From Mesaphorura yosii (lineage: Eukaryota > Arthropoda > Collembola > Poduromorpha > Tullbergiidae), in contig WIXG01000056.1 in the NCBI GenBank assembly GCA_009869945.1, positions 1 through 64,000 of the forward strand: a stretch of 64,000 bases of DNA. The letters run 5' to 3'. Under the pieces are notes generated by a model. The model did not search any database and was not told the origin of the DNA. It saw only the letters and a list, made by a program, of their open reading frames with translations. A program made the position numbers and the translations under genes. This document shows, one piece after another, positions 1 through 64,000 of this stretch (the stretch's first letter is position 1; each line of letters starts with the position of its first letter).

Positions 1-115
1 ATACATCAATCGAAAGCTTACACCCCAAGGACTTTAACAAAAAATATTTGACATCGAAATTCGACTGCCCTGGCTCACAGTGGCTTGTCGAAGTTCGACC
101 ATTCGATTGATGTAT
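1..115. repeat. 14-bp inverted repeat enclosing about 87 bases at the window edge
   Basis: Bases 1-14 are the exact reverse complement of bases 102-115. Between them lie smaller palindromes around 54-64 and 88-100. The arrangement looks like a tiny foldback element or the end of a MITE. Position 1 is the window edge, so the left arm could extend further. No coding capacity is seen. It lies upstream of the acetyltransferase gene. Confidence 0.45.
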
Positions 116-225
116 GACTCGTCAATCGCGAGCGCTTAGCCGAAAACAGGGCCTTAACCGGTACCTTCCTTTTGTATTGCAGAGCTTCAATTGTGACTTA
201 TCGGTTAGATCAGTCCTAACGTTCC

Positions 226-1042
226 ATGAAAATGAGTCCTACAACTACAACTGGTCGCGATGGAGAGTCAATCGTCATTCGCCCGGCACCGAAGCAGCCC
301 GATCCGAAGGAGTACGCGCACTTATCTGAGAAGGAGCGAATGTTGGCCGGGTACCCTTATCTCCCGAAGGACAAGCAGTTGAGTGACGAACGTGCGGCTG
401 CAAGAAGGCTCGTCGCACAGTTTAATTCCGCCCCAGCTGGACCTGAGCACGAGGCGTTCAGAAAAGGGATTCTGAAGCAGCTGTTCAATCCAGCCACACA
501 TGATAACATCTTTATTGAACCAAGCTTCCGGTGCGATTACGGGTACAACATAACAATCGGAGAAGGAGCAGAATTCAACTTTGACTGCTGCATTCTGGAT
601 TGTGCGCCAGTTAAAATTGGGTGCGTATTTCTTTTGCTTTAAACTAAGTATTCTGATAGTTATTCAAGACCTTAATCGATAATGGCAATTCTAGGAGGAA
701 GTTTCTGTGTGCGCCGAGCGTTCACATTTACGCTGCAACTCATCCGGTTTGTGGCAAAGAAAGGGAATCGTACGAGTTGGCCAGGCCGGTCACAATTGGT
801 AAGTTATCATTCAGGAGCGCTAATGTAATAAAAATATTCGACATTTGATACATTTATTTCCAATTTCAGGTGACAACGTTTGGGTTGGCGGCCAGTCGGT
901 GATTTGCCCTGGAGTAACAATCGGGGATGATGTGACAATTGGTGCCGGGAGCATCGTCACCAAAGACGTCCCGAGCCACTGCGTTGTTGCAGGAAATCCA
1001 GCCAAGATCATCCGCTACTTACCGGGCTTTGAGCAAAAATGA
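226..1042 (+). CDS. Maltose/galactoside-type O-acetyltransferase (LacA/Maa family), 3 exons
   Basis: Coding exons are 226-620, 695-798 and 870-1042, giving about 223 residues. Residues about 30-90 form a Mac domain ([16 protein letters not shown]), followed by left-handed beta-helix hexapeptides ([32 protein letters not shown]) and the family ending [14 protein letters not shown]. The catalytic histidine is in HIYAATHP. The family transfers acetyl from acetyl-CoA to sugar hydroxyls in the cytosol as a trimer. Exon 2 can start at 695 or 698 because the acceptor is TAGGAG; 695 fits the family alignment better. The ATG at 226 gives a normal bacterial-like length; a second Met is at residue 3. 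The family is mainly bacterial and fungal, so transfer is plausible, but introns show it is now a eukaryotic gene. Exact sugar substrate is unknown. Confidence 0.85.
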
Positions 1043-1251
1043 GAATGCAGTGCTAAGGATCGGGGCGTATGCAGATAAGGACAACTAAGCCTATTGTGAT
1101 TTATTCCGTACATAATTAAATGTACACTTAAATTAAGAAGTGCGTTATACAAGATTCATATTACATACGATAATGTTCACGATCGATGATCAAAATTAAA
1201 CATAACTCCCAATTCTCAATTCGTTTAACGAATTCCTGCTTCCGATTTAGT

Positions 1252-3612
1252 TTATAGTATCCGTGTGCACCTGACTTCTGCATTTCCAGTGTACCCTTCT
1301 GAGCAAATACAAATTGGGAACCTTTCCGCGCCCGTTGTCCCAATTCGGCACTGAGCGTTCTGGGCGCATTTGTTCCTGCACACATTTCGACATCTCTTCT
1401 GCACGCACGTTTTGTGGCCTGGACAATCTGACGTCGTCTCGCACTCTTGCCTACACCGCGGCGGGGTTCCCGTGTACCCAGATTGACAGCTGCATTTCGG
1501 TTGCCCCTTCTCGATTCGACATTCGCTGAATGGGCCACAGCTCAACGTAGCGCAAACGAGGTGCTCAACGTCCGAGTCTTCCAGGCTGCTTGTGCTCGGG
1601 GCGTCGCGCTGCGGCTCGGAAGGATCAAAGGCAATATCACGAGCGCATCCAATCTGCTCACTTCCGGTAAACCCAGGCGGACAAACGCAGCGCACTTCGT
1701 GATCGGTTGCTTCACACTCCAAATTAAAGGGACAAGTTTGCTTGGCGCAGCGGTGGACACATTTTCTGTAGTTTCGACCGGTCTCGCATCGTTCTTCCGA
1801 CTGGCAGTCGTTGTCGATGACGCAGTCGCGTGAATTTGAGATTTCGTCGCAGCTGAGGTACGGATTTCCAGTGTACCCGTCTTTGCAAAGACAAGAGGGC
1901 AGGTCGAAGGTCGAGTTGCCCTGATAGCATTCCGAATTCACACCGCAGATTTTTGTGCCGCACACTTCGACGCAGACTCGAAGTTGGCCAATGTGAGTTC
2001 GACATATTTGGTCGGCGGGGCAATCATGGTTTGTTAGGCATGTGGTCGATTTTATCTGTTCCTTTTGCTTGAGCGGATCCGGTCGCTGAAGCTTGAGTGG
2101 ACCACACCCAAGGACACCGTTTGGGTCCCCAAAGTATCCCGGGTTGCATTGACAAGCGGTTTCATGGTTCTCAGTTAAACAAAACGCGTTCCGAGCACAA
2201 AGTTTGTCCCTGCACGGGTCAAGGCATTGTTGTTTGATGCATTTCTCGCTCATGTCGCAGTGCTGATCAATTCGGCATGGTTTCGGGCTGGCTTCGGAGG
2301 ATGAAAAAGACGGCGCCTTGGTTGTGGATGACCACCGAGGTGGTGAAGGCTCAAATTCAGATCCTGACAAGATGCATTTTCGAAATAAAGACAAGATATT
2401 TTTTCCACTGCACTGACTCGTAGATCACACGAACTCACGAACCTTGAAGAGTATTGAAGCACTCCGTCATTGGGTCGCCCACGAAATCTGGCGGACACTC
2501 GCAGTAAGGCCGTCTGTCGAGGTATTTGCAAATGGCTTCCTTCCCACATCGGATGGAATTCAAGCACGGGTCCTTGCAAGTTCGGTCCGTGTAGCATGAG
2601 AAATTGGGTGGGCAATCGGTGTGAGTCTCGCAGTGTTGAAGTTTTTCAGGATCCATGTCAGCGCTAGGCCTCTCAAATTCTGATTACAGAATTGAAACAT
2701 GACAAGGCGGGTTCTAAGTTTAATAAAGCATTGTGGACCTTCGACTTACGGAATTCATTTGCAGTCTGACTCTGAGTCTTCGAGTTCGGATAGGACACGA
2801 TGTACTCTTTGCTCCGTTGAATTCCATTGTTCTTCGCCGTGCAGCGATAGATACCGTCTGGTTTACTCACTCCGGCGAGGTCAAGTTTGAACCCTACCCG
2901 AGGTTCGTACGTGACTTTGATGTTATCAATGTTCAGACGCCGGAAAGTGCCCTGAAATATATCAGCAATTGGGCACCGGCTCCAAAAAAGGCACACAAGT
3001 GATGCTAAACTTACGCCTTGTGCCTTCTCCAGCGCCACCGTCGCTGCCGGACTGGTGACACTGCACGGGATTACGATGTGTGAGTCATTCTTTGGAATGT
3101 ATACCGTGCTCCCCAACGCTGTCTTTGTAAGCAACTGTGGCCCAGGCACAAAAACGTAGAAATACGACGAGATGCTCGGGAACTCAGTGCTTGTGCACGC
3201 GTAGTTTCCGGTGTGATGCTCCTTAAGTGTGTTGATGAATGCGGATGCTGTGTACCGCTCTTCAGACTCCTTCCGGATGTTGGACAATAGCACCGGAACC
3301 TGAATGCGAACCAGTCGTTAAGATTTTATTCATTTTATAGCTAATTCATGGACGTAATTGAAGTTACGTGTTGGGCGAACTTACCCCAGCTCCAGTGTAA
3401 ATCCACTGCACGGGGAACGTCCCTTCGCAGTCCAAACGAATTCTTTCGACGCTCTCAATGATCACCTCGGAGTCCGGCAGGTCTCCCAGCACTTTAAGGA
3501 TTTTGTTTCTCTCGTCGACTTGGTAGATCCTGATTGCAGGTGAGTCCAAGTCAGCTGCGTCTGTCAATGCAGCCACAGCTGCGAACAGGAAGCTTAAAAT
3601 TACGTGCTTCAT
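1252..3612 (-). CDS. Secreted protein: PVR/PDGFR-like Ig domains plus dumpy-type EGF repeats
   Basis: Five coding exons on the minus strand: 3385-3612, 3015-3299, 2750-2951, 2443-2679, 1252-2363, giving 687 residues. The start is the first ATG (3612), in an AAAATG context, and begins a clear signal peptide (MKHVILSFLFAAVAAL). Residues about 25-125 form a first Ig-like domain ending YFYVFVPG, and about 126-230 a second one with IPCSVTSP and VTYEPRVGFKL. This pattern resembles D1-D2 of VEGFR/PDGFR/insect Pvr. The rest holds several Cys-rich modules (CPPNFSCY, CQCNPGYFGDP, CICSEGYTGN) of the dumpy type. No membrane segment or kinase follows; the ORF stops after the last module. The intron at 2952-3014 is 63 bases without an in-frame stop. 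I infer an extracellular ligand-binding or matrix protein; ligand unknown. Confidence 0.8.
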
Positions 3613-5570
3613 TTTTGTTTGGCGCACGGCTCAGTTCAGTCGCAGTTCCTGGCCAGAATTCGACTAACCTCTCGATTGGAAAGTGAACTTGCCTTTAAAT
3701 GACTGTTATGCAAGCAAGCACAATAATGGCAATGGAAATGCGAAATGGCAACTGGTGACTCATCATTCTTGTCTTCTTGGCATAGTTTCTATTCTTACGT
3801 ACGGCATGGGCCATAGCATGGCATCGCTGAGCTGGGAATTTGCATTATCAACCTCGAGCACCTCGTCACAACCTGTTCAGCGTTCAATGGGGGTCTTGAG
3901 TCTTGATGTCATAGTCATCGTTTTGCTACACACGACACACGGCCCAGGTTCTTGTTGCTCACAAATTAAATTAGTAAGTCGTAAATTATTTTGTTTCTGC
4001 TTGTTTGACTGACTCCTTGTAGTTAGTCATCGTTCGTCATGATCATTGGCAAATTGGCTTATTAAATATTAATGAGTTCTTGGAGTTGTTGCTAGAACCA
4101 GCATTGTACATGGTTTAGTCATAACTAGTTAGCAGCTGGCGCTGGCCAATTGCTAATGATCTTTGCAGGCAGGCGGGTTGACTTTTGATTCTTGTCACAG
4201 GCAGGCAGAGCAATTAATAAATGTCACTCGAAACTGGACAGTCCAGGTACTCCAAAAACAACATGCAAGACAAGAATCTTCGTTGGGCTATTGTCCTTGA
4301 AGACAACATTGAGCGCTAGTTGACTTGCTCACAGTCACAACCACTGCAATTGGAATTTGAATTCGATTCGTCTCTCTGTCATCTCCAACCTTCATACATA
4401 CATTTACATTGTTGTGCGTCGTGCCATTGATGACGCTTGTTCGTTTCAGAAGCGTTCAATTCAGTAATCACATTGATAGATTGATTGAATTGTTTATGAC
4501 TGGAACGCGGCGCCCGCGCCCTAGCATGAGTCATTCCCTTTGTGTTTTGTAACGTAACGGGAACTGAAAGAACATTGCGATGAAGGATAGAATTATGGGA
4601 TCAGAATCGGTAACACGACAGGGCTCAATGTTTCGGTTCGTTGCCTAGCATTAAATGCGATTTAATCAGACTAAGAATGATTCATCCACTCTAGGCTCGA
4701 TTCGGATGACTCGACTGATCGAACAAAAATTCTTGCTCGATCTCCGATGCGATGGAGTGAAATTTCTACACAATAGATACAGAGCCGGTTGGATTTCTGG
4801 GTTGGTGAATACCTTCATTCGCCACAAGAGCCGAGAGCCACAAATTAAAAATCTTCTGGCCATGAGTTTAGCTAAAGCTTCATTCATCGGACTGGCTAAG
4901 TTGACGGTTAAAGAGCTTGATCCTATAAGGTCATTATCCTTAATATTATGTTTCCGAAAGCAAACTTTGATCTTGCATCTGTATGTTAACTTGAGGCAAA
5001 TTTAAAGAAGCAAACAAAATGTAACAAGTCTAAGCTGCTCAAAAGATAGCAAGCCTGAAGCTGAGAGCACTCGGCTTTTGACATTGTTGCGTGCATGAGA
5101 CTTGTTCAGTATCGGTACATGTGCAATTAAAACGCGCATCACTTGCAAAGGAGCATTGGCATCCAGATTCATTAACATAAGCGTAAATTTTCATGATTTG
5201 GGGAGTTAACCATGAACCCGGTCATGTCCTTTCTGCGTACAGTACAACAATGGGAATGGGACGACGAGAGTCCACAAGAATGAATTTCCCTGAGGTGGAA
5301 AAGAAAAACCGGATTATGAAAGCGAAATCTGCAAATATGCGAATGAAAGATTGATTAAACCCGAGCCGAGTCGCCGGACAAGGCAGCCTGTGATTAAAAC
5401 AATTTGTTGAACTTTCTTGCAGTCAGTATTACTTTGACTTTCATTTAGAAAAGTGCAAGTATCGTTAAGTCAGACGCGACGACAGCATTGTTGCAACTGA
5501 GGGGTAATTCGCAACTCTAGTTAGTTAAGATAAGGACCACATTGCATTTATTTAGCAGACTGTGACCACC
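3613..5570. other. Intergenic region between divergent Ig-EGF and Tyr/Gly-rich genes
   Basis: About 2 kb between the start codons of two divergently transcribed secreted-protein genes. It must hold both promoters and 5' UTRs. I see no convincing coding exon: the longest open frame (4655-5005, +) has no family resemblance and no flanking splice logic. No TATA box is obvious close to either start. Confidence 0.6.
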
Positions 5571-7042
5571 ATGAAGCCGATTTTGGTAAGGAAATTAAGT
5601 CTTTATCCAGACGCTCTGGATTTTTTCACGTTTTCTAGCTGATAACGAGCATATTCAGTTCATTAAGTAAGACTGCCCCTGCCGGGAGCGGCGCTTGACT
5701 TGGATAGCCAGAATTTTACAGAAATAAAGCACATTGGTTCGTTAATCAGGCGAAAGTCACTAACAAAGGCGTAAAAGCACACGCGCTTGGCATCGTTTGA
5801 TAAAGCGTCGTCAAATCCCAGTCAATAAACTAATCTCAGTTTGCCTTTCTGTCTGCAATTCAGCATTGACTTGACTTGTGTACCTCAGTTTGGCAGCGAT
5901 AAATTGCATTAAAATGGAAGACGCTTAACGTAGTGTTGTGCAGCAATAACTTGATAACCACCAACCAGTTAAACAAGTTTGCCGATTGAGACACTTGAAA
6001 CTAAAGCCTTGATGCTCGCATGGGCAGCATTCGCTTTGAGTATTGCTTTGCTTTGCATCTATGCCAAGCTTTCTATAACAGTCATGAAAAATCCTGCTAC
6101 ACACATGAGCTGTTTCCGTGGCGTAGTTGGTTATCGCGTCTGCTTAACAACGATGTTTGCGCGCAGAAGGTCGTCGGTTCGAACCCGACCGGAAACAGTT
6201 AACTTTTTTGCAGTTTTTTGCAAACTGCTTTTGCATTAACTAATGCGCGAAGAAGTGTTATGTGTGCTCCTGACGCACTTTCGCTGATTTTTAATAGTTT
6301 TTCATGTACTGAACACAAAAATAATTTGACTTCTGAATGATTTCCACAGGTCATCTTTTTGCTGGCGGCAGTCATAGACGCCCAGTACTACTATTCCGAC
6401 TACGAGCCCGAGCCAGAGAATTTCTACCATCCATACTACGGGTCTCTCGTGCAACAGCCACACTACAGCAGCTTCTTCTACCCGTCCTACTCCAGAGGAG
6501 CACTCCAGCAGTCATACGGGCGACAATTCCAGCAGGAGCCGTCCTACTCATACTACAATGACTACGAGCCAATGTACGCGCTGTACGACCCTTACGAGTA
6601 CGACCAGCAGTGGGTGTCTCCGTACGTCGTGAGACCCAGCAGGCCGTCGTACTTCTGGACCACCCCAGGCTCATACAGGCGAATGGCCAGGAAGGGAAAC
6701 AAGAATAAGGGCAACAAGAAGGGAAATAAGAAGGGCGGTGGACACCATGAAGACGAAGGTGGCTGGTGGTACATCCGTGACAAAAAAGGATGCATCTCGG
6801 GTACCTGGGGTAAACCACCTCCACACGGCTTGGAGCGAGAGCACTACTCGCAGGGTGCCTGCGGTTACCTGGGTGGGCATTCACAGAGAGGGAAGGGCGG
6901 GCCAGGATGGTCGCTGCCAATTGGCGGACACAAGGTCGGACCCGCCTCAGGAAACAGAATCGGAGGAGGTGGCGGATACGGCGGTGGTGGCTATGGAGGT
7001 GGACGACAAGGAGGACGCTATGCATCAGCGTACGGCCGTTAA
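5571..7042 (+). CDS. Secreted Tyr-rich/Gly-rich orphan protein, 2 exons
   Basis: Exon 1 is 5571-5585 and exon 2 is 6350-7042, joined in phase 0 by GTAAGG and CACAG. The protein is 235 residues. Joining the exons creates a signal peptide (MKPILVIFLLAAVIDAQ) that neither exon has alone, which supports the model. The mature N-terminal part is rich in Tyr, Glu and Pro (YYYSDYEPEPENFYHPYY). A short basic Lys/Asn/Gly stretch follows (about residues 105-125), then a Trp/Cys/Gly-rich segment with two cysteines, and a Gly/Tyr-rich tail. This composition resembles structural, cuticle-like or antimicrobial Gly-rich secreted proteins, but I recognise no family. AATAAA lies at 7138. The 764-base intron contains a complete tRNA gene on the same strand. 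Confidence 0.75.
6112..6197 (+). tRNA. tRNA-Val(AAC) with a 12-base intron
   Basis: The cloverleaf is complete. The acceptor arm pairs 6112-6118 with 6190-6196 (GTTTCCG/CGGAAAC), the anticodon stem pairs 6139-6143 with 6163-6167 (TCTGC/GCAGA), and the T stem pairs 6173-6177 with 6185-6189. The anticodon AAC is at 6146-6148. Bases 6150-6161 interrupt the loop just 3' of position 37, the canonical place for a nuclear tRNA intron. The A box (6119-6130) and B box (GGTTCGAACCC at 6176) are intact, and a run of six T lies at 6204-6209 as a polymerase III terminator. The gene sits inside the intron of the Tyr/Gly-rich protein gene, same strand. Confidence 0.93.
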
Positions 7043-7137
7043 ACTCAAGAATCTGGACCTTTTAGAAGGAAAACCACATTGAAATTATTTAACTCATTAG
7101 TGATGCTAGAAATTTGAACACTTAAATTGGCCAAATG

Positions 7138-7143
7138 AATAAA
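7138..7143 (+). promoter_or_regulatory. AATAAA polyadenylation signal of the Tyr/Gly-rich gene
   Basis: A canonical AATAAA lies 96 bases after the stop codon at 7042. The next gene (MFSD6-A) is convergent and ends at 7515, so 7144-7514 holds both 3' ends; nothing else is seen there. Confidence 0.6.
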
Positions 7144-7514
7144 GAAGAAACAAATATTGAACAAACAGTCACATTTGTATTATGTTCATTTGCATTGAAG
7201 GTTTAAAACTCGCGCAATGCGGTGCATTTTGTTAAATGAATAGAATAAGATTTTTTAAAGCTTTAGCTATTACTATCACAAAATCACAGGAAAATATTTA
7301 AAATAGCTACAACATTAAGATTCCATGACTTTGGGCAACACTTTAAATAGGCTAACTGCTAATGGTAAATAATCGACAACCACCTTAAAAGTCCTTAAGA
7401 ATAAAAGTGAGATAAGAATTGCAAGTGCAAAGTGACGAGCTTAAATTAAAGCAGTACAGAAGTCAAGGTAGTTTCAGTTCTCATTGTGACTCGTAGCACT
7501 CCTTTGTAAGCGAC

Positions 7515-10500
7515 TTATTCGCTGTCCACGTCAACCTCATGCGAGACTCCATTCATGGCGCACATTTCTCGTCCTTCAGGCTCCGCCGTGTCTATACCAG
7601 GGTAGGCATATTCAAAAACGTAAGAACACAGAGTTAGCGTCGCTGAAACAAGTGTCACAAGACTGACTTACCCACTGGAATTCCATAAACTCTCTTCTTG
7701 TTAAACGTTATCATAAGGACGTGGTGAATCAGACAAAAAATTAAGGCACCGATTCCAAATACTCTGAACGCTGTCTTTCCTCCCCACTGCATAAATTATA
7801 AACTAAAATTAACTCCGATTCGAGATTAACATTGGACTAGTTTCTTACCAATTGATGAAGAATACCACCGACCAGACTACCAATTGCAACTCCTACAAAC
7901 GTGAAAAACATGAAAATCTTCGATATTATTCAGCAGGGGGGACAGTGGGAAGCTTTTTTAAGTTGCTCTTACCGAAACCTTCGAAAGCTGCTCCAAAAAT
8001 GCCCTGCACAGTCGCAGCGCTGCCTGGAGGACTCAAGACACTTGCATACGTGGCCATAACGGAATAAAATACGCCGAACGTGATCCCATGAAGTAGTTCC
8101 ACCTAATCAATAGAAGAACGTGAAATTAATTTTAAAAGTTGCAGGCAACACAAGCCATAGCGTTATAACTTACCGGAACGAACAGCCAAATGTGTGAAAG
8201 ACATGAATAAATTATGAATCGCACTCCAAATACAAACAACACGAGGGACATACAATTGACGTAGCCCAGTCGCTTTATGAAAGATTCTATAAAAGAAATC
8301 ATATTAAGGCTTGCTTTAGTTAAGAAAATGTGTGCCGTATTAAACACTTACTTGCGTAGTAAAAGAAAGGTAATTCGGAGATGCACTGCACTGCTACCAT
8401 CACACCTTGCAAACTTTTAAGATTGTCTGTATTATCACAGTTGGTGTACGCCACATCTTCAACATACCTGAGATGAGAGTATGAATTGCCATTATAGTTT
8501 TTGAATTTTACGATTTAGAGATTAGCAAATCACTCACCAAAATAGAAAAAACCAATGAATTCCTGTGCACATTCCAACAATTACTGAAGCCATGATAAAA
8601 ATGATTATTCTAAGATCGGTGAGCAATGCGGAGACGTCCTTGGCAAGTGCTTTGGGCTTCGGCATTTCCTTTATCTGTAAAACCACGAATAACTTCAGTC
8701 ATAAAATTCAGCGAATGATCCAAACTTATTCAGGCTAGGTTAGGCGGAAAATTATAAGATGAAAGTAAGTGCAACTAGAAGATTGCAAAATGTTAAAAGT
8801 GAAAAAAAGCAGTGTAAGATGTCATCACATACATCTTGCTGCTCTAAAAGTGTGAAGTCATCCTGCAACGCCTGACGCATTCACGTGTGCAGCACAATAA
8901 TAGTAAACATTGGCAGAGCCGTTAGTGCCCCACAATTAACTATAGGCTTCTATTATCTAACTCCTCATTAAAATGTTCTAAAAGTGTCCTTACCTCCCAT
9001 TTATAGGCGACTATGAGATCAAGAATTAGTAGAGCAGCTAACACGTAGAAGCACGGCGAGTAATCTTTCAGTAGCTTCCCCTTACTACTGGTGTCGATTA
9101 GGAATCCAGAAAAGAGAGTGAACAGTCCCCAACCAACTGCTCCCCACAATCTCTGCAATCCGTACAAATCAGATCGATCGCCTTCAAATAATAATAAAAG
9201 AGCATAAAGATCATTAAATAATTATTGGTCTGACTTTTCTGAACGCGGGACTTACCGAGCAGTTGAAAGCAAAGTGCATCCGCTATGGAATTCACAGTGG
9301 CGATGGACACAAATGCAATGATCACCAGGAGGCCGTACAACCAAAATTTTGTGGAGGTGAACAACTCTTTGTCAACGGACATTACCCTTTCTAGTTTAGT
9401 ATTGAGATCAGGGATACTCGGGCAGTCAGCGTAGCAAGTGTCCAGCTCGTTTTGATCTGACATGCAAGTGATTTGTCTGAATTCTTCAACACCAGGCTTG
9501 AAAGTTATTCCGCTCACTCGCAAGTACAAACAGTCTCCTACAATCTCCGAGCTGGAGAGCTGAGGGAGGAATAAAAATGTTATCGAGATTGCGTATTAAA
9601 ACTGACGATGATTCTTTACCTTCAGACTTGCTTCAAATTTCAGCATGTACGGCTCAATGTCCCTGTACCCCGGATTTTGATTTTGACCTGCTTTTCTGGG
9701 GTTAGGCTCTTGGGTACTTGATGACAACCTCAAAAATGCTGGCTCCGTGTCTAACCCTCTTCTAAGACAGTCGCTTGGCATGTATTCTTTGTCTAAATTG
9801 TTGCAGAAATCTAGGAACTGTGGGATACTGTGAATGTAGCACGCTATGTTGCATCTGTCAGGATTTGCTTGGTATTTCTCCGGTTTCGTAAAGGTGCCAT
9901 TTTGTTCGCTTGAGTTTATCGGATACGATGTGGTACTGCTGGAGAAGAAATTATGATTCTGATCTTGATCCTCATTCTCTTCTTCAGGCCCTGGTTCAAT
10001 TGGCTTTTGCGACGAAGGAAACTTCTCATAGTACGCAAACACTTCCTCTTTTACGGTTAAGTTGCCGGTTCCACATGAACGAGCGCCTTGGCTGCATTGT
10101 TTTATATAGCTTGATCCAAGTCCGCATTCGAACACGACTGGTCTTCTGATTGCTTCTTGGCCCAGAAACGCCATGCAGACGGACGACATCAAAGCAAGTA
10201 GAACACAAAATAGAAAAATCGACTTTCTCTTCTTAAAATGGTCCGCGATGATTCCGATAGTTGGCTTTGCTAAAAACGAGATAAACGGAGCAGCACCTAC
10301 AAATAGACAAATAAAATCAGATCAATAATGGCCCTAATTGTGTAAATCTCGACATTTGGATGGGTGAATTTTACCGTAAATTGCACCAACTTCTGCGCTT
10401 GTGATGCCAAGCTGCTTTCCAAGAACCGGTATGAAAGGAATTAAAGCTGATGCTCCTAAAAATGAACGCAAAATTGGTTAAGTCTCAAACTGGAAACATT

Positions 10501-10591
10501 GTAGTTTAATTTCATTATCATTACCAGCGTTAAAGAAAAAGTAGTGAGCTTTCACTGGAAGCATCCGAATATTAACTCTCCAACGGGACAT
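7515..10591 (-). CDS. Mfsd6: MFSD6-type major facilitator transporter, copy A, 12 exons
   Basis: Coding exons (minus strand): 10525-10591, 10375-10455, 10296-9620, 9559-9256, 9181-8994, 8674-8538, 8467-8352, 8286-8174, 8102-7973, 7892-7849, 7786-7672, 7591-7515. All phases agree and give 682 residues. The N-terminus (HYFFFNAGASALIPFIPV) is the first membrane helix typical of MFSD6. A long loop of about 170 residues with many Cys and Asn-Xaa-Ser/Thr sites follows TM2. The conserved YGLQRLWGAVGWGLFTL and GTVQG-like segment (SAATVQGIFGAAFEGFG) mark the second half. The final exon encodes a short acidic cytosolic tail. It is a polytopic membrane protein; substrate is not known from sequence. It is paralogous to the gene at 13049-15957 and shares most intron positions. 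Confidence 0.88.
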
Positions 10592-10757
10592 CTTTGATTT
10601 ATTTTATGGTCCTGCACCCTTGATTAGTTTGTGTTACTTTGACTGATGATGGGCATGACGTGGTGGCCCTCCAAAGATTCGTATTCTTCTGGCGTCTGTC
10701 AAATACCTCAGCCGACATTCCATATCCTACTAAATTAAGCATACATTTTATCGATTA

Positions 10758-10850
10758 TACGTCGGTGCGTCGGGATCGAACCCAAGCCTTTATCAGCAAG
10801 CTGAATACGTGAGACTTATCAGGTGCCCTATGAAAGGGCTCAAGTCAAGT
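10758..10850 (-). repeat. Degenerate tRNA-like or SINE-like element
   Basis: The minus strand carries a perfect B-box (GGTTCGATCCC, bases 10772-10782) preceded by a tRNA-like stretch that could form an anticodon-like hairpin (TTCAGC/GCTGA). The acceptor and T stems do not pair well and no clear A box is seen. It looks like a tRNA pseudogene or a tRNA-derived SINE fragment. Confidence 0.3.
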
Positions 10851-11752
10851 GCTAGAGGCCTTGCCAAGCGTTATGGCACACTCAAGTCTCAATTAGCTTA
10901 CATTACTTAATTTTTATCAGTCCTTGCAGTGACAGCACTTACCTCATCATTTTGTCGACTACTGGTTTGGTTAAAGTCTCAAGTCTAATTGTTTGGTAAT
11001 AGCAGCAAGGAGGCCTGCGAGGTACATACAAACTTTTCACTCCCTGGTTAGTTTGTATAGCTCAAATAACTTTAGGTTTAGTAACTGCCTTGCCCGTAAA
11101 TGTGTTATCCAGTTAGAAAATATGAATACATGTTCTCCCTCACACGATCATACGGTCTGCCCTTCCTTGACTGCGAATCACATCGCCTATGATCGTTCAT
11201 TTTGCGTGCTAAACTACAGCAGCTGAATCAGAAGCCAGTGAAATCTCCGGGCCGTCAAGCTGTGCTGTACCTGATTAACAAACATGTGACATAATGTTCA
11301 CAGCACAAAGTCAAGAGATAAGCCGGCAGACGATTTATGATCACGGTTTTATCATTTTTATGATTTAATGATCTTGTAATCCTAATCTGACATCAATAAA
11401 AATCTGAAATTTCGCCTTGCTAGACGCCAAGCCCATTTTGTAATTTACATCATTAGCAATTAGTGGCAGCAGTTGAATTTGTAGGAATTCCGTAATGGAC
11501 CATCTTCTCATCAAATCATTCATGTAACCGTCTCTGGCTCTGCTCCAGTAAGCTTATCTCAATTTTATGCGAAATTGCAACCAGAATTTTATGGCATAAC
11601 TTCGCATGACAAACAAGAATCTGGAAAGTTTTTCAGCAGAAGATTTCCACTCGCATAATCGCAGGTGTATGCGAGCGTCACGGTGCAATGAGTTATTACT
11701 TAGCCTATTAGCCAAGTTCATTGTAAATTCGATCGGGAAATTCTGAATGCTG

Positions 11753-11759
11753 TATAAAT
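11753..11759 (+). promoter_or_regulatory. TATA box of the BSP peptidase gene
   Basis: TATAAAT lies 143 bases upstream of the ATG. An initiator-like ATCACTTC begins about 30 bases downstream (near 11787), a normal TATA-to-start distance. Few other genes here show a TATA box, which suggests tissue- or condition-restricted expression. Confidence 0.5.
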
Positions 11760-11895
11760 TAAGGGCACACGGTACTTGTTGATAATATCACTTCACTTTC
11801 AAATGTCAAGAGATTTGTACCTCTGCGCTCTGCACGAGTCAACAGACTGACAGTCCAGCATCAGTCTGCATTCAGTCAGCAGCTTCATTTCGATC

Positions 11896-12870
11896 ATGAT
11901 TAATTTAATATCACTTTCATATCTTGCGGCTGCGGCCGTGGCGGTTTTGGCCCCTTCCGCCAGGTGCCAAGACCTTCCACCGCTGACTTGGCGCGAACAC
12001 TGGTTCGAGCACAATCAGAATCTCATGCGAGTGTTTCTGGACAACGATGTGGCCATTTACTTCGACTCGGACGTTAACGGAACCATCACCTGGCCGAACA
12101 AGTACATTGGCGATGTGTGGCGGTACACAAAATCGCTTTACGGAGATTTTGGTGACAAGTATCTTTACGCCATTTTTCACGCAAGAAAGGTAACTGGCAT
12201 ATTTAAAGCAAAACACAATTTTAGGGTTGAAGTTTCGTCTTCAAGCCGTGATACTTATTTTTCGCAGTACTCTGGCGGGCATCCGTCCACGTACTTTGAT
12301 GCGAGCCACGACTACAGAAACACCATCGACTGCGGCTCGAATGCAGCCGACGCGTGGATGTCGGGGGCAGGAAATGATTTGGATCTGACAACTCACGAAG
12401 TTGCTCACATTGTCGAAATTGCGTCGAAGGGGGTGCACAACTCACCAGCATTCGGACTGTGGGGAGACAGCAAGTGGGCTGAAATATTCAACTACGACGT
12501 TTATCGGGCACTTGGAAGGACAGCCGACGTCGAGCGATGGTACAACATGATGATAAACGGCCGTGACAACTTCCCGAGGGCAAACACAGCCTGGTTTAAG
12601 GACTGGTTTTACCCAATTTATAACCAGTACGGTGGCAGCGCCGTCCTAAATAACTTCTTTGTCGTGCTGTCGCAAAATTTTCCAAAGAACAGCAGCGGCA
12701 ATGAGTATTCGAGGAACATGAATTGGGGCGAATTTGTACACTTTTGGAGCGGCGCTGCGAGGACAAACCTAAAGACGCTGGCGACCAATGCGTTTGGCTG
12801 GCCAGCCGATTGGGAGACACAATTCAATCAGGCTCGATTAGATTTTCCAAATATTACTTACGGCAATTAA
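11896..12870 (+). CDS. Secreted BSP-family (plant/bacterial basic secretory protein) metallopeptidase
   Basis: Coding exons are 11896-12189 and 12268-12870, giving 298 residues. Residues 1-24 are a signal peptide ending SARC-Q. The domain fits the basic secretory protein family (Pfam PF04450): KYSGGHPSTYFDASHDYRN, then the zinc-type motif HEVAHIVEIASKG (about 141-153), GLWGDSKWAEIFNYDVY, and TAWFKDWFYPIYNQYGG. The intron at 12190-12267 is inferred because removing its 26 codons restores the continuous family motif HARK-YSGGHPS; it has GTAACT and CGCAG ends and no in-frame stop, so the plain ORF runs through it. The family is common in plants, bacteria and fungi and scarce in animals. An AATAAA overlaps the stop codon (12870-12875). 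Likely a secreted hydrolase; substrate unknown. Confidence 0.87.
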   Translation: MINLISLSYLAAAAVAVLAPSARCQDLPPLTWREHWFEHNQNLMRVFLDNDVAIYFDSDVNGTITWPNKYIGDVWRYTKSLYGDFGDKYLYAIFHARKVTGIFKAKHNFRVEVSSSSRDTYFSQYSGGHPSTYFDASHDYRNTIDCGSNAADAWMSGAGNDLDLTTHEVAHIVEIASKGVHNSPAFGLWGDSKWAEIFNYDVYRALGRTADVERWYNMMINGRDNFPRANTAWFKDWFYPIYNQYGGSAVLNNFFVVLSQNFPKNSSGNEYSRNMNWGEFVHFWSGAARTNLKTLATNAFGWPADWETQFNQARLDFPNITYGN

Positions 12871-13048
12871 ATAAAATATTGAATACAAGAATGCAGTAAT
12901 ATAAGATTTATTGACTAGCAGCTCTGGAAATGCAGTTACAAGTTGGAAATGTACCTAAAGCTAAAAGTTTCAACAAGGAAATAAATATTGGCATCATTTT
13001 TGCGCACGGAGTTTCATTTTCATTTTCAAGGCCAGAACAGTTTCAGTT

Positions 13049-15957
13049 TCAATCAATGTCAGACTCAAAGTCAAAGTGGAATTCCTGCGAGTCGCTTCTG
13101 CTGATTCGCTTCAGTTTCTGCTCGTTTGCTGAAGTGCTTGAGTTGTTAACCGAAATTACTGAAATATGAAATACACGTGTAAATTAAAGCATTGGAAGCA
13201 ACGGCTGACATTTAACGTGCTGTGCAGTTCCCCGCTTACCACTAGGAATTGCATGGCCGTAGTTCGTTTTCTTATTCACAAGGAACACGATTCCAGAATG
13301 GACGAAAGATAAGACGAGGCAGCTCAAGGCGACGGTGGCGAACATCATCTGCCCGCCGTACTCTTCGAACAAATACCCACCTAAAATGGCTCCAATGGAC
13401 ACTCCTGCAACATAAATGAAAAATGTCCCTTTGCCCTGGCGTCCTGGGTTAGTTAAAAGGTTCTGTGCGGCGGCATACGGGTCACTTACCAATAATACTA
13501 AACGCAGTAGTGAAGTATTGCTTTACTCTTGGCGTATTCTGACGTCCAGACAAACTCACTGCCACGCTCCCATAATTTATCATGGCCGAAATGAAGATGG
13601 ATTGAATCATGCCTTGAAATAGTTCCAGTGGTGCAAACGACCATGGATGCGTCAGCAAGCAGTACATCGCATGTTGAATTGATGACATGGCCAGAACCAG
13701 AGTAAGACAATTGAAGTAGCCGAATTTCTCCAGAAGCCAGCCTGACAAACACAAAAATCAAGCCACCATTGCACTCGTCTGGGGTCCATTGTCTGTCATT
13801 CAATCAATCGTCTCGCGCAATTCCTTACCCGATACTCTGAAGAAACATATCTCTGCGAGACACCGCGCCGCTACAAGAAGGGCTTGCAGAGTTCTGATCC
13901 AGTCGCTGGCGCCAACGCAGCCGTTTTTCTCGTTCAATTCTTCAACGTACCTGCAAAAGAAGTCTTGCGTTAAAAAAGAAGTACAATATAGCACGAACAG
14001 AACGATTCTAGTTCGTCTCACCAGAGGAGATAGGTCGTATGAATTCCAGAACAAATTCCCAAGATGATACAGTCGATAAAGAAGAGCGCAATTCTCGGAT
14101 CCCGAAAGACACCCAGCGAATCCCTCCACAGCGTTTGATACTTTACAGGTGGTTTAATCTGGCGAGTGTGAGAATAAGAAACACATGAGTTTAATATATG
14201 CCACTCCTTAAGAGCATACCGTTGAAATCTGGATTACCTCTAACTTGAAGGATATCACAAAGTCAAGGGTAAAAATTCCAGCAATTAGGAAGAAACACGG
14301 CGCATAATCTTTGGCGATCTTTGCTTCAGAAACTCGGTCAATGAAATAACCGGAGAAAAGGCACACCAGTCCAAATCCGCCAACTGCCCACAACTTCTGC
14401 AGGCTAAACTTGTCCGGATTATCATCTTCACACAAAATTCGACATCAAATACTAACAATATGAAACTGCAAGAAAATTCCTGTTCTAACTTACAAACTAA
14501 TTGTGAGCAAACGGAGTCGTTCATAGAATTCACGACGCCCAAAGCCACGACGCCAAGTACCGCCACAATGGCATAAAGCCAGAATCTGATTTCCGTGGAC
14601 AAGAGCTCGTGCTCAACGGAGTAAACTTCCAAGTACGAATTCAAGTGAAGGTCAAAAGAATTTCTCGGACAATTTGCAAAACAGTTTTCGAACACCGTGT
14701 CATTTGGAAAGCATGTAAATTTTTCGAATGGTAGCTGGTCTGGTTCAAGTGTGTCTACATTTCTTGTTAGCGTATCATTCTTCACTTCGTCTGTATTTAT
14801 GCGCTGGATCTTCTTGAATGAAATCTTATCGATTGGGAGGAAAAGACACTCATCGACGAATTGCGTCTCTCTGATCTGAAATAAACAATCAAAATATAAC
14901 CATTAATTACATTGCAAGTCGCAATTTCCCGTTTAATTTGACGTTTGTGGAATCCGTACCTTGATCATTATTTCAAAGTACAATGAATACCAAAACTTGC
15001 GCTCTTCCTGTCCAATTGTCATATTTGCGTCGGTTAACCTGCCCAACCTCGCGCAGATCTCAGCTGGTTTGCCCAAGAAATTCGCACAAAAGCGTTCCAA
15101 ATGCTGAAAATCAATTGCTTCGCATGAAATGTAGCATCGCGTGGAGTCATCTCGAACGTTTGGGACCGTTGTGTTTGAGGAAGTTATGCTCAGCTTTCGA
15201 GATGCGCTGTCGTTCTTTTTTTCTGGAATCTCGATAGCGGCTGCGGCTCGTTTAGATTTTGAAGGCGACGAAGAATTTGGTTTCAAACCCGCCGCTGACC
15301 CTGACGAATTGACGCCCAGACGATTCATTAGCGAGTTGTAACGCAAGTGATCGTTCTCGATATACTCTGGAAAGTAATTCTTGGACGAATTCTCGTTGTT
15401 ATTCTCAATCCAGCTTCTTTGCTCAAACGTTGGGCAGACAAGAGGCTCATGGCTGATGCTGTTGTGGCTTTGCCCGGCGTCATTTCCATGATTGGAACTC
15501 GCACTGCACTGTTTTATGTAATTTGACACTGGCCCACACTGAAAGACAACTGGTCGCGTGGCACCCACGTCTGGTTGGGGAAAAATTGTGAAGCTGAGCA
15601 GTGACACAACAACCAAGAACGAGGACACGATAAACCCAGTCTTCTGGTTCGTGAAATGTTTAGCAAATGGTTTAGCCAAGAGGACAAGGAGAGTTGCGAC
15701 TCCGAAGATCAGCCCGATGCTGAATGGAGAGATTCCAAGCTGGCGTCCCAAAACTGGAAGAAAAGGCCATATTGCGCCAACGCCTGGAAAATATGAAAGA
15801 CACGTGAGATTAATAAATGCAAAATCAAATCCAAGGAAGAACTACACTGCAACAACGCGTAATTAACAGTAAAGTTACCTGCACTTTGCAGGAAGTAGTG
15901 CGCTTTCAAAGGTATCAGATTCTTATCAACTTTCCAACGATACTGGTGGCTACTCAT
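13049..15957 (-). CDS. Mfsd6: MFSD6-type major facilitator transporter, copy B, 9 exons
   Basis: Coding exons (minus strand): 15957-15879, 15783-14960, 14875-14494, 14425-14238, 14158-14022, 13950-13829, 13741-13490, 13404-13240, 13158-13049. Phases agree and give 752 residues. The protein parallels copy A: HYFLQSAGVGAIWPFLPVLG at the start, a long Cys-rich and Ser-rich loop after TM2, FSLQKLWAVGGFGLVCLFSG, and a GVSIGAILGGYLFEEYGG helix near the end. The C-terminal tail is acidic (FDFESDID). Three introns present in copy A are absent here, while two shared exons have identical lengths (188 and 137 bases), showing a common origin. It is convergent with the BSP gene, whose poly(A) signal lies about 175 bases away. 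Polytopic membrane protein, substrate unknown. Confidence 0.88.
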
Positions 15958-18854
15958 ACTTGAAGAAATACGAAAAAGATCCGAATCACGCACACATTCT
16001 TCGGTTGACCAAATTGAGACAACTCTTCTATCGCACTCCTTTTCACGCGAGATTCACTTCAGTTTTCAGACTATCACAAGAGATTCTTATTCTGCTTGCA
16101 GGAATCTTGTCTGGAACCGTTGAAATTGGTCGCAATTGTAAAACACTGACGAATATGTAAAATTGTGCTGCAAATTACAAATCAAGTTCAACGTGAGTCA
16201 GAGCAGTCATAAGTCAGTGCACACGAACAATAACGCAAAATGGTATAGTTGAGTTGCGAAAAATAACACAATCAAAAGGTAGCTCAAAGTAAATGGAACG
16301 AAGGTCACACTATATCGAACACATAATTAAAGTTAAAGAATTGTCGGCGGTGCGATGGTGCTCTTGCAACTGCAACTACTAGAACTAGAACTCGAGAACA
16401 GAAGAGCAGGGAATCGGCAGTCATGCAAGTGTAATGAGAATAGCACACCATGCTGCCTAGTGTCTTGTGTCTTCAGGTTCAATTAAGTTAAGGAGGTTTG
16501 GGTTGCATACTTGCCTACCTGTCCATGTTTGCATTTTGCACATTGCGATTCCTTGCCTGCTGGGCTCATATATTCTAGTGCACGGCTCCTTTTAATCTAG
16601 GCAGCAATGGCAATTGATTACTGTGAAGTATGGTGGAGCAGGCAGACTGCCACTGCACGCCAACGTGAATATTTAGTGTCTTGTCCTCTTGTCTTCGAAG
16701 TTGCACGTTAGAATTGTTCGCACTTGGCGTTGTTCTGCTTGTCTCATGGAAAAATATGCAATAGGCTTGCAAATAATTATCTAAAAACAACACACAGGCG
16801 TCACACTTTACGAGTCAGATGGAATCTTACGAATCTTGAGCCGTATCTCAGGACAAACACGGCAATAACAACGTGACTCACTCAATTTTATGGCTGTTGA
16901 CGATTTAGAACTATTTTTATGTTTAATGAATTGGCCACAAACCGCAAGAAATGGCAATTCTCAATTTGCAATGAACACAGAAGGCTTCAGCGATCAAACA
17001 CCGTGCCACAACAACCGACCGACGCATTTGGCAACTGAAAATAAAAATACAGATGCGTAACATCTCTCTTCAAGCCAAGTTCAAATTCACATTGAGCATG
17101 TTAAGAATTTTTATCCCATCTTTGGCATGGAAAAAACCAGTAACCTGGCTTGGGATGAAGATCAAGACGTGACGCGGCGCGGGCTGGGATTGCCTCCGGC
17201 CATCACTTCGAAGAGTGTCTGCAACAATGCCAATGCAGTCGTGCAGCAACTCTGAGTGATAATTACCTGTGAGAACTCGCGTATCGTGTCTTCTTGCAAG
17301 TGTAGTCGTAATGCGGTAATGAGCTGCTGATTATGTAAGACGAACGTCATTCGCGCAGCCATACGCGATGCGAGACGCCTGCCGCTGCCTGGCAATCTGT
17401 TTCCTTACTTCGTAGTTCGTAGAATAAAAGACGATCATCTCTGGCTTTCTTCTTCTTATCAACTGCTTTCATGGGACGATGAGACAAATCGCAACCGAAT
17501 CGAGTCAAGTCACATTCCACGTCCCGTCCCTCCCGTCCAATGAGTCGGATCGTAATGCGGCGCGGGTAAGTCGCAAATACTATCAAACCAACGATGCGAA
17601 TTTATTTGGTGTAAGTATGAATGAATTTGTATATGCAAATTTAGCATTCGTGTGTCGTGTCTTTACTATCTTACGGCGCAGCCTCACCGATAACAGCTCG
17701 GTGCTAGTCCGCTCGCGAGATGTGAAATCTTGAAATCTCCCGAATCTTCCGTGGCCTGATGATGACTCGATTAATTCAATGGCATGCATGACGCTGTTGG
17801 GAGTTCACACGATGAACGAAGAGACTGATTCTAAATTGGCCAATTCTGCATCTGCGAATCAAATTGAGTTTACATTTTTCACGATGGCCAATAATTCGCA
17901 GTATTTCACCGCGATCCGCAGTCACGAACAAAATGATTGCCTATTTGCTGTATTTTGATACCTTGTTTTTAGAATTTGTACGCATACGGTGGCGTGCACA
18001 TTCATTTCAAACGGGCCGAACTTTCTAAACAATAATTTATTTCCTCATCCGCATCCTAACAACATCTCACCCGATCTCGAAACCACGTTCAAGTCTGAGA
18101 TGTGATGCTGATCGAGTGAAAGAGTCAATAGCCTTTCTCACTTTACCCTTCGTTTTGTCTGCCTGCCTGCCTTGCTTTTACGTTTTGGGGTATCTCAACT
18201 CTTGTCTCGTCTTGTAAATGGCATGCTGCTTAACACGAGCTCTTCTGTGATGCACTGCACTGTTGTGCTATTCTACTGTACACAGCGTATTTGGTATTTT
18301 GCAGCGGAATGGAAATACCATACGACGACACAGTCTGCAGACGACGACGTACAGTTACGTGAATAAAATCAGAAATTATGTATTGATGGTTAAATTAAAC
18401 TTAATACTTAATTAATTTAAAGTAGAGTTAATCATTAACGATATTTTACTATGTTTAGTGACGCCGTCGCATTTTATTGACGCTGATAAGTGCAGTGCTG
18501 TTGGAGTTTCTTACAAACGAAGGAATTGCCCGAATTGCCAATTGGTATTGACTATTGAGTCGACCAGATTTTGCAAAAACTGGAAGGCGACGGTGAGTTG
18601 CATATTTTGGAGCTTACCTATTGCGAATCTTGTAAGCGCTGCCAAAATTATTCACATTGGCATGCAGCTTGTTTCTATACAGTCTTTTGTAGATAGCAAA
18701 TACGACCAACGAATTTGTGTTGGAAGCATTGAAGATATGACGTAATTTTCTTTTTCTTAGGCAATTCAAGCAATCCGCATTCATATTGACGTGATCGACG
18801 CGACGGTGTGACTGGACTTTAATCAATTCAATTGATCTATGAAATAGTTTCAAG
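15958..18854. other. Intergenic region between MFSD6-B and UBR3
   Basis: About 2.9 kb between two divergent genes. It must contain both promoters. Short open frames here (for example 17162-17395 and 18458-18745) show no protein-like composition or family motif. No RNA gene is seen. Confidence 0.55.
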
Positions 18855-21800
18855 ATGGATGTTGATGTTTTGATGAAGAAAGATAAGAATGTGGCAGCAG
18901 CGTACATTCACGCTGAATGCTGTCGAACGTCGATACCAGAAACCCTCCATGGAATACTGGATATTTTGCTAAATCCACTGAAAAATATTGATGAATGGGA
19001 TACAATAGTTTGGTGCAAATGGCTAATGGCTGGCGGATGCACGCCCGACGAATTTACCGCAAATGGTAACGTAACCGTATTTTGTATTTTTCCCCTTCAA
19101 TTGAAATTACAGAAGTACATTACCTGTCCTATTTCATTTATAGTTCGAAAATACGACAACGCCACAACTTGCGGCTTAGTTTGGACTGCCAACTTCGTCG
19201 CGTATCGCTGCCGAACTTGTGGCATTTCGCCATGCATGTCCTTGTGCGCAGAGTGCTTCCAAAGGGGAAACCATAAAGGTCACGATTTCAATATGTTTCG
19301 AAGTCAAGCTGGCGGCGCTTGTGATTGCGGGGACACGAACGTTATGAAAGAAGCTGGGTTTTGTTATCTTCATGGGCCACACGCGCATGAGCCGAACCGT
19401 AATCAAGATTGTGGAATTCCGCCTGACCTGCTCAGCGTTGCGATCGCTATGATGCCCAGATTGATACTCCGACTAATTCAGCACATGCGCCAACACAGTA
19501 ATTCATTAAGCGGATTCCTGGGAGCTGTCGATGCCGCGGATAAGTTTATCACAATGTTACATGAAATGAGCAGTATGGGAGCAGCTATGCGACAAGTTAT
19601 GACACATGCACTCACAAACCCACAGGTATAAATTGAGTCAGTTATTCTGAGTGAAGGTTCATTCACTCTTTTAAGTAAATGTGTTTTCTTCTTTGCAGGT
19701 GTATAAAAGTCTGACTGAGATAAGTGAAGACAGCGTCCCTGCAGAATATTTTGAGTTTATGAACAAATCGAAAAGGTCGTATGAAGAAGCGTTGACTTCA
19801 TTACCAAATCCTGAACCTCCAGAAGAGTATAAAGGTAATGAACGTTTAAGATCTGGCGTGGGCTTTAATTAATTAGTGTTCATCAATAAAATATTGGCGC
19901 TTTCAGATATACCATCACTTCAACGGAACTTGGTACACAAGACATTTTTGGAAGAATTCGTGTTTTGGACTGCAAAATTTGAATTCCCTCAGAAAATTGT
20001 CTGTCTCCTACTAAACTTATTACCTGATGCCGACTACAAGGTAGACCAAACTATCTAATCATAAAAGTCAAAGTTTTCTTAATATTTTTTATTAATTTGC
20101 AGGAGGCGTTCACTCGAGCTTTTGTGCTACATTACAGTCGAATATCTCAACTTCTGGTCCAATGTCAGAACCCAGACATGCTATCCAATCGCGTTGTGCA
20201 CGTTTCGGTGCAATTATTCTCTAATGAAAAACTGGCACTCAAGATGACTGAACAAATGAAATTACTCCATGTGATGGTCATCAGTTTAAAGTATATGATG
20301 AGCAAAATCACTATTCCAAGCACATTGTACCAATACACGAACAGCCATCGTGTTGTGGATTGTGGAAACTTAGTCATGAAAGACCACTGTTACTGGCCAC
20401 TTGTGTCAGATCTTAACAACATTTTATCCCACAGACCAGTTGCTTTAAAGTTTTTAGAGGATGATGGCCTGCTGAAAATGTGGTTCAGTTTCTTGTCATT
20501 GTTCCAAGGTATTTTTGTAATTTGTAGTTGACTATATACTATTTGCTAACTGCTCCCTAAAATCTTTTAGGCATGAATGTCAATCATCGTGAAATGAATC
20601 AACATGTGGAGTATGAACCAACGACTTACTACGCTGCATTCTCGGCGGAATTGGAAGCCAGTGCTTCTCCAATGTGGGCGTTGCTCGCACATCTTAAAGA
20701 CTCAAGCACTGCGCACCTGACTAAAAATTTATTACAAAATTGCCGGTTTGAATTACGAAAATGGTTGGACTCAGTCAATGGAAACGTACTGAAGGTTTGT
20801 AAATACAGGCGACATTACAAAGGCAATGGCCAGTGGTACTTACAATTTACAGCATGTCTGTCGTGAATTTTCAGAATGACGACATGCAAGTCTCCTTCCA
20901 CTTTCCACTTCATCGATACTTTTCAGTCTTCCTTTACCAAGGCGTGAGAAATCAGGGTTTGTCACTAAATGAACTTCTGCCACCGGCGGACGAACTTCAG
21001 GCGATGATTCAGCATCCGTTGAGAGTACAAAGCGGATTCTATGAAATCATCAGCGGTTTATGGGTTCGGAACGGACTCCAGATCAAAGGACAGGCTATGA
21101 CGTACATCCAGTGCCACTTCTGCAACTCGATGGTTGACGCAGATCTGTACCTGCTACAAGTGGCGATGATGAATCTGCAGACAGGAGACTTCATTCATAG
21201 CGTACTTGAAAAGTGAGCCCGAATTACATATTGCAGCTTTCTTTCGCTTCCGCTCATGCAACATAAAATTATATTGCAAATTGCAGGTTCCATATTTTGC
21301 CGTCCTTGAGCGTATCAAGCAACGTTAGCAATGCATACTTAGAACCCGACCAAGAAATGCTGATGATGGAAAACTGCTTAGTATTTCTGTCAGCACTATG
21401 CTCCGTTCGAACCTCTATTGGCATGAAGGATGCGGACTTGGTCACAATGGAAATGATTACCCTGCTCTGCATGGGAGACAAAACGCATAGTCAGTTGATG
21501 GAGTTGATGCCGGAGCGCTGCGGAAATAGTTCACAGACGAAGGATTTTGAGTCGGTTCTAGCAAAGGTTTGTATACTGGCTTTGAATTTTAGAGTTATGC
21601 GAAATTAATGCTAAACCGACTATAGGTTGCTGACTATCGAGCTCCAAACTTTGAATCGAGTGGAAACATGCTACAGGGAATGTACGTTCCAAAGGCAGAA
21701 GTCTGGGAGCAGATTTACGATCCAATTTACGTGCTCTTGCGTGCCGTTCATAGAAGAGAATTTCAAACTTCGTTGGATCGATATACTGAACAGTTAGTGT

Positions 21801-24800
21801 CCCATGTTATTCCACTGAATGCATTGATTGCTCTGTACCAAGTTAACACAAATTTTTAATTCAGTGCCAAGCAAGTGGGATCCTTTAGAGGAGCGGGAAC
21901 TTTATGGCCACCTTTCAGGATTCCAGATATGGCCAGTGCTCCATACCAAGACCCGAGGCATTTGCTGTTGTCTCGAGTAATCCAGGGAGTCATCTTCGTA
22001 ATTTTGTACAAAGCTGTCCACACAATGCAGCTTTCAGATCAAATGGTGTCTCTGGCAGTATACCTTCTTGAAATGGCATTGACCGTTTGCGAGCCGAATG
22101 ATAGCGAGGTAAGGTCACGCAAGTCACTGAAGTCACGCGCCTCTCCATTTCTTCCTGATCTTAAATTTTACTGACTCGGAACTGCACTCATTTTCATCTC
22201 CAGGCTGGCATTGTGTCTATTCAAAGAGAAAATTCCACAGGAAGATATGATATGGACTTTACAACTTGGTACAGCACAGACAACTTACTCGCAAATTTAA
22301 AGACAGAAATCGATTCTGTTTTGGTGAAGAATTCAGTCGCTACCTCCGGCCCTTCGGATGGTAAGCACTAAAGCACTTGCTAAGATGCTGACGCGTGTTT
22401 TTGTAATGCGAGATTCATTTGACTGAGATTTGGTGTAATGCAGTTGCAGATATCAGTGTAAATGAAATGGAAGTTGGAAGCTTTGACGAAGTTGAAATGC
22501 TGGAGCCATTTGAAATTGAAATTCAGGGATCTGAGTTAATGGAAAATCCTCTCGCCATTATGCCGCCTGCGTTTGGTATGTGGCATAATTTCTACCCTTT
22601 GCTGGCTGTTTGTAAATTGCCTGAGCGTTGCTTATTTTTGGTGGCTTTCTTTCTTTTACTGAATGTCTGTCATTCAATGAAACGTTTCTGATTAAATGCT
22701 TGTAGAACAAACAGCAGGCCAGGGTACTCAACCGCGACCTGCAGCAGAACCTCTGCAATCAGTAGTAACGAGTGCAATAATTACGGGGGTTGGAGCTATC
22801 GGTGCGCAAATAAATTCCATCTCCGGAAACTTAACTCGACTTTTGTCCAATCAAGGTACTCTTAAACTCATATTACGGATATCCCTCAATTTGTAATGCT
22901 GATGCAGAGTACGCGTAGTTCTTTTAAGTTGCTATCATTTCAATTGCTTCAGTGCGTACAATTACAATAAATTGCATCTTGGCTAGAATCTATTTTTCTA
23001 TGATGAGGCTTATTGTCACAGGACACGCAAGAATGACTCAAGAGGTGGCAGTGGAGGCAATGGCCCACGATGCTTTGAGAGCGGTACGTGAAGCCCGACA
23101 CAACAGAAACATGCAGCTGGTTCTTTCAACTCCCAAGCCGGTCGTACCTGTTCAGAAGATGGAGGTAGAAAGGAGCTTATCGGTAAGAATTCTTGAACGA
23201 CACGTCTTGTTGCCTTCGAATATGACCTCTTAAACATTGCATCATTGTGCACTGATTTCAGAGAGGAGAGTCTGGCTACGCAGTTGAAATTATGCTTGAG
23301 GAATCAATCATCTCGCTTCTGTTGAAACTTCACTCCAAGCTGTCTGCTTCCCCGGATAGTTACGTCCCGTTCTGGCAAACTGAAGACGCGAAAAGATTAA
23401 TCGCAGACGCTAATCGCGGAGTCGAGAATGGGCTTCAGATAATCTTTGACTCAAACGGCGTAGCTTCCTACTCGTATTCTCAGCTGTTTGAAATTTTGCA
23501 TCAAAGCCCGGCAGCAAAGCAGCGAGTGGGAGACGGAACCTTCTTCATAAGCCAAGTTCTTGACCTGATTGGTGTAAAAGATGAATCCTCAAGAAATTAT
23601 ATTCTCAGTACGAAGAGCAAGCTTTGGCCAAAGAATGCAGAAAACGAGGAAGAGTGCAGGCTGCGAGAAGAGCAGGAGTTCGCGCATAAGAAAAGAATGG
23701 CAGCGAAGAGAAGAGAAAGATTAATGAAGGAAATGGCGGAGAAGCAAAAGGCATTCGTCAATGCAAACAAAGATCACACGTTTGAAGACGACGAAAAGTC
23801 GAACGGTGCGAGTCACTCTGAGCAGTTCAGCATGGATGATGATTCAGAACTTAATGATTCTCATTTAACAATTAAACCAATTGAGTACGACTGCGTGATT
23901 TGTAATCAATCAAGCCCAAGCACGGCTAGCAATCCAATCGGTCTCGTTATTCTTCTGCAAGCGTCAAGCGCGTTAGGTCACCGTCGGCGCAAGGGTCAGT
24001 CAGGAATCACTGTGCTAAAGTTTCACTCTGATTTTCTTTTACTGATCTGCAGTTTTTTACTTTCAGGAAGCAAAATGTACAATCTGCCAGTCAGTGACGA
24101 AGAGAAGGAGGAGTCGCAAGCTGTAAAGGATAAAATGAATGATCTGAACGAACAACGGCTGGAAGAATTTCAGACTCTGTTCGGTGACGGGGCGTGGTTG
24201 ATGGCAATTTCTGGAGGCTGGGAAGGAGGAGTGCACGTTCAAACGTGCGGTCATCATCTTCATTACAATTGCTTGAAAGACTACTTGAACAGTTTAAAAA
24301 GTCAGCAAAGGCAGCATAATATTTCCATTGACAGGTTAGATTTAGAATATCCAGATTAAATTGATGAAATACGTCCTATATTTTTATGCTACCATTCTGT
24401 AGAGGAGAGTATTCGTGTCCACTTTGTCGACAACTGGCAAACTCATTTTTACCTTTGTCGCCGGAATTCGGACACCGTATGTCTGCCATCGTGAAGGACC
24501 GCAAAGGAAATGCAGAGCCAGACTACGGCTCTACGAACCCTGAATTGCCTCCTTCTCCAGAAGCTACTATTGCTCTTGAAGTAGTCAAATTGCTTAGGGA
24601 GTATCCTTTTCCGACCGTGCATTGTGCTTTGGTGGATGCAATGACAAGGACCATGGAAGAAATGACGAATGCGACTGCGCTTAGATACAGAAAGGTACGC
24701 GTTGTAATTTTTTAATCATAGTACTGTCCGTCCGTGTCTCTGAAACAGTAATGAATAATTCATGGTAATTTTCTCAACAGATCGGCAGTTCTACCAGTAC

Positions 24801-26456
24801 AAAAAGTATACTTCTATTTGTAAACTCGATCGCCCGTACAAATTTAGAATTGGAAGTTGTGCTTCGAGGTGGAAATCTTGTAACCCCAACCGATCCTCAA
24901 CCATCCACATCGAGTGGGCCGCCTATCGCAACTGCTGTGTCGAAGAGATCATGTATTGGTAAGTTTGGCAGTTGGCCAGGCTACTTCTCTTCCATTGCAC
25001 TTGCAAAAATTGATGAGAATGTGTTCTCTTACGCAGTTCCTCTTCTTCACGTGCTTGGAGTCCACTATAGAATTTTATCCGCTGACATTTCACCAAAAAT
25101 TTGGGAAAGGATACTTGGAATTCGTTTCAAGAACGACGTGTCCATGATGAAACCTGAACGCGATGTCCCGATGCTATTACGTGATCCACTCTCACTTCTC
25201 CTCCATTTGCTGATGCAGATTCCAATTAACGTTGATCTGGGTAAGTAATCTATCCGAAGTCCGAACAAATATGTGCTTTCTACCAAAGCTGGAAACATGG
25301 CACTAAAGGAATTTTCTTGCAGCTTATTACACTTGTCTTGTACAAGGCATTTACAATCTCGCGTATACTCAAGTTCTCTGCGTTCTGAGCTGTCACTTGA
25401 AAGAACAGGAACGCGAATCTTGGAAAATTAAATCAAGTAACACCGCACCGGAAACAGGACAGCTAAGTCAACTTTTCGGAACCGTAATCGGCTGCTTAGA
25501 ATCCTCACAATTATATCGACTTGATTCTGAAATCACAAACTACTTGGACTCCATGTTTCAAGATTCCTGTTACGCAAGCACTTCCCAACTTGGCAGGAAT
25601 GACATCGAAGACGTAATTGAATTTAAACTCAAACAGCTTCTTCTTCCGTTTTTACGAGTTGCTGCTTTAATTCGACATCACATCTACGAGCAAGATCTTC
25701 CATTCGTCTCTTCGAAAGACGAAGAATTCAACCAACTCAGTCAGTTTCTCGCGCTTGGTGGAACAGAAAATCGACTTGTCAAATACGCAAATGAACCACG
25801 AGCTCACGATTATCTCTTCTGGATTGTTCCAAATCCAATGGAAGTTGTCTGGACTTGGTGCGCTGACTTGTGTAACCTCTTCACCAAGAATCTCCACTCG
25901 TCCAGATTTCTTGTGGAAACGCAGTACACGCTTTGGGAACAGCCGCGACTTTTGGAGTTATCACAGGCGTACGACGCAATTTTCCAGTACTATCATCGTA
26001 AACAGTGCACTGAATGCAGTTCGGTACCGAAGGATCCTAGCATCTGCCTAGTTTGCGGGACTTTGGTTTGCTTGAGAGAATCCTGCTGCAAAAACGCGAG
26101 TATTTGTGAAGCGACCAAGCACTCAATCGATTGCGGAGCTGGAACCGCAATTTATTTGTGTGTCAGCTCCAGTACGATTGTGGTAATTCGTGGAAAACGA
26201 GCTTGTTTATGGGGAAGTGTGTACTTGGATTGTTTCGGCGAGGAGGATCGAGAGCTTAAGTAAGTTAGCAAGTTATACTACCAATGCCACAATTCTGAAC
26301 TTTCACAAAATAATTCACCCTTCTGTCTTGTTTTGCAGACGAGGAAAACCATTATTCATCAGCAAGGACCGGTATGCTCTTCTCAAACAACAATGGCTGA
26401 CGCACCGATTTGATCATACGGCCAGAAAATGGATATTTCATCGAGACACCTTATGA
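18855..26456 (+). CDS. UBR3: E3 ubiquitin ligase UBR3, 21 coding exons
   Basis: Coding exons: 18855-19065, 19144-19625, 19699-19834, 19907-20040, 20103-20508, 20571-20794, 20875-21212, 21287-21566, 21626-21792, 21865-22108, 22204-22360, 22444-22575, 22706-22855, 23022-23182, 23262-23994, 24067-24334, 24403-24694, 24781-24958, 25037-25240, 25323-26259, 26339-26456. All phases close, giving 1983 residues, close to vertebrate UBR3. The UBR box spans about residues 77-150 (CRTCGISPCMSLCAECFQRG, ACDCGDTNVMKEAGFCYLHG). The split RING starts YDCVICNQSSPS (about 1290), continues VQTCGHHLHYNC and ends CPLCRQLANS (about 1415). The C-terminus RGKPLFISKDRYALLKQQW matches the autoinhibitory end of the family. 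It ubiquitinates substrates in the cytosol; partners include Rad6-type E2 enzymes, one of which is encoded at 59485-60039. Confidence 0.95.
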
Positions 26457-27870
26457 ATATCTGGCTGAAAAATATATTGGCGTGGATCGTAGATCCTCGA
26501 TTCGTATCTCAGCTAATGGCGCTTGATAATAGTAACAATTAATTTGGACTTTTAATTGACAAAGATTTCGCCTATGTTATTAAATTCTCCCGAGCGTTTC
26601 GCTTCGTTCGATATTTTCGGTGGAGGTTAGCGTTGTAGCATTAATTTCGCAGTAGTATTGAAAGTTATTATAAAACTGTGATAAATACTGTTATTATCTT
26701 CAGGATTTGACAAAATCGCGTGTCGCATACCAAAATATGAATTGACAAAATCAAATCAAAGTACTTTATTACTGTCAACGCTTGTCACATACATGTGGTT
26801 TACGGGACAGATCTAACGAATTATTCCAACAACCATTATAAAATCAAGACCAAGCCGAATCGTTACCAGAAAGGCAATGTATGAAAAGTTATACACGGAT
26901 TAAGTTGCAAATTCGTATTGACGGGATTTCACTATCGGATGACATTGACGGATTTACGTGATCTAACCGCAACTTGCTCATTAACATTTGTATTATTTTA
27001 ATGTTTAGCTGTTTTGTAGTGTAGTGTAGAATACAGTTGTAGACGATAGACTCGACGTAATAGACATTCTGGACTAATCATTGTAAATAGCTGTAGTAGT
27101 AGCAAATGTCAGCAGCAAATTGCGCAAATGAGCAACTTAGAAATTTAACTGTATACGTCTGTAAACTGTAAGTGAGTAGTCTGTTTTGCTGGTCGCGTGT
27201 TACTGTCAGAATTATGGCTAATATATTTATTTTGAACGCATTTATATCAATTCAAACACGAATTAATTATGATGTGAGCGTGAATTGTTAACTGTTTGTG
27301 AAACCAATTGAATAAAGCTGCTATTGTGAAGAGGCACAGCATGACGTCTTTGAACTTGGCTCTGGGTACTCTCAATAGTTGAACGCGTGAAGCTTGGCAA
27401 TTAATTTAAGGGGTGGATTTGGCCAGGTTGGTAAGAATAAGAATTGTACAGAGTTTATTCAAATTATTAAGTATCAGAGATTACGGGGAATACATGAGTT
27501 AACGGATAAGACAGTAAATGTAATGAACCAATTAAACAGTTTTGCATTTTAGCCGGTTAGTTCTTGTGTGCCAGATTTATCGGAAAACGGAATGACTGAA
27601 ATGAAAGCATTTCTCAGCGAAAATAGTTCACCAGCATTATCCTAAACATTTGTATTCCTTTAATTCGAAGGTGATTACTCAAACGTGAGGTCTCAGAATT
27701 GGAAGTAACACTTGATTCTGATTTCTGATTCTATTTTCACTGTGAAGGTCTGAAGGAAAAGTAACGCCTAAAACTTAATACAGGCTAAACTTAGCTTACA
27801 TCGTGAAAAATGAATTAATTATACCGGAAGTTCCTTTACAATACACAGCTTGCTTTTGTCCATTCCAAGT
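26457..27870. other. UBR3 3' UTR and UBR3-SUMO convergent intergenic space
   Basis: After the UBR3 stop there is AT-rich noncoding sequence. The AATAAA at 27311-27316 is the best plus-strand poly(A) signal and would give UBR3 a 3' UTR of about 0.87 kb. SUMO ends at 27871 from the other side. No coding exon or RNA gene is seen. Confidence 0.5.
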
Positions 27871-28413
27871 TTAGTTTCCGCCGCCTGTCTGTTCCTGGTA
27901 TACCTCTATGACGTCGTCATTTTCCATTTCAAGCTGGGCACAAAAATTACGATAAGCCTTACGAGTCTTAACTAACTGATTACCATATGATTTTAACTGC
28001 TTCAAGTAGCTCACCTGCTTTGGGGTTTCGTCATCGTTAATTCTGCGGCCGTCGAATAGGAATCGCAATGACGCCATTGGTACTCCCTGTAATTAAAAGA
28101 TTTGCATATAAGAGGAATATTTCTGGAAGGAATGAAAATGAAAGCAAAGATTAAAAGTATTAGAAATTTACCACTCTCTCACTGTAACTCTTCTTGAGTT
28201 TTCCCATTTGTGTGCTCATTTTCACGCGGAAGTGAATTTCATTGCTGTCTTGACCAACCACCTTGAGTTTGATGTACTCGGAGCTTCCATCACCTCCGTC
28301 TTGCTTAGATTGATCCTAATGAAGAAACAAGCGCATGATTATGATTACAACTAAATTCCAGTTCGATATGCTGAGATGGCTCATTAGATTTAAGAACTTA
28401 CGCCGTCAGACAT
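27871..28413 (-). CDS. SUMO: SUMO (SUMO-2/3 type small ubiquitin-like modifier)
   Basis: Four coding exons on the minus strand: 28402-28413, 28172-28315, 28015-28086, 27871-27933, giving 96 residues. The first exon encodes only MSDG. The beta-grasp fold follows ([20 protein letters not shown]), then [19 protein letters not shown] and [12 protein letters not shown]. The precursor has two residues after the Gly-Gly, so a SUMO protease must trim GN before conjugation to lysines of nuclear and other targets. The last intron (27934-28014, 81 bases) has no in-frame stop, so a simple ORF shows a false 27-residue insert between PKQ and LEMEND. Length and motifs match SUMO closely. Confidence 0.95.
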
Positions 28414-29853
28414 GATGTTCTGATGAAATGGAGATTAAAAGATTTCGGAGAAATGTGCCGCCAAGAAATGCCGGAAAATTATGCACCGATCACGAGTCAC
28501 GATCCGAAGAATGAAGAAGGTAATTGCTTGTAACGGCAATTAGCTGACTAAAATCACTAATCACAAAGTCGTCTGTCGTCCTTCCACAAACCCGTGGACC
28601 CGTGGAGCAATTAATTAAAACGCACTCAACTTCGCTTCGAGAAGAAAAATAACGCCAAACGAGCCGCAAGAATCACGAATCGATACACGCTGCATATGAG
28701 TGGAAGAAGACAAGGCAAAGCAAACCGACGAGACGAAATAAAGAGCCAAAACGGGAACGTAACGCTTCGAAAATAAAAATCAAGGAAGACTACGAGAGTC
28801 GAGATCGCTTATCGCATTCGCAGAGTTGCATAGGATTTCAGGTACTTTCGCGGCATGTCAAAACATGAGCGCATGATGGAAGCATTTTATAACCACGATT
28901 TGGCCTTCTCGATTCTGAGCGCATGGCCAAAATGGAGCCAGACAGTCGGGGGTCCACTGAGACCCCTTCCAGGTGGGCGAGACAGGTGAAGGACAATGCT
29001 CTATGCTCCTTTGTTCGCAACGATCAACGGTCGTCTTTAAAGATAAGGTTTAGCAAATGAACGCAAGGGGATTAGGTCAGGTCAAGGGTCAAGGTCACCG
29101 GTGGTGTAAACTCCAGGGGCAGGGGAAAATTTGACTCCATTGTCTCCATTTCGTCTGGCATCATCCACCACGCCACCATTGACTCTTTGGCTCACTTTTC
29201 ATGCGTTCACATCTCGGTTACAGAGCCCTTTTGTTCTGGGCCTCATAAATTGCTATGTGACTAGTGCTGGGCCAACAAAATCGTGATGGCATGCTAAGTG
29301 TTTTGCTGAAAAAAAAAATTAAAAACTCGGAGTCGGAGTTCGGAGTAGCGAGTTCCATTTGAGATTTGACACCAAAACCAAACCTCGACGGAGAAGGTTT
29401 CAGTTCTGCAGCTAAATTTTGAAAGCGTCTCATGCTCACACGCTACATATGTGAGCTTAGCTTTAAGCGTGTACGTTTGAATCAAGGGGCGATGTGCTCC
29501 AGCCACAGCTTCGCTTCGGCCAGCGCAGCGTCACCACCAGCACAGAACAACCGCAACCAAAAGATTAGCAAATATATCCAATTTCCTTTAGATTTATAGT
29601 AGGCGTTCACGGACTTTACATTACATTTTAGTGTGACTGATAATTTTGTGCTCTAACTAAAGTGAGCATTAATTTTTAGTTTGAGAACATTAAAACTCCG
29701 GCTTCAGAATGGCTACCTCCTCGTACCGCCACGCCACCGTCACCGTCCTGCGTCTCGCGTCTAATGGAAGTCTGATTGGACTGTAGCTGGTTCTCATCTC
29801 ATTCGACGTTAACATATTAACTCTAGTCTTGCCAACAGTCAACTGGGGGAATC
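28414..29853. other. Divergent region between SUMO and AVL9
   Basis: About 1.4 kb containing the promoters and 5' UTRs of two divergent genes. No coding exon is supported. A poly-A run lies near 29310. A short upstream ORF precedes AVL9 (29709-29786). Confidence 0.5.
29709..29786 (+). other. Possible 25-codon upstream ORF in the AVL9 leader
   Basis: An ATG in a favourable AGAATGG context opens a 25-codon frame that ends at TAG 67 bases before the AVL9 start. If the AVL9 transcript begins upstream of 29709 it would be translated first. The transcription start is not known, so this is tentative. Confidence 0.3.
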
Positions 29854-32722
29854 ATGAATCTCGATTTTCCAATTCATCACGTGGTGGTGGTTGGCTTCCA
29901 TCACAAAAAGGGATGCCAGGTACGCAGCTAATTCAATATTCCATTTCCATTCAGAGTATGATGCGATCTGGTCGAATTTGTAATCAGCAAGTGTTTCTTT
30001 GTAATTTATCTCAGGTGGAGTACTCGTTCCCACCGCTAGAAGTGGAGGTTGAGAAGTCAGCGTGGAAGCACCTTCCAACATTGGGTAAGAAGTCATTCCA
30101 TTCAGTACAGACTGAGAAAGCAATAATTTGGAATTACTAGCTTGACCTAATTGACCTTTGCATTTTCGTTTAGCAATTCCTGACGGTGCGCACAACTATG
30201 AGAGAGATACTGTGTATTTTCATCTGCCTTCGCTGAAGAATCCGAATGAAACTGTGTTCGGTGTTTCGTGTTACCAACAAATTAAATCTGACGTAAGTTG
30301 AATTAGGTCGTTCATACTCAATGATTATCAATAACTACAGTTTAAAAGTAAATTATCGTACATTGATTTTGGATACAGCAACTTGTCAACCGACCTGACG
30401 ATGTTACAAGAAGCACGGTGCAAAAGTCAGTCTGTGTTTTAAGCAAGTATCCACTTTATGGGCATATTCAGGTAATTGATTGCAGTCGCTGTACCTAGCG
30501 CCATAAAGTGTCAGTCACGCAGTGAAGCCGACGCAAATTGTAAATTATTTAAAATTCCAGGTCAAAATGGAGTTGATAACTGCTGCGTACTTTCGAGAAG
30601 GTGACTTCGACAAAGTTTCGATTCTCGAGGAAGCTTTCCACAATTTGAATGCTTGCTTAACTCTTGACTTGCTGGACACGCCTGAAGCTTTTGTTGGTAA
30701 GGGCAATTTTCATTTTTCTGGTTGAGCTTTCGTATTTATTAATGATGCTAACTTGACAAGCATATGTCTGAATCTTTCTGTGGTCAACTTTTAATCTGAA
30801 ATTCAAATCATGCCAATGCGCAAATTATACGTCAAATCTAAAAACCCTCATTGGGCCGCAGTTTCATTCCATTGCTCTTCTTTTCTTCAACGCAGGTCTC
30901 TCACCTCGCGACTTCATATTTCAATTTCGACATCAAGCTTTGATGCTATTCAAACTGATATTATTGGAAAAGAAGGTCCTATTTCATGGAGCAGCAGTGG
31001 GACCACTTTGTTCATCCCTCCTGACCCTCATTTCTCTGCTGCCTCTTACTCTGGAGCACGGCCTGAATTTGTCTGCATGCATCAAAGCCTCAAAGGCCTT
31101 TTCAATCGTTCCGCAATTTTCAAATGATTGCGAAAATGAAGAAGTAGAAATTCAACCTAAACCACAGATTACCGGTAGTTTCGCAAGTCGGTACCAAGGA
31201 TCAAGAGCTAAAACTCAAGTTAAACTGAACAGCGACGGAAACGACGCAGACGCAGGTGACCAGAAATGCACAGTGAAGCCAGATGATGATGCTCCAGATT
31301 CAGTTTCGGAATCTACAAAAACGCCTGCCGAGATTCTAAAACCGAGGACTAGTCCAATGGTTTCAGCATCGAATTCCAAGACGAGTTTGCTAACCATCCA
31401 TGATGAAGATGAATCTTTGAGTAAAAATGAGAACGTACCTGACTTTTATACTGCGGTCCAGTTGACTCCAGCGGATGCTGGACTTCCTTTGAGTCTCTTC
31501 AACAAAGTAAGAGCAAAAGCCATACATTAACCTACTAACCGCAAGGCCGTGAATTGATTAAAAGAACCTCACTACTCAAAACGATTTTTTTGTTCTTGTT
31601 GCAGGGCTACTTATGCTACCCGTACTTATCTCTACACTATTTGGATCTCCTATCAGACTCACGTGTGCGAGGTTTCGTAGTCGGAGCCACGAACGTGCTA
31701 TTTAAGCAGAAGAAAGATCTCATGGATGCCGTCGTAGAGGTAATTTCTTAGCAACCACTTTTTAAGACAAGGACTTCAAGGGATCTTTTTAATTTTCGGT
31801 TCCTTGTTAGATGCAAGATGGTTCAATAGAGGTGCTCGACCCCAACTTAAAGCGTAGCCTTGCGCTTACTACAGCGGATCTCCGATTCGCTGAGGCCATC
31901 GTCAAGCAAGTGACAACGGACGGGAGCAGAGGAGCCGAAGGTGACAGTTTCATGGATGGTGTTGGGTGGGAAGGTGGCGATGAATGGATCCGCGCTCAGT
32001 TCAAGTATTATTTGATGTGTCTGATGAGAACCAGCCTTCTCGAAGATGACGCCGGCCGTCAGAAGGATGCCTTTGGTGCTTCTTTCGTGTATGCTTGGAG
32101 AAATACCAACAATTGGAGGATATGGAATGACTACGTGACCTCGGAGGAAAGAAACACACCTGGAATTTTTAGTTTAGCTCCTGGACATCCGTGTGAAGGA
32201 AATATGTCGGTTACTGACATGAAATTAAGATTGTCTCAGTAAGTTACAAAATGTTATACTCTATGTTTTGAGTTTGAGCAGTCTGAGGGCCTTTTTCACT
32301 GATGATTATAAAGACAAGCATATGTCATACAATTTGCTGTTGACAATCCTTTCTGAGAATTAATGTTTAGCGTATATTTTTATATGGAAAACTCGCACAA
32401 TCGCTTGAACTCTCCAACTTATTTTTGTCTTTTTCGTATTTCCAGCACCATGCAGAGCAGCGAGAGTGGACGAAGAATAAACCAAGCCGTGGCCAGTACG
32501 GGAAAGGCAGTTGCCCAAACTGGAAAAGCTGTTGGAGGAGTCTTGACCTCAGCGAAGGGAGCCCTGTCGAATTGGTGGAGCACCATGACCACGCCCGTGG
32601 CCACGGCCGCGCTGCCTCCAAGTCAGAGCCAAAGTCGAGACAACTTCGACAATGGAAACGCGAATGAGAAGGGAAAGAAAGGGGAGGAAAGTTCAACGGA
32701 GGAAATGGAGACTTCAACATAA
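29854..32722 (+). CDS. AVL9: AVL9-family DENN-like protein, 9 exons
   Basis: Coding exons: 29854-29919, 30015-30084, 30174-30292, 30379-30471, 30561-30696, 30896-31506, 31605-31739, 31811-32238, 32446-32722, giving 644 residues. The start (MNLDFPIHHVVVVGFHHKKG) aligns with the AVL9 N-terminus VVVVGFHHKKGCQVE. DGAHNYERDTVYFHLPS, STVQKSVCVLSKYPLYG and GLSPRDFIFQFRHQALMLFK follow, then GYLCYPYLSLHYLDLL and a C-terminal GKAVGGVLTSAKGALSNWW. AVL9 proteins resemble DENN-domain Rab regulators and act in late secretory transport and cell polarity. A Ser/Thr/Asp-rich linker (about residues 240-360) is the least conserved part. The gene is convergent with synaptobrevin. AATAAA lies at 32888. Confidence 0.93.
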
Positions 32723-32887
32723 ACTTGACCAGGAATTTCTATAATGATGCCGATGCTCTCTTCTGGTTCCATGATTTTAGACTCGAATTACGCCGAAGCA
32801 TTCCATTTTATAATTTCGCTTTAATTTAAACTGCCTGTGATGCGCAACACAACCCAGAATTATTGCAATTCGCAATTGCCGTGCTTG

Positions 32888-32893
32888 AATAAA
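32888..32893 (+). promoter_or_regulatory. AATAAA polyadenylation signal of AVL9
   Basis: Canonical signal 166 bases after the AVL9 stop codon. On the other strand an AATAAA at 32931-32936 (read minus) could end the synaptobrevin transcript, so the two 3' ends would nearly abut. Confidence 0.55.
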
Positions 32894-34669
32894 AGCAACG
32901 AAGATCCAGCTCTTAATTTAAACTAGGTACTTTATTTATCCATTCACGTGTGGTTATCTGGTTATAATTATTATCATGAATTAGCTCTATTAATCAAGAC
33001 ATGATAGGTAGACTTGTAATCATACAGATTAAACACATTAGTTAGCCTTAGTGTAACTTCTATTCAGACGTGACACATTTTTACCAGTTACGGTACGAGT
33101 TACAGATTCAGGTGACAACAAAACATAGACGATCTGATTTATGCATCATTTCATTTGCTTAGCAGTTTTCTAATCACCAGTAGCCAGTGCCAGTGGCACA
33201 CTAATCCAGGTTCATATTTCACTTATTATTCATAATTCTAACGCTAACCCCATCCCTACGACCTTCTCATTCTACTTCGACTAGGAATCATTTCAGTGCT
33301 TTCTTTCTTCATTTCTCTTCACACTTCACGTTAACCTTTAACCTAACAGAATTACGGAACGAGGAATGTAACATTACGACAAAGTTTTAAAGCAATAACG
33401 TGACATTTACATGATTTCAACAATTTTCACGGGTCATCTCTCCGAGACTCCCCACCCAGCACATTGCCTTCTTCGACAAATCACAGATTATCAAAGGTAA
33501 AAAGTGGAATAATGAAATATACGAACGAAATTAAAAATACACTAACTGAATTAAAGTTACAAATTTGCATGCAATTGAATTAGAGCGATAAAAGCATAAA
33601 TCAAAGCAAAATCATGCAATTTGAAATTGTGAATGCTGACTCTGACTCTGATAAGCCGAGATAATTATTCATTGAATTTATTCACTCATCCATTTATGTG
33701 ACGAGGTCATTCGCACAACAATCAATGGTGAGGCTGCATAATTGGGGGCTTGAACACTGAAGACGTCCAACGATTAGCTTCACAGTTAAGGCCAAAATTT
33801 CAGGAGACAGGCATGGATAACAAAGCAGGGAAAGGTGCATACTGTATTGCTGGAAGAGGAGGTCAAATTATTCCAAGCTGGACTCCGAAGGCTCTGCCGG
33901 AGTGTTCTTTCGGGGAGGAGTCCGAAGCACTGAATTCCCGGCAGCTAACATTGTGTGTCGTCGCTTTTGTCGGTTCCGGCTTATGAGTCACGATCGCGAT
34001 TTCTTGTTTCGCGACAGTCATAACTTTTCGGATTTGTGAAACAGAAACACTGCACATGCAAAGCCAAGGAAATAAAAATGTTACGTAATGCAAAGCAAAA
34101 TCGGCGAATGGCAATCAATGTGAGACAAAGTAATAAAATACAAACACAAAAACGAAACTCCGAAATCAACCCTCAATACGAATTAATGTATTTGACAATA
34201 ACGGGAACATCAACATAACGCAACTATTTAAGTTCTATCCTATAAGCAGTTCACCGAACAAAGTCGGCCGAATCGCAATTAATACTTACTACTAGACCGC
34301 GCAGATAAATAAATAAGCATCTCTTAATAGAAATCACAAAAACGCTAACTCGCCGTCGGCTGTTAACATCACGAAATGGAAACTTAGGTGGAACCAAACA
34401 GAAAACTACAGCGCACGACAACAACTTTTACACAAATACGCTTATGAAGTACAGAAATTTATGCCTAATACATAGTAATGTAATTCCGAAATGAGGCGTT
34501 TAGTTTAGTCAATGACACGATGATATGAATCAGCGATGATGTATTAAATGATTAAAGTGAAAGTGATTAAATTAAAACTAAAAGGCTAAGCGCGGCGGCT
34601 GAAATACAATACACGTTCGCATCAGGCATCAAGTATCAACAGAGCCATCGGGACAACGACTGACTGGGC
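32894..34669 (-). other. Probable long 3' UTR of synaptobrevin
   Basis: About 1.7 kb between the synaptobrevin stop codon (34670) and a minus-strand AATAAA at 32931-32936. It is AT-rich and without supported coding exons. I infer a long neuronal-type 3' UTR; this has no direct proof in the sequence. Confidence 0.4.
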
Positions 34670-37600
34670 CTAGGTCGTCGGTGGAGCGGCGGGAGCTGGA
34701 AGTGCGTTTAACGAGCTAGTTGTGGGCTTGTCACCACCACCGCCTCCGCCTCCGCCACCAGAGCTTCCAGTGCCGAAAATAGAAACTAAAAACGAAAATA
34801 AAACGTCCAAAATAAATAAAATGGGCTAGCAAATCGAATTCTGGGTTAAATGGGACAGTGAAAGACATGCGGACACAAAAGGACAAAACGACAAAAAGTG
34901 ACGAACCATGCATCTCAATTAAACCATGTCATACTCGCAACTCGTAATTCAAAAATCATCGTGAGCTTGACAGTTTTAGGAAATTAACTAGCTTAATACC
35001 CGTAACGGACGCTTCGCATAGCGTTGAAGCCTTTTGCGGCGTCCGAACGAGTAGTTTGAGATCATTGGAGAAAGCTGACAATTCTTTTCTCTTGAAGAAA
35101 GGAATTACCTCCTAACCAAGTTAATTATCATTAGTACGTACGCCTATAACATTAGTACGACATGTATATTCAGGGATTGGATTTTAGTATATTAGACAAG
35201 ACTACTTTACTTGATTCACGCTCATTAGTTCTTGAACAACACCGAGACATCCTTCAGGCTCAGGAAGTCTAGTTAGCAACCTCATTAACTTAGTCACAAT
35301 GATTATCATGCGAATAACTCTGACTGAAATGAATTCACAATTTGCATCGCACAAGATGGCATGGATGGGATTAAATCGTTAGTTTCTACACTCGCCTACT
35401 CACAGTATATTAATTCGTACACGAATTACAATTACATAGATTAGCATTGGAAACATAATTAGTACAGCAGTGAATTCCCGCATACGCATTACAGCATTCG
35501 GTCAGTTAGCGTAGAGTAGATTCTGAGTGACTTGAGGGTGAAATTAATGAAGCAAGTGTTCAAGAGTGAGAACAAGTTGATTGTCGGCATTTCGTAAATC
35601 TTACCTCCACCGGCCAGTTTTGCCTTTAAAAAATACTACCTGTGTCGCGGTTAAATGTTTAGAAGAATAGGACAGGAGTCCAAAGGCAATTAAAGAGAGC
35701 AAGAGAGAGAAAAACAAAGATAAAAATTAGTAAGACCCAATTACCAATCAACTATGAACTAAACTACCCGTCCAAAGCAGCCAGGCAGTGAATTGTGAAC
35801 TTAAATTTATGGCTTGGCTTGGCGTAGCGTGGAATGGAGTGCAAGAAAACTACTCAACTGCACTGAAGTTATCTACGATAGATAGCGATGGCCTGCAACA
35901 ATACTACGGGCTTGAGAAATAGAAAGTTAGGGTTATTTAAGTGGTGACACCAAATTAGCTGTGGGTGAAATTGAAATTGGTCCTTCGACCAACTTCACAA
36001 AGCTACAACTAGCAGATGGATGTAATTTCACAGCTTTCATCAGTTGAAACTGTGATTTTCTAAATTCTAACACCGGTAGGATCTAAATCTAAACACACAT
36101 CGACGACGGAAACGAAACCCAAGCAAACGACGAGTTAGTAGAGTAGTAGACAGTGAGCGTGGATTCAGCAAACTAGAGGCTCAGAATGCTTTTTGACGAA
36201 AGGGGACGAAGCCAAGGAATATCAATAGCTGAGGTAAGTGAAGAAAGTCAACGAGATGAGAAGCTGAGTGGTTAGTGGTTGTTCCAACGCGACAGACACG
36301 TAATGCACACGCAAGTTCACAGCGAATTCACATAAACTTACTTCCGATAATAATGATGATTATCAAACCAATAACTCCCATAATGATCATCATCTGAAAA
36401 GTGAATGAACTCAAATTATCGTTCATTCTTTCCTCTTTATATTTGAAGTGACGTAAGAAGTGGTTATGCCCGACTTACTTTCAAATTCTTCCACCAGTAC
36501 TTTCTTTTTAGCTTTCCAGCCTGTTGCTCAAACTGCGAGGCCCCTTGCTGAAGAGCATCTGAAATTCCATATCACATTTGTATTAGCATGATTCCACTTC
36601 AATACGGTGGGTGAAAGCAAAATAAAAATTGTAATTGGAAGCAGGGTCCTTATTTCTATTTGGCGTGGCAGAGTGGCTGTACAAAAAGCGAAGACGGTGA
36701 AAGCAGAAAGCATTCAGCAAAAATTGACAAGGAAAGCAAAAATATGCACTTCAAATTCGATAAATCGCAAAAGAAAAGCAAAAAGAACGCGACGAGAAGA
36801 CGAGAGCAACAAAAAAGTGAACGAATGATGGCTTAAAAACGGAAATAAAAATTCTGGCGCGATTTTAAATGATTATATGATTAAGCAACGAAAACTAATT
36901 GCTCTGCCCTTCTGTACAAAACGTGAAAAATAAACATGGACATTGTAAGAAGCTGAGTCCATATTTACAAAGCTGGCACTAGAAAAACTAGTTCAAGAAG
37001 TAAAAAATTATTAACCAGCTCTGTCGTCCAACTCAGAAAGTTTTTGATCTCTCTCAAGGACTTTCTCCACATTTGTCCGCATTATGTCCACGACCTAGTA
37101 AGAATATTGCGAATTTTAATTTTGTGTTAAGGCTTGTTATGCTAACATAGGATTCTTGGTTTAATTCGTGAGGGGATTTTCCAGTTTCGTTAAATGTGTT
37201 CTGATTAAAACGGTTGGAATCTTCAACTTCAAATTTCACGCATCACCTTCACATTTTGAGACCTAATCATTCTTTTTTCTCCGCTTGGTAATCCAAGTAT
37301 AGCTGTCTACTGACAAAGCAGTCGAGGTGTTAGTCACTCGCAATGTGGCAATCGCAGCAGCCATCAGCCATCAACCAGATTACCAGTAGAAGCTCAAGTG
37401 AAGTTTAGCATTTTAGCTTCAGCATTTAGTTAGTTTAAGAAATGCAATTCAAATTCTTAACTTGTAAAAAGATAAAGACAAAGAAGATAGGTTAGAAAGT
37501 ACTTTAAAGATGGGAAATGAGAAAACCTCCCCTAACTGCACAATTTACAGCTTTGATGCATAATGCATTTGGCATGTTACGCTACGCCATACACCACCCG

Positions 37601-38174
37601 AGACCCGACAAAGTTGTCGCAACTGCAATTAGCCATGCCACTCAACGCGTAGAATTAAGGAACCATCTTCGAATTTTGGGTTTACCTGTCCTATACTCTA
37701 ACTCATTCAGCTTCGAGTCTCTTTCTAATACTTTCTCGACATTTACACGCATAATTCCAACCACCTGCATATGTACAGTAGGAAAAATAAAATTGAAGAA
37801 TAAATGAATATAGTTATATTAGCATTTATGGTTCGTGTCACGATCGTTGGGGTCGGTGTGAAGATTGCTCGGCGTGACTTATCACACGTTCCTTCGTGTA
37901 GCTCTTCTGAAATTGGCCATGACTTTTTTCCACATCAGTTTTCCTTACCTCATCAACCTGAGCCTGAGTCTGTTGAAGACGGCGTTGGGCAGCAATTTGC
38001 TGGGGAGTTCGTGGTCCGCCAACAATAGCTCCATCGCCACCAGCTTCAGGTGCACCAGGCGCTCCGGGTGCTGACCTGCAATAGAGAATATTACTTGCAA
38101 TTACACACAGAAAAGAGAATTTGCCAACATCACGAAGCGCGACTTTGAGCTTGGTCATACCTGATCTTAGGCAT
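34670..38174 (-). CDS. nSyb: Neuronal synaptobrevin (VAMP), with alternative exons
   Basis: Exons (minus strand): 38161-38174, 37949-38075, then one of 37686-37764 or 37016-37094, 36479-36558, 36342-36393, 34670-34785. This gives 155 residues. The order is MPKIR, an Ala/Pro/Gly head, [13 protein letters not shown] and the SNARE motif with the zero-layer arginine in [24 protein letters not shown], the membrane anchor [17 protein letters not shown], and a Gly/Pro-rich luminal tail ([16 protein letters not shown]). Such tails are known in insect n-Syb. The protein is the vesicle R-SNARE that pairs with syntaxin and SNAP-25 for exocytosis. Two 79-base versions of the exon for the first half of the SNARE motif lie in tandem. 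An alternative terminal exon may exist at 35626-35639. Confidence 0.93.
35626..35639 (-). other. nSyb: Possible alternative terminal exon of synaptobrevin
   Basis: After a CACAG acceptor the minus strand reads, in the phase left by exon 36342-36393, Ser-Ser-Ile-Phe-stop. This would replace the long Gly/Pro tail with a short end like that of vertebrate VAMP2. A GTAAG further downstream lies after the stop. Splice signal strength is moderate. Confidence 0.35.
37016..37094 (-). other. nSyb: Synaptobrevin alternative exon 3b
   Basis: A 79-base exon encoding [26 protein letters not shown] plus one base, closer to the animal VAMP consensus than exon 3a. The acceptor is TTACTAG; the donor GTTAAT is weaker than that of 3a. 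Because 79 is not a multiple of three, using both exons or neither shifts frame into exon 4. Confidence 0.85.
37686..37764 (-). other. nSyb: Synaptobrevin alternative exon 3a
   Basis: A 79-base exon with a strong acceptor (ATATGCAG) and donor (GTAAAC). It encodes [26 protein letters not shown] plus the first base of the next codon. It keeps the zero-layer arginine. Compared with exon 3b it replaces Asp-Asp by Glu-Tyr before the final Arg and lacks the Gln after LERD. Confidence 0.85.
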
Positions 38175-40416
38175 GTCTCAAATAGAATATTATGCTCACA
38201 CGGACCCAAATAGCCAATTATTAATTAACTTCTATCTTTCTTATTCTTGAAGAGTGTGTCCACACGACTTCGACGGCTTGACAAATGAACGATCAACTTT
38301 AAAATGGCGAGGAGAAAGCAGGGACGGACAGGGGAAGCTGTGAAAGCTACTATGTCTTTCTCGTTCATTGATTACGCGTTAATAATTTTATTACCACAAC
38401 CTCCTAGGTGCAGCTTGTACAGGAAATCTGTGGTAATTTAGTAATTAGCAGTAAAAAAATAGTGCTGGAGGCCACAGGCCAAGGCTAAGGAGTGGAATTC
38501 AACATAAAGTCATACGGCTCAACGACAATAAAGTAGTATTTTGCGTCATAGGATTCAACCCGTTTGTTTTGCTACCCAGAAAGGAGTCGATGTCGTTGAG
38601 TTACCAAAACAATTTACATTAATGGCTCTGCTGGCTGCAGGAATTCAGAACTGGAGATACGAAAGCGTTCGTGAATTTTCAGCTCAAAAAGGCATATTTT
38701 GAGTTGACTGCCATGCCGTATGGATTAAGGGCGTTCGGGTTATAACTTTAGTTGACGTCAATGGAAACTCAAAGCCCATAACCTTTGCAATTTCACTCCA
38801 CTACTCAGTGGTCAAATCAAAAGCGTAGCTCACCAGAATTGAACCGATAACTCATATCTGCTGCTAATAAAAGCGATAATGATAATGAGCTCGGGGACTT
38901 GGAGGTAACTGCCAGGTGTCAAACCGCAGAGATAACACATGGACAACAAGCTCAGATAATTCACCCTACCATTTTTCGTTTTTGCGATGTCGGTTGAACT
39001 TCAGGAGAAGGACGTGACTAACTGCGTGATTCCTTGATGCATATGCCATGATACAATTAATGAATTCGCTTCGCTTGATTTCGTTCCTACTCGTAACTAA
39101 AATTTTTTGCGACTTCCTAATGTGCAAGATCAAGCACATAAAATCAATCGCTAATTAGCGTTACGCGTAATTATTGACGCGCAAAAATAAAAAAATACGA
39201 GTAGTCCGACACAAATTCTGCTTAATTTATGGACAAATATCAATGAACCTCTGTGACTTTACACAAATGCAAACAATTTTGCTTTGGCCTATCAGTTACA
39301 GATGTGACAGTAATGTGTAATCAAGCAATTACTTACATTTTTCCTGCTTAACAGTTTTCCGAAATCTTGAGTTAACCAACAACTGTTTTCGTGTCCCAAA
39401 TTCGACCTTCGGTGGCTACGCTTCCTTTACAGTTGCAATCTGTGTGGTTGCTCGGCAAGTCTTGATGAATAGAAATCTTCAATTAAGCTTCTATGGAATG
39501 ATTAATCCAACGGCGATGGTGACGATTGAATATTCACACGCTCAGGAAGAGCTCCACTGACGTTATGCCTGCAATGTGATGAAAGGAGTGTTAACAGAAT
39601 AATTATTCCGACTTTCCGACTGACAATGAGTCATAAAAGATTTATGCCAACCTCACTAACTCGATTCTGCTGCAGTTAATAGAGTCAATCTGTAATTTTT
39701 TGCACGGAACAAGGCTGGCTTTCAGATTGGGTACCCAAAATGTACCTGTGAATCTGTGAAGCAGCGTACAGAGTTGAATAGGCACAGCACTGCAGGCAAG
39801 CAGGCAGGCAGAATGAAACCAACACCTTTTGACAGTATGGCTGGCCGTTATCTGCAACTTGCTACTGTGCTGTGCTCATAGTCTCGGTCTCGAACTCGTA
39901 TGCGTACCTCGCACGTACGTACAGCGTTGAGGGTATGCCGAGTTGAGCCATGGCCACCCGCCCACAATTGAATCCATAAAATCAAACCCCGAGACGAGAC
40001 GATGATCGCGATAGAGCCGAGCCCGTACAACTGAAAAGTGTACAGCGTGTGAGCCACACGCCACAGCCACGGTCGCTGGGTTACGAAAGTTCCGAAACGC
40101 ATGCGAGATGAAGTTCCTGGAAATCCTACGAGTGCTGGTATTTAACTAGCCTATTGCCTACTGGAGTATTGGCACTGAATTGATGCACAAGAAAATTGGA
40201 AGCGTGCATTGTATGCAGAATTAAGATAAGTGCCGTATATTGCCAAAAGTGTACTTTTCAACTTCGCCAACATGTTCGCCTTTTGCAAAAAAATGCACGG
40301 ATCTCGACAGCGACATTTTCTATTCTTATTAAAATAAAAACGTTTTTAAGCTTTTATTTTAACGCATAATTGCTGAATAGACAACAGAATGAGTAATTTA
40401 GCAGCTGGTTTATAGT
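38175..40416. other. Region upstream of synaptobrevin, downstream of RpL22
   Basis: About 2.2 kb without supported exons. It would hold the synaptobrevin promoter and the RpL22 3' end; a minus-strand AATAAA lies at 40353-40358, 59 bases after the RpL22 stop. Open frames near 39642-40102 show no protein-like features. Confidence 0.5.
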
Positions 40417-41745
40417 TTACTCATTGTCATCCTCGTCATCGTCAGCATCATTTCCAATCTGGAAGTAGCGCAGTTCGTAAACGTCTTTCCCAGTAGAAAT
40501 GACACGAAGGGTATCACGAAGCAGATTCTTCTTCAAATACTTCTTCGTGAGGTATTTCAGATATCTGAAAAAAGATATGCCCGGCAATTCAAAATTATGT
40601 CATGCTATATAAATATGTTTCACTTCACAATTTTTTAATTGAATGGATTTTACCTCTTGGAGAAAGCAATATTGGCGTTCACAATGATCTTTGAATTTTT
40701 GTCTCCCTTCTCAATGCTGAGCACATTTCCAAACTGACCCGTCTTGCCATTGATCTTGATTCTTTCTCTCAAAAATTTCTCCTGAAGGAAAAACAACACC
40801 CGATTGTCAAGTTATTTGCCATGAATTAGGGAAGAGAACCCTAATCATTTCTAAATAACTTTGGTCTGCCCAAATTGCATGCATTTCGCTATGCCTAGGG
40901 AAGAGAACCCTAATCATAACATTCAGTTAACTGCAATTGGACCGACAAGGCTGGATAGATTCAGCAACCAGTGACGCAGAGGCACTGACAGACTGAACTG
41001 CAACAAAGAAGGCAACCAGTCAAGTCAAAGCCAAGCCCCGACCACATTTCTCGACTTGCCAATGAATGACTGAATGAATGACATTAAATTAGGACACATG
41101 CTTATGATTTCCACTTACAAAATCGCTAGAATTGAAAAGTTGATCTTCAGCAGGCAGTGTGCAATCAATCACGAATTTTGATGTGGTCTTCTTCTTCTTT
41201 AGAGCCGCTGACTTTCCTCTCAAGACTTGCTTTCCGGTTGTCGCCTTCTTGGCGGTAGCCGTTTTCTTAGTTGTTGCCTTCTTCACCGACTCCTTCTTGG
41301 GTTCCTTCTTCGGCTTAGCCGCGGCTGCAGCACCTTCCGGCTTCTCTTCTTTCACTTTCGGCGCAGCGGCTGGTGCTGCGGCCTTTGGCGCTGGCTTCTT
41401 CTCAGCTCCTGCTGCAGGTGCTTTCTTTTTGTCCTTACCATCTCCAGCTCCCACTGGCTTTGGTTTTGGTGCGGCGGCGGCAGCCGGTGCTTTCGCCGCT
41501 GGTTTGGGTGCTTCCGCAGCCTTCTTCGGGGCGGCTGCGGCTGCAGGTGCCTTTGCCTTCGGGGCTGCTGCTGCTGTGGGTGGCTTGTTTTCTTTCTTAG
41601 CACTTCCAGCGGCTGCAGTTGGGGCCTTGCTTCCTGCTGCTGCTGCGGGCTTCTTCTTTTCAGGCTGCAATTTGTAAATTTCACTTTAGGAAAATAATTA
41701 CAATCAAAGGCGGGTTAACTGTTAGCAAAAGCTTACCGGAGCCAT
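40417..41745 (-). CDS. RpL22: Ribosomal protein eL22 with long Ala/Lys/Pro-rich N-terminal extension
   Basis: Exons (minus strand): 41737-41745, 41119-41664, 40654-40781, 40417-40564, giving 276 residues. The first exon encodes just MAP. Residues about 4-160 are low-complexity Ala, Lys and Pro, resembling the histone H1-like extension of insect RpL22. The conserved eL22 core follows ([61 protein letters not shown]) and an acidic tail. The protein is part of the 60S subunit; the extension is thought to give extra, possibly chromatin-related, roles in insects. The antisense strand of exon 2 also stays open but only as a shadow of the GC-rich repeat. Intron 2 (40782-41118) holds duplicated hairpins. 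Confidence 0.95.
40825..40917 (-). promoter_or_regulatory. Duplicated hairpin in RpL22 intron 2, candidate autoregulatory element
   Basis: A 22-base direct repeat occurs at 40827-40848 and 40896-40917. Each copy folds on itself: ATTAGGG (40825-40831) pairs with CCCTAAT (40839-40845) around a 7-base loop, and TAGGG (40896-40900) pairs with CCCTA (40908-40912) around the same loop. In the transcript the loop is UUCUCUU closed by a G-C pair. The proximal hairpin lies about 43-63 bases upstream of the acceptor at 40782, in the branch point zone. eL22 proteins bind stem-loops and control splicing of RPL22-family transcripts in yeast and vertebrates, so autoregulation is a reasonable inference. Confidence 0.45.
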
Positions 41746-42261
41746 TTCTTTTGATGTGTATCAAATTACTAATTTTTCTAAACTAAATTTTAATTAATCG
41801 CTGGACTGGACACAGACGCCGGATACTTGCTTCCACGTTTTACAATGAACTAAGTAAAGAATAGCATGCGGTATGAGGTTCACTGTGCATCGAGCTTCGA
41901 AATGCGGTGTGCGTTTCAATATGGATGATACAGGCCAAAAGATTTCTGGTGCAGGATGAGAAGATGGCACTGGGTGGTCTCCCCGTCGTCGTGCTGTTGC
42001 TGCACGTGCGAATATGTGAGACTTGAAACCGGGCATCTCGTGTTTTGAATCTAATTATGGATCTCGCACATTTTGCTGCTTTCACCACTCTTCATTGTAA
42101 GAAACTTTAATTGATTTGGTTGTTTTATTCAAAACCGTAGGACATGTGAGTCATAATCTGTGTTTTTGACTGCACCACCCGCTCATCTTCGTCTTCATCA
42201 CTGCCGGTATTGCGGTATTCAGGATTTTTGAAGCATATTCCGCAACTTGAGACCGACCCGC
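41746..42261. other. Divergent promoter region between RpL22 and METTL2/8
   Basis: About 0.5 kb separates the two divergent start codons. No TATA box is evident. Short open frames here have no family resemblance. Confidence 0.5.
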
Positions 42262-44205
42262 ATGAAGCTTCGACTCAAGTTGTTCCAAGGCATAACAGCG
42301 ACCCCAGTATTAAAGATCTTTCAAGAACCCACGTCGTTAAGTCAGATTCATAAGAATCATCTTCATTTTAAGGCCTCACTGTTCAGTGTAAGTGAGCAGA
42401 GTTATATTCTCCTGTTGTGTTTCGCTATTGTGGAAATTGACAACTGATAACCCTTTCTAAACTTTCTATAGACCAAGTCTCAAGATTCTCCAATTGCACT
42501 GGCAGCAGGGATAAACCGATTAAACCCTCAAGAGTCAGTGAAAACTAGGACAGAAATGGCACAAGAATCAGAGTCCGAATTAACGGAGGCATTTGAAGAC
42601 ATGGGATTCCAAGACTTTGAGTTTGCCCAAGACAAGATCCCTGACGAATTAAATATACACCTCAAGAAATTACAAAAGGCTGAGGAAGCACGGAAGAAGG
42701 TTGAAGAATGGGAGGAAATCAAGCACCAGAACCTTGGAAAGTCAAACTTTCCAGACTTGAAGTCGTGTTTCCCGCCTGTTCACGCGGATAGTTTTAATAC
42801 ACTTAGAAATCGGCCACTTGTCGACGTTACCGCAGTCTTTCGGCATAACGCATGGTAAAAGTTGCACATGAGAAGCTGTTAAGAAGATAAGATTATTATT
42901 GCAATTACAAAGCTTTGGTCTTAAATGAAGGGACAACATTGAATGGGATCAATCCATGAAGGAAGAGGCAGACAAGAAAATCCAGACCAATTCCGCCGTT
43001 CTTGTTGCTGATGAAAAAAAGCAAGCCTTGGAAAGTGATGCTCCAAAATTCTGGGATGAATTCTATGGAGTTCATAAGAATAAGTAATAATGCTTTTAAT
43101 TATGGAGCTACAGATGAGCTTTCCCGCTTACAAAAGTATGGTCTTTCACTTCCAGATTCTTCAAAGAGCGAAATTGGCTTTTTTCGGAGTTCCCTGAGCT
43201 TCAAGGCCCATGCTGCAGTGTGGATCCAGATTTCTCTGCGTCTGAAGTCGTGAAGAAACGTTGTGGTGAAAGATTCCCAGGAGAAAATTCCCAATTTAGG
43301 GTGCTGGAAATCGGTTGTGGTAATGGAAGCACGGTAAGCGACAAGATACCACAAAGCACTATTACACACTGAGATTTGGTGTAAGTCGTTTGGTTTAAGT
43401 CGTTCAAATTGTGATCCCTGACTTACTCTAGGTGTTCCCATTGTTGGCAAATAACAACAATCCAGAATTGTTCGTTTACTGCTGTGACTTTTCATCCGCA
43501 GCTGTCGAAGTAGTGAAAAACAGTCCCAAGTTTGAGTCAGAAAGGTGAGATACTTGAAATTGGCGTTCTCTGTTCTACTGTTCTCTGAGTCGGACGTTGA
43601 AATAACTTAACTACAACCACTTGCGTCTTCGTCTCACAGGTGCTTACCATTCGTTTGGGACGTCACTTCAGACAATATCACCAACCAAATACCTCCGGAA
43701 TCAATTGACATAATTGTGCTAATCTTCGTGATGACAGCGATAAGTCCCGACAAGTAAGAGAATCGTCATGGCCGAACTTTCTTTCTCATGTTTAATTTTT
43801 CCGTGTTTTTAAACAGATTTGACAAAGTCCTCTCCAATTTGTACAAACTTCTCAAGCCAGGAGGATTAATTTTATTTCGAGACTATGGAAGGTATGATCT
43901 AGTCCAATTACGATTTGGTGAAGGCAGGTGCATTTCGGAGAACTTTTATTTTCGAGGAGACGGGACTCGAGTGTATTTCTTCGACCAAGGTACGGGAACG
44001 ACCTAGAATCAAGTAAAAATTCAAAAATAACTAATCTAAATCAACTGATTTTTAATACTTTTGCGCAGAAGAAGTCGTGAACCTGTTCGAAAGAAATTCA
44101 TTCCGGAAGGAAACGATTCACACGGACAAAAGACTTCAAGTTAATCGCCTAAAACAGCTCAAAATGTACAGAATTTGGATTTTAGGAAAATTCAGAAAAG
44201 TGTGA
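42262..44205 (+). CDS. METTL8: METTL2/METTL8-type tRNA 3-methylcytidine methyltransferase, 8 exons
   Basis: Coding exons: 42262-42387, 42472-42854, 42931-43083, 43156-43333, 43432-43544, 43640-43753, 43817-43989, 44069-44205, giving 458 residues. The conserved region starts RHNAWDNIEWD, then [24 protein letters not shown] motif [12 protein letters not shown] (about 270-280), [15 protein letters not shown], and [20 protein letters not shown]. These match animal METTL2/METTL8, which make m3C at position 32 of certain tRNAs. The first 42 residues ([20 protein letters not shown]) contain almost no acidic residues and look like a mitochondrial presequence, which favours a METTL8-like mitochondrial enzyme. 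METTL2 versus METTL8 cannot be settled from one sequence. It is convergent with Tousled-like kinase. Confidence 0.92.
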
Positions 44206-44697
44206 AGCAAGGCATTTCATTTTTTTTTTATCAAAATGCGTAATAAATCTCGCTTTCTATCACAAGTTGACATGTTCCTGTAAGATTGTTGCAGCTTTTG
44301 CTTTATTAAAAATCTCATTTTGATGAACGTTTGAGTTACAGATCTACTGCTGTATTGCTCAATCACTTTCACTTTATGAAGTAAAAGCATGTCTGAAATC
44401 ACATGCCTTTTGAATATAAATATCAGGAAAGCAAACAAAAACTAATAACGTTTCACAATAATAATTACATAAGCTATTATAATAAATCTTAACAAATACA
44501 CATGTAAATTTAAAATCCTTAAATATTTAGGTAAATAGTCTTGTTCACGAGCTTACGAATAGTAGTTAACGTTAATGAATTTTGTAGGTTGTCTTCTAAT
44601 TTACAACGTAGCCACGATTGGCCGTACGTATTTTAAGCTAGTTCCAGTCATCAAGAATATTTTCTCGGAGTTTGGTGCTCTGCTGCGCGGAGGGAGG
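44206..44697. other. Convergent 3' ends of METTL2/8 and Tousled-like kinase
   Basis: About 0.5 kb of AT-rich sequence between the two stop codons. It should hold both 3' UTRs. Nothing else is seen. Confidence 0.5.
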
Positions 44698-47600
44698 CTA
44701 CGATGAGCTAGACTGATTCATCCCAGCGGTAAAGAACTGCGGAAACCCGGGATTATTACCTGAAACCAATTAACGGGACACATTAAATTACTAGGCTGCG
44801 CTGCAAGTCTGCAAGGATTGCCAGACAAAAACATTTCCATTACCAGTTGGAGTCGTAGGCTGCGACGAAGTGTTGGACGTGGTTGAGGTGGAATTGTTTC
44901 CTTGCGTGGAGGCATGAGCTGCGGCGGCCGCTGCCGCATTCTGTCTGGCGTGACGGGGAACCGGTGGTTGAAGGTATTCATTTTTAGCTAAAGCAAGGAC
45001 GTCGAGTCTATCCTCCTTTCGATACGCCAGGCAGAACCGAATCAGTTGCTGTAAAACGAGAAAACGATAACCATAAACTCAATATTCGGAAAGTTGAACG
45101 CCAAAAAGAATCAGAAACTGAAGTTTACCTTGGCTTCTGGAGTCACAGTGGGTTTATTAGGAAACTGTACCTCTGTCGCTTTAAGTATAGTATTCTCTTC
45201 TAAAATCGTTGCTTGAGACTGGTTGTGCCCAAACGGCTGCAAATAAATCAAGACAGGTTTAGTTTCATGTACACATGAACTGAAAGCTGAATAGCGCCGA
45301 TGAAGTACCTTTTTGCCATAAAGGCACTGATAAAAAATAACTCCTACGCTCCACACATCCACTTTGGATGAAATTTTTGGAGGTGTCTTTCCAACGACGA
45401 AACATTCTGGAGGTAAGTACCTGCAAGAATTAATTTAATTAGTTTGATTTAATGGCATTGTAACCCACTAAGGAGCATGCTTGCGCGAATTATTGAGTCG
45501 AGTAGACTAATGGCTGATACTCACCAGTATGTTCCTGCTCCTTGGGAGGTCAGATCCATACCGTGCTCAGGATTGTAATTGTCTTCGTCCATTACTTTAC
45601 CTAATCCAAAGTATAATTCACTGTAATTCCCTGACCCTAAGCCAATCCCCTGACAATTAACTGTAATTAAAGTCAGGGTAATTCCAACTTACTCAGTCCA
45701 AAGTCTGTTATTTTTATCTCCCCGCAAACGTTTCCTTCCGTTAGAAGAATGTTTCCTGAAATCATGTAAATCAATTAGTCTCGAGCACGTGATATCAAAT
45801 CACAGATTATAAACTACTTGAAGGAATAGAGGCTATTGACTCACCAGGCTTAAGATCATAGTGAATAATAGGTGGCTTTATCTCGTTCAAGTACTTTAGA
45901 GCAGAGACGACTTGCATAACTATCGACCGCGCTTCTCGTTCAGGAATTGTTTTGTGCTGAAATATACAATTGACACATTTTAATAATGACGTCGATTCAA
46001 TTTCAACTTAACAGAAACAATGAGTAATTCGATTTACTTACCTGTTTAAGGTAGAAGTCTAGATCATGGCCATCACAGTATTCCAATACTGTACAGAAGG
46101 AGTTGGCATCGATTTCAAAGACGTCGTATAATTTAACTACTCTAGGGTGGTCCAGGGACTTGTGGATATTGTACTCTCGTAAGGCGTGTCTTCAATAAAG
46201 AACACAATTAATTCAGAGTTCAATTACATTTACACCGTAATTTGCTGTATTGTTTGCCCCTTACTTGATATAGTTGGCTTTCTTGTCATCTTTCCAGTCT
46301 TTATTTAGCTGATGCACTTTGCACGCCACGTAACGTTGTTCTTTCAAGTCAAACGCTTTATGCACTTCGGAAAATCCTCCTTTTCCAAGAAGCATCAGAA
46401 GAAGATATCGCTCATTCAGCACCGTATGATTATTAAATCTTGATTGATCCTCGTTTAAGATTCTCTTTAGTTCTCGGATGTGCAAATTGCGCTCCCTCTC
46501 CAACTTCTCCATTTCGAGCTGAAGATCCGCATCTTCTTTCTTTAACGCGTTTTGCCGAAGTTTTAGAATTTCATCAGACTCATAGAACTCCTGCCATGTT
46601 AGTTCTCGAACACTGTCCGGTTTAACAAAACCGTCCGTTGGGGTTCCGTTGTGCAGGGTGGCGGTGGTGCCGGATCCTGCCCCTCGCTTCCGAGCAGCTC
46701 CCTGGGTCTCATTGGCTGGAGGTCTCCGCTTTCCAAGTTGCTTTCTTTGTCTGTCAATTTCTTCTTTCTCGGAAGATATTTCTTCTTGCCGCCTTGATAA
46801 TTAGAGAATGGTTTAAGCTGTGTTTACTGATTACTACTTTAATACAATTCAGCGTACTGTTTTTAATATTATCAACACTCACCTCGTCAGTTCTTGGAAA
46901 GCGTATCCATCAGTCCAGTTCTCTTGAAAAGATGCACCTACCCGTTGCGTAACGAACTGTCCTAATTTCAGTCTATTTTGCATACATCTTTGTCGAGCTT
47001 CTTTCTTATCTATTGTTGATTTTTCTATGAGCAATTTCTTAACCACCTGCAACAAAAATATGAAATCATTGAACTGATTCCTGCGAATGAGATCGAATAT
47101 AAAAACCGAACTTACATCAATACATTTGTTTATATGAGCTTTTTGTTGATCAATCACGACCTTCTGGCTGGAAACTTGATGCTTCAAATCGTCGCCAGAT
47201 CGAACCAATTCGTCAATTCGAGTATTTTTAGTTTCAAGATCGGTTGAAGCCTGGGCTTCGCTCTCCGCTAATCTAACTCCAGTTAATTCAGTCTGAACTC
47301 CCTTAGTTGTCATTGTGTTAAGAGGTCCAATGGAGCTGGGAGTGCTCGCACCAGGAAAGCTCTGGCCACTGGGGCCTGCAGTTGGGGCGGTGCTGCCACG
47401 CGGAGGCTGCATGAGGTTTAAGTTCGCATTGTACTCGGATGAACTGGGAGCAGCTACCGCCTGCCCCTGACCTGATGGCTGGGTGGCTGATGGAGTTGAA
47501 CAAGCTACACTTTGTGGACTAGCAGGAAACTGTGAAACAAAGACAAGCGAGAGTTAGCCACAGCACTCCCGCATCCGCGGTTGCGAAATTGTAAAATTAC

Positions 47601-50600
47601 CGATGGTTTGATATTTTGGTGAGGAGAAGGGCTTTTACATCCAGAAGCACGGTTCGGACTTCCACCGGACATTTTGGGCGTAAAGTAGTCGTTGATTTTC
47701 TTGTTACACTTGGCGGAGGATGAAGAAGGGTTCGTGGTGGCGCTCTGTGGACCAATCCCACCCGCTGAGCCGCTTCCACTTCCGCTGGATCCTGAACCGT
47801 CATCAGCCTTTCGTTTTCGTTTCCTTTCTACAGGTACTTTGGTTTGAGTTTGTTTTTCCGGAGAGTCAACCTCTTTATCACTGTGGGATGAGCCTGCGTA
47901 ATTAACAAACAAAAAATATACATTAATTTATCGCCATCCATGTGCCGATTTGCTCCAGTCTTTTTTCCGATCGCCAAAAGCAGCCTACTCGTTCGACCTC
48001 CCTCCCAATTATAATCAGACTATAAATTGCATGCGTCTGAAATGTGAAATGCACTGACAGCTAACGTCTAATGTGACGTCAATAAGAATTCAAGTTCAAG
48101 CTAATGAAGGTCCATCTCTCTCTCCTGTTCGTGGTCTAGTCGTGCTTAGAGCTTAGAGAAAAGAATGCAACCAAGCACATTTGCACATAACCTGCATATG
48201 CAGACGTTTATGATTAACTCTCCTGAATAAATGCTAGTTTAGCTCTGTCGGAAGGCAAAGGTAAAGTCGTCAAGGACAAGACAAAGGCTTTAAAGTTAAA
48301 CGCTGTTGGATCATCAGAATATCGGAATACTCGGAATTGGCCAAGCCGCAGCCGCACACAAATCCCTACCCAAAATATACCTGACATAACTTCACTTCAT
48401 AATTGCATGGGATGAGGGCACTCACCTGCACTCGTGTTGGAGTCTTGATTTTGACTAACAATGGGCACTGGAATGAACCCAGAGCCAGCTGCATTATTCG
48501 TCATAATATGATTGGGGCCTTGGACTTGATTATTACTGCTATTATTGGGGGCACTAGCACTGTGATTCGTGGGAGGCGGAGGTGCCCGCGTTGTTGGCGG
48601 TTGATTATATTGAGGCTGGACAACATTGTTCATACCATCACCACTCCCACTTCCGCTTCCAGGACTCGGACCCGGACCAGGCCCGGGGCCAGAAGGATGT
48701 GATTGGTTGGAGGTTAGGCTTTGATTAATTCCAGTCGATGTGTTTGGAGGAGTCGGGGACGGGACACCACCAGCAGCACAGTTGGTCACAGCACCACCGT
48801 TGCTCGTGCTGCTTGCAGTGATGTTGATTGGAGGTGCCGAGGTCGTCATTGGCAAGCTCACACTGCCACCACTCGGACTCAGTGTTCCGCTGCCGCTTTT
48901 ATGCATTAGCAAATTATTGCTGTTAGGGTTCACAGGAAGTGCACTAGAATTTCCGCCACTACCGCCCATTGCTTGACCTAGTTGATGAACCGAGCTTGGG
49001 GTCAGCTGTATCTGGGGTCCCGACGGCATCTGAAAGTGATAAAGACAAAGTCAAATATGAGCCAAGTTCAAAGATCTGAAAACACATAGACGCATAATAC
49101 AAGAGTAACAACATGGAATTTTAAGTCAATTTGAAGGCCGCAATAACTGAATTAACTCAGGCTCATCATTATGTCAATATTTTGAATATATAACGATCCG
49201 CCAGCAGTTCCATTCCTTCAGCCTTCGGCTTTTCCAACTACCAACTAGTCATATTAAGTCATTCCAGGCATACGTCGTTGCTAGAATTATTAAAGAATTC
49301 TCAAGTGGGCAAATCAAACAGAAGTTGGATCATTTGAATGCGGGAACTAAAGGACTCAAGGTAAAATAATGGCGGAGTCATGCAGCCATTTCGTGTCGTC
49401 GTCATGTCATGTGGGCCATTCGGCCATTCCATACCAATGCCTATCTTTTAGCCGAGCACCCGTACAAAAGATTTCTTTCCCCGTGCCCGTGAGCGGATTT
49501 GTTAAGAAAAATTTATCGATTTTGAATAATGCTTTAATACGAATACGAAACAAGCGTAGCGTGTCTCATTCCGCAGCATGCAAGTTGCAAACACCAAGCA
49601 CCGCCAACGCCAGCAGTAGTTGGCGTAGTCTGGAAAAATCAGTAGCGCAACGAAACGCTAACGCTAAACACAGTTCAAATAAAATGGCCCACGTCATTCC
49701 TCTTTCTTCACAATATGGACTGTAAAGAGATCATACTCGTACTCATACTCGACTCGACTCATACTTGGATTATGCTGCTCGAACACTCGATGCCCGATGC
49801 CGACAACGACGAGCGCGCAGGAAACTTTACTAATGATCGCGAATCGCGACAGTGCATAGAACTCTAAACTCTAGGAGCCCATCGCTTCATCGCATCGCAG
49901 CTTGCCCTGCCACTGCCTTCGTTTTTCGAGCTGAGCAGAGCACCTTTGCTAAGTTTGCTAATAATGCCATCCTGTATACAGCAAAGCCTTAAAACCTAAA
50001 CCTCAGTTCATCTTATCAACATCGTCTCGTCATCGTCATCATCATCATCATTGTAGTGGGATGTAATAAAATATCCCGTACAGAAGCAAATACCAAATGC
50101 CACACAGCTCGAATTAAAACATTCGCAAGCCAGAGACTGAAAGACTGAAACTGTAACAAAGGACAATGCAATTTAACCATAACTCTGATAACAACATTTC
50201 TTATTCCATATTCGAATATTTGCTGTATTCACTTTCCTATGCATGAAACATACAAGTCCAAGTCGTACTCGGGTACATCATTATTATAAATGATGAATAT
50301 TTTACATGCACGTAAAATAAGCAATGCAATGACACTTTTTGACTCGCGCAAAGTGCAAAGTTAAAACGAGAACAATAATCGTATTGCTAGACTGGCGACT
50401 AGGAATACTCGAATGCGAATACTAACTCGATAATAATCCGTTCTGTTCATTGCTGTGGCTGCTGTTGTTGAAAAGTGTGGAGACGACGACGGAGACCGTA
50501 AGGCAAACATGGTTGCTGTGGCTGCACTTTGCGTCGTGGTAGACGGCGAGTCTCATTGGAGTTTTGCAAAACACAAGACGGAGACGGGCAAGGAGGCGTA

Positions 50601-53600
50601 CAAGTAGAATTTGAGGCAGGGAGACCACAAAGAAATGACAACAGCGGCAGAAGTGCTGGTCGAAGTTACAGACATTTTTTCATGCAACATTATCATTACA
50701 TTATTACGGCAACAAAGTGTGTGGATTGTGGATAGGTTGCATCACATTACAGTTTACACTTTACGTACACGCATTTTAAGGAATGTACGGCTGGCGTGGC
50801 TGGCTGGCTCGAGTCTCGTCTTCTCGTCTCACACCATAATACTTTGTTATACATGACTTAAGTAAAGTAATTCTCTTGAGTGTACGAGATGCGATTGCAG
50901 TGCGATGCGATGAGGACAGGAAAAGGAGAAACCTCCTCGGCAGCAGAAGCAGCAGGTTTAACTTTGTACGCAGGGGCACGGCGATGAGAAAAAACGAGTG
51001 AAATTTCGGGACTATTTTGGTAGAAATCTTTTGATGATGATCATGAGAGCATACGAATCAAAAGAGGACGGCGAATGGCGTACGGCGCAGCGTAGCGTAC
51101 GGTGCTCGGGAGAGGAGTAAAATAAAGAGATGGGTGAATGAAGATTTAGCGAAGGAAGATTCTCACAGCCAAGAGTCGGAGTCGCGAGAATAATATTCCA
51201 AATAACACAAACACCAGACAGAAAGTACTGCACACTTTCTTCCTGTGCTCTACCACACAAGTCCAAGTATTGTTCGAGTTCAGGGCAGGCAGCAGGATTG
51301 GGTTCAAGACTTCTGCGTCTGGAACTGTGAGGAAAGCATTGCACGACACTACACACAGTCTAACACAGTACAAGAATTTTCAATGGTATGAGGACCATGA
51401 CGATGACGGTGAGGCGGTGGCGGTGGTTGCTGTTGCTGTACAACAGCACACTACTTGAGTTCCATTTTGTCAGAAAAACGACACACTGCCAAAGTCTGTC
51501 CAACGTCGATTTAACTGAACAGAGTTAACAAACTAGCAAAAATCGTGTCACATGTAAAATTATTGTAGGCCGAATTTTTCACCGCACTGCATTGAAACCG
51601 TTTCGGCTTCAAATGATTCTGCGATTTGCGTAGTTTCTCATAAAGATGTTCAAATGCAGCGCAAAGGCTTGCTTGATAAGTCATTCGCGGTCGCGGCCAC
51701 AATACACAAATGAGAATCGAGAATCAGTTCTGAAACTAGCGACAGCGTATGTAATGAAGGACTAAATATGCGATGAGATATGCGAAACAACACTGAAATT
51801 TGCTGCACTGCACTGAGACGCGACGCAGCTTCGAATTTTTGTGTTACGTGGTGACTGGTGTCTGATGTCTCTAGCTTGCCTTGCTTTGCCGAGCTAACTG
51901 TTATTGCTCGTGTCATGTGTCGACTGATAAACTCAAACTCACACAATGCACACTACAGTCTTATAAATAACTTATTAGCAGCTCGTCCAGATTTACCAGA
52001 GCCACAAATGAATGAAATGAAATACAGAAGGCGAATATAACTGGAAGAACAAGAATCAATGAAGAGAGTTAAAGACCAGGGTCGAGTCAGTCAGCCGAGG
52101 CACGCTGACGCGAATTAGCAGGCCAGCAACCATGTTCACTCAACCATTGCACCGAGGCTGAGGCTAAAACTAAACTAAACTTCATGGCATGAGAAACCGA
52201 CTAGCGACCGAATTTGAGCAAAGAGCATAGCAATTCGTTATTCGTTGTTTAGTTTGCATTCTCTTCCTGTTGGCCTTTTTATTTTACTTTTATACAAGAC
52301 GTAAGAATGATGATATTACGACATTCATCCAATATCCATCCAATCCAAGCATTTTACCATTTTACGGACAACAAGAAGAGTGTGAGCAGAGTGGTTTCAG
52401 TCACCTCTTGATGCACGTTCATTCAGCTCAGCTTCAGCTTGCTAACGCTAACATGCTAACTGAACCCATCCGCCATCAGTCCATTGCTTTTGCTGCTTGC
52501 TTGCTATTTGCTATTTGATAACGTGCTTGGGATAATTCACGTTATAAAATGCAGGGTACAAAGTAAATGGAAATCGAGTGAGTGAAAGAGCAACTCTGTG
52601 AATGTGAATGCAAAATGCGTACTGAATGTGAGAACGAGCAAATATGTATAAGGCCAAGGCGGTAGGAAGGTTATTGCAGGACAGGATGCAAGTTGATATT
52701 GATATGAATTCTCGCTGGTTTCAAAGAGCACAGAGACTAAAAACTAAAGAGAAAGAAAGAAGAGAGAGAGCAGTGCCAGTCGAGAGAACAGAGAATCTCA
52801 GGGTAGCATCGAGATGTTTTCTGGATTGGCTTCTTCCATTATTCCAATATTCCATAGTGCGTAATATTCCGCATCCGCATGATTCCCTGCACCATACGAG
52901 ATGGTTTAAACACACAAGATGCTAAATGCATCTGAGTTGGCAACGCCGTGTCGGTGTCAGGCCAGGTTAGGCACTGGCCTGTCCTGGCAGCGGGTTTGGA
53001 AGGACGGGGAAAAGGAAGTAGAAGTACACCAGGCAAGACGCAAGACACAAGAATCGAACCGAATAAAAAGTCCACAGCACTGGCACGCATAGCACAGAAA
53101 TGGAGAGAACAGGAAAAATACAATACGGCCCAACTTATAATAATAATACCATTGGAAATGTTTTGGGGAGTCGATGAGACGACACGTCATGGAAAAGCGA
53201 GACGAAGAAAGCATCAGCGAGAATGTAAAGGTGCTGGCTGGTAGGCTAAGCTGCCGCGCCCATTTACTCAATTCACTTGCGTTTCAACTCAAAACTGCCA
53301 AACTACACTTGCGACTTGCAGCTTGACGAGTCTCACAAAGAATTAACCTGTATGAAGATATTTTATAACTAAAAACTAATAAGAATCGACTTAGCAAATG
53401 CAGTGTTGTGGCACAGCCTGCGATCTCAACTGTCGAGACGAGTCTCAAATTAATACAAAGACAGCCACAGCATCTTGGCAGGCCAAGCCACATCGCATTG
53501 TATTGTAATATTATTGTCTGCAACTTTGTTGCATTTTTAATTCGAAAAAGTACCCAACACGAAACACAACGCAACGAACTTTACGAATGCACAATCATTC

Positions 53601-55495
53601 ACAGTGCAGCAAGACAAATAAATTACTCAAATATTAAAACGCGTTCGTGTTGTTTGATGCAGTTCGAATAAACAAGAGAATAGGAACGAGGTGAAGGATT
53701 TCGTGAAAAGGAAAGAGAAGAAAAAGGTTCAAGACCCAGACTCCGACCTAAGATCGGAAAAGGGAAGGCAGAGGCAGGCATCATGTCATCATCTCACTGG
53801 GTTCACGACTCGTCATCATGGGCCCTTCGCCTTCAGACGACCCCTTTAAATACTTTACAAGCACAATCGACCGAAAAATGCGTGCCATGTCTGCTCATCG
53901 CGAGGGCCCACCGACAGTCCTTTAAAGTGTAAAATTAGGTGCAGCGGAAAACTGCCTATAAATGCAACAAAGAAAATGTGCGACTGCGGGCCGCATTAAC
54001 CCAAGCCTGACCTGCGGCTTGATCCCAATTTTCAGTTCATTTCTTTTCACGGCCTAGCGTTGTATATCGAAATATTTCTTATGGCCTTGATAACTCGCTA
54101 GGTCGCTATTCGCTGCTGGACGCTGGATTGCCAACTAATGAGTTGACGTAACCCATTTATATTTGCTAATCAGCGTATTGATAATGTAATCTAATACCGT
54201 GAGTAAGGCAAGACCTGAGACTAATTCCATTCCAGGTAGTGCAAACCGTGTTAAATTAATTACTATGCATCGCGTCTTTCGTCTTTGCTAACTGACTCTG
54301 AGCCTGGAAACGTGGAAACTGCATAGCACAGCAAAGTAAAGACTAGCCGAGACCACAGTCAACGTCAACGCGTTGTGCAGCCGCGTTTGCGTTATTTCGC
54401 ATCTTATTTGTCGCTGATTAAACATTAAAACTTCAAGATTTTCAGCTCACTGCCACGAACACGAATCCTTTGTCTACAAAGTTGAAAGCTCTCACGAAAT
54501 GATCGCATCGCACCCATCCTCGTCATCCCACAACCATTCCGGTGTGGCTGGCGTAAGTTCCCTTGCCCCCATCATCGTGATTGTACGAAACAAAACCACT
54601 GCCACTGTATCTTATTGAGCACTGAGCAGCATTTACTTTTACTGTATTAGCCTTTTGGTTCTACGCAGCATGCATGCTACGTACGCAACTTTGTTAGTTT
54701 CAATCCAAGTTCCACTTGAAAGAGGAAAGACAGGACAGGAGCACTGAGCACGGCACGGTACGGCTTGGGCTTAAAGTGTTTAGGGAAAAATGAAAGTGTA
54801 CGCCACCGCCATGTCGAGCCGACAAAAGTATTGGGACGACGAGAACTGTGAACAGGTCAAAATGGAAATGGAAATCATGCTCGACTTTTGTCTAGCGTTT
54901 TGCAAGCGCGCATGTCGCACACAGCAAGAGCAAAGTCGGCTAATTTCACACTTGCTAAAAATTGATGAAGTGGCTTTATAAAACTACGCATAAAATATTT
55001 ATCACCACCGAGCTCCGAGCAACGAGTTGGTCTGAAGCCTGAGTGAGCATGAGCAAGCAACAGAAACAGTCGGAGTACAGTTAAATTAAACAGTAAATTG
55101 GATCATATTTAAATGAAATGCCAGTGGCTTCCTGTTTTCTGTCGATGTTAGCCGTTTGCATTAAATAGCATTCACATATGAATATATTCGCAAAAGTTTT
55201 GTCGTTCGAAACGAAATGAAGCAATAAGCTCTAATTTGGTGAGTTGCTGACGCATATGCAGAGAAAAGTCCTAATTAGCCAATTATTCCTTTATGCCGAA
55301 ATTAAGTCGTGTCATATGTCAAGGTTCAAATTCTAATGATATGATAACGTTTGCTTAAACAGGTGATCTAACAGCTTATAGTGCTAGTTTAAGCGGTTGA
55401 CGTCGTTGCTCACTACTTACCTTATTGTTATTTCCAAGAAGTCTTGCCTCTAACAATTCTTGCTTTCTAGGATCCAGAGCACTAAAATTTTCCAT
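44698..55495 (-). CDS. TLK: Tousled-like serine/threonine kinase, 14 coding exons
   Basis: Coding exons (minus strand): 55421-55495, 48426-49029, 47601-47893, 47116-47529, 46883-47046, 46265-46792, 46042-46189, 45845-45956, 45693-45755, 45525-45600, 45309-45420, 45129-45236, 44844-45048, 44698-44759, giving 987 residues. The first exon carries [16 protein letters not shown], the family's N-terminal box. A Ser/Gly/Pro/Asn-rich exon follows, then KRKRK and KINDYFTPK, coiled coils, and [10 protein letters not shown]. The kinase domain starts [19 protein letters not shown] (about 646), with HYDLKPGN (about 774) and DFG (about 797). TLKs phosphorylate the histone chaperone Asf1 in the nucleus during S phase. 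The ATG at 55495 matches the position of the vertebrate start region. Upstream 5' UTR exons are likely, since an acceptor lies at 55528. The last intron can be retained to give another C-terminus. Confidence 0.94.
49030..55420 (-). other. First coding intron of Tousled-like kinase, 6.4 kb
   Basis: This is by far the longest intron in the window. I find no convincing nested gene in either strand. It contains low-complexity patches such as an ATC run near 50032-50051 and a purine-rich stretch near 52740-52770. Length in a compact genome suggests enhancers or an internal promoter, which the sequence alone does not prove. Confidence 0.55.
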
Positions 55496-58400
55496 CCTTG
55501 ATCCAAAATGAAGATGCGCCACTGCGCCTGCAAAAGCAATCATAGAATCAATCATTGTGGTTTTTTGTCCAATGCAATATGGAATGATTTGAGGATATGG
55601 TCGGCGGTCAGTGGGCAGCATGAGCATAATGGAGACAGAGTTTTATTTACAAAAGATAATAACAGAATCAAAATGAAAATTCCACTCTTCTACGTAAGAC
55701 AATGTCGACAATGCTTCTCGGAAGACACCCACTCGATAATCGTTCATCTGCTAAATCTTGTTATGTATAGTTTATAGTATCTCCATCTTCCTTCCATTTT
55801 GTTGTCTCTTTCTCAATCATTTCCTTCTGCCTAACTTTCCTACGCCGGGTCAGTCAATACGCGCAATCTCTCTATTTTAATCCGTTCCAATACCCCACGC
55901 CCTTCAGTAATCAGTTTAATCAGTAACCAATTGATCACGTGATACTTCAATTTAATTCCACTCCACATCGTCTGCGACTACCACTAAGCGAGCACTCTAG
56001 AAATTCTTAAGACGTCCAAACGTCATTAATTGGTGTTCGAATTTAACCCTAACACCATCCTGCTCTTTAGGAAGTTTCTGAACTTATGCCTGAGAAATCA
56101 TGACACCGGAACCTTATAAAATCAGTTACAAGTCAGAACCAATCTCGGTGGCTTAATACAGCTTAATAATTAAGTAGGACTACCCATTTGCCGGGTTTGT
56201 TACGCCAGGGGCCTACCTTAGGAGGACAACTCACTGTTAACTATTCTATAATCACAGTTTCACAATTCATAGCATCCGGGTCCGGCTGCCTCAATGGCCT
56301 CCATCCGAGACACTTATTTCAACTTTCAACACCTAAGTTGAGTTGACTTTTCAGTGTCATCAGTCAACGTATCCTGTTCCATCTGTGCTAGGTACCGTTA
56401 TTTCTTTCTACAAGTTATTTCTGAAACTGTTGGCTAAAGATTTGTTCCTCAGCTGCATTTATCGACAAGTCTATTTCTCTCATTGAACTGGCGTCCTTCG
56501 TCCTTTAAATATAATCCCGTCAAGTCATTCCTAATTTTATAACGTCACGTATTCCGTTTTATACCCAATTAAGAATCAGAGCAATTACTTAATTCTTTCG
56601 AACTGAACTACTGTGAACTTACTCTCTCCTCCCGACCAGTGCAATTCATTCATTCCCACATGGCCAGTGATCACATGCAAGAACGAAAAACGAAGCTGTG
56701 AGCCATAAAATTGTGATTATAACTGCTCATCAGAACGAGGTTTCCATCCTTAAAGCCACTGATTACAAGTCACCTGGTCAGAAACAAAGCGAAGTCGATT
56801 AGCACTGTTTTATCAAATAGTAATTAGGCATTAGAGTAAACTCACCACGCGTAGGCCACCAATAGGCTAGCGGAATTCTGACAAGCAGTTCGGTGTCCGT
56901 CTGCATTCGCGTATCTTCATCCAGATTCCACTGGCTTGAATGATTGTAGGATGATATCCAAGTCAGTTATGTAGTTAGTCACTTGTTGTTTCACTGATCT
57001 CGTTGAATGTGATTGCCCGAATTCAACTTTCGATCTTGCTTGAACCGAATTGATGAAGTACCACCAGCTGCCTTCGCGTTACAATTGCTTTCTCGAACTT
57101 AATGAATGCAATTAAATAATCACTTAGGCTTTGTCTTCTTGTTGCGTGTGGAACTTCAAATTAACGGAAAGAAATATATAATGGAATTGTAGAACGATGT
57201 AGAAGTATTTCACAATGGCTTCTCTTTCTTCCAATCCTGCACAATCACGATCGTAATCCACTGAACTTTGAACTCTTTCCAATTTCTTTTGCTGACAATC
57301 AACCACGAACAGTAATTAAGACGCCAAACTTCGGAGATATCACAAATCACGTATCTTGAATTTGAAAATCACGAATTATGAGCCCATAACTCATCGATGG
57401 CGATCCATTGACTGAATTATGAAAAGGAAGATGAATTATTTCGATTAATTACACAATTAGCCGAGTTCGCCAACCACACACGGACACAGAACAGAGAGAG
57501 ATAAGTCAAGTTGGGTCAGATATTTCATTGTACGCTCCGCAAATACAAATTGCACTTACTTACTTTTTAATAATAATCGTCAAACCGATTATTATGATAT
57601 TAGACTCCATATCTCTTTTTCTCTTATTACTCGTACTCGCACTCGTCTCGTCGTGTAGTAGTTAAAATAGTTGGCCAACTCTTTCACTATTCCTGTTCAC
57701 TTCATTCACCATTGGCTCTGGTTGTTGATATTTTGTATGTATGCACGGCAGTAGAAAAATGTATAAAATCCAATAACTTAACTTGTGCTGCTGGTGCTCT
57801 CTTCGCTGCTGCTGCGTTATACGACTTACCAATTAAATTACACGACGGACGAGACGAAGAGATGCAGTCAGTCAGCGAATATGCAGCGAGAGTGCCAGAG
57901 ACGGGACAGGAAAGGAAACGTACAACAAAAGGTGGTGTAACAGTACAAACAAGAAGGAATCTAATGTAATGAGTACTGCAGCAGAACCAACTTACCAACT
58001 CAACTAACCAGCCAACAACGCAACGCAACCAAAACCAAGTCGAGTCCTTGCCTGCCTGTGCCTGCATTATACAAAATACAAAGTATTTTTACTACAAATA
58101 CTTTAACCTTTCCCCAACCTCTTCAGTGAGTGCGCGTGTTGGTGGTGCTCGTGTGTGTCCCGTGCGTACTACCCGTCGGTCGTGTCCTCTTCTGTCTTAC
58201 TCGCTTGATATTTTATCAAATCCCAGTCCCAAATTCAGCAGTCAGCACAAGCATCAAGCGTTAACGAAGAAAAGAAGTGCATAATAACCCATTCTCGGGC
58301 TGATAAACGCAAATCGTTTTATTGCGTTCAGATTGAGACACTGTACACGTCATGCAAACTAGCGGACTGTGGTTTGGATTGAGCTCGAGCTCTTCTGTCC

Positions 58401-59484
58401 TGACGCTTCTGAGCTTGAGCCTTGGTACAGAGAAATTAGCCAATGAGCCAGAATGATGCAAGGCACAAATGACTCATGAAATGAGGATAAAATCGACTCA
58501 AGCTGGTGGACGCCATGCTTGTATTTATTTCGCAAAACGCGAATCAATGATGACGTGTAGTGATTTGGTACCTGATATGTGAGTCATAGCATTCTGGAAA
58601 GAATCTTCCATTTGCCAATTTGCCAAAATCATAATAACAGTCTCAAATTACCTCTGCGACGCGGCCTGACTGACGCGAGACAAAAGATCCGATCACACGC
58701 GTGATTATGCAACGATCACCAGAATTCCAGGAAATGGGACGATAAAATGAAGAGCTTGGTGAATTTATTATGCTTACGTTGGATTCTGTATCTAGTTTAT
58801 TCGTATTTCGAATGTATGCAAATTCCTGGAAGGTCATATCCTGACTGAGATTGAAATTGCGAGCGAAAGTGCGTGCATGTCGTCCAAGAAAAATTCACGG
58901 AACACTTAAGATTACAGTTTATTGGCTTAACTCTCAACTCGGACTCGTTCACAGTTCACATAATGACGTAGCTTACATTTTAGTTTAACATCACCAAGTA
59001 GTAGTAGTAAGAAATTATGTACACAGTCGAATTACACGGTTACTTATTATTAGCGAGACTTCTTTATTCATTATTACAGAACAGAGTTACAGAACGCACC
59101 TCTTAAATATTACAAAATCTGTAACGAGAAGCTGTACTAATTTAATTTGAAGATCGGGAGAGTCGGTAAAAACGCTGATTAATGGAGTCGAGAATCGGAT
59201 TAGCAGGAAACATTAAAACGAGAGATGACAGATTCATGTATGCCGAATTAAAATCGCCTGTACGTTTCAACTTTGCATCTATTTTAATTTTAACTCGAAA
59301 AAGTGGGAAACTTGTAAAAACTAGATGTCACACTGTTGTTCTATACTGCAGGAGATTGACTCTTTAATTAACAAAGCGATGGGTTCCCGTAAAATGGTTG
59401 TTAAAGTCAGAGTCAGCAAGTTGAAATCGTTAACGTCGTTCTCCGTCTCCGTTCTGGAAGTTTTGACTAAGCACTGAATATGGC
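55496..59484. other. Tousled-like kinase upstream region and Rad6 3' flank
   Basis: About 4 kb without supported protein exons. The minus-strand acceptor at 55528-55530 implies that one or more noncoding TLK exons lie above it; a GTGAGT donor near 56841-56846 on the minus strand is one candidate. Sequence just below 59485 should be the Rad6 3' UTR. Open frames such as 57712-57969 look like chance. Confidence 0.45.
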
Positions 59485-60039
59485 TCAATCCATCCAGGAC
59501 TGCTCAACGCAAGCTTTTACGCGTTTCTCGTATTCGCGACGATTTTCTTTGTACAGTTGTGCTGCCATCGAATTTGCTGGGGAATTTGGATTTGGATCAC
59601 TAAGTAATGATTGAATAGACGTGAGAATTGCGCTAACGTCATAAGTAGGAGACCAGCGATTCTGCAGAATGTCCAGACAGATTGCTCCATCTGCATAGAC
59701 GTTAGGATGAAACATCTTGGACATGAAACGGACTGTTGGCGGCTTATTTGGATACTCTTCAGTGAATTCGATTGATAACTTAAATGTTCCATCCTCAAAT
59801 GGGGTCTCGTGTGGGCCAAATATAATCGCATTCCAAAGCATGATATTGTTATCAGTCGGAGCTCCACTTACACCTGCATAAACCATACGAAGCGAATCAC
59901 ATCGACTCATATAAGTAACCATTCAGTAATTCACATATTTAAACTTCGAGAGAGCGACCTCTCATTGTTTACCTGCTGGTGGATCTTCTTGTAATTTCTT
60001 AAAGTCGCGCATAAGTCGGCGTCGAGCTGGGGTAGACAT
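59485..60039 (-). CDS. Rad6: Ubiquitin-conjugating enzyme Rad6/UBE2A-UBE2B
   Basis: Two coding exons on the minus strand: 59973-60039 and 59485-59873, giving 151 residues, the normal length. The protein starts [20 protein letters not shown] and contains [15 protein letters not shown], the active-site region [18 protein letters not shown] with the catalytic Cys, and ends [16 protein letters not shown]. It is the E2 for Rad18 in DNA damage tolerance, for Bre1-type H2B ubiquitination and for UBR-type E3 enzymes; UBR3 is encoded in the same window. The long open frame starting 60167 in another frame overlaps the start but is not this protein. A minus-strand acceptor near 60115 suggests a spliced 5' UTR. 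Confidence 0.96.
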
Positions 60040-61403
60040 GGTTTATCGGTGTTTCTCACCGGAGCAATCAAATCCGAATACTTTCCTCTGTATGTCAGTC
60101 CTTTAGTTATTAGCCTGTGATAAAGGAGAGACAAGGAGTTTGATGACGATTCTTTTAGATCCACCATTTCGTAATATTAATAGGTTTGTGACCATATCAT
60201 TTCAACACTTTATGATAACTTAAGAACTCCAGTGCAGTCGAGTAAATCATTCACGCTAAAATTATACTAACCAACTTGGCCGCCTTTATTGCGCAGTTAG
60301 TTAACTTACCAGTTAATTGTTAGCTCTGCTTCTGTACTTCTTAAATTCTAAGTTTAGTCAGTCGTTGAGTGCGAGATCAGCGAGGTGCGATTTTATACAA
60401 AAGGATCAAAAAGTCCTGGCAATGAATGTGGAATTTCGAATTTGGATCAGCAATTACGAATTCGGATACTGGAACTTATGTGTTTTATTAAACTTCACGA
60501 TATGGCGATCACTTTTGCGAATTGTTGCGCAATTCGTTTAATTTCTATTGATTAATAAGTGAAACGTCGTCGTAGAGCGTTGTAACTTTGGTTGTAAATT
60601 AAATAGCGACCAAAATACGAAATTATCGAGTATCACGACGATTTATACGACTGTGTTATTTTTATTTGGAAACACAGAGAAACGTAGAGAAGAAATAAGG
60701 GCAAAGCAAGTCAGGATTCAGGACATGACGTCACGTTGTCAAGGCAAACAGTACAGGCAGGGAGCAGGTTACGAAAAACCACGCAAGACTCGCCTGGCGA
60801 ACGATGCACAATGCATTGCACCGAGTGCGACCCGCGATTTGTGTATGTTGTACGAAAGAGCTCGTAATAAATGACTTGCGAGTTTGCGATTGCCTGCAAA
60901 TGGAATAATTCACTCGTTCTACGACCATAAGCGTCATACAGTGCACGTATAAAAATTTATGATAAGAAAGATTGCACTTATTTCAGTGCAGATTTGCAAT
61001 GATTGTGCCAAATTGATTCACATTCACGGTGTGCGGGCATTGCTTTCACCGTTCAATAATGCGAGGTTCCAGATGTAAGCAATTTTTGAGGAGAAAGGCA
61101 GAAAATGTCCGCAGACAATGAATTCGGAAAAGTGTTTCCAGAAAGTTGTTCCGACAAAAATGTTCCAGGTGAATTGTTCCAAGTAAAGTGTCCCGGTGAA
61201 TTGTTTCCAGAATTGATCCAAGTGAATTTATTCAATACAAAATTATTGAATTGAATCATATGAATTTTGAATGACTAGCTAACGATTCTTCAAAAATTGG
61301 TATTCACCGGAATTTTTGCGTTTTGAGAGGACATTTATTTGAGCTGCTGACTTCCATGGGGTCTGAACTTATTTTATTAAGCACGTACTAAAAAGACTAG
61401 ACA
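60040..61403. other. Region between Rad6 and the MTRFR gene
   Basis: About 1.4 kb holding the Rad6 promoter and the MTRFR 3' flank. A palindromic TGACGTCA (CRE-type) lies at 60726-60733. A degenerate tandem repeat lies at 61133-61228. No supported coding exon. Confidence 0.5.
61133..61228. repeat. Degenerate 12-15 base tandem repeat (TGTTCCA core)
   Basis: About seven imperfect units beginning TGTTTCCA, TGTTCCG, TGTTCCAGG, TGTTCCAAG, TGTCCCGG, TGTTTCCA and TGATCCA follow each other with a period of roughly 12-15 bases. It makes short repetitive open frames on the minus strand, which I do not regard as genes. Confidence 0.6.
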
Positions 61404-62012
61404 TTATTTTACAACAGTATCGTTATTGTCGATATCATTTCCTATGTGCTCTAAATACTTCTGCTTCATTTCTAACCGACTGCGAAATCTCCTATCATTT
61501 TCTAAAGACTTTTTCGTTTCCATCCGCTCTTTTTGAGATTTGATGCTCATTTCACCGTTCAACTGCTCATCCAACTTCTCGATCAGCTGCCGCCTTGCTA
61601 ATTTTCGGTTTTCTTGAAGGAGTCTTGACTTATGGCACTTGTGCACTATGCCTACAAGAATGCAATTGAAGTAAAGCATGCCAGCGTCTATGCGTGAATG
61701 AGATATTTGTTATTTCGCATACGCCTTACCTGTGGGCTTATGCACAAGTTGGACACAATTGGCGAGTTTATTTACGTTTGACCCTCCAGGTCCAGAACCT
61801 CGAATGAAACTCTCCTCCAGATCTTCCTCGTTCAGCACGGGTACTCGAGAGTAGTCCAGTTTCTTCTTACGTGAACTGAAGTACGCAACACATTGGACGA
61901 TGTCTATTTGATTGCATCTTGGTGATACATTTAACGCGCAGGCAATTGGAACAGAGTGGTTCCGCGGACCGCGGGAGATCAGACACTTCAGAATTCCACC
62001 AACCACAGTCAT
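61404..62012 (-). CDS. MTRFR: MTRFR (C12orf65)-type mitochondrial rescue factor with GGS in place of GGQ
   Basis: Exons (minus strand): 61730-62012 and 61404-61651, giving 176 residues. The first 45 residues look like a mitochondrial presequence. Then come VPVLNEEDLEESFIRGSGPG, GSNVNKLANCVQLVHKPTG, KCHKSRLLQENRKLARRQLI and a Lys/Arg/Glu-rich C-terminal helix, the order and length of MTRFR. This family rescues stalled mitoribosomes by acting on the split large subunit. The catalytic GGQ is read here as G76-G77-S78 (codon TCA), which is odd and would be expected to impair peptidyl-tRNA hydrolysis. The gene lies 80 bases downstream of a LYR microprotein ORF on the same strand. Family assignment is strong; activity is uncertain. 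Confidence 0.88.
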
Positions 62013-62092
62013 CTATGATTAGTTGTAAATAATCGGCAACAGCAAGATCAGGCCAAGGCCAGGCGATCGGGGACAGCGGTGGCGGATGGTTT

Positions 62093-62384
62093 TCAAACGA
62101 GCCTCCTTTGCGACAGAAAATGGAGTCCCTTCTGAAAAATCAGGCAATCCGCAACTGAATGATCCACGCTTGCCACTGGCTATAATTAAACACGGGCAGC
62201 AACTTACTTGGTACTGGAAACTGATGACCTCTGGGTCCTTCTCACCACGGTGTTTACGAAACTCCGCCCGGATTCTGTCTTCATAAAATGGTTTATTCGT
62301 ATACTTGAGACTGTTTGAATACCGCAGAAGTTGCTTGTACAATCGAAGAATCTTCTTGATGTCGGGAACTGAAGGACTCATCAT
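62093..62384 (-). CDS. LYR-motif mitochondrial microprotein resembling MIEF1-MP (L0R8F8)
   Basis: Exons (minus strand): 62208-62384 and 62093-62131, giving 71 residues against 70 in the human protein. Features are [20 protein letters not shown] (LYR motif), [20 protein letters not shown] and, after the intron, [12 protein letters not shown]. The intron removes 76 bases and produces the family ending KGL-FL. The start is the first of two adjacent ATGs. LYR proteins bind mitochondrial acyl carrier protein; the human homologue forms the MALSU1-L0R8F8-mtACP module on the mitoribosomal large subunit. An acceptor-like CACAG precedes the start, so a noncoding 5' exon is likely. Other LYRM families are the alternative, but length and ending favour MIEF1-MP. 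Confidence 0.78.
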
Positions 62385-63301
62385 GCGTACATTTATCCTG
62401 TGCAAAAATTAAGACAGAACGACCGGATTTAATTGTAAGTTGTCAAAGATATTGTCAGAGGATTTTGTTGCACAGCTTGAAACTTCCACGACCAAATTCA
62501 AATCTCGTTCAACGTGAGATTCGGACATCTATCGAATTGGATGCCAGGCGGTAGGCATTGAACAAAGAGCAGTGGATAAAGTTGGTCTAGCTGGGCTGCC
62601 TCTAGTTGTAGTGAACGATAACTGGCAAGCTCGTCTTGGTACCTCATTTTTTGCAGTGTTCTGTAACTGCTCACTGCCTACAGGGGTTAACGTTACTGTA
62701 CTCTGTCCTGTCTGCAGCTGCGTCTGGCTGAATGCAATCGCAATGGAATAAAGTCTTAAAGCCTTTACCCTTTCATGCTTTATTTTGGTTCTGGTTTATT
62801 GTCCCCAGCACAGCGTACACATCTCCATGCAGTCACTGCAGCCACAGCCACTGCCCCTGCAGAGCAGCTTGTAATTGTGTATCCCATCCCATTCCGTACC
62901 TCATTCTGCGTTTGGCGAGCATGAAGTGCAAGTCAGATTCGCTGGTTCAGTTTGCCAGACTCATCCTTTTGTTTACTTCTGATTCTGATCTCTTGCAGGA
63001 GCAAGATCAGCAGTCAGATCTGAACTTTTAACGGACTGACCGAGTAAACACTTAGACGGCTCAGGAATATCCAATCCCCGGTTATCGGACTCGTGCCGCA
63101 TTAGGATTGAAGGTAAGATTACATTTTTGTCATCGTCAGATTTAGGCACGCATCTGCAAGCATAGTTAGCACATCGTCTGGATTACTCCAGCAAAAACTT
63201 TAATCACATTTCACATACCATACCGATGAATCTGAAACAAAATTCAATGCATTTAGACACATTCGTTTAAATATTTTATCGGCGCTCGTACAAGTTGACA
63301 A
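62385..63301. other. Upstream flank of the LYR-MTRFR locus
   Basis: About 0.9 kb without a supported gene. It should contain the promoter of the LYR-MTRFR transcript(s). The 62732-63031 open frame on the plus strand has no recognisable features. Confidence 0.45.
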
Positions 63302-63490
63302 TTAGTGCAAAATTTTTGAAATCGCATCAAGTAAAAACTGGACATTATGAACGGCTGGATCGATGGCTTCCATGATGGTCATGCCACGAGCACGAACTGT
63401 AACCAGGCCAGAGCACTTGTCTTCTGACATTTTCAGCTGGCTCACTTTATCGTAGGCTTGCGGATGTGAGCTCTCGAATTGTTTCAGAGA
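63302..63490 (-). CDS. Possible C-terminal exon of an unrecognised gene
   Basis: An open stretch on the minus strand ends with a stop at 63302-63304 and is closed by an in-frame stop just above 63490. It reads MSEDKCSGLVTVRARG, then MTIMEAIDPAVHNVQF and LLDAISKILH, which looks protein-like rather than random. I do not recognise the family. It could be the last exon of a gene whose earlier exons lie beyond 64000, or a short standalone ORF. No strong acceptor is visible. Confidence 0.3.
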   Translation of the reverse strand, partial: SLKQFESSHPQAYDKVSQLKMSEDKCSGLVTVRARGMTIMEAIDPAVHNVQFLLDAISKILH

Positions 63491-64000
63491 TTATGTAACA
63501 GCAAAGAGACAAAGTCGAAAGTCCCATGTTAACTGTTAAATTGTAAGCCATATTTAGCCATCGACAGTCATCGTTTATCTGACTATGTGGCTACGAAGTG
63601 CTGATTTGATTTGAGGTTGCAAAACGCTTACAGTGTTGGTGACCACACTAACTGATAATTATTCTTTCTGCGCTCATTAAGCAGGTAATGGTATGGCCAA
63701 ATCTCCAACTCAAAGCTATAACACGTCAAGCACGTGAAGCAAGATTTCAAAATAATACAAACTCGACTCGGGCTCATTTACAATACAAGCATAATCCGCG
63801 ATTGGGAATTTCGACAGAGACAGTCCCACAGCATTGGTTTTTGGAACGACTTACGTCTGGCTGGTAACAAATGACAGCTTTGACAGAAAATTCTGCCCAT
63901 TAGAAGGCAATGATAAATGAGGGCGAGGCCGATAATCGCAAAATCACACAACATAAATATAAAGAGCAAGTGCAATTTAGGTCGTCAAACTTTCAAGACA
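63491..64000. other. Right edge of the window
   Basis: About 0.5 kb with nothing I can support. The open frame at 63778-63975 on the minus strand is hydrophobic but shows no family features. Confidence 0.4.

Follow-up and report, generated by a model that had tools for sequence, protein, structure and literature searches.

The window analysed is a stretch of 64,000 nucleotides from a contig of the Mesaphorura yosii genome (WIXG01000056.1, positions 1 to 64,000), and its minus strand holds a synaptobrevin gene of the VAMP1/2/3 type. All coordinates of this gene are given on that strand, and a slash marks the boundary of exon and intron. Only the 3' end of exon 1 has been placed (39337..39338); it supplies the A and T of the start codon, which is divided by intron 1 between exons 1 and 2 (AT/G), and its donor AAT/GTAAGT has a predicted U1 duplex of -5.1 kcal/mol. 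Exon 2 (37949..38075) encodes the N-terminal region. It is followed by two alternative exons of 79 nt, each encoding 26 residues and the first base of an Asp codon. Exon 3a (37686..37764), the divergent version, has the acceptor catatgcag and the donor CAG/GTAAAC, and exon 3b (37016..37094) has the acceptor ttactag and the donor CTG/GTTAAT. They are separated by an intron at 37095..37685, and the introns around the pair have lengths of 184, 591 and 457 nt. Exon 4 (36479..36558) encodes the later part of the SNARE motif and the linker, and exon 5 (36342..36393; donor GAA/GTAAGT) the transmembrane segment. Beyond these lie a candidate alternative C-terminal exon of 18 residues (36173..36228; placed by reading frame and acceptor only), a candidate alternative 35-nt exon leading to an early stop after SSIF (35605..35639), and a candidate alternative C-terminal exon with a Gly-rich tail (34670..34785), the latter two also placed by reading frame and acceptor. 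The donor of the 35-nt exon, GAG/GTAAGA, ranks second of the 308 GT sites scored. With either 3a or 3b the complete protein has 117, 131 or 151 amino acids depending on the C-terminus.

Several other features are found in the window. Upstream of the synaptobrevin gene on the same strand, at about 40417-41745, is a gene with a long Ala/Lys-rich N-terminal extension that we take to be RpL22-like. The ORFs of an N-recognin-type gene lie on the plus strand at 18855-26263, with matches to the UBR box and PRT6_C. A 324-amino acid ORF at 11896-12870 looks secreted and contains HEVAH, an HExxH motif; even at an E value of 10 it matches no Pfam family. Lastly, a minus-strand ORF at 46879-47412 has no Pfam match over the cut-off, and presumably resembles part of Tousled-like kinase.

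The family assignment holds for both versions of the protein. The motif and membrane anchor match the Pfam Synaptobrevin family (PF00957; cut-off 26.4 bits) with 118.1 bits when 3b is used and 112.9 bits when 3a is used. On comparison with solved structures, VAMP2 (2kog) scores 154.1 bits with 3b and 141.3 bits with 3a. Among solved proteins, both isoforms come closest to VAMP2 chains, and the synaptobrevin in entry 1l4a, presumably that of squid, is next; the nearest solved relative is VAMP2/3 and not VAMP4, VAMP7 or VAMP8. Within the alternative exon, 24 of the 26 residues of 3b are identical to VAMP2, and 19 of the 26 in 3a. We considered whether 3a might be a swap to another type of R-SNARE, and rejected this. 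On going from 3b to 3a the VAMP4 score drops from 57.1 to 50.1 bits and that of VAMP8 is flat (42.6 and 42.5 bits). The only scores that rise are those of endobrevin (1gl2; 23.4 to 23.9, i.e. 0.5 bit) and Nyv1 (25.3 to 25.9, i.e. 0.6 bit).

Exons 3a and 3b are each preceded by AG and followed by GT. Exon 2 ends in phase 0 after VDE, and exon 4 completes the split Asp codon with the bases AT (G/AT). Inclusion of 3a alone or of 3b alone gives a frame that is open into the membrane anchor. Joint inclusion of both leads to a stop after 82 amino acids, and skipping of both to a stop after 59 amino acids; both of these stops fall upstream of later exon junctions. The initial annotation had proposed two tandem 79-base exons that fit the same upstream phase 0 and downstream phase 1, such that use of both or neither would break the frame, and this is borne out at 37764-37686 for 3a and 37094-37016 for 3b, each of which fits exon 2 and exon 4. 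Its further claim that a choice of one of two is forced is supported by the frame, by the splice sites and by the conservation of both copies as protein.

That conservation is seen when the two exons are compared with each other. They find one another in a self-comparison of the gene region on the coding strand (E = 8e-10 and 4e-10), with 51 of 79 bases and 19 of 26 residues identical. Thirteen of the 26 codons differ silently, seven by replacement and six are unchanged. The 28 base differences are distributed 6, 4 and 18 over codon positions 1, 2 and 3, a bias towards the third position with p = 0.0008. When the same 28 changes were placed at random, none of 100000 trials kept 19 residues (the best kept 17), and a stop codon was created in 57183 of the 100000. 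The estimated dN is 0.216, with no finite dS (NG86), which we read as saturation. From the silent and third-position bias, together with the random-placement test, both copies look old and long kept as protein. Their equal length (79 and 79 nt), phase (0 and 1) and splice sites are those of tandem-duplicated exons, albeit with a weak donor for 3b. Taking anatomy, frame lock and protein-level conservation together, we consider it on balance probable that 3a and 3b are mutually exclusive tandem-duplicated exons, a reading based on the genomic sequence.

The differences between the encoded proteins can be placed on known SNARE structures. VAMP2 numbering was set by the alignments with solved proteins, and agrees with R47, D64 and D65 as given in the available text of PMC4040926. 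The exon spans VAMP2 residues 42-68, corresponding to layers -4 to +3 using heptad spacing from Arg56 (core positions 42, 46, 49, 53, 56, 60, 63 and 67, in steps of three and four). It therefore encodes the middle of the R-SNARE motif, and not its first half as had been thought. The zero-layer arginine was correctly seen in both exons, within VLERD. From 3b to 3a the changes are D44G, T48V, Q58S, S61N, D64E, D65Y and A67T. Four of these seven had been recognized earlier (D44G, Q58S and the replacement of Asp-Asp by Glu-Tyr), while T48V, S61N and A67T had been missed. Their description as surface residues stands in part; A67T is in the core at layer +3. By heptad spacing it is the only one of the seven that is, and the other core layers within the exon are identical.

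The contacts that the central helix of complexin makes on synaptobrevin extend over R47 to A69, and the key ones include D64, D65 and D68, according to the portion of PMC4040926 available. Replacing these three aspartates together by alanine interferes with synaptotagmin-induced fusion in vitro (PMC4611016, available text). Two of the three are altered in 3a, as D64E and D65Y; D68, which is encoded partly by exon 4, stays. D64E is a conservative, mild change and D65Y is not. Six of the seven changed positions lie inside the R47-A69 footprint, which is no enrichment because most of the exon lies within it. A complexin gene is present in the genome, with a central helix close to that of 1l4a and to that of complexin-1 in 5w5c, so the partner surface looks ordinary.

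Splicing of the pair may be exclusive and the two proteins nevertheless interchangeable, with the choice simply following tissue expression programmes, as for Syb and nSyb in the fly. A 2002 paper, listed among the references of PMC3708831 and cited in PMC11666571, by its title reportedly found members of the fly synaptobrevin family to be functionally interchangeable for release and viability, and the identity of all core layers but one within our exon is in keeping with interchangeability. It is also suggested that nSyb can compensate for loss of Syb (PMC11666571, in the part available). On the other hand, seven replacements including D65Y and a core-layer change persist between copies with no finite dS, and this fits differences that have been maintained, without proving it. 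We give interchangeability a real but lesser chance, and prefer the reading in which the two exons encode functionally distinct proteins.

The splice donors of the two exons differ markedly in strength. That of 3a has a U1 duplex of -8.3 kcal/mol, ranking fourth among the 308 GT sites across the gene region. For 3b the duplex reaches only -2.6 kcal/mol (rank 89 of 308), which makes this donor the weakest of the six scored in the gene, the other five (exons 1, 2, 3a, 4 and 5) lying between -5.1 and -10.1 kcal/mol. The acceptors are equal in pyrimidine content (11 of 17 for each). The weakness of the 3b donor could reflect decay of that copy and not regulation, and one of the exons could then be a relic, seldom if ever spliced into a message; alternatively 3a could be the relic, given its divergence from VAMP2 at 7 of 26 residues. 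Yet the sequence encoded by 3b is the canonical one and its junction with exon 4 is exact; 3a is free of stops and flanked by good splice sites, and both have been conserved as protein despite many silent changes. We therefore regard a relic exon as improbable.

How might the exclusion be achieved? Steric interference between 3a and 3b is unlikely, since introns of 184, 591 and 457 nt are too long, exceeding the limit for that mechanism. We also looked for pairing between introns, as docking-selector RNA pairing is the mechanism of Dscam. The best pairings in the three intron pairs have energies of -30.3, -27.7 and -28.1 kcal/mol and beat all eight simple shuffles in each case. With dinucleotide shuffles as controls, energies at least as strong occur in 2 of 80, 3 of 80 and 12 of 40 cases, and with real stretches of the window in 7 of 80, 13 of 80 and 37 of 40. 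Pairing between introns above these genomic controls was not found, and we make no claim for such a mechanism. Most likely the exclusion is enforced by the reading frame and decay of the wrong products. Within the intron separating 3a and 3b there is a strong acceptor-like tract, noted by eye at 37461-37500 (TCTAAC, a long pyrimidine run and ACAAG). It has no recognized exon behind it, and is possibly a decoy 3' splice site.

Decay of wrong products could also be the point of the arrangement, so that joint inclusion or skipping, by error or by regulation, would serve to lower the level of synaptobrevin. The positions of the stops in the two unproductive forms would allow it. Such a dose switch would work with only one functional coding exon, whereas protein-level conservation is seen in both, and we consider it very improbable. 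It is hardly credible that two paralogous genes have been collapsed or joined in one contig, for all that this is a draft assembly of 1127 contigs, since exons 2 and 4 match once each with no second copy in a protein search (in which exon 5 is unmatched). Selection of one of two distinct coding exons remains our preferred reading.

The 93-Mb draft was searched exon by exon for other synaptobrevins. The PF00957 profile gave six matches, of which two fall on this gene, in exons 4 and 3b; the other four read like Sec22, Ykt6, VAMP7 and a VAMP4/8-like protein. This search missed exons 2 and 3a of the very gene under study, so it could equally have overlooked a divergent second gene. When proteins were searched with E values allowed up to 10, there were five matches: four are exons of the synaptobrevin gene (4, 3b, 2 and 3a) and the fifth is the Sec22-like one. 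Thus no second gene of the VAMP1/2/3 type was found in the draft by profile and protein searches made exon by exon. No relative was found in collections of genome contigs and of viral contigs in one scan of each. The genome also contains TTAGG telomere-type repeats, which fit an arthropod (40 partly overlapping matches, and 0 for the reversed control).

Five stretches of 9.9 kb carrying other SNARE-machinery genes were checked for tandem exons. They comprise three of SNAP-25 type, complexin and one of syntaxin type (not identified as syntaxin 1); they may not contain whole genes, and one of the seven SNARE-domain places is included. A coding tandem pair was found in one of the five, of SNAP-25 type, and the other four gave only weak matches (best E 3e-5). 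In the former (contig C112, 400-10300) an exon of the second SNARE motif and the last exon occur twice in tandem, at 6458-6602 with 6836-6901 and at 8807-8951 with 9033-9098. The copies are 94% identical over 53 amino acids, with dN 0.03 and dS 0.95. Because there is a single PF00835 match on the contig they look like alternative terminal cassettes, in which case the animal would have duplicated SNARE-motif exons in a second of its core SNAREs.

The observations suggest the following model for the synaptobrevin gene. Splicing would select one of 3a and 3b, and transcripts with both or neither would stop early and be removed by nonsense-mediated decay. The 3b form would be a canonical R-SNARE of neuronal type. 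The 3a form would have the same zero layer with a changed complexin-facing patch at 64-65 and a changed core layer +3 (A67T); it would probably couple more weakly to complexin, and probably zipper with a slightly different energy. Given the strong 3a donor and the weak 3b donor, 3a is probably the default exon and 3b probably needs an activator, which might be a cell-type factor acting plausibly in neurons. One gene would thereby cover two jobs that are given to two genes in flies. Since positions 64 and 65 are named as key complexin contacts (PMC4040926 and PMC4611016, in the text available of each), it is plausible that the choice of exon tunes fusion through the surface facing syntaxin, SNAP-25 and complexin. 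We would extend this only doubtfully to a scheme in which 3b provides clamped, fast-release vesicles and 3a less complexin-dependent ones, the pair being an old arthropod feature of which Syb and nSyb of the fly are the split into genes.

Synaptobrevin is generally viewed as the vesicle SNARE that does not vary, regulation being assigned to its partners. With one version of the exon in each message, a single gene could give two kinds of fusion protein. The natural swap of seven residues, affecting two complexin contacts and one core layer while the rest of the protein stays the same, is a ready-made test of the role of the R-SNARE surface in release. It also raises the question of whether a neuronal and a general synaptobrevin can be reached either by duplicating an exon or by duplicating the gene.

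Among the matches listed in our literature search, titles and abstract openings describe no alternative SNARE-motif exon in synaptobrevin; annotated arthropod isoforms are outside the scope of this statement. The use of tandem homologous exons one at a time is the same class of event as that treated in PMC9741552, and in the available main text of that paper VAMP, SNARE and SNAP25 occur 0 times. A VAMP from crayfish nerve cord was cloned using primers encoding VDEVVDIM and VLERDQKL, and the authors found one sequence and could not exclude other isoforms (PMC3991612, available text). Both peptides are encoded by 3b. Against 3a and 3b, respectively, the first primer is mismatched at 6 and 4 of its 26 positions and the second at 9 and 4 of its 24, so only the second discriminates much between the two. 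Assays with primers placed in an exon of 3b type, as in the crayfish study, could miss an isoform of 3a type.

In Drosophila there are also two synaptobrevins, with nSyb expressed exclusively in neurons and Syb the one used in S2 cells, as described in the available part of PMC11666571. Unlike 3a and 3b, these are separate genes and not exons. We take fly Syb to have Gly at position 44 like 3a, and nSyb to resemble 3b; a text search of the literature for three fly synaptobrevin peptides found none. Drosophila nSyb also has alternative C-terminal exons, as our gene seems to have, but that splicing changes the C-terminus and not the SNARE motif (PMC6025963, available text). The nearest known case is that of exons 5a and 5b of vertebrate SNAP-25, judging from the text of PMC2581893 that is available. 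This too is a SNARE gene of neurons in which one of two tandem exons must be chosen, and few residues differ between the products. SNAP-25 is not the vesicle R-SNARE, however, and its swap alters 9 of 206 residues, in a domain that spans the palmitoylated cysteines (PMC2581893). By contrast the choice between 3a and 3b covers core layers -4 to +3, and changes seven residues.
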